This document shows positions 1-64,000 of a DNA stretch of 64,000 nucleotides, in pieces. The notes under the pieces were generated by a model, which worked only from the letters and a program-made list of their open reading frames with translations, made no database searches and had not been told where the DNA came from. The stretch spans positions 36,915,598-36,979,597 of the forward strand of contig NC_030385.2 in assembly GCF_001625215.2 (NCBI RefSeq), written 5' to 3'. Every line of letters begins with the position of its first letter. The first letter of the stretch is position 1. A program made the translations under genes and the position numbers. This DNA is from Daucus carota subsp. sativus (lineage: Eukaryota; Streptophyta; Magnoliopsida; Apiales; Apiaceae).

Positions 1-3000
1 GGTGCCAAGTGTGATATTCCATTAAGAGTAGTACGATATCTTCCATCTATAAGCTCAGGAGGTCTATTAAGAATGACATAGAAATCTGTCACAGTAATAT
101 CACCATATCTGAAAGATCCTTGAGGATTCGGACGAGCAGCACCAGCAGAAACATTCCATCTGCATAAGATAGGAGGAGCATGCACGTTTACAAATTTTAA
201 CTATCAACAAAAATGGCTTCCGAATCGTACACCACAAACGGATTAGTGATTAATGATCTTTATCAAATCAATAAACATGGAGAAAAAATCATTGTAACAA
301 AGTAGAAGTGTACGAGAAAATGGCATATAATAGAAACCTTCTATCTAGTGGAATCATTTGCCTCCCAAATTAACATCAAGAGGGAGAGTTACCCAACATT
401 CAACAGTTTTATCAATTTTTGTGAGAGAACAATCTCAAGATGGTTAGGAGAGTTGAAGTTACTTTTGAGGAATGATACGTCAATATGCCATGTTGCAGCA
501 AACCAAAGGGAGGAAACTTAAACAAGATGTCTAGCACTAATGCAGAAAATACATGGGCTAACTACAACCTTATGGATTTTGCCTGATTCATTGAGAAAAA
601 GGTGTCATATTCATTAGGGGGGTCTGGAAGAGGACCTGAAGCAGGCCCCTGAGAATTTGAGTAGTGCAAGATGGCAACTCCTTTAGCTCTAGCCCAAGCT
701 GAGGAATTCACAAACCGAGAACTAGCCACAATGTAGTAATCACTGCTAGCATTTTGATCCATTGTAATGAGAAAGGAATATGACTGGCCAACATGTATAT
801 CCATGTTTGTGTAGTTTTGCTGCACTGTGTAAGACCCTTCGGTCTCTACAAGTAGCAGGTTATGATTTTGAATTCTAAAATTCACACTAGTAGAGATACC
901 AACGTTGTGCACTCGAAGGCGATATGTCTTTCCTGTCAAAAAGGATCCACCGATTATCCTTCATGATTTGAAATATATGGCAGCAAACAAATATACCAGA
1001 AAGTAAGAAACAAAACGAATTTACATAATATAACATCGAATATGTTTGAAATCGGCAAGCTTTTGTGTTGGTAAACTTTTATATTAGTGGTTATACTAAT
1101 GTCTAATAAATATTGAGAGGCAATTGCAGCCACAGAAGAATTTATGATATCCAAAGGCGGCTATAATTGTGTATCCAATTCAATCATATTTGTAACCTTA
1201 ACTTGAATAGAGTCTACAATCGTATGACAGCTTTGTCACAAAAATAATTCGGAAATAAGCCATTGCATCTCTCATACTGTGGTGAGAGGAGACCTCTTCT
1301 TTGCTATTTTAAAATTGTCATCACTCGTCTTGTATTATCAGCTTGAGAAAAATTATTACACTGCCCAACCAAATGACATCCAAAAAATACAGTACATTCA
1401 CACCGAAAATGCAAGGGCACGCGCATACACACAATCTGAAGTCTGTTTATCATAGCAAAATGCATCATATATTATTCAATAATATGCATTACCTGGTTCC
1501 ACATTTAATGTCAGATAATCAATACTATCTGGAACGAGTGAAGTATCATAACGGTAAGGACCTCGTCCATTGAATAAGATCCCATCAGGAGCACCAAGGC
1601 CAATCCCATTCTCAATATCTTTCCTTCGATCCTGTTAGCCATTAATTATGTCAATGACTGATGATTTATCAGAATACAAACTTATCCACCTGATAACTGC
1701 AAAGACTGGGGAATAGAAAAGTTAAACCAACCTTGTGACTCTTTATATACCAGTCACTAATTAACAGTGTGATATCTCCATCTGGTGGTGCAAAGGGAAC
1801 TGGAATTACATCTCTGTTATTTATGATGATTCCTCCATATCCACCAACAGCTCTCTGGAAATTCAGGGAAGGGAAGTAAAAGAAACTGCCTATCTGATCT
1901 TTAACCTGAAAAACATATGTCCAATTCCAACCAGAAGGAATAGGACAATTTGTCCCTGGCACACCATCTTGCCATGAGTTTCTTCTGTGCTGAATTCCAT
2001 TCCTGCATATACGTTAGAATTATTACAAGTAGTACTACAAGTGTATCTTATGTCTAGTACATGTACATACCATGTGAGAAGCAGAGGCTCGTCAAGATTG
2101 TTTTTGACATTAACAACAACATTCCAGTTTGTTGTGACTTCGAGAATAGGTCCTGGAAAATTTCCATCAATTGCAATCACCTGATTCATATTTACAATTC
2201 ATCAGTCAAACAACATTTTAAGACCATATGATACTAGATCCAATGATACACCAGTATTCTGGGGGAAAATAAACCAATTAAGATTTGCGAGACTTATTAG
2301 GTTATGCTAAAGATGAATATGTAGGTATGAAAGAAGACAGTCGAGGATTATACACACACACATATATATTTACCTGTTTCAATTTGGTTGACTGGTGGTA
2401 ATGTTAGTTAAGGTCTATCACAAAACCAAAATTCTTAATAGTTATGCATATAAATTGATTTTGCCCAACAAACAATTCTTTGTCGTTCTCAACATTTGTG
2501 TCTTATCACTTATGTAGAAGTCTACGACAACATATAACAATGATTCTGTGACCAAAAAATGTCTTCTCGTTTTCTCCAACGCAATACCGCCTAGACTTCT
2601 TTTAGTCAACATTAACTCTTTCCTATTTGACTTGGCAAGAACGTGAAGATTAAAGTATAAACCCTATGCACCATCTCAACTCATCTTGTTTGAAGTATAA
2701 GATCTATTTAGTGGATTACCCCAACACCTTAAGATTTTGAGACAATTGGCCATCTAACCTGATCTAGAGATCAGATCAGGTAAATCCAAGATTGAAAATT
2801 GCCACAAAGTCTAATGATTGATTAAAAGTATAAGATACATTTAATGGATTTCCTATCAATAGTTAAGCCTGCATTGGCATCAATACAGTTCTTCATATAC
2901 ATTTTATAGATGATCCAGTAGTATCATATCCTTAGAAGGCTAGAAGCACGGAAACAAATGTACTAAGTCAAGAACTTAATATCAAGTCACTCGTTAATTG

Positions 3001-3551
3001 CAAGCAAATTACAAAATTACAGTCACAAGATATATTCAAGAAAATCTCAATGACACTAGTTAAAGTCCAAATCTTAACATACATCCAGCAAGAATACAGC
3101 GACATCAATTAAGCATTGTACACGAAATACCAAGCTGCGCTTTTATCCGCTACTAAACTCATAGTACCTAAGAATGATTGAGACACTCATTTAGATCTTT
3201 TCACGGTCTTCCAGAAAGCTGAAGTTGAGTTCGATACGAAAAGCAATTACAAAAAATACCCAACTAGAAATCTCATATAGTACCATACACAACCTTATAA
3301 ACAAATCAAACACTACACAATCATTCAATAACTAAAAGCTCTATAACCTCAATGAAGATCTAACTAAAAATTGGAAGACGTACCTTTTGTTTAACGCCAA
3401 GAGGTGAAGCTGTAGAATAAGAGACATCCCAGTCATAAAACACATATGGGTCTCCTCCAAAAGCACTTATTACTAACCCAGCAACCAAATTTAAGTACAA
3501 AAGAAACCAAGAATCTGGTAAACCACCAAAAACCCACATCCTTGAAGACAC
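1..3551 (-). CDS. SKU5-similar (SKS) multicopper-oxidase-like protein, partial (C-terminus beyond left edge)
   Basis: Six exons can be spliced in frame on the minus strand: 3551-3384 (ATG), 2180-2071, 2002-1732, 1631-1493, 932-569 and 159-1 (open at the edge), giving about 403 residues of a family usually near 590. The first exon encodes a hydrophobic N-terminus that looks like a signal peptide. Exon 2 holds VIAIDGNFPGPILEV, exons 2-3 join to LTWNGIQHRRNSWQDG, and exon 3 ends in PFAPPDGDITLLISDWYIKS; exon 6 holds GAARPNPQGSFRYGDI. All are typical of SKU5 and SKS proteins. In true laccases and ascorbate oxidases the corresponding block is HWHG; the missing histidines mark the SKS branch, thought to be catalytically inactive at most copper sites. 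Family members are cell-wall or GPI-anchored glycoproteins in directional growth; the C-terminal part that would show a GPI signal is not in the window. Confidence 0.93.
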
Positions 3552-3879
3552 ACTTGCTGACTTGCAAGCTCAAAAGTGCTTATTTATTCATATATGTATA
3601 AAGTAAGTCACTGTCAGCAATGAATTAGAAAGAGAATGAGCATTGAGATCTTTGATTTTGACTTGGGTGCTTACTGATTACTTCAAGTGTAGTGTGAAAT
3701 GGGTTTGATTGCTGACTTGCTGTAAAGAAAATCACATGGTGCTGGTAAGAAATTGAACAGAGTGATGCCCGTAGTGTCTCTGTTTTGGGGCCTTTTCTGA
3801 AATCTTTTCTGACATTACTGCATAACTACTGTTATGTAAATCAGTACACTGTAGATGAGATTTGGACAGTAATTTATTA

Positions 3880-4130
3880 CTCCCTCTGTCCCATTTAATT
3901 GTATACGTTTCTTTTTAACTGCTCGACACGCATGTCAATGCTCTTATAAAATATAGTTCCGTAACTTATTTTTGAGATTTTCTTTTTCTGTATAAAAATA
4001 TAACATCCAAACTTTAATTCAGAAGAAGAAAATTTTAAAAATAAATTACACAACTACACTTTACAGGAGCATTAAAGTCCGTGCCGCGTCCTCGTCCCCC
4101 AATGTATACTACTCAGGGGGACGGAGGGAG
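3880..4130. mobile_element. Stowaway-like MITE 1
   Basis: Ends are CTCCCTCTGTCCC and GGGACGGAGGGAG, flanked by TA on both sides (3878-3879, 4131-4132). The size is 251 bp and there is no coding capacity. TA duplication and these termini are the Tc1/mariner-derived Stowaway signature. It lies just upstream of the SKS gene. Confidence 0.88.
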
Positions 4131-4164
4131 TACTTAAAAAGAAGATTCAATTATGATGAAATTA

Positions 4165-4477
4165 CTCCCTCCGTCCCAATCAATTCTATACGGTTTCCTT
4201 TTTGGGATGTCCCATCATTTTTATACATTCCCAAAATAGCAATTTTTTATAATATAAAACACTACTACACCCACTACATTCTCCCACTATCTCCATTTCA
4301 TAATAATAAAAACACTATTACACCCACTACCTTCCTCCACTATCTCAAATCTATTATTAAAAAATATATGGGTCCCGCCATTTTACCCATTTTCTATTTA
4401 ACTTTACTAATTTCTTACCCTTTTTCTTGGTCTTCGTGTCCAATCCCAGTGTATATAACTGACTGGGACGGAGGGAG
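4165..4477. mobile_element. Stowaway-like MITE 2
   Basis: A 313-bp element with CTCCCTCCGTCCCAATCA at the left and the inverted form (GACTGGGACGGAGGGAG) at the right, TA on both flanks. The interior is AT-rich and non-coding. Confidence 0.88.
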
Positions 4478-4551
4478 TATACAAACTGCAAAACACCAAA
4501 AAAGCTGCTTCTTTTTAATCTAGCAGCTTCCAAAAATGTTCCAATTTTGTA

Positions 4552-5054
4552 CTCCCTCAGTCCCAGTCAATAGTATAGATTGGGGGACGAGGGTGCGGCA
4601 CGGACTTTAATGCTTCAATATAGAGGCCGTTTGGGTGAGCTTAAAATAAGTGCTTATTGCTTAAAATAAATAAGTGGAGTAGAAGTTAGAAGCAAGATAA
4701 GACTTATAAGTGATTAAAGTGTTTGGGAAATAAGTAGAAGCCCTGAAACAAAAGCTAGCATTCCTAACTTTTTTTAAGTGCTTCTTGACTTCTTACACAA
4801 ACGGTACGAAATAAGTGCTTCTAACTTATAAGTCGAGAAGTCGGGCTCAAAAGGGGAGCCAAACACCCACATAGTATAGTTATGTAAATTATTTTTAAGA
4901 TTTTCTTTTTTTGTATAAAAGTATAACATTTATATTTTTATACAAAAAAAAGAAAATCCTAAAAATAAGTTGTAGAACTATGTTTTATAAGAGCCTTAAA
5001 AAGCGTGTCGCGCAATGAAAATGAAACGTATACAATTGACTGGGACAGAGGGAG
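4552..5054. mobile_element. Stowaway-like MITE 3 with a nested element
   Basis: Outer ends CTCCCTCAGTCCCAGTCAA and TTGACTGGGACAGAGGGAG are flanked by TA. The element is longer than its neighbours (503 bp) because a separate element is inserted at about 4625-4867. The right-hand interior (about 4871-4983) is a long hairpin: a tract containing AAGATTTTCTTTTTTTGTATAAAA meets its near-complement on the other side. Confidence 0.82.
4625..4867. mobile_element. hAT-like MITE nested in Stowaway 3
   Basis: Ends GGCCGTTTGG and CCAAACACCC are inverted repeats of the type seen at small non-autonomous hAT elements. The interior (AAATAAGTGCTT, GTTTGGGAAATAAGTAGAAG, ACTTATAAGT) is closely similar to the second copy at 56670-56915, so both belong to one family. 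A target duplication is not clear. Confidence 0.65.
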
Positions 5055-5439
5055 TAGCTTTTACTGTATTTTCCAAAACTTTTTTCCTCAGAAAGTACTT
5101 TTTCCGGTAGTAGAGTAACACGATCAAACAGCTCATGAGAATTCTGAAGCTATATTTCGCAAATGTGCAAGTAATTTTCACAACAGAAAATTTGTTTGCT
5201 GCCCAATTTGTATTGATCCATGCTCAACAAAGGGACAATGAGTTTTAGGTGGAGGAAATAAAATACCAACAACAGTACAACATTTTGATACAAAGTCAGT
5301 AGGAACAAAACACAGACGCTCTAATACAATGTTAATGAGCATGATAGTACAGAAGTAGCAGATCGATTACCAAACAACAGACAAGATACTAAGGGTTCGA
5401 AACTGACTATTTTAAAACACACAACAAATTAGGTGAAGT

Positions 5440-8280
5440 TTAGGGATCAAATAGATTATCTCCAACATATCCAACAGCAGGATTTGCATCCATAGTTTCA
5501 AAAGCCTTCTGAAGCTGTTGCATCTTCTTAGCACGGAGAGTTTGTAGACCTTGCAATTTAATTTTGGCATCATCAATACGGATTTGCAAATCTTGTAATT
5601 GACTTTGGCCGTCATCATTATGACAGTCAACTGCGTGAAGCTTGGGGAGTGGGGACTGTGAAAACCGGAGCTGTTCTATGTTAATCAGACGGGTTACAAG
5701 CCAACTTACATTGAATCCCAACTTCTGCAAGTCAGCAAATACGTCCCTGTACTCTCCAATTATCTCAGGATCAACCTCAGTCACAGGGATTTTGATAAAG
5801 TCATTTACAGCGGTGCACAACATATTCAACTTCATTGTACAAAACTTCTTGTTTTTGGTGGCAAGGTGTTCAAAGGTTTCCGGGTACTTATTCATAATCT
5901 GATTGAGTAGACCTTCAAACTTGGAGTCGATTTCATTGCCTTGCCATAACCACAAATGAATATTCTCCCTGGAAGAGCTAACCTGATCATTGTGCGTCCC
6001 TTCAACAGGAATACCATCATTTACAACCATGTCATTGTCCACAGCTGTCATAGAAGCTGCCGGTGTACAAGGAATCATATTCTGGCGTGTTGTCGTCAAA
6101 ATGGTGGCAGTTGGAGAGCCACCAAATAAGTAGCTTCGTAGAGAACCAGATAAATTTTCTTCTTTAAATCCATGTGGTAGCATCACACACTTCAAGTTAC
6201 AGAATGGAGAAGGAGAACTTGCAAGAATGTCGGCAATCAAAGAAAGTGCTCTTATGGTTTCCAACTCTAGATGAAGAATCTTTGCACTACCAAGGCCTGA
6301 TAACATATGTGTAATCCGTCTAAAGTACACTTTCAATTTATTCCTCGAGGAGTTGGTATAGTTCAGCCAACCCCGTAATTTCAGATATACATTGTCCAAA
6401 TTAGAAGCTCCAAATGTGATTGGAAAGAAACCAACAGAAGTGAAATTGCTGAGCTTTGGTGACAAAACCATAATGTTACCCTCAATGGTATCAGTATCAC
6501 AGTAGCTCAGACTAGTCCTGATCTCCAGGTTTACCAATTCAGGACAAGTTATGAAAAAATCTTCATGCGCATACGCCATGTCTAGTGTGAGATTTTGTAG
6601 ACTAACAAATGCAGCAAGTGTGTCACTCGTATTTCCAGGAAATTTTACATCTTCGAGTCTTAAAGTTTTAAGAGCAGGAAGATTCCAAACTTTATCGGGC
6701 ATTTTGCACGTGTCCAGATAGAGAGCTGTCAAGTCAGGCAAACTTAAATATATAGCTGATTCTCGAAAATTCCAAAATGAAAGATGCAGAGTTCTCAAGG
6801 CAGGCAAAGAGGTCAAACATCGCACGGGTAAAATCTGATATACATGACCAGTATGTAGATGCCTCAAGTTTAGAGTAGTTAGAGAGGGTAAATCCCAACA
6901 ATCTGATTCGGACGCAAGATCTTCTAGCCTCATTCTCAATTCAAGACTTCGAATTGAACTAGAGCTGAAGTTATATAACTTGTAAGGTTTATGTTTGCGT
7001 CGAAAATGAACACTTAAGTGCTGAACATGATGCAAAATAGCATACTCAATAAACTTATCATTTAAGCCTGCAGGAAGATGCTTGAGCTCCAAACTAGAAA
7101 TCTGGGATTGATGGTTTCGGTGATTCAACACATGACGGGTAAAGTTAGTTGTGCTTTTAGCTGAACCCTGTTCATCCCATTTGAAGTTCAAGTAAGGAAG
7201 AGTAGTCCATACAAGCTTCCATCGTTTTGAGAGAATGCAGGTTTGAACTGCCAATTTAGTGTCTACAAACTTGAGAATCTGATGAATTACATCATCTGTC
7301 AATACGCTAATCCTGTCTTCGCCTTTATATTCAGTAGTGATTCTCAATTTCTTTTCATTCTTTGGCTGAAGATCCATTCACCGTCTTGGATGTAGGCCTA
7401 ATTTGATCAGGAAAAAAAAAAGCATTAGAGCAAGTCCAACAATGTCCTAGTTCAAGCCTTATATATAATATAAAAATTTATGTCCTAGTGATTTAGGACA
7501 TATTTAACTAACTTCAACTCCAACAATGTGCCTTATCCTCATTATATATTTAATATTTTATCATCAAAGGTGTTCTTTCATCATTAAAGGACAATATAAA
7601 GTAGAGAGAGAAAGAGAGTTTGTATAATAATTTATTATAGAATATAAGATAGGGCATTGAGAGAGGTGCCTTAAAAATAAGGATTGAAGAGGTCGTCGGT
7701 TGTTGTCCTAGACTCCTAGTAAAATAAGGCATCACTAGGACATTGTTGAATCAACTTTTTTATCAAATGCCCTAAATTTTAACCTAAGACATCATATAAG
7801 GCATCTCTTGGACTAGCTCATGCATTTGTCAGACCATTTAGACTGTGTTTAGATTAATGAATTCATTTCAAACACTGAAATTCAATTTCAGGAATCAAAA
7901 TCCCCATATTCAGTTACAACTCTTGTGTTCGAGAGAGATGAAATTTCAAATACAAATTTCCATAAAATACTTTATCCCAAAATTTTCAAAACATAATTCT
8001 AACAAAAATAATTGAACATTCACAATAAAACCATTTCTACCCTCAAATTTGTACTAGAATCAGCAAAACACACACATCTATACATATACATGACTATACT
8101 TGGGGGAAAAAAAGCCAGCAATAATTGTTGTTAAACAGGCTAATTGACATAGATAACTAACAAATTATAACTACAGAAATTGAATTAAAGCAACAAATAG
8201 AGAGATAGACCTTGAGCTCGTTATGCAGGCGCGAGTGAGTGAGAGAGAGGAGAGCGATGGACGAAATGAATTTCTTAACG
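5440..8280 (-). CDS. F-box / leucine-rich-repeat protein with a PEARLI-4-like C-terminal region
   Basis: One coding exon, 7377-5440, gives 645 aa. An F-box lies at about residues 20-65 (DRISVLTDDVIHQILKF, then CILSKRWKLVW). Leucine-rich repeats follow to about residue 420 (repeated SLPALRTLHLSF-type units). F-box proteins are substrate receptors of SCF ubiquitin ligases through SKP1. The FBD domain usual in this subfamily is not seen. Instead, after a polar linker, residues about 480-645 contain KYPETFEHLATKNKKF and LGFNVSWLVTRL, then a glutamine-rich coiled coil; this resembles the phospholipase-like PEARLI-4 C-terminus, a tentative match. A 5'-UTR intron is supported by an acceptor at 7398-7399 and a donor at 8209-8210; the upstream non-coding exon lies near 8211-8280. 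The transcription start is not known. The 5'-UTR intron carries a MITE. Confidence 0.85.
7428..7819. mobile_element. MITE in the 5'-UTR intron of the F-box gene
   Basis: Imperfect terminal inverted repeats GAGCAAGTCCAACAATG and (reverse complement of the right end) GAGCTAGTCCAAGAGATG bound about 392 bp of AT-rich, non-coding sequence rich in 'cctta' and 'aggaca' motifs. The ends look PIF/Harbinger- or Mutator-like; no clear target duplication was found. A similar left end (GAGCAAGTCCAATG) occurs at 18146 in the DUF538 intron. Confidence 0.5.
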
Positions 8281-8909
8281 CTGGGCTTATATTTTATGTG
8301 AGATGATATTGGGTCAATTCTTCAAATGGGCCGATTGGGCCTTAACCATTTATTGATGGACCTTTTTAATTCGCAGAGACGAGTGTGTGTGTGAATTCAA
8401 AGGTTCAAAAAATACGAATTTTATTTATTTTATCAACTGCTTGGATGATAGTAGTTGTCTTTATATATGTGGGAAACGTGAAAAAGGATCCCGGGAATGT
8501 AGCGAGACTAGTGGGCATATGCATATATAGAAAATGAGGGCTCATGCCAATGGATGGTCATTTTCATTACCACGCACTCCATTCCCTTCGTAGTGTTTGG
8601 GTCTGCTCTTTAACATTTTTTCTGTTTGCTTGGTAGGATATATCTGATCACATTCTATATAATTGTGTAAAATATTTTATAAGAGTAATTTTCTAATTAT
8701 AAAAACTCAAATAATTAATATGTTGCTTCTGCGATATTCTTTATTTCTTCAATTATATTCTCTATGATAAAAGATAGTCATGAATAATTAGTAAACTGAA
8801 ATGGAGGGGGACAATTTTGAAGAATGTATACCAACAAATTTGGAAAATAATAATAAAGAACCATTAATTTTATAACTGGTGCAACTGTCCGTTATAAATT
8901 AGTCTAGAA
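8281..8909. other. Promoter side of the F-box gene and spacer
   Basis: AT-rich sequence between the F-box gene's 5' exon and the Helitron end at 8910. No coding signal is seen. Confidence 0.5.
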
Positions 8910-8920
8910 CTAGCGTAACA

Positions 8921-8939
8921 GCCCGTGCAAAGCACGGGC
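8921..8939 (-). repeat. Helitron 3' subterminal hairpin
   Basis: A perfect palindrome with 8-bp arms and a 3-base loop, 7 bases inside the CTAG terminus. Such hairpins act as the transposition stop signal in Helitrons. Confidence 0.82.
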
Positions 8940-10269
8940 ATCGTTACATAACTGAATATGTTCCTGATTAAAAAAGGTGTTTCGCTGGTTTTGTTGATTT
9001 GGGTTGTATAGTAATCGTATGCCGATCTCTTATATGAATTTCTATCCACGAAGAGGGTGCATCGAGCAAGACCATAATGCCGATCCTTGTAGAGGTCCCA
9101 TTCTCGATAATTGTAGATAACTATAAAAAGATTAGCATCAAATTAGGTACATGCATACATTCTGTAACACATATCATCCACCCAAGTCTTGAAAGTGTTC
9201 TGCATGATTTGTCTCTTTAAAGCGTTGTTCAAGTAAGATAGTTAGATTTTAGATGATCTTCGTTCCAAACCCTTATGTATTGACCTTAAAACAATGCTAG
9301 ACCCCAAGTTTAGAAAAAATAAATCCACATAAGACGACCCATATCTCAAGAGTAAGCATAAAAACACAAATTTATTAGCCACAAAATTCTCGTCCTTAAT
9401 CATACTTAAATCTGACATGTTATAATAGTCTGAAATACGTATGAAATGTCCAAAAAAAAAGTTGTAAGTTGGTGGGGGTTGGCTTCAAGGTCCTCCTGGG
9501 ATCACAAGTGATATGTATAGAATACATATAAGCTCCGCGACTTTCATGGTACAATTTTCTGAGAGGATGCTGTGGGACAGAAACAATTATTATTAGAGTC
9601 AAGAATAAAATAAAAAAATAGTAAAAGATTAATTTATTTAAAAGTGTAGTGACTGATGAGCCATAAGACATAATATATTTACATTGATTGGAAGTAATTG
9701 GAGAGCTTGGAAGTAATTGGAGAGGTTGGACACATACTTGGCCTCTATGCTTTGAAAGTGAGATATTATAATTTGTAGTTGTGAGCTCCTTCTTAACCTC
9801 TTCAGTTTGTTGCTGTTAACAACACATAAAACCCGATGTGTTGAAAGTTCCTATAGTAGAGAAGAATTTTCAGATATACCGTTTGCTGGACATACCAAAA
9901 TATACAACTAATTGCAAGACAAGATTTACTCGCGCTAAAATTTGTCTCATAAAATCTAAACATGGGGCTCTAAGCTAAATCCTTCTATCTCAGTAGAAAA
10001 TGGCAATTCATAGTTAAAAGAGATCTCTCAGGTCCATTTGCTTGGCTTTATGATTATTAAGAAACATGGTATACCAATTCTGAGATTTTTTCACAAAATG
10101 TGACAGCTCCATGTTTAAGAAATTTAAGACCTTACCATACTAAACACGATAAAAAAAATTAAACTTGCTAAGCAAAAATATAATATTGCGATAATTAACT
10201 AACTTGTGAAAACATAACAATAGTCACCTGACTTTTATCCAACTCATCAAATCCTTGATACTAATAATT

Positions 10270-10380
10270 ATAATCTAGAGCACGATTTAATAGCTCAAGT
10301 GGCTAAGGGTTTATTCTCTATTGTCCCAGGCCTGGGTTCGACTCCGACGCCACTTAAGCTACTTTATTTTATTCAAGTCT
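10270..10380 (+). repeat. tRNA-derived SINE-like sequence
   Basis: An A-box-like TAGCTCAAGTGG (10291-10302) is followed 32 bases later by a perfect B-box GGTTCGACTCC (10335-10345), the internal promoter of RNA polymerase III genes. The flanks do not pair into an acceptor stem, so this is not a functional tRNA gene; it fits the head of a tRNA-derived SINE. A poly(A) tail and target duplication were not found. Confidence 0.45.
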
Positions 10381-11073
10381 TAAACCAAGTCGTTACCTGT
10401 ACCTGTGCTTTCAATTTATGAAACAAACGATCTGCAACTCACCATATACCAACTTCGTGGTCAGGAGCTCTTCACATGAAAATCCTATTGTCTACTATTC
10501 ATTATGCTAGTTATAGTTAGTGTCCTAAAATCTGTACACAATGTAAATAACAGTGCAGTTCCATGTTACATCATATCTAGCAAAACAAATCAACTAACAA
10601 TCAAATTCATATCTCAAATTAAAAGTTTATATATGTAACATAAAAGATGAGCAAGTAGAGTCACTTTCAGTACTTCCGGTGAATAAATATCTACATCCAT
10701 AGTTATAAGAAAGAAGTAGATTGTACTCTCTCTATTTGTATAATTTTATTCGTAACTTCTAAAAGTAATTTTATTAGCGTTTACTTCCCGTGAAAGCAGG
10801 AGAACGGAACCTTTTGGCTTCTAAATGAGCTCGAATGATCCTTCTCATTCCAGTCATACTAAATTCAAACCCGATACAATTTATTATTAACATGATCACA
10901 TCAATCCTAAATGACAGGCCCCAATAGCACAGGTCAACCTAAAAAGACTCTAGAATTTAGTATTACGACTTAATAGGAAGGAGGAATAAAAAAGATTATT
11001 ATAACAGGAGCAACCAGCAGTAGTCTAAGAATTTTACAAGCCAATTAAAAAGAAATAGCGACAGAAATACAAC

Positions 11074-12602
11074 CTGAAGCACGGTATGGGCCAAGTCGTT
11101 GTCTCCATTAGAATAGCCAATTGAGCTGGTTGGAGCCAAGACGTCATTCCATTCCGAGTCATCCACCTCTATTAATATCCGAAAGTTAGAAACAATACTG
11201 TTAGTAACAACATGATAATAGAATGAAATTTATACAAGATGACCAAATGAGATGATTGAACCTGCACCATCAGTAACCACCTGCTCAGCACTAAAAATCC
11301 AATTATGCTCTTCTTCTTCTGAATAAAAAATAGACATGCGTATATGCTTTAAATAGCCAACACAATATAAGCATAACACAATGACAACATCTGATTCCCA
11401 ATCTACAAGAGTAAAATCAAACCTTCACTCTCAATAGGATCTGGATTCAACTCAGCACATTCGCAGAATACACCAAAAAGTATGTCCACTGAGAAGCAGA
11501 AGCCAAAAATGATTTAATAAATATAACCAATCAAATTTAATCTAGCAAGAAAATAAAAGACTTTGAAATCTAGTGGGAAAACATTGAGTACATACATATA
11601 TTGACTATGATCTTCCGGCACAAGCCTCAATTCAGAATCTTACTTGAGTCTAAGACATCATTAGATTCTGAGTCCGAGCTGTCAGATTCTTCCGAGCTGT
11701 CAGATTCTTCATCGGCGCCTCTGGTATCAATCTTCAAGAAGATATTGCAAATGGAAAAAGTTTACCAAGCAATATAAAATGGGAAAAAGAAGGGTTGAAA
11801 ACAATAAAGTTGGCTAATAGTCTAATACTGCTGGAACTCGTCATATACGACGTAAAATTGCAACATTTCTAACAGACAAAGAATATTACAAATGACAAAG
11901 TTCTATCAAGAAAAATATTATGGAGGGAAAAAAGTGTTGTAAGAACTAAGAAATACGTTTAGCCAAAAGTGACCAAAACTGCAGGGACTTTGTCATATAT
12001 TAGACTGAAAAATGCAACATTTCTAACAAATTAATAAAATCAGCCCTCTGCATTCATGGAAAAATGAAGGAGAATATTCTGAACCATATAATCCAGATTC
12101 CTGGACCATAGACTCTGCTCAAATCTCAAATCTCTAACTGGAACTTTAGACCTGCTTTTTTGAAATGCAAGAGGTCAACTCAATACACGCGTCAACTTCT
12201 TAAATTGGGTATTCGTGATAACTAAGACCTAAACCCAAAACACTTGTAAAGATTGTAAAATAGAGGCAAATAAAAACTTCAAACCTGGGCATAAATACAA
12301 GGGGAAGGGTAAGCCTCTTGATCTCTGGACACAGCATGAAGTGACACCGAATAAAATATCAACTGCATAACCTTTAGACTTGTCCGAATCACTCAACCAA
12401 ATCACTTGCCTGATAAAACCATTGTTCACAAATCAGTTACGTAAGTCGGGGTGTTCGTGAGAGAGAAAGAAGGAGAGAGACAGTTCTTGGAGGTCATGTA
12501 GAGAGTGCCTGGGGCCTCAAGGGAATGATTGCCAAGGGCAATGGAGACAGAAGGCTGTACATAATTCCATTCCTCATCATGGCTAAATGTTGGTTCTCCA
12601 GA
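11074..12602 (-). pseudogene. pICln (methylosome subunit / chloride conductance regulator) fragment, disrupted
   Basis: Minus-strand exon remnants are recognisable at 12602-12482 (QPSVSIALGN, EAPGTLYMTSKN), 12404-12285 (LIWLSDSDKSKGYAVDIL then VSLHAVSRDQEAYPSPCIY), 11731-about 11594 (acidic SDSSEESDSSDSESNDVLD, then ELRLVPEDHSQ), 11488-11423 (DILFGVFCECAELNPDP), 11318-11262 (EEEEHNWIFSAEQV) and 11168-11074 (SEWNDVLAPTSS, DLAHTVLQ). Order and motifs match plant pICln, which chaperones Sm proteins to the PRMT5 methylosome in snRNP assembly. Two lesions are visible: an extra base near 12345-12348 shifts frame between AVDIL and VSLHAV, and a missing base near 11634 separates the conserved SKI from ELRLVP. 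The donor after HSQ is also non-canonical. The N-terminal start and C-terminal end are absent. It lies inside the Helitron, which suggests capture of a genomic gene segment with introns. An assembly error could explain one frameshift but not all defects. Confidence 0.82.
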
Positions 12603-13696
12603 TCATAAAGCATAATAAGACCTAGAGACCAGCAATCCAAGTCTGCAAACTGCATGATATTAAAGTTTTAGTTAAAACACTACTCTGTGAATGATCAAAA
12701 ATGTGTTCAGCTCAAAAATTTTATATACCAGTTGCAGATCAAAGAGAGATATTTCATTAGAATACAAAAAAACACAATGAACACCACAACCTAGTTTCTC
12801 CCAGAATTGCATATTTGTTCTTGATAGATTAGTATCTTCCTTGCATAAGCGTCCCTTTATATATTAATACTTATGGGTTAATTATCAAATTGGGCACTCA
12901 CTTCACACTGATATATCATCCAGAGCACTCTCAAATTTTCGGTCTCATTTGAAACACTGTTTTCAGAAATTGTATCAGTCTTAAAAGTAAAAAGTTAAGT
13001 TCGAAAACAAATCGACAGTTTGAGATGTGTTACTCATGGGGCTTTAACACAGTAGGCTATAGAGAATATGCAGGTACGATTAATTGAATTTCCGCGTTCA
13101 AAAAATGGTTATATATGTATTATTAGAGTTCTTCATAACCCATCTCTTCCACCATCAATTTTACCCACAAATAAGGGCAGAAAAGAATAAAGAGGGAAAG
13201 AGAAACCAACAGGGACGAAGGGATACTTCATACTTCACAAGCTTTTTATCATGAAACAAATCCTCCGTTCATTATTAGATGATGCCATATTTCTCGACTA
13301 AATGGAGTTCCGAATGGCGATGATGGATACCCTAGGTCGCAAGATCCAATTTCGTCACCAACTGTGTTAGTGCGTTTATGTGTCTGTATGCTTCGGTCTC
13401 CACGTCCGCCTTCTCAGCCATAATGCTTTAGACGGTGGCCGGCAATATAACCCAGGAGGTTGTTTAATTCAGATACAGAGTGGGACTTTGTAATTGTTGG
13501 TCGGAGAGGATAGCTGAGGCAAATCAAAAGCAGCCGGGTAATATACACATAAAAGAAACTGTCCGAGAGTACAAAGAAAATGAAGAGTTGAGGGCACTGC
13601 AGAAATTATGTGAAAACTGAGGGGTATATACGTAATTTCACAGGCATTTTCTTTGCTCATTTTGCCCTTGGTTCTCCTTTAATATATAGAAGTAGA

Positions 13697-14921
13697 TTGT
13701 TAGCAAATTGATACTATATTAATTATCGATTTGTATTTATAAGTAACTCAAACCTTTTTATAAATTTAACATTCATGGTTCAGAGATTACCTAGTAAGCT
13801 TTAAACCAGCTTTGTTCGATATCACAACCATGCTTGTGCTAATTACTTATGAATGTATTTGAAAGGAAGCAGACAAAAAGGACGAGAAGCAGGAGTATAT
13901 TTTATGATATGATAGGGTTAATGGGGGATGAATTGTAAGTTAATCAATATTCATGGCTTAAGCATGCCTGGATAACCACCCACACTCCAACACACCAAAG
14001 TGTATTCTTAACGCACGTTGCATGTTTAGCACAACTGAAACCGTAATCAATGTATTCTACATCTCCGCTTCTCTCCAACTAGCTCATAAGTGATACCCAG
14101 CTGAAGCTTTGGACTAAAGGACTTGATACTACCCTCTCTTCATTGTGGTTGGGCGACTAGCAGGCAAAAGTGGTCACTGGCCTGTGACTCTGTGAGACCA
14201 TGTATACATGTGTGTATCACGTAGTACATTATTACCAAGATATTGTTGCCATTATTTCTTTGGAAAACATCCTATCAGACTACAAAATCCGAAGTTATTT
14301 TTAAAACAAAAGATTAAGATACCATCCGATCAAAATATTCTTAACCGAGAACTATCATCAGATTAAAATATTATTTGTTGGCATGCTAAATTTTTTGAAA
14401 ACATTTATGTATTCTATCTGTATCTTTTAATTGTATATGTATGGGACCGTGAGTTCAATATATTCTCAAAGACTTTTATTAAATATATTTTCATAAATTA
14501 TTTTAATCTTTTCTTCTAAATAAAAGTTGGTATTTATATTTTTTTCAAAAATAAAAAATTTAAAAATAACTTATTAAATTATATTTTAAAAATTTTTAAA
14601 TATATATTAAATAATATAAAAATGTATGATAAATTGGACTGAGTAGTTAACATTACTATAGTACAATCACCAACAATGTGAATATAGGAGGTGTGTGAAG
14701 TGTTACAGGTCATGTCCTGGTATAGTATAACTGTGTGTATATAATGACAGGACAGATTAACATGGTCTAGTTGGCTGATATTGACAAACAATACACTTGG
14801 AGTGTCTAAACATACAAAAACTATCGGAATAATTATATACGCATAGGCCCCAGATACAAAACATTCAAACATGCTAAAAAATTATAGGCAGGGTAGATGT
14901 CAAAGCCAAAATTTATAAGTA
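13697..14921. other. Intergenic, no gene seen
   Basis: AT-rich spacer between the Helitron and the next Stowaway element. Nothing beyond short chance ORFs is visible. Confidence 0.5.
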
Positions 14922-15225
14922 CTCCCTCCGTCCCTATTTATCTGTCCATTTTGGAAGTAAAAATTTGTCCCTATTTATCTGTCCATTTATACTTTCAAAA
15001 CTAATTTAATGATAGTTTTTCAAATATATCTCCATAATTTCAATTTTCAAGGCTTGACTTATTTAAAACTTGGTTGAATTCATGTTTTCAAGACATAAAG
15101 TAGGGGTATTCCACCATTTTCAAGATATTAATTAGAGGTATTTAATGAAAAAGTTCATGCAATCAATTATTCCTTGGTATGTGTTTTTTTTTCCAAAATG
15201 GACAGATAAAAAGGGACGGAGGGAG
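14922..15225. mobile_element. Stowaway-like MITE 4
   Basis: CTCCCTCCGTCCCTATTTAT at the left and ATAAAAAGGGACGGAGGGAG at the right, TA on both sides; 304 bp. A second copy of the TATTTATCTGTCCATTT motif lies just inside the left end. Confidence 0.88.
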
Positions 15226-15315
15226 TATCATCAAGCCAGCCTCATATTCACATGCCTTTCCCTCATCTAGTATAATTTCACCGTCTCGCACACCAACGCA
15301 CATATATCATTTATA

Positions 15316-15550
15316 CTCCCTCCGTCCCATTTTAACTGCTTTTGACTTTTTTACACGTATTTTAAGATGTTAAAAAAATTACATCTAAACATGATTATTT
15401 TTTATAAAATTTATATCAAATAAAAGTTTAAAGTCTAAACTTTTATTTGATATAAGAATTGAAATTTTTTATTGAGTGTAGATATTGTTTTTTTACACCT
15501 CAATATACGTGTTAAAAAGTCAAACATCAGTTAAAATGGGACAGAGGGAG
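15316..15550. mobile_element. Stowaway-like MITE 5
   Basis: CTCCCTCCGTCCCATTTTAA and TTAAAATGGGACAGAGGGAG ends with flanking TA; 235 bp. The interior folds back strongly around 15400-15450. Confidence 0.88.
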
Positions 15551-17258
15551 TAAATGTGTATTGTGCACTTTTTGTGTACCGTTACTTGAGTTTTTATAAA
15601 TTGAAAATGCAATAAGCTTGGAACTTGGTTTAAAAATTGAAAGGCTATAAAAATTGTGTACCGTTAATTTTTGTTTATGTACAAAGAGTTCTCAAATAAA
15701 ATTTTCTCAATAAAAAATAATTGTGAACACATATTGAAAATATATATGTTTTGATATATTAGGTCTCCGATAATAAGGATCTCTCTATATTAACAATCTG
15801 ATATAGTCATCACTCATCCTCCAATTATAACCTGTCGAATTTTACGGAGTTAGAGTTAAAAAATATGTTATCGGGTCGAGTTAAATTGAATTAATTTAGT
15901 GATTAATTGTTTTCAAGATTTGAATTCATTTGCAATTGATAAGTTCGAATTTATTACCAAATTTATATGGAGTTTTAGCTAAGCCGAGTAGATCAATAAT
16001 ATTTATATTTTCTCCCAATTCTTCTTTTTTCTGTAACATATCAAATTAAAACTAAAGTTTGAACAACTATTAAAAAATTATATGTTCGATTTCAAAACTC
16101 AATCTAAATCTTTAATGACGTCTGTCACCATATATATGATATGACCATAACATATATGTTTATATAACCAACCCGAAACTCTTCCCGACCTCACTTAATT
16201 CATCATAAATTTAATAAAGTCTTATTAAGACTCCAAAGTCCAAACAGATCTCATTCTTATTTTATTAAAGTAGGATCATATACATAATAGTGTGTCCCAT
16301 ATTTTATTTTTTTAAACTAGATAATAATGTTTAGATAAACCCCTAAACTACTTTCCTTGACACTTATCATAATTTGGATAATTCTAAATTGAATAAAAGT
16401 TGCATCCTGTAACGTCAGAATAAGTAAGAAATCAAACGGCCCTCTGCAAATATCTTATGGCATTTGGGTCTCCTCTCTTTGTGATGCATACACACGTAAA
16501 CAAAAATAGTAAGAAAAAAGGAATTAAAAACCCCATTAAAGCAATTATTATTGTGACATAATTACAATTACAATAAATATAAATAGATATACAAATAAAA
16601 GACCATGTGTATTTAATCCCCGAGGGTCTAACAAACAACGAAAGTAGCGCAGGATCTTTATTGCAAAACAGAACCACATGTACACAATGATCTCATGATT
16701 TTGGAGAGAAACGTCTAATTTCTACGTATTTTAAATTTTATTTCAATCTTTTTAAAATAATACGATAAATAATAATACACATATGACTGATCTTAATTAA
16801 ATATTTAAATGATTAATATATAAATATTTATCATTTTTTTAAAATTTAACTAAGTTTAATTTATTTATGAGATCTACTTGTGAAGTGGAAAATTATTGAG
16901 AACAAACAAAATTAATAATATTATAACAATTATATTGTTATAATGTAATTTATAAAATACAAACGTGTAATATATAATTGTGTGTATATATATATATAGA
17001 AAACAAGGTCCCACCTTTGAGTACCAATAATTGATAATCCTCCTAATTCGCATCCCTTCTAAATTCTTGCTGGCAACTCTGTCTCCTTCTCCTACTAATC
17101 TTCTTCTTCTTCGTCTCTCGCTCTCTCTCTCCCTCCCTCATTTTCTTCTTAAACCCTCAATCTCTCCCCTTTCTAAAACCCACCCACTTATTTATTCCCT
17201 CTAATCTCAAAAACCCATATTTTTTCTTGCTCCAAAACCACCCCACGATTCCTTTAAA
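15551..17258. other. Intergenic and promoter side of the DUF538 gene
   Basis: AT-rich spacer. A (TA)n tract at about 16986-16998 could hold the TATA box of the downstream gene, and a CT-rich leader (about 17085-17150) is typical of a plant 5' UTR. No coding exon is seen. Confidence 0.45.
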
Positions 17259-17770
17259 ATGACCCATCAACTCAACATAAACAACACTCTGTTTTTCATA
17301 ATTTTGGTTTCTTCGATCTTAATATCATCAAGATGTGCAAATTCAGAGTCAACAATATATGATGTACTTAAATCACATGGATTGCCCAAAGGGTTACTGC
17401 CAAAAGGTGTTAAAGATTTCAGCTTTGATGATTCTGGGAGGTTTGAAGTTCATTTAGATGAAGCTTGCAATGCTAAGTTTGAGAATGAGTTACATTATGA
17501 TCAAAATATTTCTGGGAATTTGAGTTATGGTGAGATCAATGGACTGTCTGGTATTTCAGCCCAGGATTTGTTTTTGTGGTTTGATGTTAAAGAAATTAGA
17601 GTGGATGTTCCAAGCTCTGGACTGATTTACTTTGATGTCGGTTTTGTTTCTAAGCAATTCTCCTTGTCCTCTTTTGAAACTCCGAGAGATTGTTTGGCTG
17701 TTCAGTCAGTGGATCTGCAGCTGTACTCTGACAGCACCTTACCTACACAACCTGCTTATAATAAGGTTCT

Positions 17771-17811
<41 letters not shown>

Positions 17812-18670
17812 AACACATGGTCTGTGATTTTACTAAAAAGAGTTAATTTTGTGTTTATTGAATTTGATGACTTGGTGTTAGGCTGTGTGTTTGGGAGCAG
17901 GGAACTAGTGCTGTTTTTGGGATTATTTGGACTCTGATACTAGTTTCATGCTCCTAAATGTAGGGATCATAGTATTCAGTAAATTTTGTTCCTGTGATCT
18001 TGCTATGCATGAGTACAATATAGCTAAAAAAACAGAATTTCCAGAATTATGATATTAGGATTGTGATTTAAGTTTCATTCAAGCAAAATTGTATAATTCC
18101 GTATGACTGTTGTTGAATTTGTTGGTAAGTAATTTTCAAGGTTAGAGCAAGTCCAATGCCCTATCATTGGTTGCATAGTTATGATATAGAACTAAGTTTG
18201 CAAATTTACCACTCCGATGCATAGGTATACTTAGTCCTATAAATGCATAAATGGACTCTTGGTCTTATATTTAGGACTAAAGATAGCTATAGCCATTCTT
18301 GCCACATCTCCAATAAACAGAAGTTAAAAGAGTATGATGAAAAGTTAGTAAGATTTGAATGTAGTTGGTTTTATATTAGAACTAAGCACCGAAGCAGTAG
18401 TAATGATTATAGTCATCTTAACTTTAGCATTCGACTTGTTCGGAAATGTAAAAAAACAAGGTACTTTGAGTTTGTGCTGAACTAATAATATTTTGGCATG
18501 GGCTAATGAGTTATGGCTTTGGCTTTGTTAGCTTACTCAAATTTTGACGGTTTTATATCAAATTGTAAGCTTTTGGATGATTTATTTACTGTTTGTTATA
18601 TGTGCAGACTTCATTTGGAAATTTCAGATACCAGCTTGGTTACAGAGATTTGCCAATGGCTACATTATGA
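17259..18670 (+). CDS. DUF538 family secreted protein
   Basis: Two exons, 17259-17765 and 18608-18670, give 189 aa. The N-terminus is hydrophobic (LFFIILVSSILISSRCANS) and reads as a signal peptide. The DUF538 core follows: IYDVLKSHGLPKGLLPKGV, then LSYGEINGLSGISAQDLFLW and the aspartate-rich VDLQLYSD; the second exon finishes with FGNFRYQLGYRDLPMATL. The molecular role of DUF538 is not settled; members are plant-specific and the fold resembles lipid/BPI-like proteins. Length and two-exon layout fit the family. The 842-bp intron starts with GTTCTCTC followed at once by a TG microsatellite (17774-17810), and contains a MITE-like tract near 18146. Without splicing, the frame runs through the TG repeat to an artefactual stop. 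Confidence 0.88.
17774..17810 (+). repeat. (TG)n microsatellite next to a 5' splice site
   Basis: About 18 TG units begin 8 bases after the donor GT of the DUF538 intron. Length variation is expected between individuals. Confidence 0.95.
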
Positions 18671-20887
18671 AAAGTTGATCGGACTGAAACATGGTTCTGG
18701 CACTATAGCTCAATCAAGTAATGGGGTATTCCGATTCTTTTCTGTACATTTCTCCAAAGAGTCCGGTTTAGCAGGTCCTACGCTTCATTCTAGTGTGTGC
18801 TTGCTTGTGGTTTTTTGTATAGTGCAGAGTCTGCAAACTAGTCGCACAAACTCCCATTACTTTCAACAATTACTGGTGATTTCATGATGCAACATACAAG
18901 AATCTTGGTCGTCTTACAACATCTTAAAGACTGCAAAAAACATAGGTGGGATCATCATCAGGTGATAAACCTGCTGAAGTTTGTTTCCATTGTTGAAATC
19001 ATCATGGATATAGACACATCTGGTTGAGTCATGTATCTTTTTGTAGTACAAGTTCAGATTCACTTGACATACTGCATAATTCCCTTGTGGGAGAATCAAT
19101 AAATGGAATTTATTCTTTGCCTTTCGAATCAATAAAAATTATATTATTTTTTCCTGCTGAGATATCTGTATTTTCTTGGGCCCTCCCTGATAGAATTTCT
19201 GTCATTATTAGTGTAATGAGTGGAATTTTTGCTATTAGAGCTGTATTTGTTGCTGTCTCTGACAGGTATAATGTTATATTCATACTTGGATGTAAACCTC
19301 TTCATACGGCTTGATTTCAATTATTGGACAGCTACAACAATATTATTTGAATACCAACATGCAAAAACCTACTATAGATAAAGATTTCTCAGCTAAGTTG
19401 CTGGATGATAGTGGTTGTTAGTTGTTATTGCTTAGACAGCCTGTTCCAATTTGATAAAGAAATACATGTATGATGCTGTATATCCAGCTATGCATGGATG
19501 TTTGTACGGTCATGTTCAACTACAAACACAGATTTTGACATACAAATTTTTGCATTAACTGTGTCATCGGACTCATAGTATTATAGTCCTAAATTTGGTG
19601 TAAAAATTAGTCATGCCGTTATTAGTAATACTACAAATCAACCTTCTGTAAACTAGTTCCATCGTCTTACTAATACTACAAATCACCCGTATAGTCGCGG
19701 ATCAAGTATAAATTACATTACAGTGGTCAAACAATGGGAGAATCACTCTGATATGAGATATCACATTCTTTGAAGATGAAAAGGAATCTGGGGATGATTT
19801 GAATTGGTAGCTTTACCAACTAGTTCAGTACTACTGGGTGATTGGTGTGTGGAGACCAGAGAGTCACAAAAGTTCTATCCAATTCAGTAAATATGAAATA
19901 TTGATACTTTAATTTTCTTTTCTTCAAGTACTAGTGTTAGTTATAAGAGCATGATCATCTCTTTTTCAACACATCTGCAATGTGCATCAAACTTTAACAA
20001 ACAAACAAGACAAGATAAACTGAAGTGGTAGAAAAGCAATATGCCTTTTATGCGGTCCTTTTACAACTTTTCATTCACAAGAAGATGCCTTTTTTTGTAC
20101 AATTGTGATGATAATATTGTACGTCAAGTAGAAGAAGGGCTATCTGGGTCCTCTACTTGTTTACAGTATTTTCTTATTTAACAAAATGCATGCCCTAAAA
20201 TTTTATGGTTAGGACCGGTATTATAAATATCCATGATATATTAAAAAAAATTATTAATTAAAAAAAATATTTTACCAATTTAATGATCGCACTCCAATTT
20301 AACTAAAAAAATTCAGATTTGGGAAGATCTCTCGTAAATCCTAAATTGGTAGGTCAACTGATCAGTTATGATTCACGATTTTTACGATCACGGTACAACA
20401 GCTTTTGGGGAGAAAATTGTAAATATTTTACATAGATTTTTTGTGGTGTGTGTGTAAACCTCACCCTCGAACTCTACTAGTATGAACAACATGAATATTG
20501 ATTTTAAATTAATGCGTCACTTCAAAAATCATGTTTTTTTGTCGAAAGGGGCAAAGGGGTTCAGAAACTGCTGGAACTGCAATTATTTGTAGCAACTTTT
20601 TGGTTCTGGGCCGGGTCACATGCGGTCGTATTTGCGATTGGTGAAGGTAGGTCCCAGGGCAGGCCCATATTTAACTCCGGGCCAAGGGAAGTTGGAATTA
20701 AATGAATGCGACTTGCATAGTGGTAGTAATATATCAGCCAATCAATAGTCACCTAACTAGTCCTGCATTTCAGTAGCAACGGAAAAACTGGACTTCAACA
20801 AGTTTACATAAACATGTTATCAATGTTTTTATTTTATCTCACGTACACTACTGGGATGTAAGAACAGTAAAATTCATCACTGTTCAT
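18671..20887. other. 3' UTR of the DUF538 gene and spacer
   Basis: No coding exon could be supported. Several ORFs of 70-125 codons here lack recognisable motifs and are taken as chance. Confidence 0.4.
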
Positions 20888-21243
20888 CAGGGACGGAACC
20901 AGGAATTTGGATTGGGGTGGGCTTGACAAGTCAATAACGAACAAAAATATACCCCTGATATGTTTATGAGGTCGAAAGACCTCATGTGCAGAGATCTAAA
21001 AAAAATATACTCGTTGCACTATACTAGGGACCGAAAAAAATAGAACTCCACCTAGTTATTCAGTATTCTCTATTCTATTTTCTATATTTAGTTGATCATA
21101 TTGATAGGCTGGATCTAGTTGATAGTAGGCTTGGATTGACTTAACATAAAAATTGCATAATATATATAACTATTATTTTATTTTTTTTCAAAAAATACCC
21201 CGGGCTTAAGCCCAGGTAAGCCCTTCACTGGTTACGTCTCTGG
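20888..21243. mobile_element. TIR element candidate
   Basis: The left end CAGGGACGGAACCAG matches the reverse complement of the right end, CAGAGACGTAACCAG, at 12 of 15 positions, bounding about 355 bp. GGGCTTAAGCCCAGG near the right end is itself palindromic. No target duplication was found and the superfamily is not assigned. Confidence 0.4.
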
Positions 21244-24200
21244 TACCGCAAATCCAAAAGAATATGTAATTTGGGATCGGGAGTATTAAATTATATAAAC
21301 GGTTTTCGCACGGGAATTTGTTGTTTTCGCGGAGGGCGAAGCAATTGTTGTTATGATTGTTGTATTACGATTTCTTATAAATGAAAAACATAAAAATCTG
21401 ATTTTGTATGTGAATGTTAGAGCACTGTTGTGATTTCAGCTATAAAAAGGGAAGGAAAGTTTTTGTCGATGAACACGTTAATTTTTTATTTATTTTTTGA
21501 CAGAAATGCACTTGCTCGTATCGAGAATACGCCAATATTCCGAGGAGTTTCTTTCACTCAAAAAACTTATTATCTAACCGAAAGACAAGAAAATGTCTCC
21601 GGAAGTTTAGACAATAAAACTTAATGTCTGAAATAAAACGTCCCAAGCTCCAAATCCACGCTACTTCCACCTCATCCCTGAAATAATACAATTTATTAAT
21701 AACAAGAAAATTATAAATTTAATTAGGGCTTTTTTCATAAATACCCAAGTCAGACTTTCAATTTTTAAAACAAATTGCAAAAATATTATACTTCAAAAAA
21801 TACTTGCAAAAATACGGAGGTTGCATATGCAACCATATTTGCAACTAGAAGCAACCTTAAGCAATCAGAAATGCAACTTTGGGAAAAAAATTCAAAAATT
21901 ATATTTGTTTGCATAATAAATTGCAACTGGTTGCGCACCTCTGCGGGGCCTATTCTAATATCAATATTGCAACCTAAAAAACAACTAAAACAACAAACTA
22001 GAAATCAACTCAAAATTAACCTTCATAATCCCTGATCTGAGTGTCTTAATTACTGAGTCAGCTCGCTAATTAATTGAATCACCCACAGGCGGCCACACCC
22101 TGACCCGATTTGAACCGTCGATGATGGAGAAGTCCCCCAGTGATATACGAAGGCTTCGTCGGGTGGTGGTGGTGGTCGAAGAAAATTGGTAATGGAGGAA
22201 CTCAATCGGCGGAGGTGGTTGTGAGGCTGATGGCTGTTGAAAGAGACGTGATGGTCAATCGAGAGTGAGTACTAGTTTGACAGCGACTGTTGAGAAAGGA
22301 GCTACTGTTGAGAAAGGAAGTGGGTTGAATGAGAGAGAGGGAGATGAACCGTATAATTGCAAATAGTTTGTAGATTTTTAGAAAAGAAAGTAAATATGCA
22401 ATTTTTGGGAGAAAATTGTATTATTGCAATTAAAATGTTAAAAAGAGGTATATTTGGTAAATACCCAATAAAATATAAAATAGTTTATCAAAAGATGGTA
22501 AAGTCAAAGAAAGATAAATAAAATAATTTGTAAAAAAAAAGGTGATAAATAAAATAAATACTAAAACAGAAAATATATATCTAACCAAAGGGAGACCCTT
22601 TGGCTAGATATATAACAAACTAAATAAATACTAAGAATATAATTAGTAATATAAGAATTAAAATATAAAAGCTAAAATATAAAACTCTAATTTTCAAAAA
22701 TATATCTAAAATTTTAAAACTTAAATATAAAAAACGAGCCAACAAAATGGCACCAAATTGTCGTATACGAGGCCAATAATCTACGCCACCAATCATGGCC
22801 ACCCATAAATGGTACAAATAAAAGCCATAATCAAGACTTGCAAGTAATTATACATCAGTTAACAAATTGCATAAAACTCTAATCAATGAGGAATAAAGCA
22901 TTTAGAGCATATATTAATTAGCAATAACTCAGAAAAACAAAATTCGAAAGTTAGTAACAATCAAGCAAAGTCAACTAGCTATTTAAAATAGCCAAAATTA
23001 AATCAACATTTACTACTAATAAAGTCAATTTAATAAAATAAAGATGGCAAGAAACTTACTAATTTTACAAGAAAAAACCTATAATCATGCAAGAAATTAT
23101 CAATAATATTCTATTTTCAAAATCACACCAAATGATATAATCATCTCATCACCGACATGGAAATAACCATAATCTCGTCATAGTCATTACAATAACGATA
23201 TACACTCTAACTCCTACAAGCTCAAAACACAATTGCAAACGAACTTGCGACTCTGAATAAATTGTTAAAAAACAACATATCTTACACATAATATACAAAA
23301 TAAGTTTGACTGAAACTCACCAACTATCTCATCTTCTTTATTTTGAAAGTTGAAATTTTGAATATAGATGAGCCAATGATTTGAGCATTTAGTGATGAAT
23401 CGTTGAGCCGTCTCCACATATAGCTGATTCTCACTCGTTCACAACATCTGCGATTTATATACAGATGTTTTGTATGGATAGATTCTAATCACCGTCTACA
23501 TGAAGTTCACTTTTTGACGCCACCAGGATCCGGGAGCTCGAAAAATCAGGAACACAGGGGACGCCTTTCTGGTTGCACAACCCATTTGCTTAAAACCCCT
23601 TAAAACACAAAATCAAGATATGGGTTTTGCAAAACCAACAAAATCTTGGAACCCCTTCTAATCCATTAAAATCATGTGACACAATAAAAAGCACCTACTG
23701 TGATATGTGAGTGCTTTGTGGTTCTTTTGGCCAGTGCACAGTAGTAGGTAGGGCTGTAAAATATCCGGGTGATCCCGGATACCCCTCTGCTCAAGTACCG
23801 GATTATATTATTTTTAGTTTGTCCAGATTTGGGTTCGGGATGGTTTTATTCGGATATAAACGGATCCCGGGTATCTGAGATTCGAATCTGAACCGAATAT
23901 GATCCAATATCGTATTTATGATCCAGTATCCCGGGTTTAATTTTTCTGCCAGATTTGAATCGTTTTCAAAACGGATATGAGAGATGTATCATATTTTCGA
24001 GTCGGATATGAGCCGAGACACCAAATAGTCCGTAATCAGGAGCAAATTCCAAGCGGCAAAACCGTATGTGAAAATGTTGAAGCAAGAGTACAAACAAAAA
24101 GACATGCATTTGGATCAAATTAAGTACAAATTACATCTCTCAATTATTCACATATACATTTACTTTACCAAAAGCTGCATTTAGGAACAAATGGATTCCA

Positions 24201-24333
24201 TTTGATGATACAAAGTACTAGTAGGCTATATTCACTACGAAAAATGAATAGATTTAGAATTTATAGAACCATGACAATTCCACAAAATAAACAAAATCCC
24301 ATTTTCTTTTTCCTTGTATATTGCAATATAGTA
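21244..24333. other. Intergenic, repeat remnants
   Basis: No gene is supported. At 21770-21990 TTGCAAC-type motifs recur, and similar motifs return at 22370-22440, suggesting an old element of about 0.75 kb. At 23752-24030 a GC-richer tract with many GGATATCCGG-like words looks like a degraded transposon end. Confidence 0.35.
22574..22614. repeat. Short near-perfect hairpin
   Basis: Arms 22574-22592 and 22596-22614 pair at 18 of 19 positions around a 3-base loop (AGA). Confidence 0.85.
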
Positions 24334-27300
24334 CTAATCTGTAGATGACTCGGAAGCGGTATCATCCATTGTCGAATTTGAGATAGTCTCCGATAGGCTT
24401 CCGGTCTCACTATCAGATGATACACATGGTCTTTCTTCGGTTGATTGGTTCAGGAACCAATACATAATGCTTGCTGTAAGCGTAAGGATCATCTTTTGAT
24501 TCACCTGGCATATATATTATGAAGTTTAAACTGAAATTGTCAGTACGAAATAATAGTAATCAAGTGTTGATTTTTACAAAGTTATACAGCAGAGCTTGAC
24601 ATGTAAAATGAATAAAACTCTAAATTTGAATGATACAGAATGTATAGTGGCAAAGTGAGAAATGTTACAACATTACCTCAATAATGTCTTCAGGAAGCAA
24701 AAATATAGAACATCCAAGCTTCCTTGCAATACTAATGATGTAGGTTGCATTCATCTTCTTCTCCTCCTCTACAAGAAATCAAAATTTGATATGATAGAAG
24801 GTTCATGTCCATCTTCTTGGCAAAGAAATCATAGATGGAAAAGCAATACCGTGACGACTGACGAGCATTTATGAATACATTTACACTGTGTTTGGAAACA
24901 TGAATTTCTTTCAAATTTTGGATTCCAAATGACATGATTTGAGGTGTCATTTCAAATTCTCAGCTTTATACTAGTATTTGAATGTCCTAGATTTCAAATG
25001 AAATTCAAATCCAACTTTATTTTTTAAATCAAATATGTCATTTAATCAAATCCAGAATATCTTTATGGTTATAGCTCCAGTGAGTATATTTCAGTTCCTT
25101 TACGAGTGAATTTTGGTAGCAAAAGTTCTACATTTCTAACTAATGTAACCATTATCGACATAGCATGATGCACAGATATATATTAACAATTTTTTTTGAC
25201 TGAACTTGATTGATAGCATAGGGAAGCATACCTGTTTCTCCTTTCGTAACAAGACTCCAGTTAACTACTCGAGGCTGTACAGCACTAAGGAGTTCAAGGA
25301 AGAAAATGCCGTCTGATAGACTTTTGTCCTGTAACAATGAAATCATTTATCAAGCAAGACCCAAAGAAGCAACAGGTAAAGTAAGCCAACTAAAAAAAGT
25401 AGGTCACGGACATCAATGATTTAACATTGCTCGCAAGTAACGTGTTTTTCATTATGGCTTGACACGTTAGCTAGATAAACTTCAACCATTTAGACAGAGG
25501 GTGTTCAGATATAAAAGCCACTGAATATAAAAACCACTGAACCATATAACTAATCCCCTGTTGTGAGCAAGGTAAGGTTCCGACCGGCGACCAATAAGGC
25601 TAGCAAAATAGGTGTGAAGAAAACACCTAATGCAAGCAGTAGGTAGTCAGTATCACTTGTAGTAGACAACTAGGGATCGTCATAAGCTTCACTACTAGTC
25701 TGAATTATCAAACTTATCTCTTGATCCCATAGTTGCCCTTCACTTCTTAAAAATATTGACCGGCGAAGATATAAATATATAATACCTTGAAATTCTTCAT
25801 AGAACTCTGGGTTCCTGAATTTCTCACTGTGGTATTAGCCCAATTTAAAATGTCCACATCATTGATTTCCTTTCCGTTTGAATGAAATCTTAAGTTCTTC
25901 AGAAGTTGAAGCATGTTACATCGCATAAGCTGCCACATGTAAGCTGAAAAAGAAGAGTAATAATGTCTTTACTCCGAGAAGCATACAACTAATATTGACA
26001 GGCTCCCTTTTCCAATGACATCAAGAAAAACACGTGACAGAACTTACCCAGTATCAATTTCTTATTTCCCTGCACAATATCATTTCCAGCAATATTAACC
26101 AGTGAAAACTTCAACTGTTTTCCGATTTTGACTACTTGGTTACAATTTTCTACTTTTCTGAATGGCAGCTTGATAGGGGGCTTAGTTGCCATCTTCCAAT
26201 TAACTATCCCTGGTGACACCTTATCAAGGGTTTCAAGGAGTACCCACCTGCAGAATAATAGAAACAAATCAATTCACATAGACTAGGAAAACTTAGCAAA
26301 TTAAAATTTCGGTATCCATTAAACTTAGCTTAAAATTTGTCAAAATAATTTGACTTTCAATTATATATTATTTGCACGGTCTTCTAATTTTGCACAGGTA
26401 GCTAACTATTACATTATTACTCATAATTGCAAATTCCAGTATCATATGAACTACAGAAAGCCTCAAGGTAAGTTTTCTATCAGTAGTACAACATAATTCA
26501 GTATAGATAATACTCACCCATTTCTAAGGTCTTCAAAGACATTGTTGATATAGGTTGAATGCCCAAAACTATTTATCCAGAAGCGAAATGCACTCTCTTC
26601 TCTAGATATCTGGGCGTCATCTGGTGAAACCTCAAGGAATGATATTTGTTTTGTTTGAGTTGAGAGTCCATTCCTGTAACACAAGTCATATGTTATTCTT
26701 CTTTTAGTGTAACCACATAACAACTTTTACACCAAACTGGTGAATATTATCAGAAAGCACTTGCAGTAACTAAGGATGCAACAATAGAAGGTTATTGACA
26801 TTACAAAAACTTGCACTAATTTCGATATAAGTTGCCGGTCATCACCTGTGCTGGAATATATGTGCCACAAATGCAAGGTTGAGATTAGGAGAACCTTCGA
26901 CAATATCTTTAGCTGTTAAATATCTTTTGCAACCCATTCTGTCAGCATGCTCAAGAACTAACTTTGCTCTTTGTAAAGGATCTTTGGCATTCAATGCTGA
27001 TGGATTACTGTGCTCAGGAGCAAGAACATTTAATAAGTGAGCATAGGCAACACCATCCTGCAAAGGATAGAGAACAACTTTCCAAGGTCAGTTATCTGAA
27101 CCATTAAATCTGAAAGCCTAACTAGAGCCAAGTAAATAGAGAAAACTATAATTGTTACTCATTTGGGAGCATATGCTATGCTAAAATTTATACTCGGGAT
27201 ACAGTCTTGCTAGAAGAAGAAAGAGTCCAGTCTTGCCTGGATATCTTTAAACCTTGAGCTCTTGTACAGTAGCACATTAGCATTTGCCAAAAAAATTTGA

Positions 27301-30260
27301 CTACCCAAATAATTATTTTTTTTGGTCACGTCCACAAAAATAAATTTTAAATGCATTAACAATGGGATCATTCTACTAAAGCAAAATAACTTTTCACCTT
27401 GACATCAGAAGAAAAGTTTGTCACTGTTTTCATGTATGCTGCTTTTTTTAGCTGAAAATTCATCCACCTAAGCAAAATCTTTTCCGGTGCCAGGCTCATT
27501 AGCTCCTCCATATCCTGTTAACTCAAATTTAACACAATATTATTAGCAAATGTTTTTTTGGGAAGTAGAAAGTAAAGCCTCTGAGGTAGAATGTATTTTT
27601 ACCTTGCTATCATCAACCAACTCCACCAATTGAGGTGTTTTCTTTAGATTGAGGTCCGCTAATAATTGTATCTGGAGTAGAAAATGAATAAATCTAAGTT
27701 TACAGTTACAATAAATTTCAGCAATCTAATCAGGTGGATAAATCCAACATCCACAATGTTCTAGCTAAAATTGTGAATTATATATACTTATAAGAAAAGA
27801 AAATATTGTAGCAGTGCCTTCTGTAATAACCTTGATAATTTGAGATATAACTCCTAGCACAAGATGCCTCTGTGAATAAGAAAAAGCAGAATTTTTAGAA
27901 AGATGCGGATAAAAGTATTTAAAAGCTACTGCAATCATTATTCGATAAGAAAAGGTCATAGGTTGATATCATGTAACTAAATATAATCAATGTTAAAGAC
28001 AAGAAGCATATGAATGAGGGACAACAGAGAATTGGGTTGGCTTAACTTTCACTCTCAACCTACAGTTATTTATTAAGGGATAGTTTCTTAGTCTTGCCTT
28101 TACAATTCAGTCGGTTGTACTAAAGCTATAATGTATGACAGCATAATAACAAGGAAATGATTTAAGCTTTCAGAGGTGGCTGCAGATAATTCTAAGAAAT
28201 GTAAGCTGATCAACCCAACTTGTCAGGAGCATTAGATTGGACATGAAGACAAAAGTTTGAACTATTCATGAACATGCCTTCAGAAATAAACATAGTTAGA
28301 GGTCTTAGACTGATACCTATATTCTAGTTAACTTTTAAGAAGGGAATGTATGCCACAAAAACTAGAAGTTGAACTTATTTAGTTCAGAAAGCAGACCCCA
28401 TACGCTTAACATTAAAAAAAGGTGCAACACACAGCACACTGCCTAACAGAATGGATGTATGCTTTACAACATTCAAGGCTGACCAACTGATTAAATTTTT
28501 TTAAGTAAATTGAATCATATATTTGATCCAAGTTGTTGGAGCAGTTGAAAGCGCAAACTGCACAGGTGCCCCCTTCGATAACACATCTTTTACCTTGAAA
28601 AACCTAATAATATGTGTAGTAAGAGATATTAAACTCAGAAGTATTTAAAGTCTATTGTCAAGAAGGAATAGCGGCAACAAAGTAGAACTTGCATAGTATC
28701 ATTATAATAAATTGTTTAGCAAACTGCTTAAAGATGCAGACACTACGAGCCATCAGGTGCTGACCACCAGGTAAGCATATCAGATTTATGAGCTAGGCAC
28801 TATTCACGAGTAAACATTGGTTATCAATACTGACTTTCAATAAAATCCACGCAACATGGCAGAGATAGCATTACAACAAAGTTGCAGAGTATCTTGATTT
28901 ATGTCATGTTAATTTATAGCATATGTCATACCCTTCCTTCAATGAAGTCTTGAGTCCCAATGTTGACTAGAGTACAACCGATTGCCTTCGCCGAGTTGAG
29001 GCAAAGAGTGTGATTTTCATTTCTTTCCCATGGATTGAGGGTTCTTTTTGTGTTAATTGCCCTTTCATCAATTGTGCCCGGAACAGCCACATTTATAAGC
29101 TTGCTGTATCCAACGAAATAAAATGTTTCAGATCACTCACCCAAATAAATATTAGTTTGCAACTTCTAGAATGTAAAATTGATGTGAGCATTGATGTCTG
29201 AATATGCTACACAGACCCATTCTTTTAACAATTATGATGATTTTTACCTAGTTTAGAAATTAATAACATATTAATTCTTATCAATTCCAAAATTTTAGCT
29301 AATAAAAAACTCTCACCAAATGAGAACTCCATCCTTGGCAAGCTCAAAAATGTCATTAGTCGAAGGATTTAATGGCAGGTACTTCTTTAGAAACTCATCT
29401 TCGCCAAGGTAATGATTGATATGTGCAACATAAGACGATTTTTCAGATTCACTAATGGTGTGAAGCAGGGTAGAAGTCGGGGATTTTAGGAATGCTGATG
29501 AATTTTTTGCTCCAACTCCTGTTTTCGTAGCTGCATGTGATTGGAGGTTCAAATAAACCTGTCATAACAGAACCATATAAGCAGACTTCTACATGAATGA
29601 TCAAATCGACATTTACAAAATTGATAAAGCCTACATATCTAGATAGATCAACAATCTGCTCAGCTAAATTAAAATCAATTGCAAATATTAATGAAGCTAT
29701 TTATATCAAAAAAATTAAATTAAAATTTCCGCAAGATTAATATCAGAAACATGTCAATATATCAAGAGAAAAAAGTGTTTGATTACCCGAAGAAAGAGTT
29801 CAAAATCAACGTTATCCTGCAAGCTCTTATACGACTGGTTCAGAAACAGAGCGATATCTTCTTCCGTCAAATTCTCTCCGATTTGTTTCATTCTCGACAT
29901 CTTCGATGGCAAATCCGCAAGTGTTAGGCCTCCACTTTCTCTCTTCAACGTCGAAAACTTTTACATACAACAAATGAATACAATTACTTCGTCAGTGAGG
30001 CTAATTACACACCAGATCGCGATCAATCGATTTTCAAACTACGATCAATCAACAAAAACACATATCTAGCTACTGATTTGTGTAGCTGGCATGTTCTCTA
30101 GTTCTTATTTGAGCACGAGTTAATATATAATTAAAAAAATGTGTACATATATTAAAAAGAAAAAAAGACTTACGTAAGTTCTTAGACTTCGAAGCTCGAC
30201 CTGAGTGAACTGATTCTGGAGCCATGGATCGGAAACAAGGACTCCGAAATAACCGGCCAT
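24334..30260 (-). CDS. Fimbrin (plastin-type actin-bundling protein), complete
   Basis: Fourteen exons splice in frame to about 660 aa: 30260-30174, 29957-29787, 29558-29317, 29103-28932, 27869-27831, 27671-27603, 27514-27398, 27057-26846, 26673-26518, 26247-26048, 25943-25786, 25328-25232, 24768-24677 and 24504-24334. The start [20 protein letters not shown] is the standard plant fimbrin N-terminus. An EF-hand-like region (residues about 1-90) precedes four calponin-homology domains in two actin-binding modules; diagnostic blocks are [58 protein letters not shown] and [19 protein letters not shown]. The tail is short and acidic/serine-rich. Fimbrins cross-link actin filaments in the cytoplasm. 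Length fits the family (about 650-715 aa). No frameshift was seen, so the gene looks functional. The 5' UTR lies upstream of 30260. Confidence 0.96.
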
Positions 30261-32370
30261 GTGAGCTCCGGCGAGTGTTTCTCTCACTAGAAAGATGAGG
30301 ACTCTCTAGAGAGATGAGAACTGCAAAACACAGAGGAGTGAGTTGAGTTGTTGAGATTGGAGATGTAGATAGAAAGGGAAGAAGAGTAACATACAATGGG
30401 GACGGAAGAGAGCTGTCAAAGAGTAGCTTTTTCAGATACAGAATATGATTATTATTAATGCTTGTGAATTCAAAATATGACCATTGTGTCCCCTCTCTTC
30501 CCTCCTCTCCAACCGCTGCTGTTTTTTTGAATTCAATGAAGATAAAGCTAACGGTAATTTCGGAGTATTTTAAATGCCTTCCTTTTTCTACTGTTGCCAT
30601 GTCGTGACTTCATTTAATTGATCAGGCTTCTCATGTATTTTTAAATCAATATCATCAATAAAATAGGGAGGGTTTTATTTTAAGTTTTTACTCCTATTTA
30701 TGACGTGAAACTTCAATGGCAGTCCGTGCAACTTCACGGTAACTAATTTACGAATCTTTATTACTACTACTATAATTTTGAAGATAATAATGGGGAAGGA
30801 ATCTCATTCGGGCATTGGGCATGCCTTCTAGCAAATTGCATAACCATTGAGCTTGTCTCAGGATTAATTATTAAATAAATCGCTTTCTCGCTCAAATATA
30901 GAATGATGTTCATAAAATTTTATCTCGTTTGAATTACTTAATTAAAATATTTAAAAATGAAAAAGTTGGCTTTTTCAAAATAAGAATGCTCATATTTTAA
31001 GTATTTCACTTTTTCTAACTAAATATATATACTAATCTTCATTTTTCAAATGAATTCAGCTTCTATGTTTGTAAATTTCTCTGAAATAATTTTCAGTTTT
31101 TATTATTTTATCATCACATTATTTTTGTACAACTTCACGGCAAGTCTCAATCAATTCATGTTATATTATTTTATAAAAGTGTTTATTTCAGCCTATTTTC
31201 GAAAAAAAAAATTATGAGCATGTAATGAACATTCAAGTGAGCAGTGCAAAATACACCAAAAATTAGCGAAACGAAGCAAGTGACCTGACTGATTATTAAT
31301 TTTGTTTATTGCTTATAGAGTTGCTGCGAATTTATTCGATAAATCTTATATTTTATCATTAGATCGCCTGAATTTGATCTGATTGTCAACAATGAATTTG
31401 AGATAATTTTTTTTTTTTGAAACCTGAATTTGAGATGTTTAAAAGTTAAAACTAAGCATAATGCATCTAAAATTTTAATTTAATAATAAACACATTTTAT
31501 ACGAGGTCGTGACCTTTCTATTGTAAAATAAGTCGAACATTTGCATTACTTGATGTTGAAAACACGATTGTATTATAATTCTTTGCAATATACTCTAAAG
31601 ACAAGCGTATATGTATCATGATGTGTTTGAGTGAAGTGCATATGCAACGTAACTTGAAAACTCAATCCAGAGTTTCACAGTTTGTACTGGAATTTGAATG
31701 AAGATGCGTGTATTTTAGGTTTCGGTGGGGTCACTTTTCTCACTCACTGGGAAAGAGTTTTAAGTGTCGTTTGATTCATTTTACAAATCAAACCATAGCC
31801 TCACGTGGTCAGAAGCTTAAAAGGCCTAAAAAAATGATAGTGGGGGGAGACAATCGAAAAGTTAGACGGTGCAATTGTGCTGGTCACTGGCCCAACTTGA
31901 AGATATGGTGGCCTTTAATCTCTAGGCTGTAGCTTTTCCAAGTGTAATCAGGTGCCTAATGAGCCTGTTTCACTGTTTAATCAAATTTAGGCCTGAAATT
32001 TCTCCTTGTTAAATATTTGGATTTTTATTTAAACATCTCCGAAACCGTCTCGAATACTGTTAGAAATTGAAATATGGAAACCCATTTTTGAAACTGTTTT
32101 TAATCTCGATTATATGACATATTCGGATATCTTTGCTGATCTGAAAACTAATTTCCCAGCATTATGATTGATTATCAATTATGATTAGCCATGAGCTAGC
32201 TTGTGACTAATGTTAACAGTTCAAGTTCTATCAAATAAAGAAGTAGGGACCAAGCTACACATGGAAGGGGACTTCCATTTCTTGATCTTGTCCTAATTTT
32301 GTTCCAATTTTCATCATTACTGTTACAAGTGCCTAGTGATTGGACATGGGCAAAAGGCATGATTCAACTA
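30261..32370. other. Fimbrin 5' flank and intergenic spacer
   Basis: The 5' UTR/promoter of fimbrin occupies the first few hundred bases. The rest is AT-rich and shows no coding signal. Confidence 0.45.
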
Positions 32371-32627
32371 CTCCCTCCGTCCCAAAATAGTTGTCACATT
32401 TGGTTTTGTGCCGGTCAAATTGACTAAAGTTTGATTAAAATTTATTAATATTTTATCAATTAACAAAATAAAAAAAATATGTCACCGGAAATAATTTTTA
32501 ATCTACTTTAATATGTAATTTTCAGTTTTTTAAAATAATGAATGATTGACTTATAATCATTGGTCAAAACTTAGTCAATTTGACCAACAAAAATAGAAAT
32601 ATGACAAGTATTTTGGGACGGAGGGAG
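32371..32627. mobile_element. Stowaway-like MITE 6
   Basis: CTCCCTCCGTCCCAAAATAG and ATTTTGGGACGGAGGGAG ends with TA flanks; 257 bp. Inner arms also pair (GTCAAATTGACTAAAGTTTGA against a matching right segment). Confidence 0.9.
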
Positions 32628-32725
32628 TAATATTTAAGACAGCTATCAGCTATGTAAGAAAAATCCATTTATATCTGCTTATGATTCAATTTACTCATAT
32701 TTCTTGTAATATTTATGACATACAA

Positions 32726-33020
32726 GTGCCTGTTTGGTTTCCAAAAGGAAGTTAAATGCTATGTAATTTGAAATTACTATGGAAATTATAATAAATGGGA
32801 AGTTAAAATTTGTGTTTGGTTGATAGATAGGTTTTAACTTCCTACAGTAAGTGCAAGTTACCAAGGGGGTCTAGGTCAATAACTTCGTATATTTTGTAGG
32901 TATTTAAAATTCCAAGGAACTTACACTTCCCCAATTGATGTCAACCAAACAGTTTCATCAAATACTACTTCCTAGGAACTTCTACTCCCCACATATCTAG
33001 ATGTCAACCAAACAAGCACT
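32726..33020. mobile_element. hAT-like MITE
   Basis: Inverted ends AGTGCCTGTTTGG and CCAAACAAGCACT match at 12 of 13 positions. About 295 bp, non-coding, with GGAAGTTAAA/AACTTCC motifs on both sides. A target duplication is not clear. Confidence 0.6.
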
Positions 33021-33590
33021 AAGTTACTTATTAATCGAATATTGTACAAGTTTAGATGATTAATAGGATAGGGAAAATTGTTTGACTGAGATAAAACACC
33101 CTAGTAATTTTTATGGATCTTTCTCAATAGATTGTCCTACTCATGACATCTAATTATTTAATTAGATAATTTACTCAATAGATGTCATATGGTTTAATTA
33201 TCTAATTGGTCACTGAGGTGAACTTAATATATCAAGTTGGTCCCTATTAAGCCCACTGAACTGAAAACGCTGGTCACTAAAGTCACCATAAATATCAAAC
33301 AAGTACCTTGAAATATGAGTTCAAGCATGAAAAATATTATTTATAGAGTTTTACTCATTATTTTTAAATGTTGCCACAACCAACTAAAAAGTTACGATTT
33401 CTAGTATTTATAATAATATATTTAGATTTATAATAAATAATAACTAAACTTGATAAAATCTAAATATATTATCATAAATATAAGAAATCATAATCTTTTA
33501 CTTGGTTGTGGTAACATTCAAAAATAATGTGTAAAATTCTATAAATAATTTTTTTACTGCTTAAATTCATATTTCAAGATACTTAGTTTG

Positions 33591-34645
33591 TCGCCTCATA
33601 ATACGTGCTCTGCTTGGACTCGTGGGTTCTTTACAAAGATCTTTACACTCCATCTCTCCATCAAAGATCAAACATCAGTCTCACAAGCAATCAAAGATGA
33701 TCAAAATCGGATCATCATCTACAATCTCACTCTCAACAATCACCCCTTGTTAATCCCTTGTCAACGCACCCAATTTATCAGGCTCCGTTCTGACTCGGTC
33801 GAGTCCGCTCAGTCCGCGATTCTCGCGCTTCTCAATCTCGCCGTCAAAGATGAAACGTATGCGTTTTGCGTTCATTTATTTTCCAGTTGAATGAATTTTT
33901 TTGTTTGATTATATTATGATTAATTGCTGTTGATTATAGTGATTTGTTTGATTTTAATTAAATTTTTTGTTTGATTTGTGCCTTGCTGAGTAATCGGTTG
34001 ATAATATGAGTTTATGATTTTGCGGTCGTGTGCGAGAGAGATGTCGTAGCAGTGGTGGCGGTGGCTGAGGGTTGTGGCGGCAGGTCTAGGGATCCACCTT
34101 CAGAAGGGAAAGCGTTAATTGTGCTTTAATTGAAGGCGTTATTTGTGTCTGATAAGTGAGGGCGTTATTTGGGCCTCATAAGTGAGGGCGTAAATCGTGC
34201 CTAATAATTGAGGATGTTAATTGTGCCTTGTTTAAAGGGTTTTAATGTGTCTTAATTAAGGACGTTAATATTTTATTAATTGTGCCTTAATTAAGAGTTT
34301 AATTGTCTCAATTATGAGTTATCATAATTGTGTATATATTTTGATCAGCACATGCATTTTATTAATTATGAATTATTGGATATTTTTTTATTTTTATAAT
34401 CTATGTAATCTAATACATATCGTCTAATTCATCTCATATTTTTCTTGTTTCCTTTGTTTTATTTTCAGGATTCTTGGAAGAAGACCGGTTTTTCTTTTCG
34501 GACATTAAAATTTTATTGTCTAAATTCCCCCGGTCATCTTGCATGTCCGACGGTTAGATAATAAGCTTTCTTGAATGAAAGAATTATCACAGTGAATTGC
34601 CGATTCTTATTTGTGAGATTTATTCTCATTTTCAAAAAAAAAAAA
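33591..34645 (+). mobile_element. Poly(A)-tailed retroposed fragment with a 15-bp target duplication
   Basis: AAGATACTTAGTTTG occurs directly before the insert (33576-33590) and directly after its A-run (34646-34660). The insert ends in about 13 A residues. A long target duplication plus a terminal A-tail is the hallmark of LINE-type reverse transcription at a nick. Near the 5' end, 33766-33858 reads FIRLRSDSVESAQSAILALL followed by NLAVKDE, resembling an armadillo repeat of U-box/ARM proteins. A possible intron follows (donor GTATGCG at 33859; acceptor TTTTCAG near 34469). The copy therefore looks like an unspliced or partly processed transcript, not an intact gene. No LINE ORF is present. 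Confidence 0.7.
34110..34315 (+). repeat. Degenerate minisatellite inside the retroposed fragment
   Basis: Units of roughly 27-30 bp with the core GAGGGCGTTATTTGTGCCT recur about seven times with growing divergence. The tract would lie in the putative intron of the source gene. Confidence 0.6.
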
Positions 34646-34776
34646 AAGATACTTAGTTTGATATTTATGATGACTTTAGCTAGTGACCATATTGATACCA
34701 TTTTCATTTCAGTGACCAACTTGATATATTAAACCCACTCCAGTGACCAATTTTATAATTAACCCCATCTCATATG

Positions 34777-36139
34777 TGTCTTTTATTAAGGCATCACTTG
34801 CATATTCTAAATTATATATTTATAAAAGAAAGTTAGTTTTCTACATTTCAACACATGTCTCATCTCGTCTCTCCCCTTCCCTTTAATACTATTTCAAACG
34901 TATTTTTGTTCTAATAATAACATATAATTATAAAACTTATTGTTGAATTCATATATTAAAATATTATCGTAAACTGCATTACACTATTTTTAATATATTT
35001 ATAGCGTATTTGCTATGATATTGTTGAACTTACTTTCGTGGGTACTTCCCGGAATGCTTACTAAACAACATCGACTGCATCAATTTTGTCTTCTTTTGGT
35101 ATATTTATTCTTTATTTTATTATTTTAATTGTCATATATCTGTCTGTAAAACTACTTTCAATTTCTATATAATTCTTGTTTAAATAATTTAAGACAAGCA
35201 CATACATATTTCTTGAGTATACTCGATATAAATCATCTTATTATTTGAAAAAACATGTCTCAGGTACCACTGATACTTGAAAAAATTCATATACAAGAAG
35301 AATTTGTATCGGAAAGAATTGAAAAATGTCATACGGAATGGCGGAGCATTTTAGAGGTAAAAGAACTTTGAAATATGAATTTGAATAGCACTTAAAAAAA
35401 AACATCTTATGGTGTATGCTGGTCTACGAACTACGATGATGTTTTTTAACATAATAGTAGAAAACATCTTCAGCTCAAGCTCCTTACAAAAATTTCAAAC
35501 AAACATTAAAGCTTTCACTAACACAATCACGGAAGTGTTAATGTTTTTTCACTGCGATTCCGGTGGAAAGATGGAATTCACGTATGTAGGACCAAGTTTG
35601 GTTTTCGATAGAACTGTTGTACTAAAAGCTCTATTACATGAAAATATAATTCTGTACCAAACCAACAAATGCTGTATTTATAATGTGCAGCCAGGTCGCA
35701 AAGTTCGTTAAAAAGAATTCTAATTTCTTTCTGCTTCACCGACGCACCAGGCATGGTGTCCTTAAAACCACAAGTCTGGATGACGAGGGATTAATGGAAA
35801 TATTAAACAGATATTTAAAATAATATACATTAACTATTAAATTATTATATCGGTTTCCATGTAATAATAATTAAATTATAAAAAGTTAATCAGCTGAGGA
35901 TTTTATAATAATTAATCGAATAAGTGATGATTGTAGAAACAGTGTCTATGAATGCAGAATTGCGAGTATAATCAGTGGGTTTGCAAATATATTTTGAAGT
36001 CCGATGTCCTCTTTCTGCTTAATGGGCTTGTGAAAGATATATTCAGGTCGAACAATTATATTGATGCTACCGGAAAATAATAATCTACTCGCTCTCACAA
36101 CACAAAATTGAATACACTTTCTATCTGAAGGATGACAAA
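34777..36139. other. Intergenic, no recognisable gene
   Basis: A 100-codon ORF (35409-35711) has no family match I recognise and no supporting splice structure. It could be a decayed gene or transposon fragment. Confidence 0.3.
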
Positions 36140-36472
36140 GAGCCTGTTCGGGTCGTCCAAAAATGGGGTTTTAAATTGTTTTTAACTCTAATCTGAAAAA
36201 TGTTTGCTTGCGTTATAAATTGGAATCCGACTTAAAATTAGAGATAAGTTTGAAATTGATTTAAAATCAGAAGTTAATTTTTAAAATCTTATATTATATA
36301 AAAATACTAATAAAACATAAATTAACTATAAATCATTTCATTTTTATTATTACACCTTTAATCACTCATAAGTTATTAATAAATCAAAATTACCAAACAG
36401 ATATTTTATAATCCCAACTTATCACATAAGTCATGTTAAGTCATAAATCATAAAATCAGCCAAACAAACTCA
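36140..36472. mobile_element. hAT-like MITE remnant
   Basis: The left end GAGCCTGTTCGGGT and the right end CAGCCAAACAAACTC are imperfect inverted repeats. The interior (CTTATAAGT-like, ACTTATCACATAAGTCATG) resembles other small hAT-like elements in the window. Confidence 0.4.
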
Positions 36473-36987
36473 CGGTGAATTCATCGTGATCGAGGCTTAG
36501 AGCCGGTTCTGTGTTTAGAGTCTGTTTGTGTCCGGTTTAAGCCGGTACTTAAAACAGCTTATAACTTTACATTAAAAAATATTTGTTTGTTTAATAAATT
36601 TTAACTTAAAGTCAGAAATAAGTATTTAAATTCTAATTCAAAAACTAATTTAAGTCACAAATTAGTTTGAGGTATTTTTTCAATAATTATTATTATTTTG
36701 ATAAAAGTTATCCACAAATAATATGGTATAGAGCGAATTTGCGATTGCAGTACGCAATAATACGAATATAAACGATAAGCAGTAAGCAACTTTTGGAATC
36801 AAAATGACGAGCCCATAACAAAAATTTAACGTTCAATCCAACCGATAATTGAAATATTAGCAAATTGTAATGTAAATGCGAACATAAGCGAAAAGAAAGA
36901 ATCGCACGTCGGAATTTACGAGGGTGTTGAAAAAACTCAAACATCGTTAAAAATTAACATTTTAGAAAAATCAATTATCGTTAGAAT

Positions 36988-37638
36988 AGGATTGTCAGTA
37001 GATCTTATTTGGATCGATGATCCACTTAATTTTATAAGATTCATATTCGGATCGGACTTCAGTCGGATTTTTATGACTGGATCCATATCCAGATCCGTAG
37101 AATCACGGAATTTCGGATGAAACCCCGATCTGATTATATTTATAAAAAAATCGCTTATGTTTAGCATGTACAACCATCTGCCTTATCATTTAATTGTTTT
37201 CTTTTGAAAAAATGATATGATTATTTATTGTTAATTACTATATAGTCCTATTCTATTTATTTTTAAGAGGCTTGCACTTTATTCTGATAATACCATGATT
37301 TTATAAGAAGCACACACATCTAAGACACATTTATATTGAAAAGATACGATATAATAGCATTCGGGAAAAAAGAGATCTAACACGATGATGCCAAATTTTT
37401 GAAGTTGCAGAAGCATGATATCTTGAAATTGATAATGACTTGTGCAAATTATAAAACAAACGAAAGATAGAAATTACTCGATAAATGAATATCATTATTA
37501 AATATATGATATATATGTATCTGTATTATACACACACATATAAGTCGGATAAAAATTTTTCTTATGGGATTTTTTTTGTTGATCCATATGTGATCGATTA
37601 GTTCATGGGTCGTGCCGGATATCCGATCCGACAGTCCT
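36988..37638. mobile_element. TIR element candidate
   Basis: The left end AGGATTGTCAG and the reverse complement of the right end, AGGACTGTCGG, match at 9 of 11 positions. Next to the ends are GGATC/GGATATCCGATCC words. About 651 bp with no intact ORF; target duplication not seen. Confidence 0.35.
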
Positions 37639-37780
37639 AATTGGATATATCTAAAATCTAAATAGACTTCAAACATGAATTACACATTTGGATCAACAAA
37701 TAGTATTCTAAATAAGTTAAAACGAACACAAGTTAATATTAAATTTGGTCGTGATCTATCAAAACAACCGAACACCAAAT

Positions 37781-38009
37781 ACAATTACAATCATATTTGA
37801 CAATCCATATTCACAAATCAACACCAACTATAAATCAAGATATGTTTCAGTAATACAATTACAATCATATTTGACAATCCATATCCATCACTTAAACCAA
37901 CTATAAATCAAGATCTGTTTCAGTAATACAATTACAAATTTACAATCATATTTGACAATCCATATCCATCAATTAAAATTAACTATAAATCATGATCTGT
38001 TTCACTAAC
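37781..38009 (+). repeat. Tandem repeat, about 74-bp unit, three copies
   Basis: Copies begin at 37781, 37855 and 37928, each starting ACAATTACAA and containing CATATTTGACAATCCATAT and CTATAAATCA. The third copy carries a short internal insertion and more substitutions. Non-coding. Confidence 0.9.
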
Positions 38010-38938
38010 ATTATTCAAATACTAAATTCACTAATACAAGACATAATTGCAACCGCAAATATACAGATCTTACACCGTGAAAATGAAAATTTAAAGAGCT
38101 CGTTACTAGATTTGAGAAAGTAGATTTAATGGGTAATATGAGAGTAAAATAAAAATTCTATCAGTTTACTATTTACAATTTTGAGATGAGAGTTATAAAT
38201 TATATCTAAAAGGCTATCAACAAAAAAAAAATTATAAGCAATTGTATAGACTGAGGTAAATGAAAAGGTGAAGGATACAAGAGAATGTGGGGTATTTATA
38301 GGTGGACAGTTGAGTCTCGGGGTAGAAGAGTCTTTTTCTATTTAATTCCTCTTTTTTTTTTTTAATACTCTACTTAGACTATTTTGTCTCATTTCTTCCC
38401 ACTTTGCCCTTCCTCCCTTCGTTTCTTTTTTTCTTTATTTCTATTTCCCTTTTTATTTAAAAATTCTTAAAACGAGATAATTTAATCATTTAAAATTTGA
38501 GAACAAGTAACAAACAAAAATTATTTGATTATCAAATCCTCATACCATCCTTTTGCTTGTTATCGAGTAAAATCACAAAAAAACACTAGATTCAAAAGTC
38601 AATTGCTTCTCTCCACAGGCGTGGTGGACAAAAATTTTACAGAAGAAATACACGGTTACAGACTTTTAGTGGTGAGAGCCAAGATGTAGGTGACTAGATA
38701 TATTTTTGTCGACTTCAATGTATATTATAGTTTCTGTTGCGTTATTCCAACAGTAGTTTCTGCCCCTTATAGAACTACCATTCATCATGGACTTTATTAC
38801 AAGCATGCCATTGATTTACTTGGACAGCAGTGTGACATGTGGCTGCCCCATGCCAAACCACAGCTGCATGATGTTTGGCGGCTTAATGTTGCAAAAGCTG
38901 GAACCATGTGCACGTAAAACAATAAAAAGATAGATACG
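38010..38938. other. Intergenic, left of the large Helitron
   Basis: AT-rich, pyrimidine-rich near 38350-38460. No gene is seen. Confidence 0.4.
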
Positions 38939-39261
38939 TCGTACATACTATATACTCATAGATAAAACTTTGTTTATTTAATTCATTTAAACAAAATATT
39001 CAGTTCTATTATACAGAGAAACTGCAAGACCAGGCTTGAGGCTTCCTCAAGAAGCTTCATTTCAAAACCCAGCAAGTACAATTAGCTGCTGTACGCCTGC
39101 AAATTTTTTAATACACCTACACTTTACAATTGAATTTTGAAATTAAGCTTTAAGATGAGTACGAAAGAAGCTTTAAACCACAGATGAAGTGATCCTAAAT
39201 TTCTTACACTTTTGAGGCCAAAAAAATTTCCACTGGCGATTGCTTGCTTGCTTGATCGACG

Positions 39262-42200
39262 ATGTCAAATGTATGCTTCAAACAATTTATGAGTTAATTT
39301 TGTTGTTCGGAGATGTGGACTTAACGTTTGTGTTAAATTTTCTTATTAGGATGAGAACACTCCCAAATCATGGCGCCTTTTTAGCTCCGAAGACATGATC
39401 CAAGGTTTGTTCTTGATGTCCGAAGATGTAGACTTTAGTTCTGTTTGTGGTTTTTTGTATTGTTCATGATGCAACATATGTTTCTTAGGATACAAACCTA
39501 AAAGTGCACGAAAGCGAAAAAATTCAGCAGAGAAAGAAAACATATCTGGAAACTCCGCAAGAAGATTTACATATCCTCTATCTGCTTTGTCACCTACTAA
39601 TCTTGGTATGATTTCTTTATAATGTTGCTATGATTTCTTTATAAACTTGGTAAGAAAATAATTTCTATAGATGGTTGTGTTTGTGTTATTTAACAATACC
39701 AAATTGTGCTTCTATGCTCATGCAGAGAGTAGTAGTTTAAATAGCAAACCACTGGAAGATGTCTCTCTTACAAGAAATCCATTGTCTAACATAACTAATG
39801 AAAAGGAGAGACATTTTGTTCAACGCAGAAAACTAGATTCACGATCTAATCATACTAATCTTGGTATGATTTCTTTATAATGTTTACAATAGTTTCCTAT
39901 ACTATTCTTCGCTTTCAAATTTATACATAGATATGTATGTGTTTGTGTTATCTAACAATACCAAATTGTTCAACATAAGCTCCTGCAGAGACGAGTAGTT
40001 TAAATAGCCAACCACCGGAAGATGTGTCTCTTACAAGAATTCCACTGTCTAACATAACTAATGAAAAGGAGAGCCCTTTCGTTCAACGCAGAAAATGGCT
40101 CTCAAGAGCTTCTAAAAATAATCTTGAAAGTACAACAAGGAATTTGTTTGATGATAGCTTTGCTAATCAAGAACCAAGCACCAAATACTTTGCAGATGAT
40201 GAAATTGGTACATTTTTTACTAAACCAAAAATAATATTACAGGAATTTTGTTCAGCTTTGTGTTTCCATTGTTTGCTGATGTTATTTTTTGTTGCCTACC
40301 CTCAGAGTGTTCAACAGTTCAGCACCCTGTTTTATCGGATGATTCGGACAGTGATTTCTCATGTGGTAAATATTAAATTACTGTCATACAAAATATACTT
40401 TCAATTTTTTCAGGCTTGGTACACTTTCTGACCATACATTGATTATCCAGGAGAATCCAGTAGTGATGATGACTATCCTTTTGGAATGGAACCACAATCT
40501 GAAAGTGGTGAGTGCATTTTCAAATTTTATAGACAAATGTAGTCAGTACAATCTATATACATTGACTATGTATAGAATGTGTACAATTTTCCAGATGCAG
40601 AACAGAATACAGCTTTTAAAACTTCAAGAGTCATACCAAATGATTATGCGAGCCTTGGTAGTCCTGAATCAATATGTTCAAAATGCAATTCACGTCTATG
40701 GAAAGAGGAACGGACCAACAAAAATGTTACAAAAGGTGCTCCAGTTTTCTCAATTTGCTGCAAGAAGGGTGATGTAAAGCTTCCACCTTCTCCTCAAACT
40801 CCTGCCTACTTAAAGTATTTGTACACTAACAAAGATACAGCAGCTGAATTTCAACGAAACATAAGGCTCTACAATGCCATGTTTGCATTTACTTCGAGTG
40901 GTGGCAATGTTGATCACTCTATCAACAATGGCCGTGGACCATATGTTTACAGACTCAATGGCCAGAACCACCATGTATTTGGACAGTTAATACCCGATGA
41001 TGGACAAGCTCCCAAGTACTGTCAGCTATACATTTACGATACAGCTAATGAAGTGAATAATCGCCTCCGTTGGGTTAGTGTTGCTGACCAGCAAGCAGTT
41101 GATACAGATGTGGTTCATGGATTGATACAAATGTTGGATCAGACCAATGAATTGGTGGCCAAGTTTCGGATGGCACGTGATCGATTTGAAAATTCAGACT
41201 TGGTTGATTTGAAGGTAGAGCTCAAAGTATGCAGAGCACAAAGTGGTAGAGAGAATCATATTTCCTCTTCTGACGAGGTAGCGGGTATAATGGTTGGTAG
41301 CAGTGACTGTACTATTGCTGACCGCGATATAATAGTTGAGCAGAAATTTGGTGGCTTGAAAAGAATATCATATATTCACCCTAAACTCATGGCTCTCCAA
41401 TACCCCCTACTTTTTCCCGACGGTGAGGATGGTTATCACAATAGGATACGGTTTCAGAGCGCAGATAAAGATTCAGACAAAGAACGTGACATGATATCAA
41501 TGAAGGATTATTACTCCTACAAATTCCAAGTGAGACAGAATGAAGGTGATCATCACATTATCTGTAATAATTTATGCACACTACAAATATAGTACATATT
41601 TGGATTTACTTATTAATATATTCATTTATGTTTTTTTGGACAGGAATAACTCCTAGATTAGGAGGGCGGCTTTTTCAACAGTATATGGTCGATGCATTCT
41701 CTACTATGGAGCAGACTCGGTTGTGGTGGTTTCGTACACACCAAACCATCCTCCGAAATGAATTGTACACCCATATCTGTGATTCTGTTAGGAATGGAGA
41801 TGGGAACTCATCCAATGTAGGTAAAGGAGTCATTTTGCCAGCTGGATATGTAGGTTCCAAGCGTTACATGCAACAGAATTTTCAGGATGCACTGGCTGTC
41901 TGTCGTCACATTGGACATCCTGATATTTTTTTGACCATGACTTGCAATTCCATGTGGGATGAGATTCAGAGGATGATGGCTTATCTACCTGGCTGTCTTT
42001 CTGCAAACAGCCCCGATATAATATCCAGAGTGTTCCGGTTGAAGCTGGAACAGCTAACAAATGATATTAAAAAAAAGTCACATTTTGGGAGATGCGTTGG
42101 AGGTAATCCAATTTGCATTTTTTATGTTTGATATAGTAATTATATACCAGTAATGAAATGAACATTACTCACCAAGTTATTCATTTTATTGCAGTTATGT

Positions 42201-45200
42201 ATGTGGTGGAGTTTCAAAAGCGCGGCCTACCCCACGTTCATATGTTAATTTGGCTTGATGGTCCTTCTAAGAAATTCTTAAAAGAAAATGTAGACAAGTT
42301 TGTTTCAGCAGAGATTCCAGATCCTGAAGTTGATCCTGATGGATACGCTGCTGTCAAAGCTTATATGATGCATGGTCCATGCGGCTTACAAAATCCAAAA
42401 TCTCCTTGCATGAAGAATTTTAAATGTATACGCCATTTTCCGAAAAAGTAAGCTTCTCTAAATCACTTCACCGCCCACATTTCTGTGAATTACAAACTAC
42501 ATGTACTATATTACTTTGATTGGTAATTGATTAAATTTTCAACTTTCTGCAAACAGGTATTGCGCAAGAACAGTATTCGATGACAGTGGCTTCCCACTGT
42601 ATATGCGGCGCAAGCAAAATGTTAAAGTCCATGTCCACAAAGTTGATCTGGATAATCAGTGGGTGGTCCCGTTCAATCGGGATCTATTAGTGAAATACCA
42701 GTGTCATATGAACATTGAGATTTGCTGCCATGCTCGGAGTATAAAGTACCTCTTCAAATACTGTCTCAAGGGACATGACACTGCAACTGTGGAAATTACT
42801 GGCCGACGGAAGCGAAAACAAAATGAGAGCACTGACCAGCCTGTAGATGAGATTCAAGCATACTTTGACGGCCGGTATGTTTGTGGTGCTGAGGCGGCGT
42901 ACAGAATTTTTGGCTTTCCTATACATCACAGAACATTGTCTGTGGAACGCTTGCCATTCCATTTGCCAGGTCAGAAGAACTGCACTTTTCGTGCCAACGA
43001 ATCTCTCGAGAAAGTGGTGGAGCGCGAGAAGGAAAGGCTTAGTAAGTTGGAAGCTTTTTTCATGTTGAACCAGGTTGATGTGAAGGCTAGATGTTACACC
43101 TATGACCAAATACCCCAGCACTATGTTTGGAATGACACTCAAAGAAAATGGACTCCAAGGAAGAGAGGCAACCAAATAGGTCGCTTATCTTATACACATC
43201 ATAGCAGTGGTGAGGTTTGGTACTTGCGTATGCTACTCACCAAAGTTCAAGGTCCTACATCATTTGAAAGTTTAAGAACTGTCAATGGAGTGCTCTGCCA
43301 TTCTTTCCGTGATGCATGTAAGGAATATGGATTGTTGGATGATGACAAAGAGTGGCATGATGTGCTAGACCAGTGTGCAGCTGGCGGATTGCCTCCTCAG
43401 ATTCGCCAACTGTTTGTCCACATTATAGTTAATTGCAAGGTCACCGACATTGCAAGTTTGTGGAATAATCACTGGAAACAAATGGTGGATGACATTTTGT
43501 TGAAGAGGCGTCTGCTAAGTGAGAATCAGAATCTCATCCTTAATGATTTCCAGCTACAGTTCTATGCCCTTGCAGGTAAAAATTGTAATTTATTTTGTTA
43601 GTCCAATTTATGTATTTTCTTTGGTTAATATTTGTGTCAAATTACATGAAGTACAAAATTTATTAATTTCACCTCACTGTGCAGAAATAGATGATTTGCT
43701 AAGAGCTATTGGAAAGAGTCTCAAGAATTACTCTCAGTTGCCACAACCACCAGCAAGCTATCTCCATCAGGGGACCAATAACTTGATTATTGAAGAAACT
43801 AGCTACAACCTTGCTGAAATGAAAGCTGAGCACGAAAAACTAATTGCAAACTGCAACGAAGAGCAAATTAATGTTTATAGAGCTGTGTTAGATTCTGTTC
43901 AGGGTAATCAAGGTGGATTATTTTTCCTTTATGGGAGTGGTGGTTGTGGGAAAACCTATGTATGGAGGACTTTGATCGCCAAATTACGGTCTGAGGGTCA
44001 GATTGTTTTGCCGGTGGCCTCCTCTGGGATTGCAGCTACTCTTCTCCCCGGTGGCCGGACAGCTCATTCGCGGTTCAAGATACCCATAGTTCTGGATGAA
44101 TTCTCTCTTTGCAACATTGGACACAATTCAGATATAGCTGAGCTTATTAAGGTCACGAAACTCATCATTTGGGACGAAGCGCCTATGCAACATAGGTACG
44201 CTTTTGAATGTTTGGATCGCTCGCTTAGAGATATTATGAAATCTGTTGATCCTTCAAGAGCAAATCTGCCGTTTGGAGGAATTACAGTCCTCCTAGGTGG
44301 AGATTTCAGGCAAATTTTACCTGTGATCACGCAAGGAGAAAGAGGTGAGATTGTGTCTGCCTGCATTACTAGATCCAGGCTGTGGTCAATTTGTAAAATT
44401 TTTTTGCTAACCAGGAATATGCGGCTTAACCAAGGAAACAGTGCAGAAGAAGTTGAAGAATTACGTCGGTTTGCAAAGTGGATTTTAGATGCTGGTGATG
44501 GCAAGCTTCCACCAGCAGACCCGACTGAATTCCCAAATGCAAAAGAAAATGATATTGTCATACCAGCTCAGTTCTGTGATCTTAGTATAGGCAATTCGGT
44601 TGAGAACATGATCTCAGCTACTTTCCCAGATTTTAGCACCAACTGCAAAGATCCAAAGTACTTGAGCGAAAGAGCCATATTAACTCCTACAAATCAAACT
44701 GTAAGTCATCTTAATTCACTGATCGTAGACAAAATGCCAGGCGATTCTGTTTCATACTATAGCGTTGACACTGTTGAAGAGTTTGGCGGTACCGAAGATG
44801 ATTTCAACTCAGCTTTCCCGATTGAATATCTAAATTCTATCAACCTTCCTGGAATGCCACCACATGATTTGAAGTTAAAGGTCGGAGTTGTAGTTATGTT
44901 GATGAGGAATTTAAACCAAACACTTGGTTTATGTAATGGAACAAGAATGATCATCACAAAATGTCTTAAATTCTGTGTGGAGTGTGAAGTAATTTGTGGT
45001 TCATTCGCCGGGACACGACATTTTATTCCAAGAATGGAATTATGTCCCAGTGATACTCGCATGCCTTACAAGTTGATTAGAAAGCAGATGCCGTTACAAA
45101 TATGCTATGCGATGACTATCAACAAAGCACAAGGTCAGTCACTTGAGACTGTTGGATTGTTCCTTCCCAAAGCAGTTTTTACGCATGGCCAATTTTATGT

Positions 45201-45327
45201 TGCAATTAGCCGAGTTACATCTCCACATGGATTACGAATTTTCATTGATGATGATAGTGGACAGCCTACTAACGTCACGCAGAATGTGGTGTACCAAGAA
45301 ATTTTCTACTCTTTACCAAAGACCTAG
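39262..45327 (+). CDS. Helitron Rep/helicase (HUH endonuclease + PIF1-like helicase)
   Basis: Twelve exons: 39262-39270, 39350-39404, 39489-39605, 39726-39863, 39989-40207, 40306-40365, 40451-40507, 40595-41545, 41644-42102, 42195-42447, 42557-43575 and 43685-45327. They sum to 4980 nt, 1659 aa, with every junction in phase. The N-terminal 200 residues are variable. A conserved Helitron N-terminal region follows (DYASLGSPESICSKC, then LYNAMFAFTSSGGNVDHSIN). The HUH nuclease has GLPHVHMLIWL (histidines about 702 and 704) and two candidate catalytic tyrosines in YLFKY (about 837 and 841). The PIF1-type superfamily-1 helicase has Walker A GSGGCGKT (about 1196-1203), IIWDEAPM, LLGGDFRQILPV and the C-terminal TINKAQGQSLETV and FYVAISRV. 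It should nick, unwind and rejoin Helitron ends. The tiny first exon (ATG TCA AAT, donor GTATGC) is the least certain part. Confidence 0.92.
39726..40207 (+). repeat. Tandem exon duplication in the Rep/helicase gene
   Basis: Exons at 39726-39863 and 39989-40207 begin with nearly the same sequence, coding SSLNS, EDVSLTR, PLSNITNEKE and FVQRR in both. The preceding introns also match (GTATGATTTCTTTATAATG starts and GTGTTTGTGTTAT followed by TAACAATACCAAATTGT). Intron plus exon were therefore duplicated as a unit of about 0.26 kb. Confidence 0.9.
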
Positions 45328-46140
45328 AGGAGGAAGGCATAGTTTCAGAACACTGCTACAACTGATGGTGATATCAGTTCTTTTGGAAAATGAAATACTC
45401 CACTCTAGCTGCTTATGCTGTCTTTGATACACTTCAGAGCAGCCAAGTTTTTTGTTATAATTTCAAAGCAGCTATGACTCTGTCTGTTTAAATATTATCA
45501 ACTGTACTGAATATGTTTGTATTGTCATTTGGCTACCTATTTAATCTACTCTGACTATTAATTTATGTAATTAGTTTGTACTCTGACTATTAATTTACTC
45601 TGCCTCCTTTTGTTTACTCTTGCACATGAGTAGTAAGTTGATGGAATGCCAGTGAGATATCAGCTGCTTTGTTATATATGTACACACCACAGGCTGTAAA
45701 TTTTAAAATACCTATATAAGTTATGCAGCTTAGTGTAATATAAGTTATGTCAATACCAAAACGAAACAGATCTTTTCATCATATAAGTGTTCACAACTTT
45801 CTTTGGACATGTACAACATACCTATTCAATTTTCAAGTACAAATCAACAAAATTTACTTTGTTAACAACTGAAAAACTGGCCTTCACATTTTCTATACTG
45901 ATAAACATAGGTCATTACAGAGCAATGTGGCAAATTACAAATTGTCTACTACAGTCAGACCACACATGGTGCATCCCAAAATATAATAGTAATAAACATA
46001 GGTCATTACAGAGCAATGCTTTTAGATTAAAGCTTAGGATAAATCAACAGAAATACTACTTCAAACCAAATGGTTCTTTTCCATAAACCGCAGACCAAAA
46101 TGCTAAACTTTAAAACTGATGTTTAGGCCGCAGAGATATA
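45328..46140. other. Spacer between convergent Rep/helicase and B3 genes
   Basis: Holds the 3' UTR of Rep/helicase. Sequence from about 45473 to 45660 reappears at the end of the first RPA gene (53996-54180). A 27-bp direct repeat (ATAAACATAGGTCATTACAG core) lies at 45901-45927 and 45992-46018. Confidence 0.7.
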
Positions 46141-48610
46141 CTAAGCTACCACATCAACTTGAAAAGTGTTTTCACCAACATAATGAAACTCAATTGTTTC
46201 TCCACCCACAAATTCATTTGCTTTGGTAAAATAACTCCAGCCTTTCCCAAACCGGCAAATGTTTCCTCTGCGCAGAACACATACATAGCAAGTGCGTGCC
46301 TCAGATATTAGCCTGATTGCTGTCGTTTTGGTCCAGTTCTTATATATGGAGTACAAGATACGAGGACAATACTGCATAAAAATTCAGCAATATTATATAA
46401 CTTCAGAAATGCTTAATTAGTCCATTTAATACTAAACATATATAAGGAACTTACCGCTCCATGATCTCTTTTGTCCACATGAGATTTTTTCATGGTGACA
46501 CGAAAAGACATGTTCTGTGGATTTCCATCTCCAAATTCATTTCCTGTATTATACATTAAGGCAAAATTAAATTGCCAAAAAAAAAATTAGAGAGAAAGTT
46601 AAATATTATACAGCTGCAGTAACATGATTTTACCTTCATTGTTACCATCATCGCCAAGTTCCAAGTTCTGAGCATCTGATGTACCAAACAATATCAGATT
46701 TGTTAAATTCAGCACAAACATGTAAATTCATCCAAGCAAGTAAATTCGAAATTACCTGCAATACCTCCATCAATATCCATTGCCAAGTCTGGCTCACCTT
46801 CTAAAACAAAAGAATCAAAATGTATTATAGTCATGTGGAAGTATTTATGGAATTATATTAAAATAAATTGAAATTCATTCTCAAAGACTACCTTCACCAC
46901 TGCTGTCAGACAAAATAATTATTTCTTCTTCACGAATTCCTCCAGTTTTTTTAGTAGCCGCATCATGCCTGGAGTTCAATTTGTATTCCATACCAGTTGC
47001 TTTGAACAATGACACAGCAAAGGTTGAATCACTCAAGAAATGAAATACCATCACATCATTCAGCTTAATACTATAGGTGTCAACCAATGTCTTTAACCCA
47101 TGAAGGAAACTCTGGGAACGAGAAAAATTGACAGCTACAGAACGACCATCCCCCATTATGAGATTCACAGTTTCCTCCAAAACTCCACCGTTCATCTCCA
47201 TGAAAACCCGGGGGATTTCCTACACATTTTGGTACTGTTTAGGTTTCACCAAAATAATACAAACAATTAAATATAAAACATAAAATCAGAAGGTATACCA
47301 TTTGACCAGCGTAAAGAACAACATCGTTAACTATTTTAAACCAGTTCGTCACCTTGCTTGCATGTCCAATACCTGATAAGTGCAATGTTAATAAACTTTA
47401 CAACGGGCCAGTGTTAAATACATTGATAAAGTCTGGAAAAGACATTGACAATTTTTTACCTTTTTCATTACACTTAGTTAGTAAATCAGGTTCATAAACA
47501 CAGACCCTGAATTTTCCAGGTGGCCCGCTTAACATGAATGCGCAAATGTCACCTTCCTTCAACCTGCTGGCCCTCGCAAAATCATACCATGTTCTGTCCA
47601 TATAGGCCTTTCCATTATCCCATTTCAAATTCACAACCCAACTCATGTTTTTGAAAAAAAGAGTCACAGATTTCATTTCCTCTAAAAGACCTAGCTGCTT
47701 ACAAGCATACCTATTTAGAATCTGTTAATAAAGAAAAAAAAATTAAGTGAACTCACAGCTCTTCTGTAACAATTTAAACATTGAAAATTATAAAATTAAC
47801 CTTACCTTAGTGTGATCCTTCTTAAGGAGATGACTACTACTTATAAGAAGATCATAAACATGGAGACCACTGTTATAGACGTTAGAGAACATAGTGCCAC
47901 ATAGTTTGTCCACTTCAATGTCTGAGAAATTGAAAAAACTTCTATCCATGGAAGAAAGAGTCTCAGATTTATCAGTCACAGTGTAATTAACCTCCACACC
48001 ATAAGGATTGTAAATTTGTAAATTGAAACTCGGTCCACCAATATACTCCATAGCAATCAAATAATAAGGCTTAATACAATAATAAAGCATCATCTTTTCT
48101 AAGCCCTCGATCCAGTTCCTTTCAACACTATATTTACCATTCCACACCACTCCTGGAGCCACATGCAACAAAAGCCTCTCTGGAATAGGCCCACTATTTT
48201 CAATAGGAAACTCTTTCGGTAAAATCTAAAGAACAATAAATTACTTAAATAAGTTCAGATTATAACTATCACTCGATATTACTAATAAAACATAAAAGAA
48301 TGATTCTAACCAGTATCCCAGCAATGTAGTCTGAACCAAAGTTTGGACACACAAATGTACTTCCTCTTTCGCCCCATTTCATATTAAAATTTACTACATA
48401 AACAATCCCAGATAGTTTTCCGTCTTAAGAAATAATCGACCACAACTCATGCATAGCAAACTATGAATTAAAGAAACATACCTTGGCTGCTTTTGATCAA
48501 AGACCTGAAGAACAGAACAAAAAGAAAGTTAAATATGGTATGTAACCAATGTACAAACTGGATTTCAGACTTAGAACACAGAGCACAAACCTCGAAGAAG
48601 AACACGCCAT
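46141..48610 (-). CDS. Multi-B3-domain protein inside the Helitron
   Basis: Eleven minus-strand exons splice in frame to 548 aa: 48610-48591, 48504-48482, 48423-48311, 48225-47806, 47721-47460, 47372-47299, 47219-46892, 46800-46756, 46675-46634, 46543-46455 and 46371-46141. Four regions resemble the plant B3 DNA-binding fold of the REM type: residues about 54-130 (LPKEF, SGPIPERLLLH, then FNLQIYNPYGVE), 208-273 (KSVTLFFKNMSWVVNLKWDN, ASRLKEGDICAFML), 305-375 (IPRVFMEMNGG, LNDVMVFHFLSDSTFAVSLF) and 454-547 (GKGWSYFTKANEFVGGETIE). An acidic linker (EEEIIILSDSSGEGE) separates the third and fourth. B3 domains bind DNA in plant transcription factors, so a nuclear role is inferred. It is antisense to the transposition genes and divergent from the first RPA gene. 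It may be a captured host gene or a Helitron-specific accessory gene. The short first two exons are the least secure. Confidence 0.75.
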
Positions 48611-48753
48611 GCAGAGCTTGCAAATAGTAACTGCCAGTACAAATCAAGGTGCAAGATAAGTAGAAACTGAAGAGTTTTATTACCAAGGCAATTATGACTA
48701 TGTACCTGCAGTAGACAAAAACAAGTCAAATCAATTGGGTTGTGGCTCGATAC

Positions 48754-51180
48754 AAAGTAACCGTGGTTGATCACAGTAATCACAGTTACAGTAAATATAT
48801 TATTTTCTAATGTTAATATAGTGTTTATATATCTTAGCTTACCAACCCACAATTTATGCCACTGAGTGACTAAATTACGTTCATGTATATTGTAATTTCT
48901 ACAGAAATTCACCATTACAACTCTAAATTAAATTAAACTGTATTTTTTACAATACAAATTGAAAACTTTTTAACTAAAACGATTATTTTAAACCATAGTT
49001 TTTTTTTAATAAAAACTAAACTAAATTTAATCTAAATTCTCAGCTAATCCGTGCAAATATAGTATTAGTAACATTTACAAACAAATTTATGCCACCAACT
49101 GACTAAAATACGTTGATCTTAAATGAAATTTTTACAAACCTTCACTATTACATGTCAAAATAAAATTAAACCATATTATTTACTATACAAATTCCTATTA
49201 CTATAACAATGACAAAGAAGACCCGTGACGAAGAACCATGAATAGACTGAATTCCTATTACTATAACAATTATTTTAAACCATATAATTTAATATACAAA
49301 TTAATATTTGAAATAGTGTTGGACAAAAGAATAAATGCTTACATGTCTTCATATATTACAAATAAACAACGTCATTTATTAAATGTAAGGTTAGTTTCAA
49401 ATATGGCTACACCTGTAACAAGTACTAAACAACTCTAAAAGTTTCAAGTTTATTTTTTTAAGTACAACAACTGAGACAAATTTTTTTTAAAGATATTAGA
49501 ACTATACGTAAAATTAACCGTGGTTGATCACAGTAATCACAGTTACAGTAAATATATTATTTTTTAATATCCCAAAGTATTGGAAAAAAACAAAATATTT
49601 TATAAAATAAAAAAGATCTAATTAAGAAAAACACTATTATTCCTAAATTTCAGATGGAGTACATACACTTTTCTATATTGAAAAGTTTATTTGACATTGT
49701 ACAAATATAAATGTTAATATAGTGTTTATATACCTTAGCTTACCAACCCACAATTTATGCCACTGAGTGACTAAATTACGTTCATGTATATTGTAATTTG
49801 TACAGAAATTCACCATTAAAACTCTAAATTAAATTCAACTGTATTTTTTACAATACAAATTGAAATTTTTTTAACTAAAACGATTATTTTAAACCATAGT
49901 TTTTTTTAATAAAAACTAAACTAAATTTAATCTAAATTCTCAGCTAATCCGTGCAAATATAGTATTAATAACATTTACAAACAAATTTATGCCACCAACT
50001 GACTAAAATACGTTGATCTTAAATGAAATTTTTACAAACCTTCACTATTACATGTCAAAATAAAATTAAACCATATTATTTACTATACAAATTCCTATTA
50101 CTATAACAATGACAAAGAAGACCCGTGACGAAGAACCATGAATAGACTGGATTCCTATTACTATAACAATTATTTTAAACCATATAATTTAATATAAAAA
50201 TTAATTTTTTAAATAGTGTTGGACAAAAGACTAAATGCTTACCTGTCTTCATATATTACAAGTAAACAACGTCATTTATTAAATGTAAGGTTACTTTCAA
50301 ATATGGGTACACCTGTAACAAATACTAAACAACTCTAAAAGTTTCAAGTTCATTTTTTTAAGTACAACAACTGAGACCAAAAAAAAATTAATGATATTAG
50401 AACTATATGTAAAATTATACCGACAACCAACATTTATTCTGTTCAAAAAAGTATCATAAATATTTATAGCTCAACAATATACTCTTTTAAAAGTTAGATG
50501 AACGACACACACCTTAAATGTGAACTATAAACTGTGTAATATTATTTATGAAACACATTTTTCACCCTAAATTTATGAAACAAAATATTTTATAAAATAA
50601 TATTGATTTAATTAAGAAAAACACTATTTTTTCCCTAAATTTTATTTTACATCAACAGATTCAAATGTTAATGTATAAAATTATATACCTTAGCTTACCA
50701 ACCAACACTTTATGCGTCTGAGTGACTAAATTACGTTCATCTAAAATGTAATTTGTACAGGCATTCACCATTACAACTCTAAAATAAATTATACTGTATT
50801 TTTCACGATACAAATTTAAAAAATTTTAACTCTAACAATTCATATTTAAAACTTTTTAAATCTAACGATAAAGATTATACAAAATTTTGGCTAAATTCTT
50901 AGCTATTCCCTCCAAATACAATATCAATAAAATTTACCAACAAATTTATGCCACCAACTGATTACAATACGTTGATCTTAAATGAAATTTTTACAAATCT
51001 TCACTATTACATGTCAAAATTAAATTAAACCATATTATGTACGATACAAATTAAAATTCCTATTAATATAACAATTATTTTAAACCATATAATTTAATAT
51101 ACAAATTAAAAATTTTAAAGGTATTCAGACAAAAGAATGAATGCTAACCTGTCTTCATAAATTAATTTTAAATAACAAAA
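48754..51180. repeat. Triplicated repeat in the spacer between the B3 and RPA genes
   Basis: A unit containing TTAGCTTACCAACC, TTTATGCC, GAGTGACTAAATTACGTTCA, CTTCACTATTACATGTCAAA and TTAAACCATAT occurs at about 48812-49503, 49709-50403 and 50664-51178. The first two copies are nearly identical over several hundred bases, including CAAAGAAGACCCGTGACGAA; the third is diverged and shorter. AACCGTGGTTGATCACAGTA is also repeated (48760 and 49517). The spacer should hold the promoters of both divergent genes. Confidence 0.88.
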
Positions 51181-51589
51181 AACATAACTTACTGAAGAAT
51201 AGCAGGTGCCGCCACTGACAAAATGTAAGGGCTACAACCGGATGCTGTACACATAGTTCAACTGTAATCAAATCCAAACTAGATCAGCTACTACAGTTAA
51301 CATAATGGAGCCGCGTACTCAGCACACTAAAGTAAATCTATGCCCAAATTAACATACAGCTGTAAACATCATATCTTACAAAATACTTGATCAGAACACA
51401 GTCCATTATTACAAATCTCAGAAAACATATAACTTTCATTACGCCCTACCTTTCAACACAGATACTAATCTGCAAACTCACCCGCCTTCAATTCAGGTGA
51501 GTAAATGACGCACCTAATCTTTCAATTATGATTTCAACCATCAATGTGGTATATTAATTGAGTTATTTCTTTGTTCGAATCTTTTCAGA

Positions 51590-54016
51590 ATGGAGCTTAA
51601 CAAGTTCGAATCAATCAAGAAGTTGAACACAGAGCGCTTCGACTGGAAGTGTAGACTTCGATTACAGTCGATGTGGAAAGGACTAAACAGAGAAACAAAA
51701 GAGTTCTGGGGCATCAATATGACACTCATCGATGATTCGGTTAATTACTTTAAAACTTTCAGCTTCAAACTGTTTTCTTTTTAGACAGCACAGTTTAATA
51801 AATTTAGTAAATATGTCGTTTTTTATAGAACCACAGGATTCATGGATTTGCAAGTTCTAAATACTGTAAAGGACTTTTCGAACAATTGAAGGAAGGAAAT
51901 ATTTATATTCTCACAAATTTCAAAGTTAAGGATTATGTTGGCGACGAAACCTACCGTCCGGTTCGAAACAGAAAGCATATCTACTTCACAACACACACAA
52001 AAATAGAGACAGATTCGGGTGTTGGTTTGAAAATTGAGAAGTTTGCTGTGGACCTGTTCTACATGGGAGAAATTAAAAAACTAGCTGAGGACAACCGTTT
52101 CTTAATAGGTATAATAACTGTATATTTGTTTTTAATTTTAAATGGGAGCTAATTTAACCAAAAAAATTTAAAGATATGGTAGGAAGGATACAAAATGTTC
52201 GAACGAACATCAAGTCAATCAAAAATGATGTCGAGAAGGTTATTACAAAGTTTGACCTCACTGATGGAAGGTATGTTCAAATCTACTGACCATTTAATAA
52301 CAAATAAATTTAGTTTAGCATTAATGTTATTCTGAAATGATTTGTGTAGGTACACTGTTCCTGTGACTCTATTTGATGATTTTGGAGTTCAGTTTGCAGA
52401 AGAGCTGGAAGATTGTAAACAAACAGAGATTTATATTATCATTGCTGCTGCAAAAGTTGGCCTCTATGAGGGTAAGATATTTTATAGTCACTTGCTATTA
52501 GCATTACAAAATTTAACTGTTAGAGAAATTTTAAACAGGTATAGCTAATCTAACAAATTATCCGGCAACAAGAATTTACATCAATCCTACACACTACAGC
52601 ATCGGAGAGCTTAAAGCCAAGTAAAAAATTACTACCTTTTATGAATAAAGTCTAAATTTTTCAATTTACCAAGAAATTAATTGGTTCAAATGACTATGCA
52701 GAATGTTGGAAACAATTGAAGAAACGGTTTCATCACCACCGCAGGAAATTACAGAGTTAAAAACTCTTACTATCAAAGATATTAAAGCAATGACTCCAGA
52801 TTCCACAGAGGTAATATGTTTTGCACTTTCTATTAACAGGAGACAAAAATGAATAATGCTCTGTCTTTTTTCCAATCAACAGTGCAGAGTTAAGTGCCAA
52901 CTTAAAGTAACTAAGGTCGAAGAGCAGTCATCTTGGTTTTATGCTGTATGCACAAAATGTCCAAAAGAAATATCACGAGTCGATGGGGTTTTTAAATGCG
53001 AGGACTGTAACAGAATTATTCCATACCCTGACAAAAGGTTAGAATATCATTACTATTATACATAAACTAGAAAATACAGATTTGAAAGAAAATATCTTTT
53101 GTATTAGTTTATTTATATATATGTATATTGCAGATTCCGTATATGCACATTATGCAGCGACAACACAGGTAGCATTGCAGTAATTTTCCTGGACCAAGAA
53201 GTTACTCGGATTATCGAGAAAACTGTGTTTGATATAGAAGTGGATGCTATTCAGGTTTGCATGTATTAAAGTTTGTAATATCATAAGCAAAAGTGCTCAC
53301 TAACTTCAAAGCAGTCACTAACCATCTTCTTTAAAGGAAAATACCGAGGGGAAATTTCCAGCAGTTCTCAAGACATTTGAGAAGAAAGTTTATACCATCA
53401 CTCTAAACATTACAGAGAACAATCTCAAAAAAGGATCAATGGTGTATGAGGCGGATGAGATTTTTGACAAAATTGAAAGCAGTGCAAACTTTGATCCATC
53501 GACAAACACAGATACTCAAATGGTTGAGGCAGCAACTGTAGACGTAAGTTGAAGTTTTACAGATCATATAAAAATAATTATTCAAGGCTGAGGTCTTCAA
53601 TAAATAATTATTCAAGCCCGAAATTTTACGCTTTTTAATTAAATATTCAACAGCTGAAAGATGACGACCTCAGCACACCAACAACTGGAATTTCTTCTAC
53701 AAAAACAAGGCCAAGGGTTGATATTGAGCCGGTGGCATTTGATCCAAAAGAAGATACACCAGCCAAGCTCAACAAAAAGGATAAGAAGAAAAAGGTCTTT
53801 ATGCCCAATATTTTTAGTGCAGTCTACTTCAGTAGTAACTTCTGTCATTTAATTCCTTACCTCTGTCATCCAATTTCAGGAGTAACTGCTTTGTACTGGA
53901 CGTCAACCACTACTTTTGCCAATGAAGAAGAATTTGAAACTTCGGTCTCTGATACAATTCAGAGTTTCCAAGACTTTTGTTATAATCTCTCTGAATCTAT
54001 GACTCTGTCTGTTTAA
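51590..54016 (+). CDS. Helitron-encoded RPA70-like single-stranded DNA-binding protein A
   Basis: Ten exons: 51590-51739, 51829-52108, 52174-52270, 52350-52471, 52539-52620, 52702-52810, 52883-53037, 53134-53254, 53337-53543 and 53654-54016; 1686 nt, 561 aa, every junction in phase. The order fits RPA large subunit: OB fold A (residues 1-143, with RIHGFASSKYC and GNIYILTNFKVKDY), OB fold B (about 144-275, with RYTVPVTLFDDFGVQFAE) and C-terminal OB fold with a zinc ribbon, C303-x2-C306 and C319-x2-C322 (CTKCPKE ... CEDC). A lysine-rich NKKDKKKK precedes the end. RPA-like proteins are a known partner of plant Helitron Rep/helicase and should coat displaced single strands. The last 25 codons come from sequence also found downstream of Rep/helicase; an alternative splice after KKKK would end the protein earlier. 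Confidence 0.87.
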
Positions 54017-54296
54017 ATATTCTAAACTGTGGTGAATATGTTTGTACTATTTTTTGGCGTCCAGGAACCTAACTATTTAATCTACTCGGACTATTGTTTT
54101 ATATAATTGCATACCTATATAGCTGCTTCCTACCACATCAGTATTTAATCTTGCACAGGAGTAGTAAGTTGAGGTATTTAATATGAACTTTAATTGCATC
54201 AGATGAAATTTCACAGATTAGGTTATCTCTATATATACCACATGCAATAAACTGTGAAAAATATACCAAAACACATCAACTGCATCCAAAGGCAAA
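54017..54296. other. Spacer between the two RPA genes
   Basis: Short 280-bp spacer holding the 3' UTR of RPA A and the likely promoter of RPA B. Its first half repeats sequence seen downstream of Rep/helicase (45473-45660). Confidence 0.75.
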
Positions 54297-56330
54297 ATGT
54301 CTTCACGCTATGCAGCTCTTGCAAACCTCAAAACAGGAGTTGATAACTACAAGATAAAAGTTCGAGTCATACGCAAATGGAGAGGAGCGACGAAAGCTGG
54401 AGAAGAATTCAAAAACTTCAACATCCTGCTGCTAGACAACAAGGTTAGTACAATCAAACTGCAATTAAATTTGTATGATTTAACAAATGAAGTTGTGCTC
54501 TAAGTACCAGAACAGATTACTACTAAATTGCATATTTTGCAGAACAATACAATACATGCTTTCGTACCAACAACCTGTGCCTATGACTTGGAAAGGCAGA
54601 TCATAGTTGGAAGCATCAATATTATTACAGGTTTTATTGTACAGGACTACAAAAAAACAGACAAGTTTAGGGTTGTGCGGAGGGATAATCAGCTTATTTT
54701 CACAACAGACACAAAGATCCAGCAAATCGAAGAAACTGCAGCACAAATTGCAACTGAGATCTTTGACTTTTATGATCTCAGTGAACTTAAGAACTACATG
54801 ACTGAAACAACTTATGTCATTGGTAAGAAAGCTTTAGATTTAAAATATTACAGACCTACTTATTAAACTGGGAACACTGATTATATAAATCTTAAATTAC
54901 AGATGTTGTCGGTGTTATTAAGGATCATAAGATTCTTCTTGAACAAATTACGAATAGGCATGGAATTCAACAGGAACAAGCTAAGTTTGTTATATCTGAT
55001 GGAAGGTTAGTGTAAATCCTGAAGCTAAAAAAAGTGGTTATGCTATTTATAATGATTGACATTTCTTTGTAATGTTAAACAGAACAAATGTGAATGTAAC
55101 GTTTTGGGATAAATATGCACAAGTTTTTGTGGAAGCTATTTGGAAAAAAATGGAGACTCCAGTCATTATTATTCTTGCAGGATGCAGAGTGCAAATGTGG
55201 AGCAGTATGAAACATTTAGAATCCTCTTTCGGACTAATCATTCTATATTAATATATCTGCTTTCCAACATTCAGTCTATGGACTAACTCACTCATTATTT
55301 CTGTGTTCAACTTGCAGATGCTCCAAATGTCACACATGTTGCACCAACAACATTCTACTTAAATCTTAACCATCACAGTGTCAACCAGCTGAGGAGGATG
55401 TAAGAAACAGTTTGAGTCACAGCTGATGCAGACATTATCAGTCAAAAAATTGAAAAATAATTATCCAATTCCATATGTAGGTTAGCTATACCTGATTTCT
55501 CAAAGAAAGTAATGGCAATGGAGAAGAAGAAGAAAGCTGAGCTGCTTACTGTTGAAGCCATAAAATCATTGGACAAAGATTCGGTTGAGGTTAAAAAAAT
55601 TACTAGCTTATATAAAATTCCTCATTTTTAAGATACTTATATGTGTAAATGGCAGGCAGAAGTTATGGCACATGTAACCATCATGCACGTCGACGACCAA
55701 CAGAAATGGTTCTTCAAAATTTGCACATCATGCGATTTTGAAGTCGATTTTGTGAATGAATTCTACAGTTGCGCAAGATGCCAAAGAATAGTACCATATC
55801 CAGAAATAAGGTAAACAAAATCATATGTAAAGATTGTATTTTATGTCATATCTCTAAACGGTTTCTGTTAAATAGATTTAGATTGGTTGTCATTGCTTTG
55901 GATGCTACCGGTTCTCTTCAAATCTTATTGGAAGACAGAGAGGTTAGAAGTTTGCTTGGGAAAAGAGCAAGGCAGTTAATTCCACAGGTAAAAAATTAAT
56001 TGGTAGTGAAGAAAATAATTAAAATCAAAATTTGTTTCAATTCTAATATTACCACAGGAAGCAACTGAAGAGTACTTCCCAGAAAGTTTCAAAATGCTTG
56101 CAACACAAACTTTTACAATAAAAATGGAGATCCATGCAGCAAATGTCTTGAAACAATCAAATCTCTACTGGGCTACAAATATATGCCATGGATTCAAGTT
56201 GGAGGAGATGGACACAGAAATGGAACAACAACCACAAAGCCAAAGCATCAACACACAAGCCACTACATCAACAGCACATCTACCAGGAATGTCTGACCTG
56301 AACTGCAATTCATCAGCAGTAACCAATTAG
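54297..56330 (+). CDS. Helitron-encoded RPA70-like single-stranded DNA-binding protein B
   Basis: Nine exons: 54297-54443, 54543-54822, 54903-55005, 55083-55204, 55318-55399, 55481-55589, 55656-55810, 55876-55987 and 56058-56330; 1383 nt, 460 aa, all in phase. Domain order matches RPA A: OB fold A (VRVIRKWRGATKAG, NIITGFIVQDYKKTDKFRVV), OB fold B (NVNVTFWDKYAQVFVEAIW) and a zinc ribbon C304-x2-C307, C320-x2-C323. Exon sizes 280, 122, 82, 109 and 155 are identical to those of RPA A and in the same phases, so the two arose from one gene by duplication, though the proteins have diverged strongly. The C-terminus is glutamine/threonine-rich and lacks the lysine cluster of RPA A. The stop lies about 190 bases before the Helitron terminus. 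Confidence 0.87.
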
Positions 56331-56501
56331 GCTTCAAGCTTAATAAATTTTCATTCTCGGAATATGTAATGCATAAACTATGACAATATTCGAACTTTTT
56401 CTCTGTAACTCATGTAGTCGACTAAGTATGCATCACAATATCTAATCGTCTTAAATTCATTTTGTCTATGGCAAATCTTATTAACTCCAAAACCCAAGCA
56501 A

Positions 56502-56519
56502 CGCGGGCACAAATACTAG
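56502..56519 (+). repeat. 3' terminus of the large Helitron
   Basis: CGCGGGCACAAATACTAG ends in CTAG, followed by T. The upstream palindrome (56493-56507) is only partly paired, weaker than that of the non-autonomous element at 8921-8939. Confidence 0.72.
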
Positions 56520-58177
56520 TAAAAATGTTTACAGAATCTTAAGATGGGTTATGAATTTAAAGTCTTTGGTGGATTAAACTATGCAAGTACACTTTCTCTT
56601 TCGATCAATATTAAACTAACCCAAGCTTTATCAAAACATTTATTCAGCCAAGCTTCACAATTTTTTTTTGGGACTGTTTGGTTAAGGTTAAAATAAGTGC
56701 TTCTTGTTAAAATAAAAAAGTGAAATAGAAGTAAGAAGCAAGTTAAGACTTGTAAGTGATTAAAATGTTTGGGAAATAAGTAGAAGTCCGGAAACAAAAG
56801 TTAGCATTCCTAGCTTTTTATAAGTACTTCTTGACTTTTTATGCAAATGGTACAAAATAAGTGTTTCTAACTTATAAATCCAGAAACTGGCTTTTAAACC
56901 GTTGCCAAACAGCCCCTTTAATCGACTTTATAATGTTTAGTTTTCTTAGATTTTCTGTGATATCCCTTTAGCGAGTTTTTAACGGTGTCTCCAAATCAGA
57001 TGGTCTCAGGTAGACCTGACAATTCTGTACACGACACAAATGAACGATACAAAATTTCATGTTTGTATTTACGTTTTTAGTACACGACACGAAGGTATAC
57101 AAGCACGAAACTATACTATCTTAATTTCGTGTCGATTTTGAGTTTACCTATCAGCTACATAACACAACACAAAGTACACGTTATAATTAATTAAATAAAA
57201 TAATAAACAATAAATAATATATTGTAATAATATGATTTATAGTATATATAAAATTTTAATAATATTGTTTATAAATAACATAGATACAATATCAAATAAT
57301 ATATAAATCTTAAAATTAAATTTTTTGATATCCCTAAATTACACTACACAACATTATTTTTAATTATATACTAAACTAAAGAAAATATGGGGCTATATTT
57401 TTAGGGCTATATTTAAGCAATGAGGCGCCGAAAATTCTAGGGCGACCGGTCATGCATGCTTTGTCGACTACTGGCCTTGTGCCCTATATTCTTTATTCAA
57501 AGAACCCGCTGTGCCCTATCTGTTAAACAGACTTAAAATATTTCCATGTACACACTTTAGTGCGGCAAGTGGCAACTAGAATGACAGATTTGAAATTCTA
57601 ATTTACTTCGGAAAAGAAGTTAATATATCTATATTTAATTAGATAATTATAAAAATATAATAGAAATATTTGAAATTTTAGGAGACAATGGTCAGTTTAA
57701 AATTACTTAATCCAATAATCTTGATTTGTAATGTTAATTGTTATCTTCAACACGTTATTATGAATTGGTAAATGATATTTGAATATCAAATAAAATTTTA
57801 AAATAAATATGTAAATATTCAAATACAATTTGATTAACTATTCCAAAACACAGATCCTGTGGGTGGTGCCGTGGTGATGGTTTTGTTAATTTATCATTAA
57901 TCAAAATTACCATTTTATCCCCATCCCGTGGCATCTCTGGAATAAAACACAAACAAAAGGGCTAGCTTGTCCAGTACGCCTGAGCAAATACCAGTTATAC
58001 CCCTGAAATATCAGTTATATCCCAGAAACCCCCGGACGGTTACGATTCTCGATTTCTATTAATACCCCCACACTATCTTCCCCCACTCATCACATCTCTG
58101 CATTCTCATTTTTATTTTCATTTCTCTCCTTTCATCTCTCTCTAGGGTTTTAAAAATTCTCTCCTCAAATCCCTTCA
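56520..58177. other. Intergenic spacer and promoter side of the glyoxalase-fold gene
   Basis: Contains the hAT-like MITE at 56670-56915. At 57010-57180 ACACGACACGAA-type words recur, suggesting a degraded transposon. A CT-rich leader (58080-58150) precedes the next gene. Confidence 0.45.
56670..56915. mobile_element. hAT-like MITE, second copy
   Basis: Ends GGGACTGTTTGG and CCAAACAGCCC with the same interior as the copy at 4625-4867, including GTTTGGGAAATAAGTAGAAG. About 246 bp, just outside the large Helitron. Confidence 0.68.
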
Positions 58178-59255
58178 ATGGCTGCAGAGGATGTGAAGAA
58201 TGGAACCACAACAAAAGCAAACACTCAGGTGGCATTTTCGTCGCTGAAACCGATGGTCTACGTCGAGGCACAGAAGGCGAACGACGCCGTTCTTTTTTAC
58301 AAGACGGCGTTTGGGGCAGAAGAGGTCAATCGAGTGTCGCAGCCAAAGAGGAAGGCCGATCAGGAGCTCCCTGTTGTTGTGTCCGCGGAGATTAAGGTGG
58401 CTGGAAGTACTTTCATCGTCAAGGACCTCTCCGATGACACCCCCGCTCCGTGAGCTCACTCATCTCTTTGTTTTTTTTGTTTTTTCGCGTTGTTTTTTCT
58501 CTAGATCTGCGTGTGTGATGTTGATTTTATGCTTTTCTGTATATGTTTGTGTGTATATATGGTAGATTTTTTGTTGAATCGCTGTTATAGTCGTCTCCTG
58601 TGTCCGTCAATTTGTGTATTAATGTTTTTTAATGATGATTTAGTGTAAATTTTGTTGTGGATCTGTATATCGGTTTGATTGTTGCGTTTTTTAAGTTGTT
58701 TTTGCGGGCGTTTCGGTTTTTTCGCATTTATTTAACGGAAAAATTGACCGCTCTGTATCTATTTTGGACCTATTTTATTGTGTTTCCTTAAACGTCACCG
58801 TTTGAATATTTTATCAGTCCTGTAAAACCCTCGTTTAGCTATTAACTGTTTATTGTGGATGCATTTGGTACTCACACGTGCTTATGTTTGTGTATATAAA
58901 TATTTGTTTTTTTGTCTCCAGTTTTTACTGTGTTGTTTTATTGTTGCTTATGAACGCACATACACTTTGAGATTAATTGTTATGTTCTCATTGTTGTATG
59001 CAATTAAGGTTTAATGCTTCTGTTTGTTGTATGTGTAGAGTAAAGGGTGGTACTGGAAGCGTGTTCATTTTGGAGACCCAGGACCTTGAGGCTGCGTTGG
59101 AGAAAGCTGTCAAGGCCGGTGCGGTGAAAGAAGGTGAAGTAGCTGAAGCTGATGGCGCGTTCGACGGTGGGCGCGTGGGGAAGGTGAAGGATCCCTACGG
59201 CAATCTCTGGGTGTTGAGCTCTCCTGCTGCCGCAAAGGCTGATGTGGAGGCGTGA
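58178..59255 (+). CDS. Glyoxalase/bleomycin-resistance fold protein (At5g48480-like)
   Basis: Two exons, 58178-58449 and 59039-59255, give 162 aa. Exon 1 carries FSSLKPMVYVEAQKANDAVL and FYKTAFGAEEVNR, the first beta-alpha-beta unit of the vicinal-oxygen-chelate fold. Exon 2 carries GGTGSVFILETQDLEAALEK and VKDPYGNLWVLSS, the second unit. Size and split match the plant At5g48480 group, a small protein whose reaction is not established. A full set of glyoxalase I metal ligands is not evident, so lactoylglutathione lyase activity should not be assumed. The ATG lies in a good context (TTCAATGGCTGC) after a CT-rich leader. The CC|A junction rebuilds a proline. Confidence 0.9.
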
Positions 59256-61353
59256 GCATCGTCGGATGTGTTCTGTTGGCTAGCTTTTACTGTTCTAGTA
59301 TGCAGGCGTAGGCTAGTGGTAAAGTTAAGTATTTTGGTGTTTAAATGGATGGTTGAAGTTGAACTTGGTAGACAGCTGGTGGTTTATGCTTTTGCCATAA
59401 ATTTTAAGTACTTTGATCTTTATTCTTAATTTCTTACCGTCAGTCTTATACTACTGCTGTATTTGCTTTATTGTTCCATGCAATTGCTTGAAACTTATTG
59501 GGCTTGTGAAATGGTACGCCTGGAAGGATTTTGATTGTCTTATGTGCAGGTGGTGGTTTGAATCTCCTTTCACGTTTGTCCACAATACTCGCCTTCTTTA
59601 CTGGCTTTTGTTTAGAACTAGCGTTGCTCGTGCAAGTATGCTAATGTGTGTGGGAGTAGGGGTAATTTTGTGGATATATTTGTATATTGCTTTGTTATGT
59701 TGCTTGAGTGTTTTACTGGGATTATTCTGTGTTTTGCTTGATTAGATTTTTTTTTCTCTCTGAAAGGGAATAATGAATAGCTAGCATGATTATTATAATC
59801 AAATGTTTTGTATATGCTGTCGCTGTCAGAAGATAGTGCAGTCGATTTTGTTGTACTTTAAAATACTTATTGGAAGTTGTGATTTGATGTTGGATTTAAC
59901 AAGACAGTAAAGGAAGGGAGGATGCAACTAAAACTGGTGGGGCAGAGCGTTAAAGTGTAAGTAGAGTTTGTTCCTACCTCATCAAGTTGTTTTAAGCCTG
60001 TGTGGCTGGTTAAATTTAAAAGAAATGATTTATTACTTGCTTTTCTCATTTTTTTAGGCTTCTTGAGCCTCAATATAAGCACTTCTGTTGATGTGCCAAA
60101 CTGTTCCAATTAAACAGAAGCTCACTTTTACATAGAAAAAGCCTTGAAGTTAGTTAGCCAAAAACCCACTAAATTTTCAGGCAATGGACAGCCGGACAGG
60201 GTTGCTCTGCGGGCTGTGGCTTGGGCATGGGGGTTTTCATATAGTACCCTTTCTATCTTTTCGACTGGCGTTTTACAGGATGCATGAAAAGCTATCTCAA
60301 CTTTTGTATGGTTCAACTTGAGAGTTTTTCAGGCAGAAGATTTTTAATGATGAATATTTTAATGGTTCAACTTGACAGTTTCTTAGGCAGAAGATTTTTA
60401 ATGATGAACATTTTTGTTCATGTATGATGATCATTATTATTACTAAAAAAATAATGAGAGGTGAGCCAATATAATGTGATGTTTCTATGAAGTATAAACA
60501 TTAGGCTCAAAAGCAAATATGCTGATGGTTTACGAATGGATGTATGGTCTTGTCACTTGTGATGAAGGGAGGTTATAATTGGTAAAATTGGAAGCATAAT
60601 CTATGTTTATTAATTTTGGATTCCCTTAAGATTATGATTAATTCTTGCAATGATTAGAAGGGAACAAAAATCCTGGATAACGCAGAATTCTTAAAATATT
60701 TTATTCAATTCATTTTTGGATCCGTGTTCTCACAATCTCATGTTTCATTCTTAAAAGGTTACGTGCCAGTGTAAGATCCATAAAATTGTTTTAACTATTA
60801 TTATTTAATTAGTTGGTTCAAAATATTGTGTACTTCTCTAAAGCTAGAAGTAACAAGTCAGGCTAATGAAGCATTTGAAAAGTACTTTTTATTTCATTCT
60901 CGATTGATATATTTCATACGTACTTTTCTTCTATGAAAAAGATAACATGTCAATGAGAAATGATATTAGACTGTGTTCACTTGAAAAAAAGATATTAGGT
61001 TTTGTCCACTATAAAAAAATGAGATAAGGAGACAATGAAATGAAAAATTATAAATAAAATTTGTGGAGAAAAAAGAATGTACGAGAAATTAGTAACTACA
61101 TAAGAGTGAGTCTAAATCATTTATGTAACATCACCAAAAATTGAAACGAGCCTTCCTTGGTGAGTTATATTTCTGGTTCAAATAATTAGGAATGAAATTG
61201 TTTATTTTGATTTTGATGTGAAAACGTGTAATTTCCTACAACCAGGGTTCTATTTTAAAGATTCGGGCCAGTACACCAAACCTTTGGGGCCGGGCCATCC
61301 TCTCAGTCATAGATACTTGGACTTAAATATGATATATTCGGAGTGAAAATAAG
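59256..61353. other. 3' UTR of the glyoxalase-fold gene and intergenic spacer
   Basis: No gene is supported; ORFs here lack family features. A duplicated segment (TTTTTAATGATGAA with CAACTTGA and CAGGCAGAAGA/TAGGCAGAAGA) occurs at about 60313-60350 and 60366-60410. Confidence 0.4.
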
Positions 61354-61815
61354 AGGGGTGTATTGGATTGAGATTTTAAAGGATTTTTTTGCATTCATGA
61401 AATCCGAGGGTATTCGATTGGGATTGTTTGAAATCCATTAAAATCTTGACGTATTCAATTGGGATTTTAAATTATGCCACAAAATCTGGTGGTATTCAAT
61501 TGAGATTTTAAATTATGCTTTAAAATCCGATGGTATTCAATTGGGATTGTTTAAAATCCATTAAAATCTGATGGTATTCAAATGCTGATGGATTTTTTTT
61601 CATTTCATAAAATGATGGATTTTGTGGCATTCTTCAGTGTATTTTAAGTTTTTTGAAATCCCACCAAATTCAATGGGATTTTGAAGCATTGTACCTAAAT
61701 CCTATCAACTCTACGACATTTCATCAAGAATCCGCACAAAATCAAAATCTCATACAATCCATTAAAATCCATAAACTAAAAACAATGCATTAAAATCCCA
61801 ATCGAATACACCCTC
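61354..61815. mobile_element. TIR element with internal repeats
   Basis: The left end GAGGGGTGTATTGGATTGAG and the reverse complement of the right end GAGGGTGTATTCGATTGGG continue into GATTTTAA on both sides, giving an inverted repeat of about 27 bp. The interior repeats the end-like motif GGTATTCAATTGGGATTTTA about five times. About 462 bp, non-coding. Confidence 0.65.
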
Positions 61816-63383
61816 GTAAGTGTTTCTGTCGATAAAAATGATAATAAAAGAAAGAATGTTCTCTTTAAAATGGGCTTCCATGTTTAGGTATAATGTTGTA
61901 TTTGGTCGGGGAGAATAAAATAAAATAGAATGAAATGATTAAAATAAATGAAAATAGTAGAGGTAAGAGGAAAATTTTGAAAAAAAAATTGAGTAAGTGC
62001 AAAATTTTTATGATGAAATTTGAAAAGAAAATGAGAATAGAAAGAAATTGAGCATTTCTTTTCAAATTGGAAGTGTGATCTCTACCTAAGGAATGGAATG
62101 GAAGAAAAAATGAAATTTATAAACATTTGTCGATAATATAGTATAAATTTCATTTCATTCCTTCCATATTCATTCACTCCAACGAAACACAACATAAGAA
62201 TTTTTTTTAAAATATATGTATTTTATGTATGTTAGTTAGGAGCCCGTTTGTCTCGGTTTAGAACTGGATTTTGAGCCATCTTCGATTTTAAGACCTGAAG
62301 TTGGCATAATTATTTGAAGTGACTTAATTTTTGTAAACTTCTTTTTTTAATAAAAAATATAATAAATTATCCATAAATCACATTCATTTTTAATAATTCA
62401 TAAATAATTAATAAGTCAAATTATTCAAAAAGTCATTTTAAATTTCCCACTTATCATATACTCACACAAAACTAGCTTTCAATCACAATTTTAAACTCAA
62501 ATAGGCCGTAGAAATATTGTTTAGAATTATGCTACAAGGCTTATTGAGAGATTGAAATCCAAAGGATCACGGGAAAATAATTCACACATATTGTAATATA
62601 AAAGACCTTTTAGCTACAGAAGAGGGGAAAAAGGAGATGGAGTATCGTTTAATTAGTGTAAATTAGTCTATGAAAAATGTGATGACAGTTTAAGTCCCGT
62701 GTTTAGGTTGAGGCAATCAATTTAATTCACATTCGATCACACCACATATTTTTATTTGCCAAAAAGATACAACAAAGTTTAGGTTTCCTTAAGCTCAATA
62801 AACTGATAATATATTACACAAATTTCACAGTATGGTTTAGATATTGGAAAGGGCCTTCAGCAGATCATTGGATGCTTCACGTTCTGGTGGCTCAACGCCT
62901 TCAGATCTGCAAGAATTTGAGCATTTTACACACATATATGTGATCAACGGTATTATATGTAGGGTGCTCAGTCGTTCTTGGCATGTGATAGCCAGGGACG
63001 TGTTGAACACTTATATATATTTTGGGTCGTTGAATGAATATTCAGTGATCATGATTATAATATTTTTTTAATATGTCTAGTGTTTTTTAATCGTTAGACA
63101 AGAAGTGGACCTGCGCTTTTAGCGTTGAACGAGGTCAATTTTTTCGTCCCGCAATTAAAAATCGCTTAACGTGTTAAAATTTTGTTATATTCATATTCGC
63201 CAGGTATTTATCCAACAACCATAAAATTAGTAGGCTGTATAACACGTCCCTCACGAGCAATCACCGCGACCCTTATATGTAATATGTAAACTGATAATAC
63301 ATTTGTCGAACTTGTAAGAAAATGTAGCAGAATAAATAGAAAATATAACATGGCTTGCATGAGACAGGAAGAGAAGTAAGACC
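61816..63383. other. Intergenic spacer 3' of the DIR1-like gene
   Basis: An imperfect hAT-like remnant may span 62240-62509 (AGCCCGTTTGTC; AAATAGGCCGT). Otherwise no feature is seen. Confidence 0.35.
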
Positions 63384-63686
63384 TTAACAATTAGCAGGAG
63401 GGGTGAGATTGCACTTGGATGGAAGTGCCAAAGCAAGATCAGGATCTATACCAAGAGAAGGCAGCACAAAAGAGTTCCTGTAAGAACACAAACATGACAA
63501 GTCTGCTCCAGAAAGAGCCTGGCAACATTCTGCTGTGGGATCAGCCGGTTCTGGTGCTGTCACTGCCGGTTTGCACGCCATTAAACCGTCCTCACTCATG
63601 TTACACAAGTCAATAGCCTCCATTTTTACGACCATCGCCACCACCATCACCAACCAAACCACCTTGATCAAGTTCCCCATCTTCAT
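63384..63686 (-). CDS. DIR1-like non-specific lipid transfer protein
   Basis: Single exon, 100 aa. A hydrophobic signal peptide ([15 protein letters not shown]) is followed by mature sequence starting near [12 protein letters not shown]. The eight-cysteine frame is complete: IDLC, MACKPAV, AECCQAL, LSCLCSY, PSKCNL and the C-terminal PANC. The pattern and the AIDLC start match DIR1, an extracellular lipid-binding protein needed for systemic acquired resistance in Arabidopsis. A second in-frame ATG two codons downstream (MGNLIK) could also be the start; both give a full signal peptide. On the minus strand a TATA motif lies about 80 bases before the ATG. Confidence 0.92.
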
Positions 63687-63763
63687 CTAAATTTATGAGT
63701 GTGTTTACAATGTTGCTAGCTAGCTAAATGTTAATGCAATAAGTAGATTGAAGTGAAGTTCAC

Positions 63764-63773
63764 TTATATATAG
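63764..63773 (-). promoter_or_regulatory. TATA box of the DIR1-like gene
   Basis: CTATATATAA on the minus strand, about 80 bases upstream of the ATG at 63686, a usual distance for a plant promoter with a short leader. Confidence 0.6.
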
Positions 63774-64000
63774 AAAAATGTGAGCATTTTTATACGATTA
63801 TACTTGTTTATATAATTTGATTGAAGGTTAATGATTGAGTGAAAGATGACAAAACTAAGAAAAGCATATTGGAATCCCGTGAGTTGGAATTGGAAATATC
63901 GAAATATTCAGGTCACGGGTGGTGTTAAACTCATATATCTATGGTAGACATTTTACCAGCCATTAGTTTGGTCTGGAGGCCTGGGGCCCTTGTGGTGTTC

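Follow-up and report, generated by a model that had tools for sequence, protein, structure and literature searches.

A structurally complete carrot Helitron with a recurrent B3 gene

Helitrons carry a 5' TC and a 3' CTAG and insert beside a T without target duplication; a hairpin near the 3' end is typical of them, not obligatory, and they are known for gene capture. A plant Helitron type with RepHel and RPA genes was reportedly described by Kapitonov and Jurka. B3 domains bind DNA, and proteins with multiple B3 domains and without ARF, RAV or LAV companion domains are defined as REM-type; the VANC proteins belong to a different protein family.

Plant Helitrons of the RepHel/RPA type are covered in the Mothra paper (PMC4683698), the VANC proteins are the anti-silencing proteins of VANDAL elements (PMC10398659), and REM-GDE1 recruits Pol IV, where REM-type B3 proteins sit at silencing targets (PMC12270911).

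The element in the window, which is the whole stretch of 64,000 nucleotides of Daucus carota subsp. sativus DNA that was analysed, resembles the RepHel/RPA Helitrons of plants in its 5' TC, its 3' CTAG, its T-adjacent insertion without duplication, its Rep and Pif1-like helicase and its RPA-like genes. It differs from them in having a recurrent opposite-strand gene with multiple B3 domains and in its nearly absent 3' hairpin. As in the VANDAL elements (PMC10398659), the transposon has an extra DNA-binding gene with noncoding tandem repeats next to it, and divergence is fast; however, the B3 gene belongs to a different transposon class, and the likeness is one of layout alone. The REM-GDE1 system likewise involves REM-type B3 proteins, whereas it is host-encoded and promotes silencing (PMC12270911), and the REM/Pol IV motif showed no enrichment in the window, with 14 occurrences against an expectation of 17.5. 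The structural and conservation claims made below, namely a complete Helitron, a recently active family and the B3 gene as a kept component, are considered likely to hold.

Termini, insertion and genes of the element

Table 1. Positions of the element and its features in the window, with all gene models predicted from the DNA
Feature	Position	Strand	Details
Whole Helitron, 17,805 bp	38715..56519	+	5' TCAATG ... 3' CTAG; both ends common to five copies
5' terminus TCAATGTATATTATAG	38715..38730	+	same in 4/5 copies; one substitution in C1b
Rep/helicase gene, 12 exons, CDS 4980 nt	39262..45327	+	spliced open frame, Pfam, motifs
Rep/helicase exons 1-6	39262-39270, 39350-39404, 39489-39605, 39726-39863, 39989-40207, 40306-40365	+	
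Rep/helicase exons 7-12	40451-40507, 40595-41545, 41644-42102, 42195-42447, 42557-43575, 43685-45327	+	
Rep motif HVH(M)	42233-42244		
Rep motif YLFKY	42747-42761		
Helicase motif GSGGCGKT	43933-43956		
Helicase motif DEAP	44173-44184		
B3 gene, 9 exons, CDS 1563 nt	46141..48382	-	open frame; convergent with Rep/helicase
B3 exons 1-5	48311-48382, 47806-48225, 47460-47721, 47299-47372, 46892-47219	-	
B3 exons 6-9	46756-46800, 46634-46675, 46455-46543, 46141-46371	-	
Noncoding tandem array with units of about 900-960 bp	48754..51164	.	between B3 and RPA-like 1 gene starts
RPA-like gene 1, 11 exons, CDS 1470 nt	51590..53885	+	alternative end 54016, 1686 nt, last intron retained
RPA-like 1 exons 1-6	51590-51739, 51829-52108, 52174-52270, 52350-52471, 52539-52620, 52702-52810	+	
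RPA-like 1 exons 7-11	52883-53037, 53134-53254, 53337-53543, 53654-53794, 53880-53885	+	
RPA-like gene 2, 9 exons, CDS 1383 nt	54297..56330	+	spliced open frame, Pfam
RPA-like 2 exons 1-5	54297-54443, 54543-54822, 54903-55005, 55083-55204, 55318-55399	+	
RPA-like 2 exons 6-9	55481-55589, 55656-55810, 55876-55987, 56058-56330	+	
3' terminus, ends CTAG	56490..56519	+	hairpin reduced to 3-bp stem CCC...GGG

Five genomic copies have both termini in common and differ in their flanking DNA. The earlier note had placed the left end at 38939, which was rejected because all five copies reach 38715, 224 bp further out, and start there with TCAATG. Its reading of the right end holds, as CTAG ends at 56519 in all five copies, so that the 5' TC and 3' CTRR of a Helitron are found in each. 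The next base is T in every copy, and the base 5' of the element is A in three copies, G in one and T in one. Elsewhere in the genome, two more loci match the 5' terminus in part, one at 75% and one at 84%. No terminal inverted repeats were found: none of the 24 listed inverted repeats of at least 20 nt pairs the two ends. The expected 3' hairpin is nearly absent, with z values of 0.12 in the window copy and 0.46 in C1b. This weak-hairpin end is common to five copies that nevertheless inserted.

The empty-site comparison covered three of the five copies, namely the window copy, C1a and C9. All 300 bases of the joined C1a flanks align gap-free, at 98%, to a copy classed as copia-type by eye, and all 300 bases of the joined C9 flanks match each of three HSP70-like neighbours at 92–96%. 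For the window copy, the joined flanks align to all five fetched copies of a diverged host repeat at 71–73%, without a gap at the junction. The joined flanks of the three copies thus match uninterrupted sites, which indicates precise insertion next to T without target-site duplication.

As shown in Table 1, all four genes splice to open frames, as had been claimed, and the lengths given earlier for the Rep/helicase and RPA-like 2 genes were reproduced. In the Rep/helicase model, every intron is GT-AG and the single stop is terminal. For the B3 gene the open frame stands, but its claimed length of 1647 nt was not reproduced. The claimed 1686 nt of RPA-like 1 is obtained if the last intron is kept; the 1470-nt model with that intron removed is preferred because the tail of the longer model falls in a repeat (53945-54058), whose partner copy (45420-45533) is located past the Rep stop. 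All the Rep and helicase motifs named in the earlier note were located. Helitron_like_N (3.3e-52), HVH and YLFKY together represent a Rep domain with its HUH motif and tyrosines. A PIF1 match (1.6e-86) shares that spliced frame and shows that Rep is fused to a superfamily 1 helicase of the Pif1 type. Each RPA-like protein contains Rep_fac-A_C and DUF223. At the DNA level, neither frameshifts in these genes nor a right-hand CTAG unshared by the family copies was found. The view that such open frames are unusual is weaker here: among the helicase matches listed (the best 80 of 335 candidates in the genome, some partial), 60 of 80 are stop-free across the match. As judged from its DNA, the element is supported as a Helitron whose coding capacity is intact in structure and whose termini are shared with other copies.

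Domain structure and possible role of the B3 protein

The predicted B3 protein has three stretches recognised by the Pfam B3 model (6.6e-25; 87.4 bits for the whole protein) and an N-terminal domain resembling the third. When the domains are scored singly, the second is the only one above the cut-off, and the first goes unrecognised. Like the REM-type B3 proteins of plants, the protein contains several B3 domains, and no ARF, RAV or LAV companion or other Pfam domain above its cut-off was found in the whole protein; unlike them, it is encoded by a transposon, and its domains form clades of their own relative to 16 presumed host domains. The best match among solved structures is VRN1, which is weak (E 0.0053). 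A structure prediction for the exon holding the first domain gave a pLDDT of 40.8 and was not used.

The tandem-array region is about 1.9 kb in C1b compared with 2.7 kb here, corresponding to about one unit fewer. When the repeat region was compared with that of a relative, AT-rich 10-mers were the sole shared ones, in a count made without a null model.

Under the established model of Helitron transposition, Rep would nick the element, the Pif1-type helicase would unwind it, and the RPA-like proteins would coat the displaced strand in the rolling-circle process. In the preferred reading, the B3 protein would be a REM-like DNA-binding protein with the noncoding DNA of the element itself as its target, for which the repeat-rich region between the starts of the B3 and RPA-like 1 genes is the obvious candidate, and it may keep the element expressed despite RNA-directed silencing, as the VANC proteins do for VANDAL elements. 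Its role is probably to bind the DNA of the element and to counter silencing; the proposal, by analogy, that it binds the element's own noncoding DNA and sustains expression against RNA-directed silencing is a tentative one. We consider it improbable that an entire Helitron lineage uses a self-encoded REM-like B3 protein to antagonise silencing in a sequence-specific way, so that the REM–Pol IV targeting system of the host is turned against itself; if true, such an antagonist would be convergent with VANC.

Alternatively, the B3 protein may be an accessory transposition protein that recognises the ends or guides target choice instead of controlling expression. Such a function would suit a protein with DNA-binding domains whose gene adjoins those for Rep and the RPA-like proteins and shares their inheritance. 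However, the deletion derivatives C2 and C9 moved although B3, the helicase and the greater part of RPA-like 1 are missing from them, so that any role of B3 in transposition must act in trans, and B3 was not found near many of the more distant helicases among the loci listed; we regard an accessory function as rather doubtful. For studies of how Helitrons evade silencing, there are now a defined protein, a candidate region for its binding and a natural series of about thirty related loci. That an additional DNA-binding gene recurs suggests activities beyond self-copying in some Helitrons, which may control their expression or targeting themselves.

Family copies and recent activity

Among the three long copies, all four genes are open only in the window copy, and the other two are broken. 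Their noncoding divergence from the window copy is 3.2–3.4%, which we take to represent roughly one to three million years at plant rates. C2 and C9 lie on different chromosomes in different flanks; their alignment of 513 and 6028 bases (about 6.5 kb) has 0 mismatches and a single gap, and this near-identity at two sites indicates that the family moved recently. Among close copies, the pN/pS values were 0.27–0.42 for Rep, 0.28–0.43 for RPA-like 1 and 0.05–0.39 for RPA-like 2. In contrast, those of B3 among three recent copies were 1.21, 0.60 and 0.75 (16–22 changes), which is near-unconstrained. The first constraint values, obtained against C1a and C1b, were discarded owing to an admixture of paralogous matches and intron read-through.

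The divergence from the long copies and the weak 3' hairpin would be compatible with an undamaged-looking relic without activity. This is unlikely in view of the constraint on the Rep and RPA genes, the essentially identical C2 and C9, and four frames that are open here whereas both long siblings are broken. The element is a Helitron complete in structure, whose family was active recently: the comparisons of the genomic copies establish precise ends, precise insertion and near-identical deletion derivatives at two sites, and the four predicted gene models are open. In a poorly understood class of transposons, plant Helitrons that are complete and have defined ends make useful tools.

B3 genes at related helicase loci

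Of the 80 helicase loci listed (the best 80 of 335 candidates), 32 have a homologous B3 gene downstream on the other strand, at a distance of up to 15 kb; the count is 29 of 77 when the window family's own copies are excluded, and 26 of 80 with the first B3 query alone. In each other placement within 15 kb, the count was 0 of the 80 loci listed. At a radius of 25 kb, 34 opposite-strand cases and one same-strand case were found among them. The 80 loci are not independent, because several are near-identical to one another. Outside the window family, helicases with at least 80% identity have a B3 partner at 7 of the 7 loci listed; within 15 kb, B3 was found at 20 of 38 listed loci at 70–79%, 2 of 26 at 60–69% and 0 of 6 below 60%. 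Helicase identity and B3 identity are correlated across loci (rho 0.88, n=23). Of 61 B3 loci, counted without the rows from the PF02362 search, 21 lie more than 25 kb from every listed helicase; 21 B3 match rows that were checked, two of them already included, all fell inside loci already counted.

The dN/dS values of B3 were 0.22–0.33 in six between-family comparisons, which are rough, because the BLAST pieces behind them include intron read-through in places and dS was 1.1–3.0. For each of the four Helitron B3 domains, the counterparts in seven families fall into one group with it, separate from the 16 domains presumed to be of the host from their position in B3 gene clusters. The constant placement, the tracking of helicase divergence, the dN/dS values and the separate domain clades therefore indicate an inherited component. 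A passenger gene, acquired by ordinary capture from the host, would agree with the gene capture of Helitrons and with the near-neutral values among the three recent copies, but is very improbable given these four observations and the introns retained in the gene. Within this genome, the predicted B3 gene is thus strongly supported as an ancestral, selectively kept component of the Helitron lineage, and its recurrence in many related elements hints that it aids transposon survival. In the titles and abstract openings of papers outside Repbase and subscription journals, none was found with B3 genes as Helitron components.

In L035, a 79% relative, a stop lies within the first B3 domain. A 76% relative has the gene order Rep, B3 reversed, RPA-like 1 and RPA-like 2.

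Ends and genes of the element

The window is part of contig C5 of the 441-Mb genome. When the last 189 bases of the element as delimited in the earlier note were used as the query, five genomic copies were found, including the window's own, with identities of 97-100%. They comprise three long copies (the window copy, C1a and C1b) and two deletion derivatives (C2 and C9). In the alignment of their 3' ends, the similarity stops exactly after CTAG, so that the right end proposed earlier is common to the copies. The left end had been placed at 38939; however, all five copies start with TCAATG 224 bp farther out, and the left end has two additional partial matches at other loci. Because the copies begin and stop at these points, the element is delimited as in the first row of the table.

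The four genes were rebuilt as DNA-level models with GT-AG at their junctions, and Pfam confirmed the expected domains in the products. The Rep/helicase (12 exons, 4980 nt) and RPA-like 2 (9 exons, 1383 nt) models have the lengths first proposed, and the reported Rep and helicase motifs are present. The B3 gene, for which 1647 nt had been given, is 1563 nt long in 9 exons. The 1686 nt given for RPA-like 1 is reproduced when the last intron is kept; however, the 1470-nt model without this intron is favoured, because the gene end shares a repeat with the sequence after the Rep stop, where the repeat partner is untranslated. The longer repeat downstream of the Rep and RPA-like 1 genes suggests duplicated gene ends inside the element.

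The four open frames claimed for the window copy were borne out, with no internal stop or frame shift in the rebuilt genes, and it is the only one of the three long copies open in all four: in C1a, Rep is interrupted by a stop and RPA-like 1 is shifted out of frame by 2 bases, and every one of the four genes of C1b carries lesions. An open helicase by itself is not unusual in the carrot genome, where 60 of the best-scoring 80 among 335 candidate matches are stop-free.

Positions of the element and of related features (bare positions refer to the window)
Feature	Position	Length	Remark
Whole Helitron	38715-56519	17,805 bp	ends common to five copies
Common repeat, after Rep stop / at RPA-like 1 end	45420-45533 / 53945-54058		
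Repeat after Rep / RPA-like 1 genes	45420-45572 / 53945-54108		~80% identical
Deletion of C2 and C9	42361 joined to 53647		same in both
C9 derivative	C9:33353699-33360233	6.5 kb	splits HSP70-like frame (named by eye), otherwise open >200 codons left, ~300 right
C2 twin derivative	C2:41431482-41443431		extra insert of ~5.4 kb, flanking match overlapping by 5 bases
Relative C1c	C1:36822001-36842000		76% helicase identity; gene order as in window Helitron
Repeat	3878-4132	255 bp	related copies inserted near 5' end of C2 and C9
Long open frame	5440-7377 (-)	645 aa	F-box/leucine-rich-repeat-like by eye

Insertion sites and recent derivatives

The flanking sequences differ among the five copies, with T as the 3' neighbouring base in all five and A as the 5' neighbour in three, G in one and T in the window copy. 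Empty sites were compared for C1a, C9 and the window copy, and insertion is precise, without target duplication, since the joined flanks of all three match uninterrupted sequence. Those of C1a match a copia-type sequence (named by eye) over 300/300 bases at 98% without a gap, and those of C9 match three neighbouring HSP70-like copies over 300/300 bases at 92-96%. The search with the joined window flanks found no close empty site, and these flanks cross the junction into diverged copies of a dispersed repeat (71-73%, 5/5 fetched), gap-free at the junction and with small gaps a few bases off.

In noncoding sequence, the long copies diverge from one another by 3.2-4.0%. The deletion shared by C2 and C9 takes out helicase and B3 together with most of RPA-like 1. 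The two lie on different chromosomes in different flanks, and 0 substitutions and one gap separate them over 513 + 6028 aligned bases. At a substitution rate close to 7e-9 per site per year, they would have separated no more than some tens of thousands of years ago. Mobilisation was presumably in trans, with proteins from a copy of the window family or perhaps from other Helitron families. Over the shared 3' region they are nearest to C1b (1.43%), the window copy being at 2.23%. The extra insert in C2 would fit a transposon that nested there later and duplicated its target.

Association and descent of the B3 gene

Within this genome there is strong support for the B3 gene as an inherited component of the Helitron lineage. 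B3 loci were found using the window B3 and the B3 of a 76% relative as queries, which gave 61 loci after merging among the matches listed, and were compared with 80 listed helicase loci. The counts are lower bounds because only 80 of 335 helicase candidates, and 83 of 313 and 96 of 303 B3 candidates, were scored; some counted helicase loci are near-identical and thus not independent. At 32/80 listed helicases (29/77 without the window family's three copies), the 15 kb downstream contain a B3 locus on the opposite strand; within the same distance, same-strand downstream, upstream opposite and upstream same-strand placements each occur at 0/80, where 0.08 per class is expected by chance. Within 25 kb the count is 34/80 listed, plus one same-strand case. 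The window query alone gave neighbours at 26/80 listed helicases, downstream and reversed in 26/26.

The 15-kb association falls with helicase identity, from 10/10 listed loci at >=80% (7/7 outside the window family) to 20/38 at 70-79%, 2/26 at 60-69% and 0/6 below 60%, which may reflect loss of sensitivity or real absence. At C4:12519974 (54% helicase), a profile search placed a B3 match close by. Of the 61 B3 loci, 21 are >25 kb from any listed helicase, and some of these, by eye, lie near other Helitron_like_N places. In each of the helicase regions C2:31358044 and C3:41237890 there are two B3 genes, both in reversed orientation, and C1c possibly carries a third RPA-like gene.

Helicase and B3 identities are correlated (rho 0.88, n=23; the 26 window-query loci minus the window family's three copies, taking for each locus its best B3 identity). 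A tree was built of B3 domains from seven Helitron families, the window's among them, and 16 presumed host domains from five clusters. In it the counterparts of each of the Helitron domains 1 to 4 group together, apart from the host domains, with support of 0.85, 0.99, 0.90 and 0.99 in that order; the domain alignments are short, and the first domain of L035, a 79% relative, contains a stop. Domain 1 is not recognised by the Pfam B3 model and resembles domain 3. The between-family B3 dN/dS values of 0.32, 0.26, 0.28, 0.23, 0.22 and 0.33 (dS 1.07 to 3.0) are rough because the BLAST pieces include some intron read-through; the helicase value for the closest family is 0.078. Among the three recent copies, B3 pN/pS is 1.21, 0.60 and 0.75, from few changes. 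These data are most simply read as a REM-like gene having entered an ancestral Helitron and then been inherited with it, evolving fast.

Possible role of the B3 protein

Plant Helitrons that carry RepHel and RPA genes are already established (PMC4683698). Searches of open-access papers, judged from their listings, turned up none that describes B3 genes as components of Helitrons. The Rep, helicase and RPA steps would proceed as in the established Helitron model. The favoured hypothesis is that B3 would bind the element's own noncoding DNA and affect silencing, by analogy with VANC, the anti-silencing protein of VANDAL elements (PMC10398659), and because host REM proteins, which are plant multi-B3 proteins, guide Pol IV to its targets on DNA (PMC12270911). 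The published REM motif shows no enrichment in the window, and the 10-mers common to the repeat region and that of a relative are only AT-rich. Between the B3 and RPA-like 1 starts lies a tandem array with a 900-960-bp unit, about one unit shorter in C1b; VANC targets likewise expand and contract.
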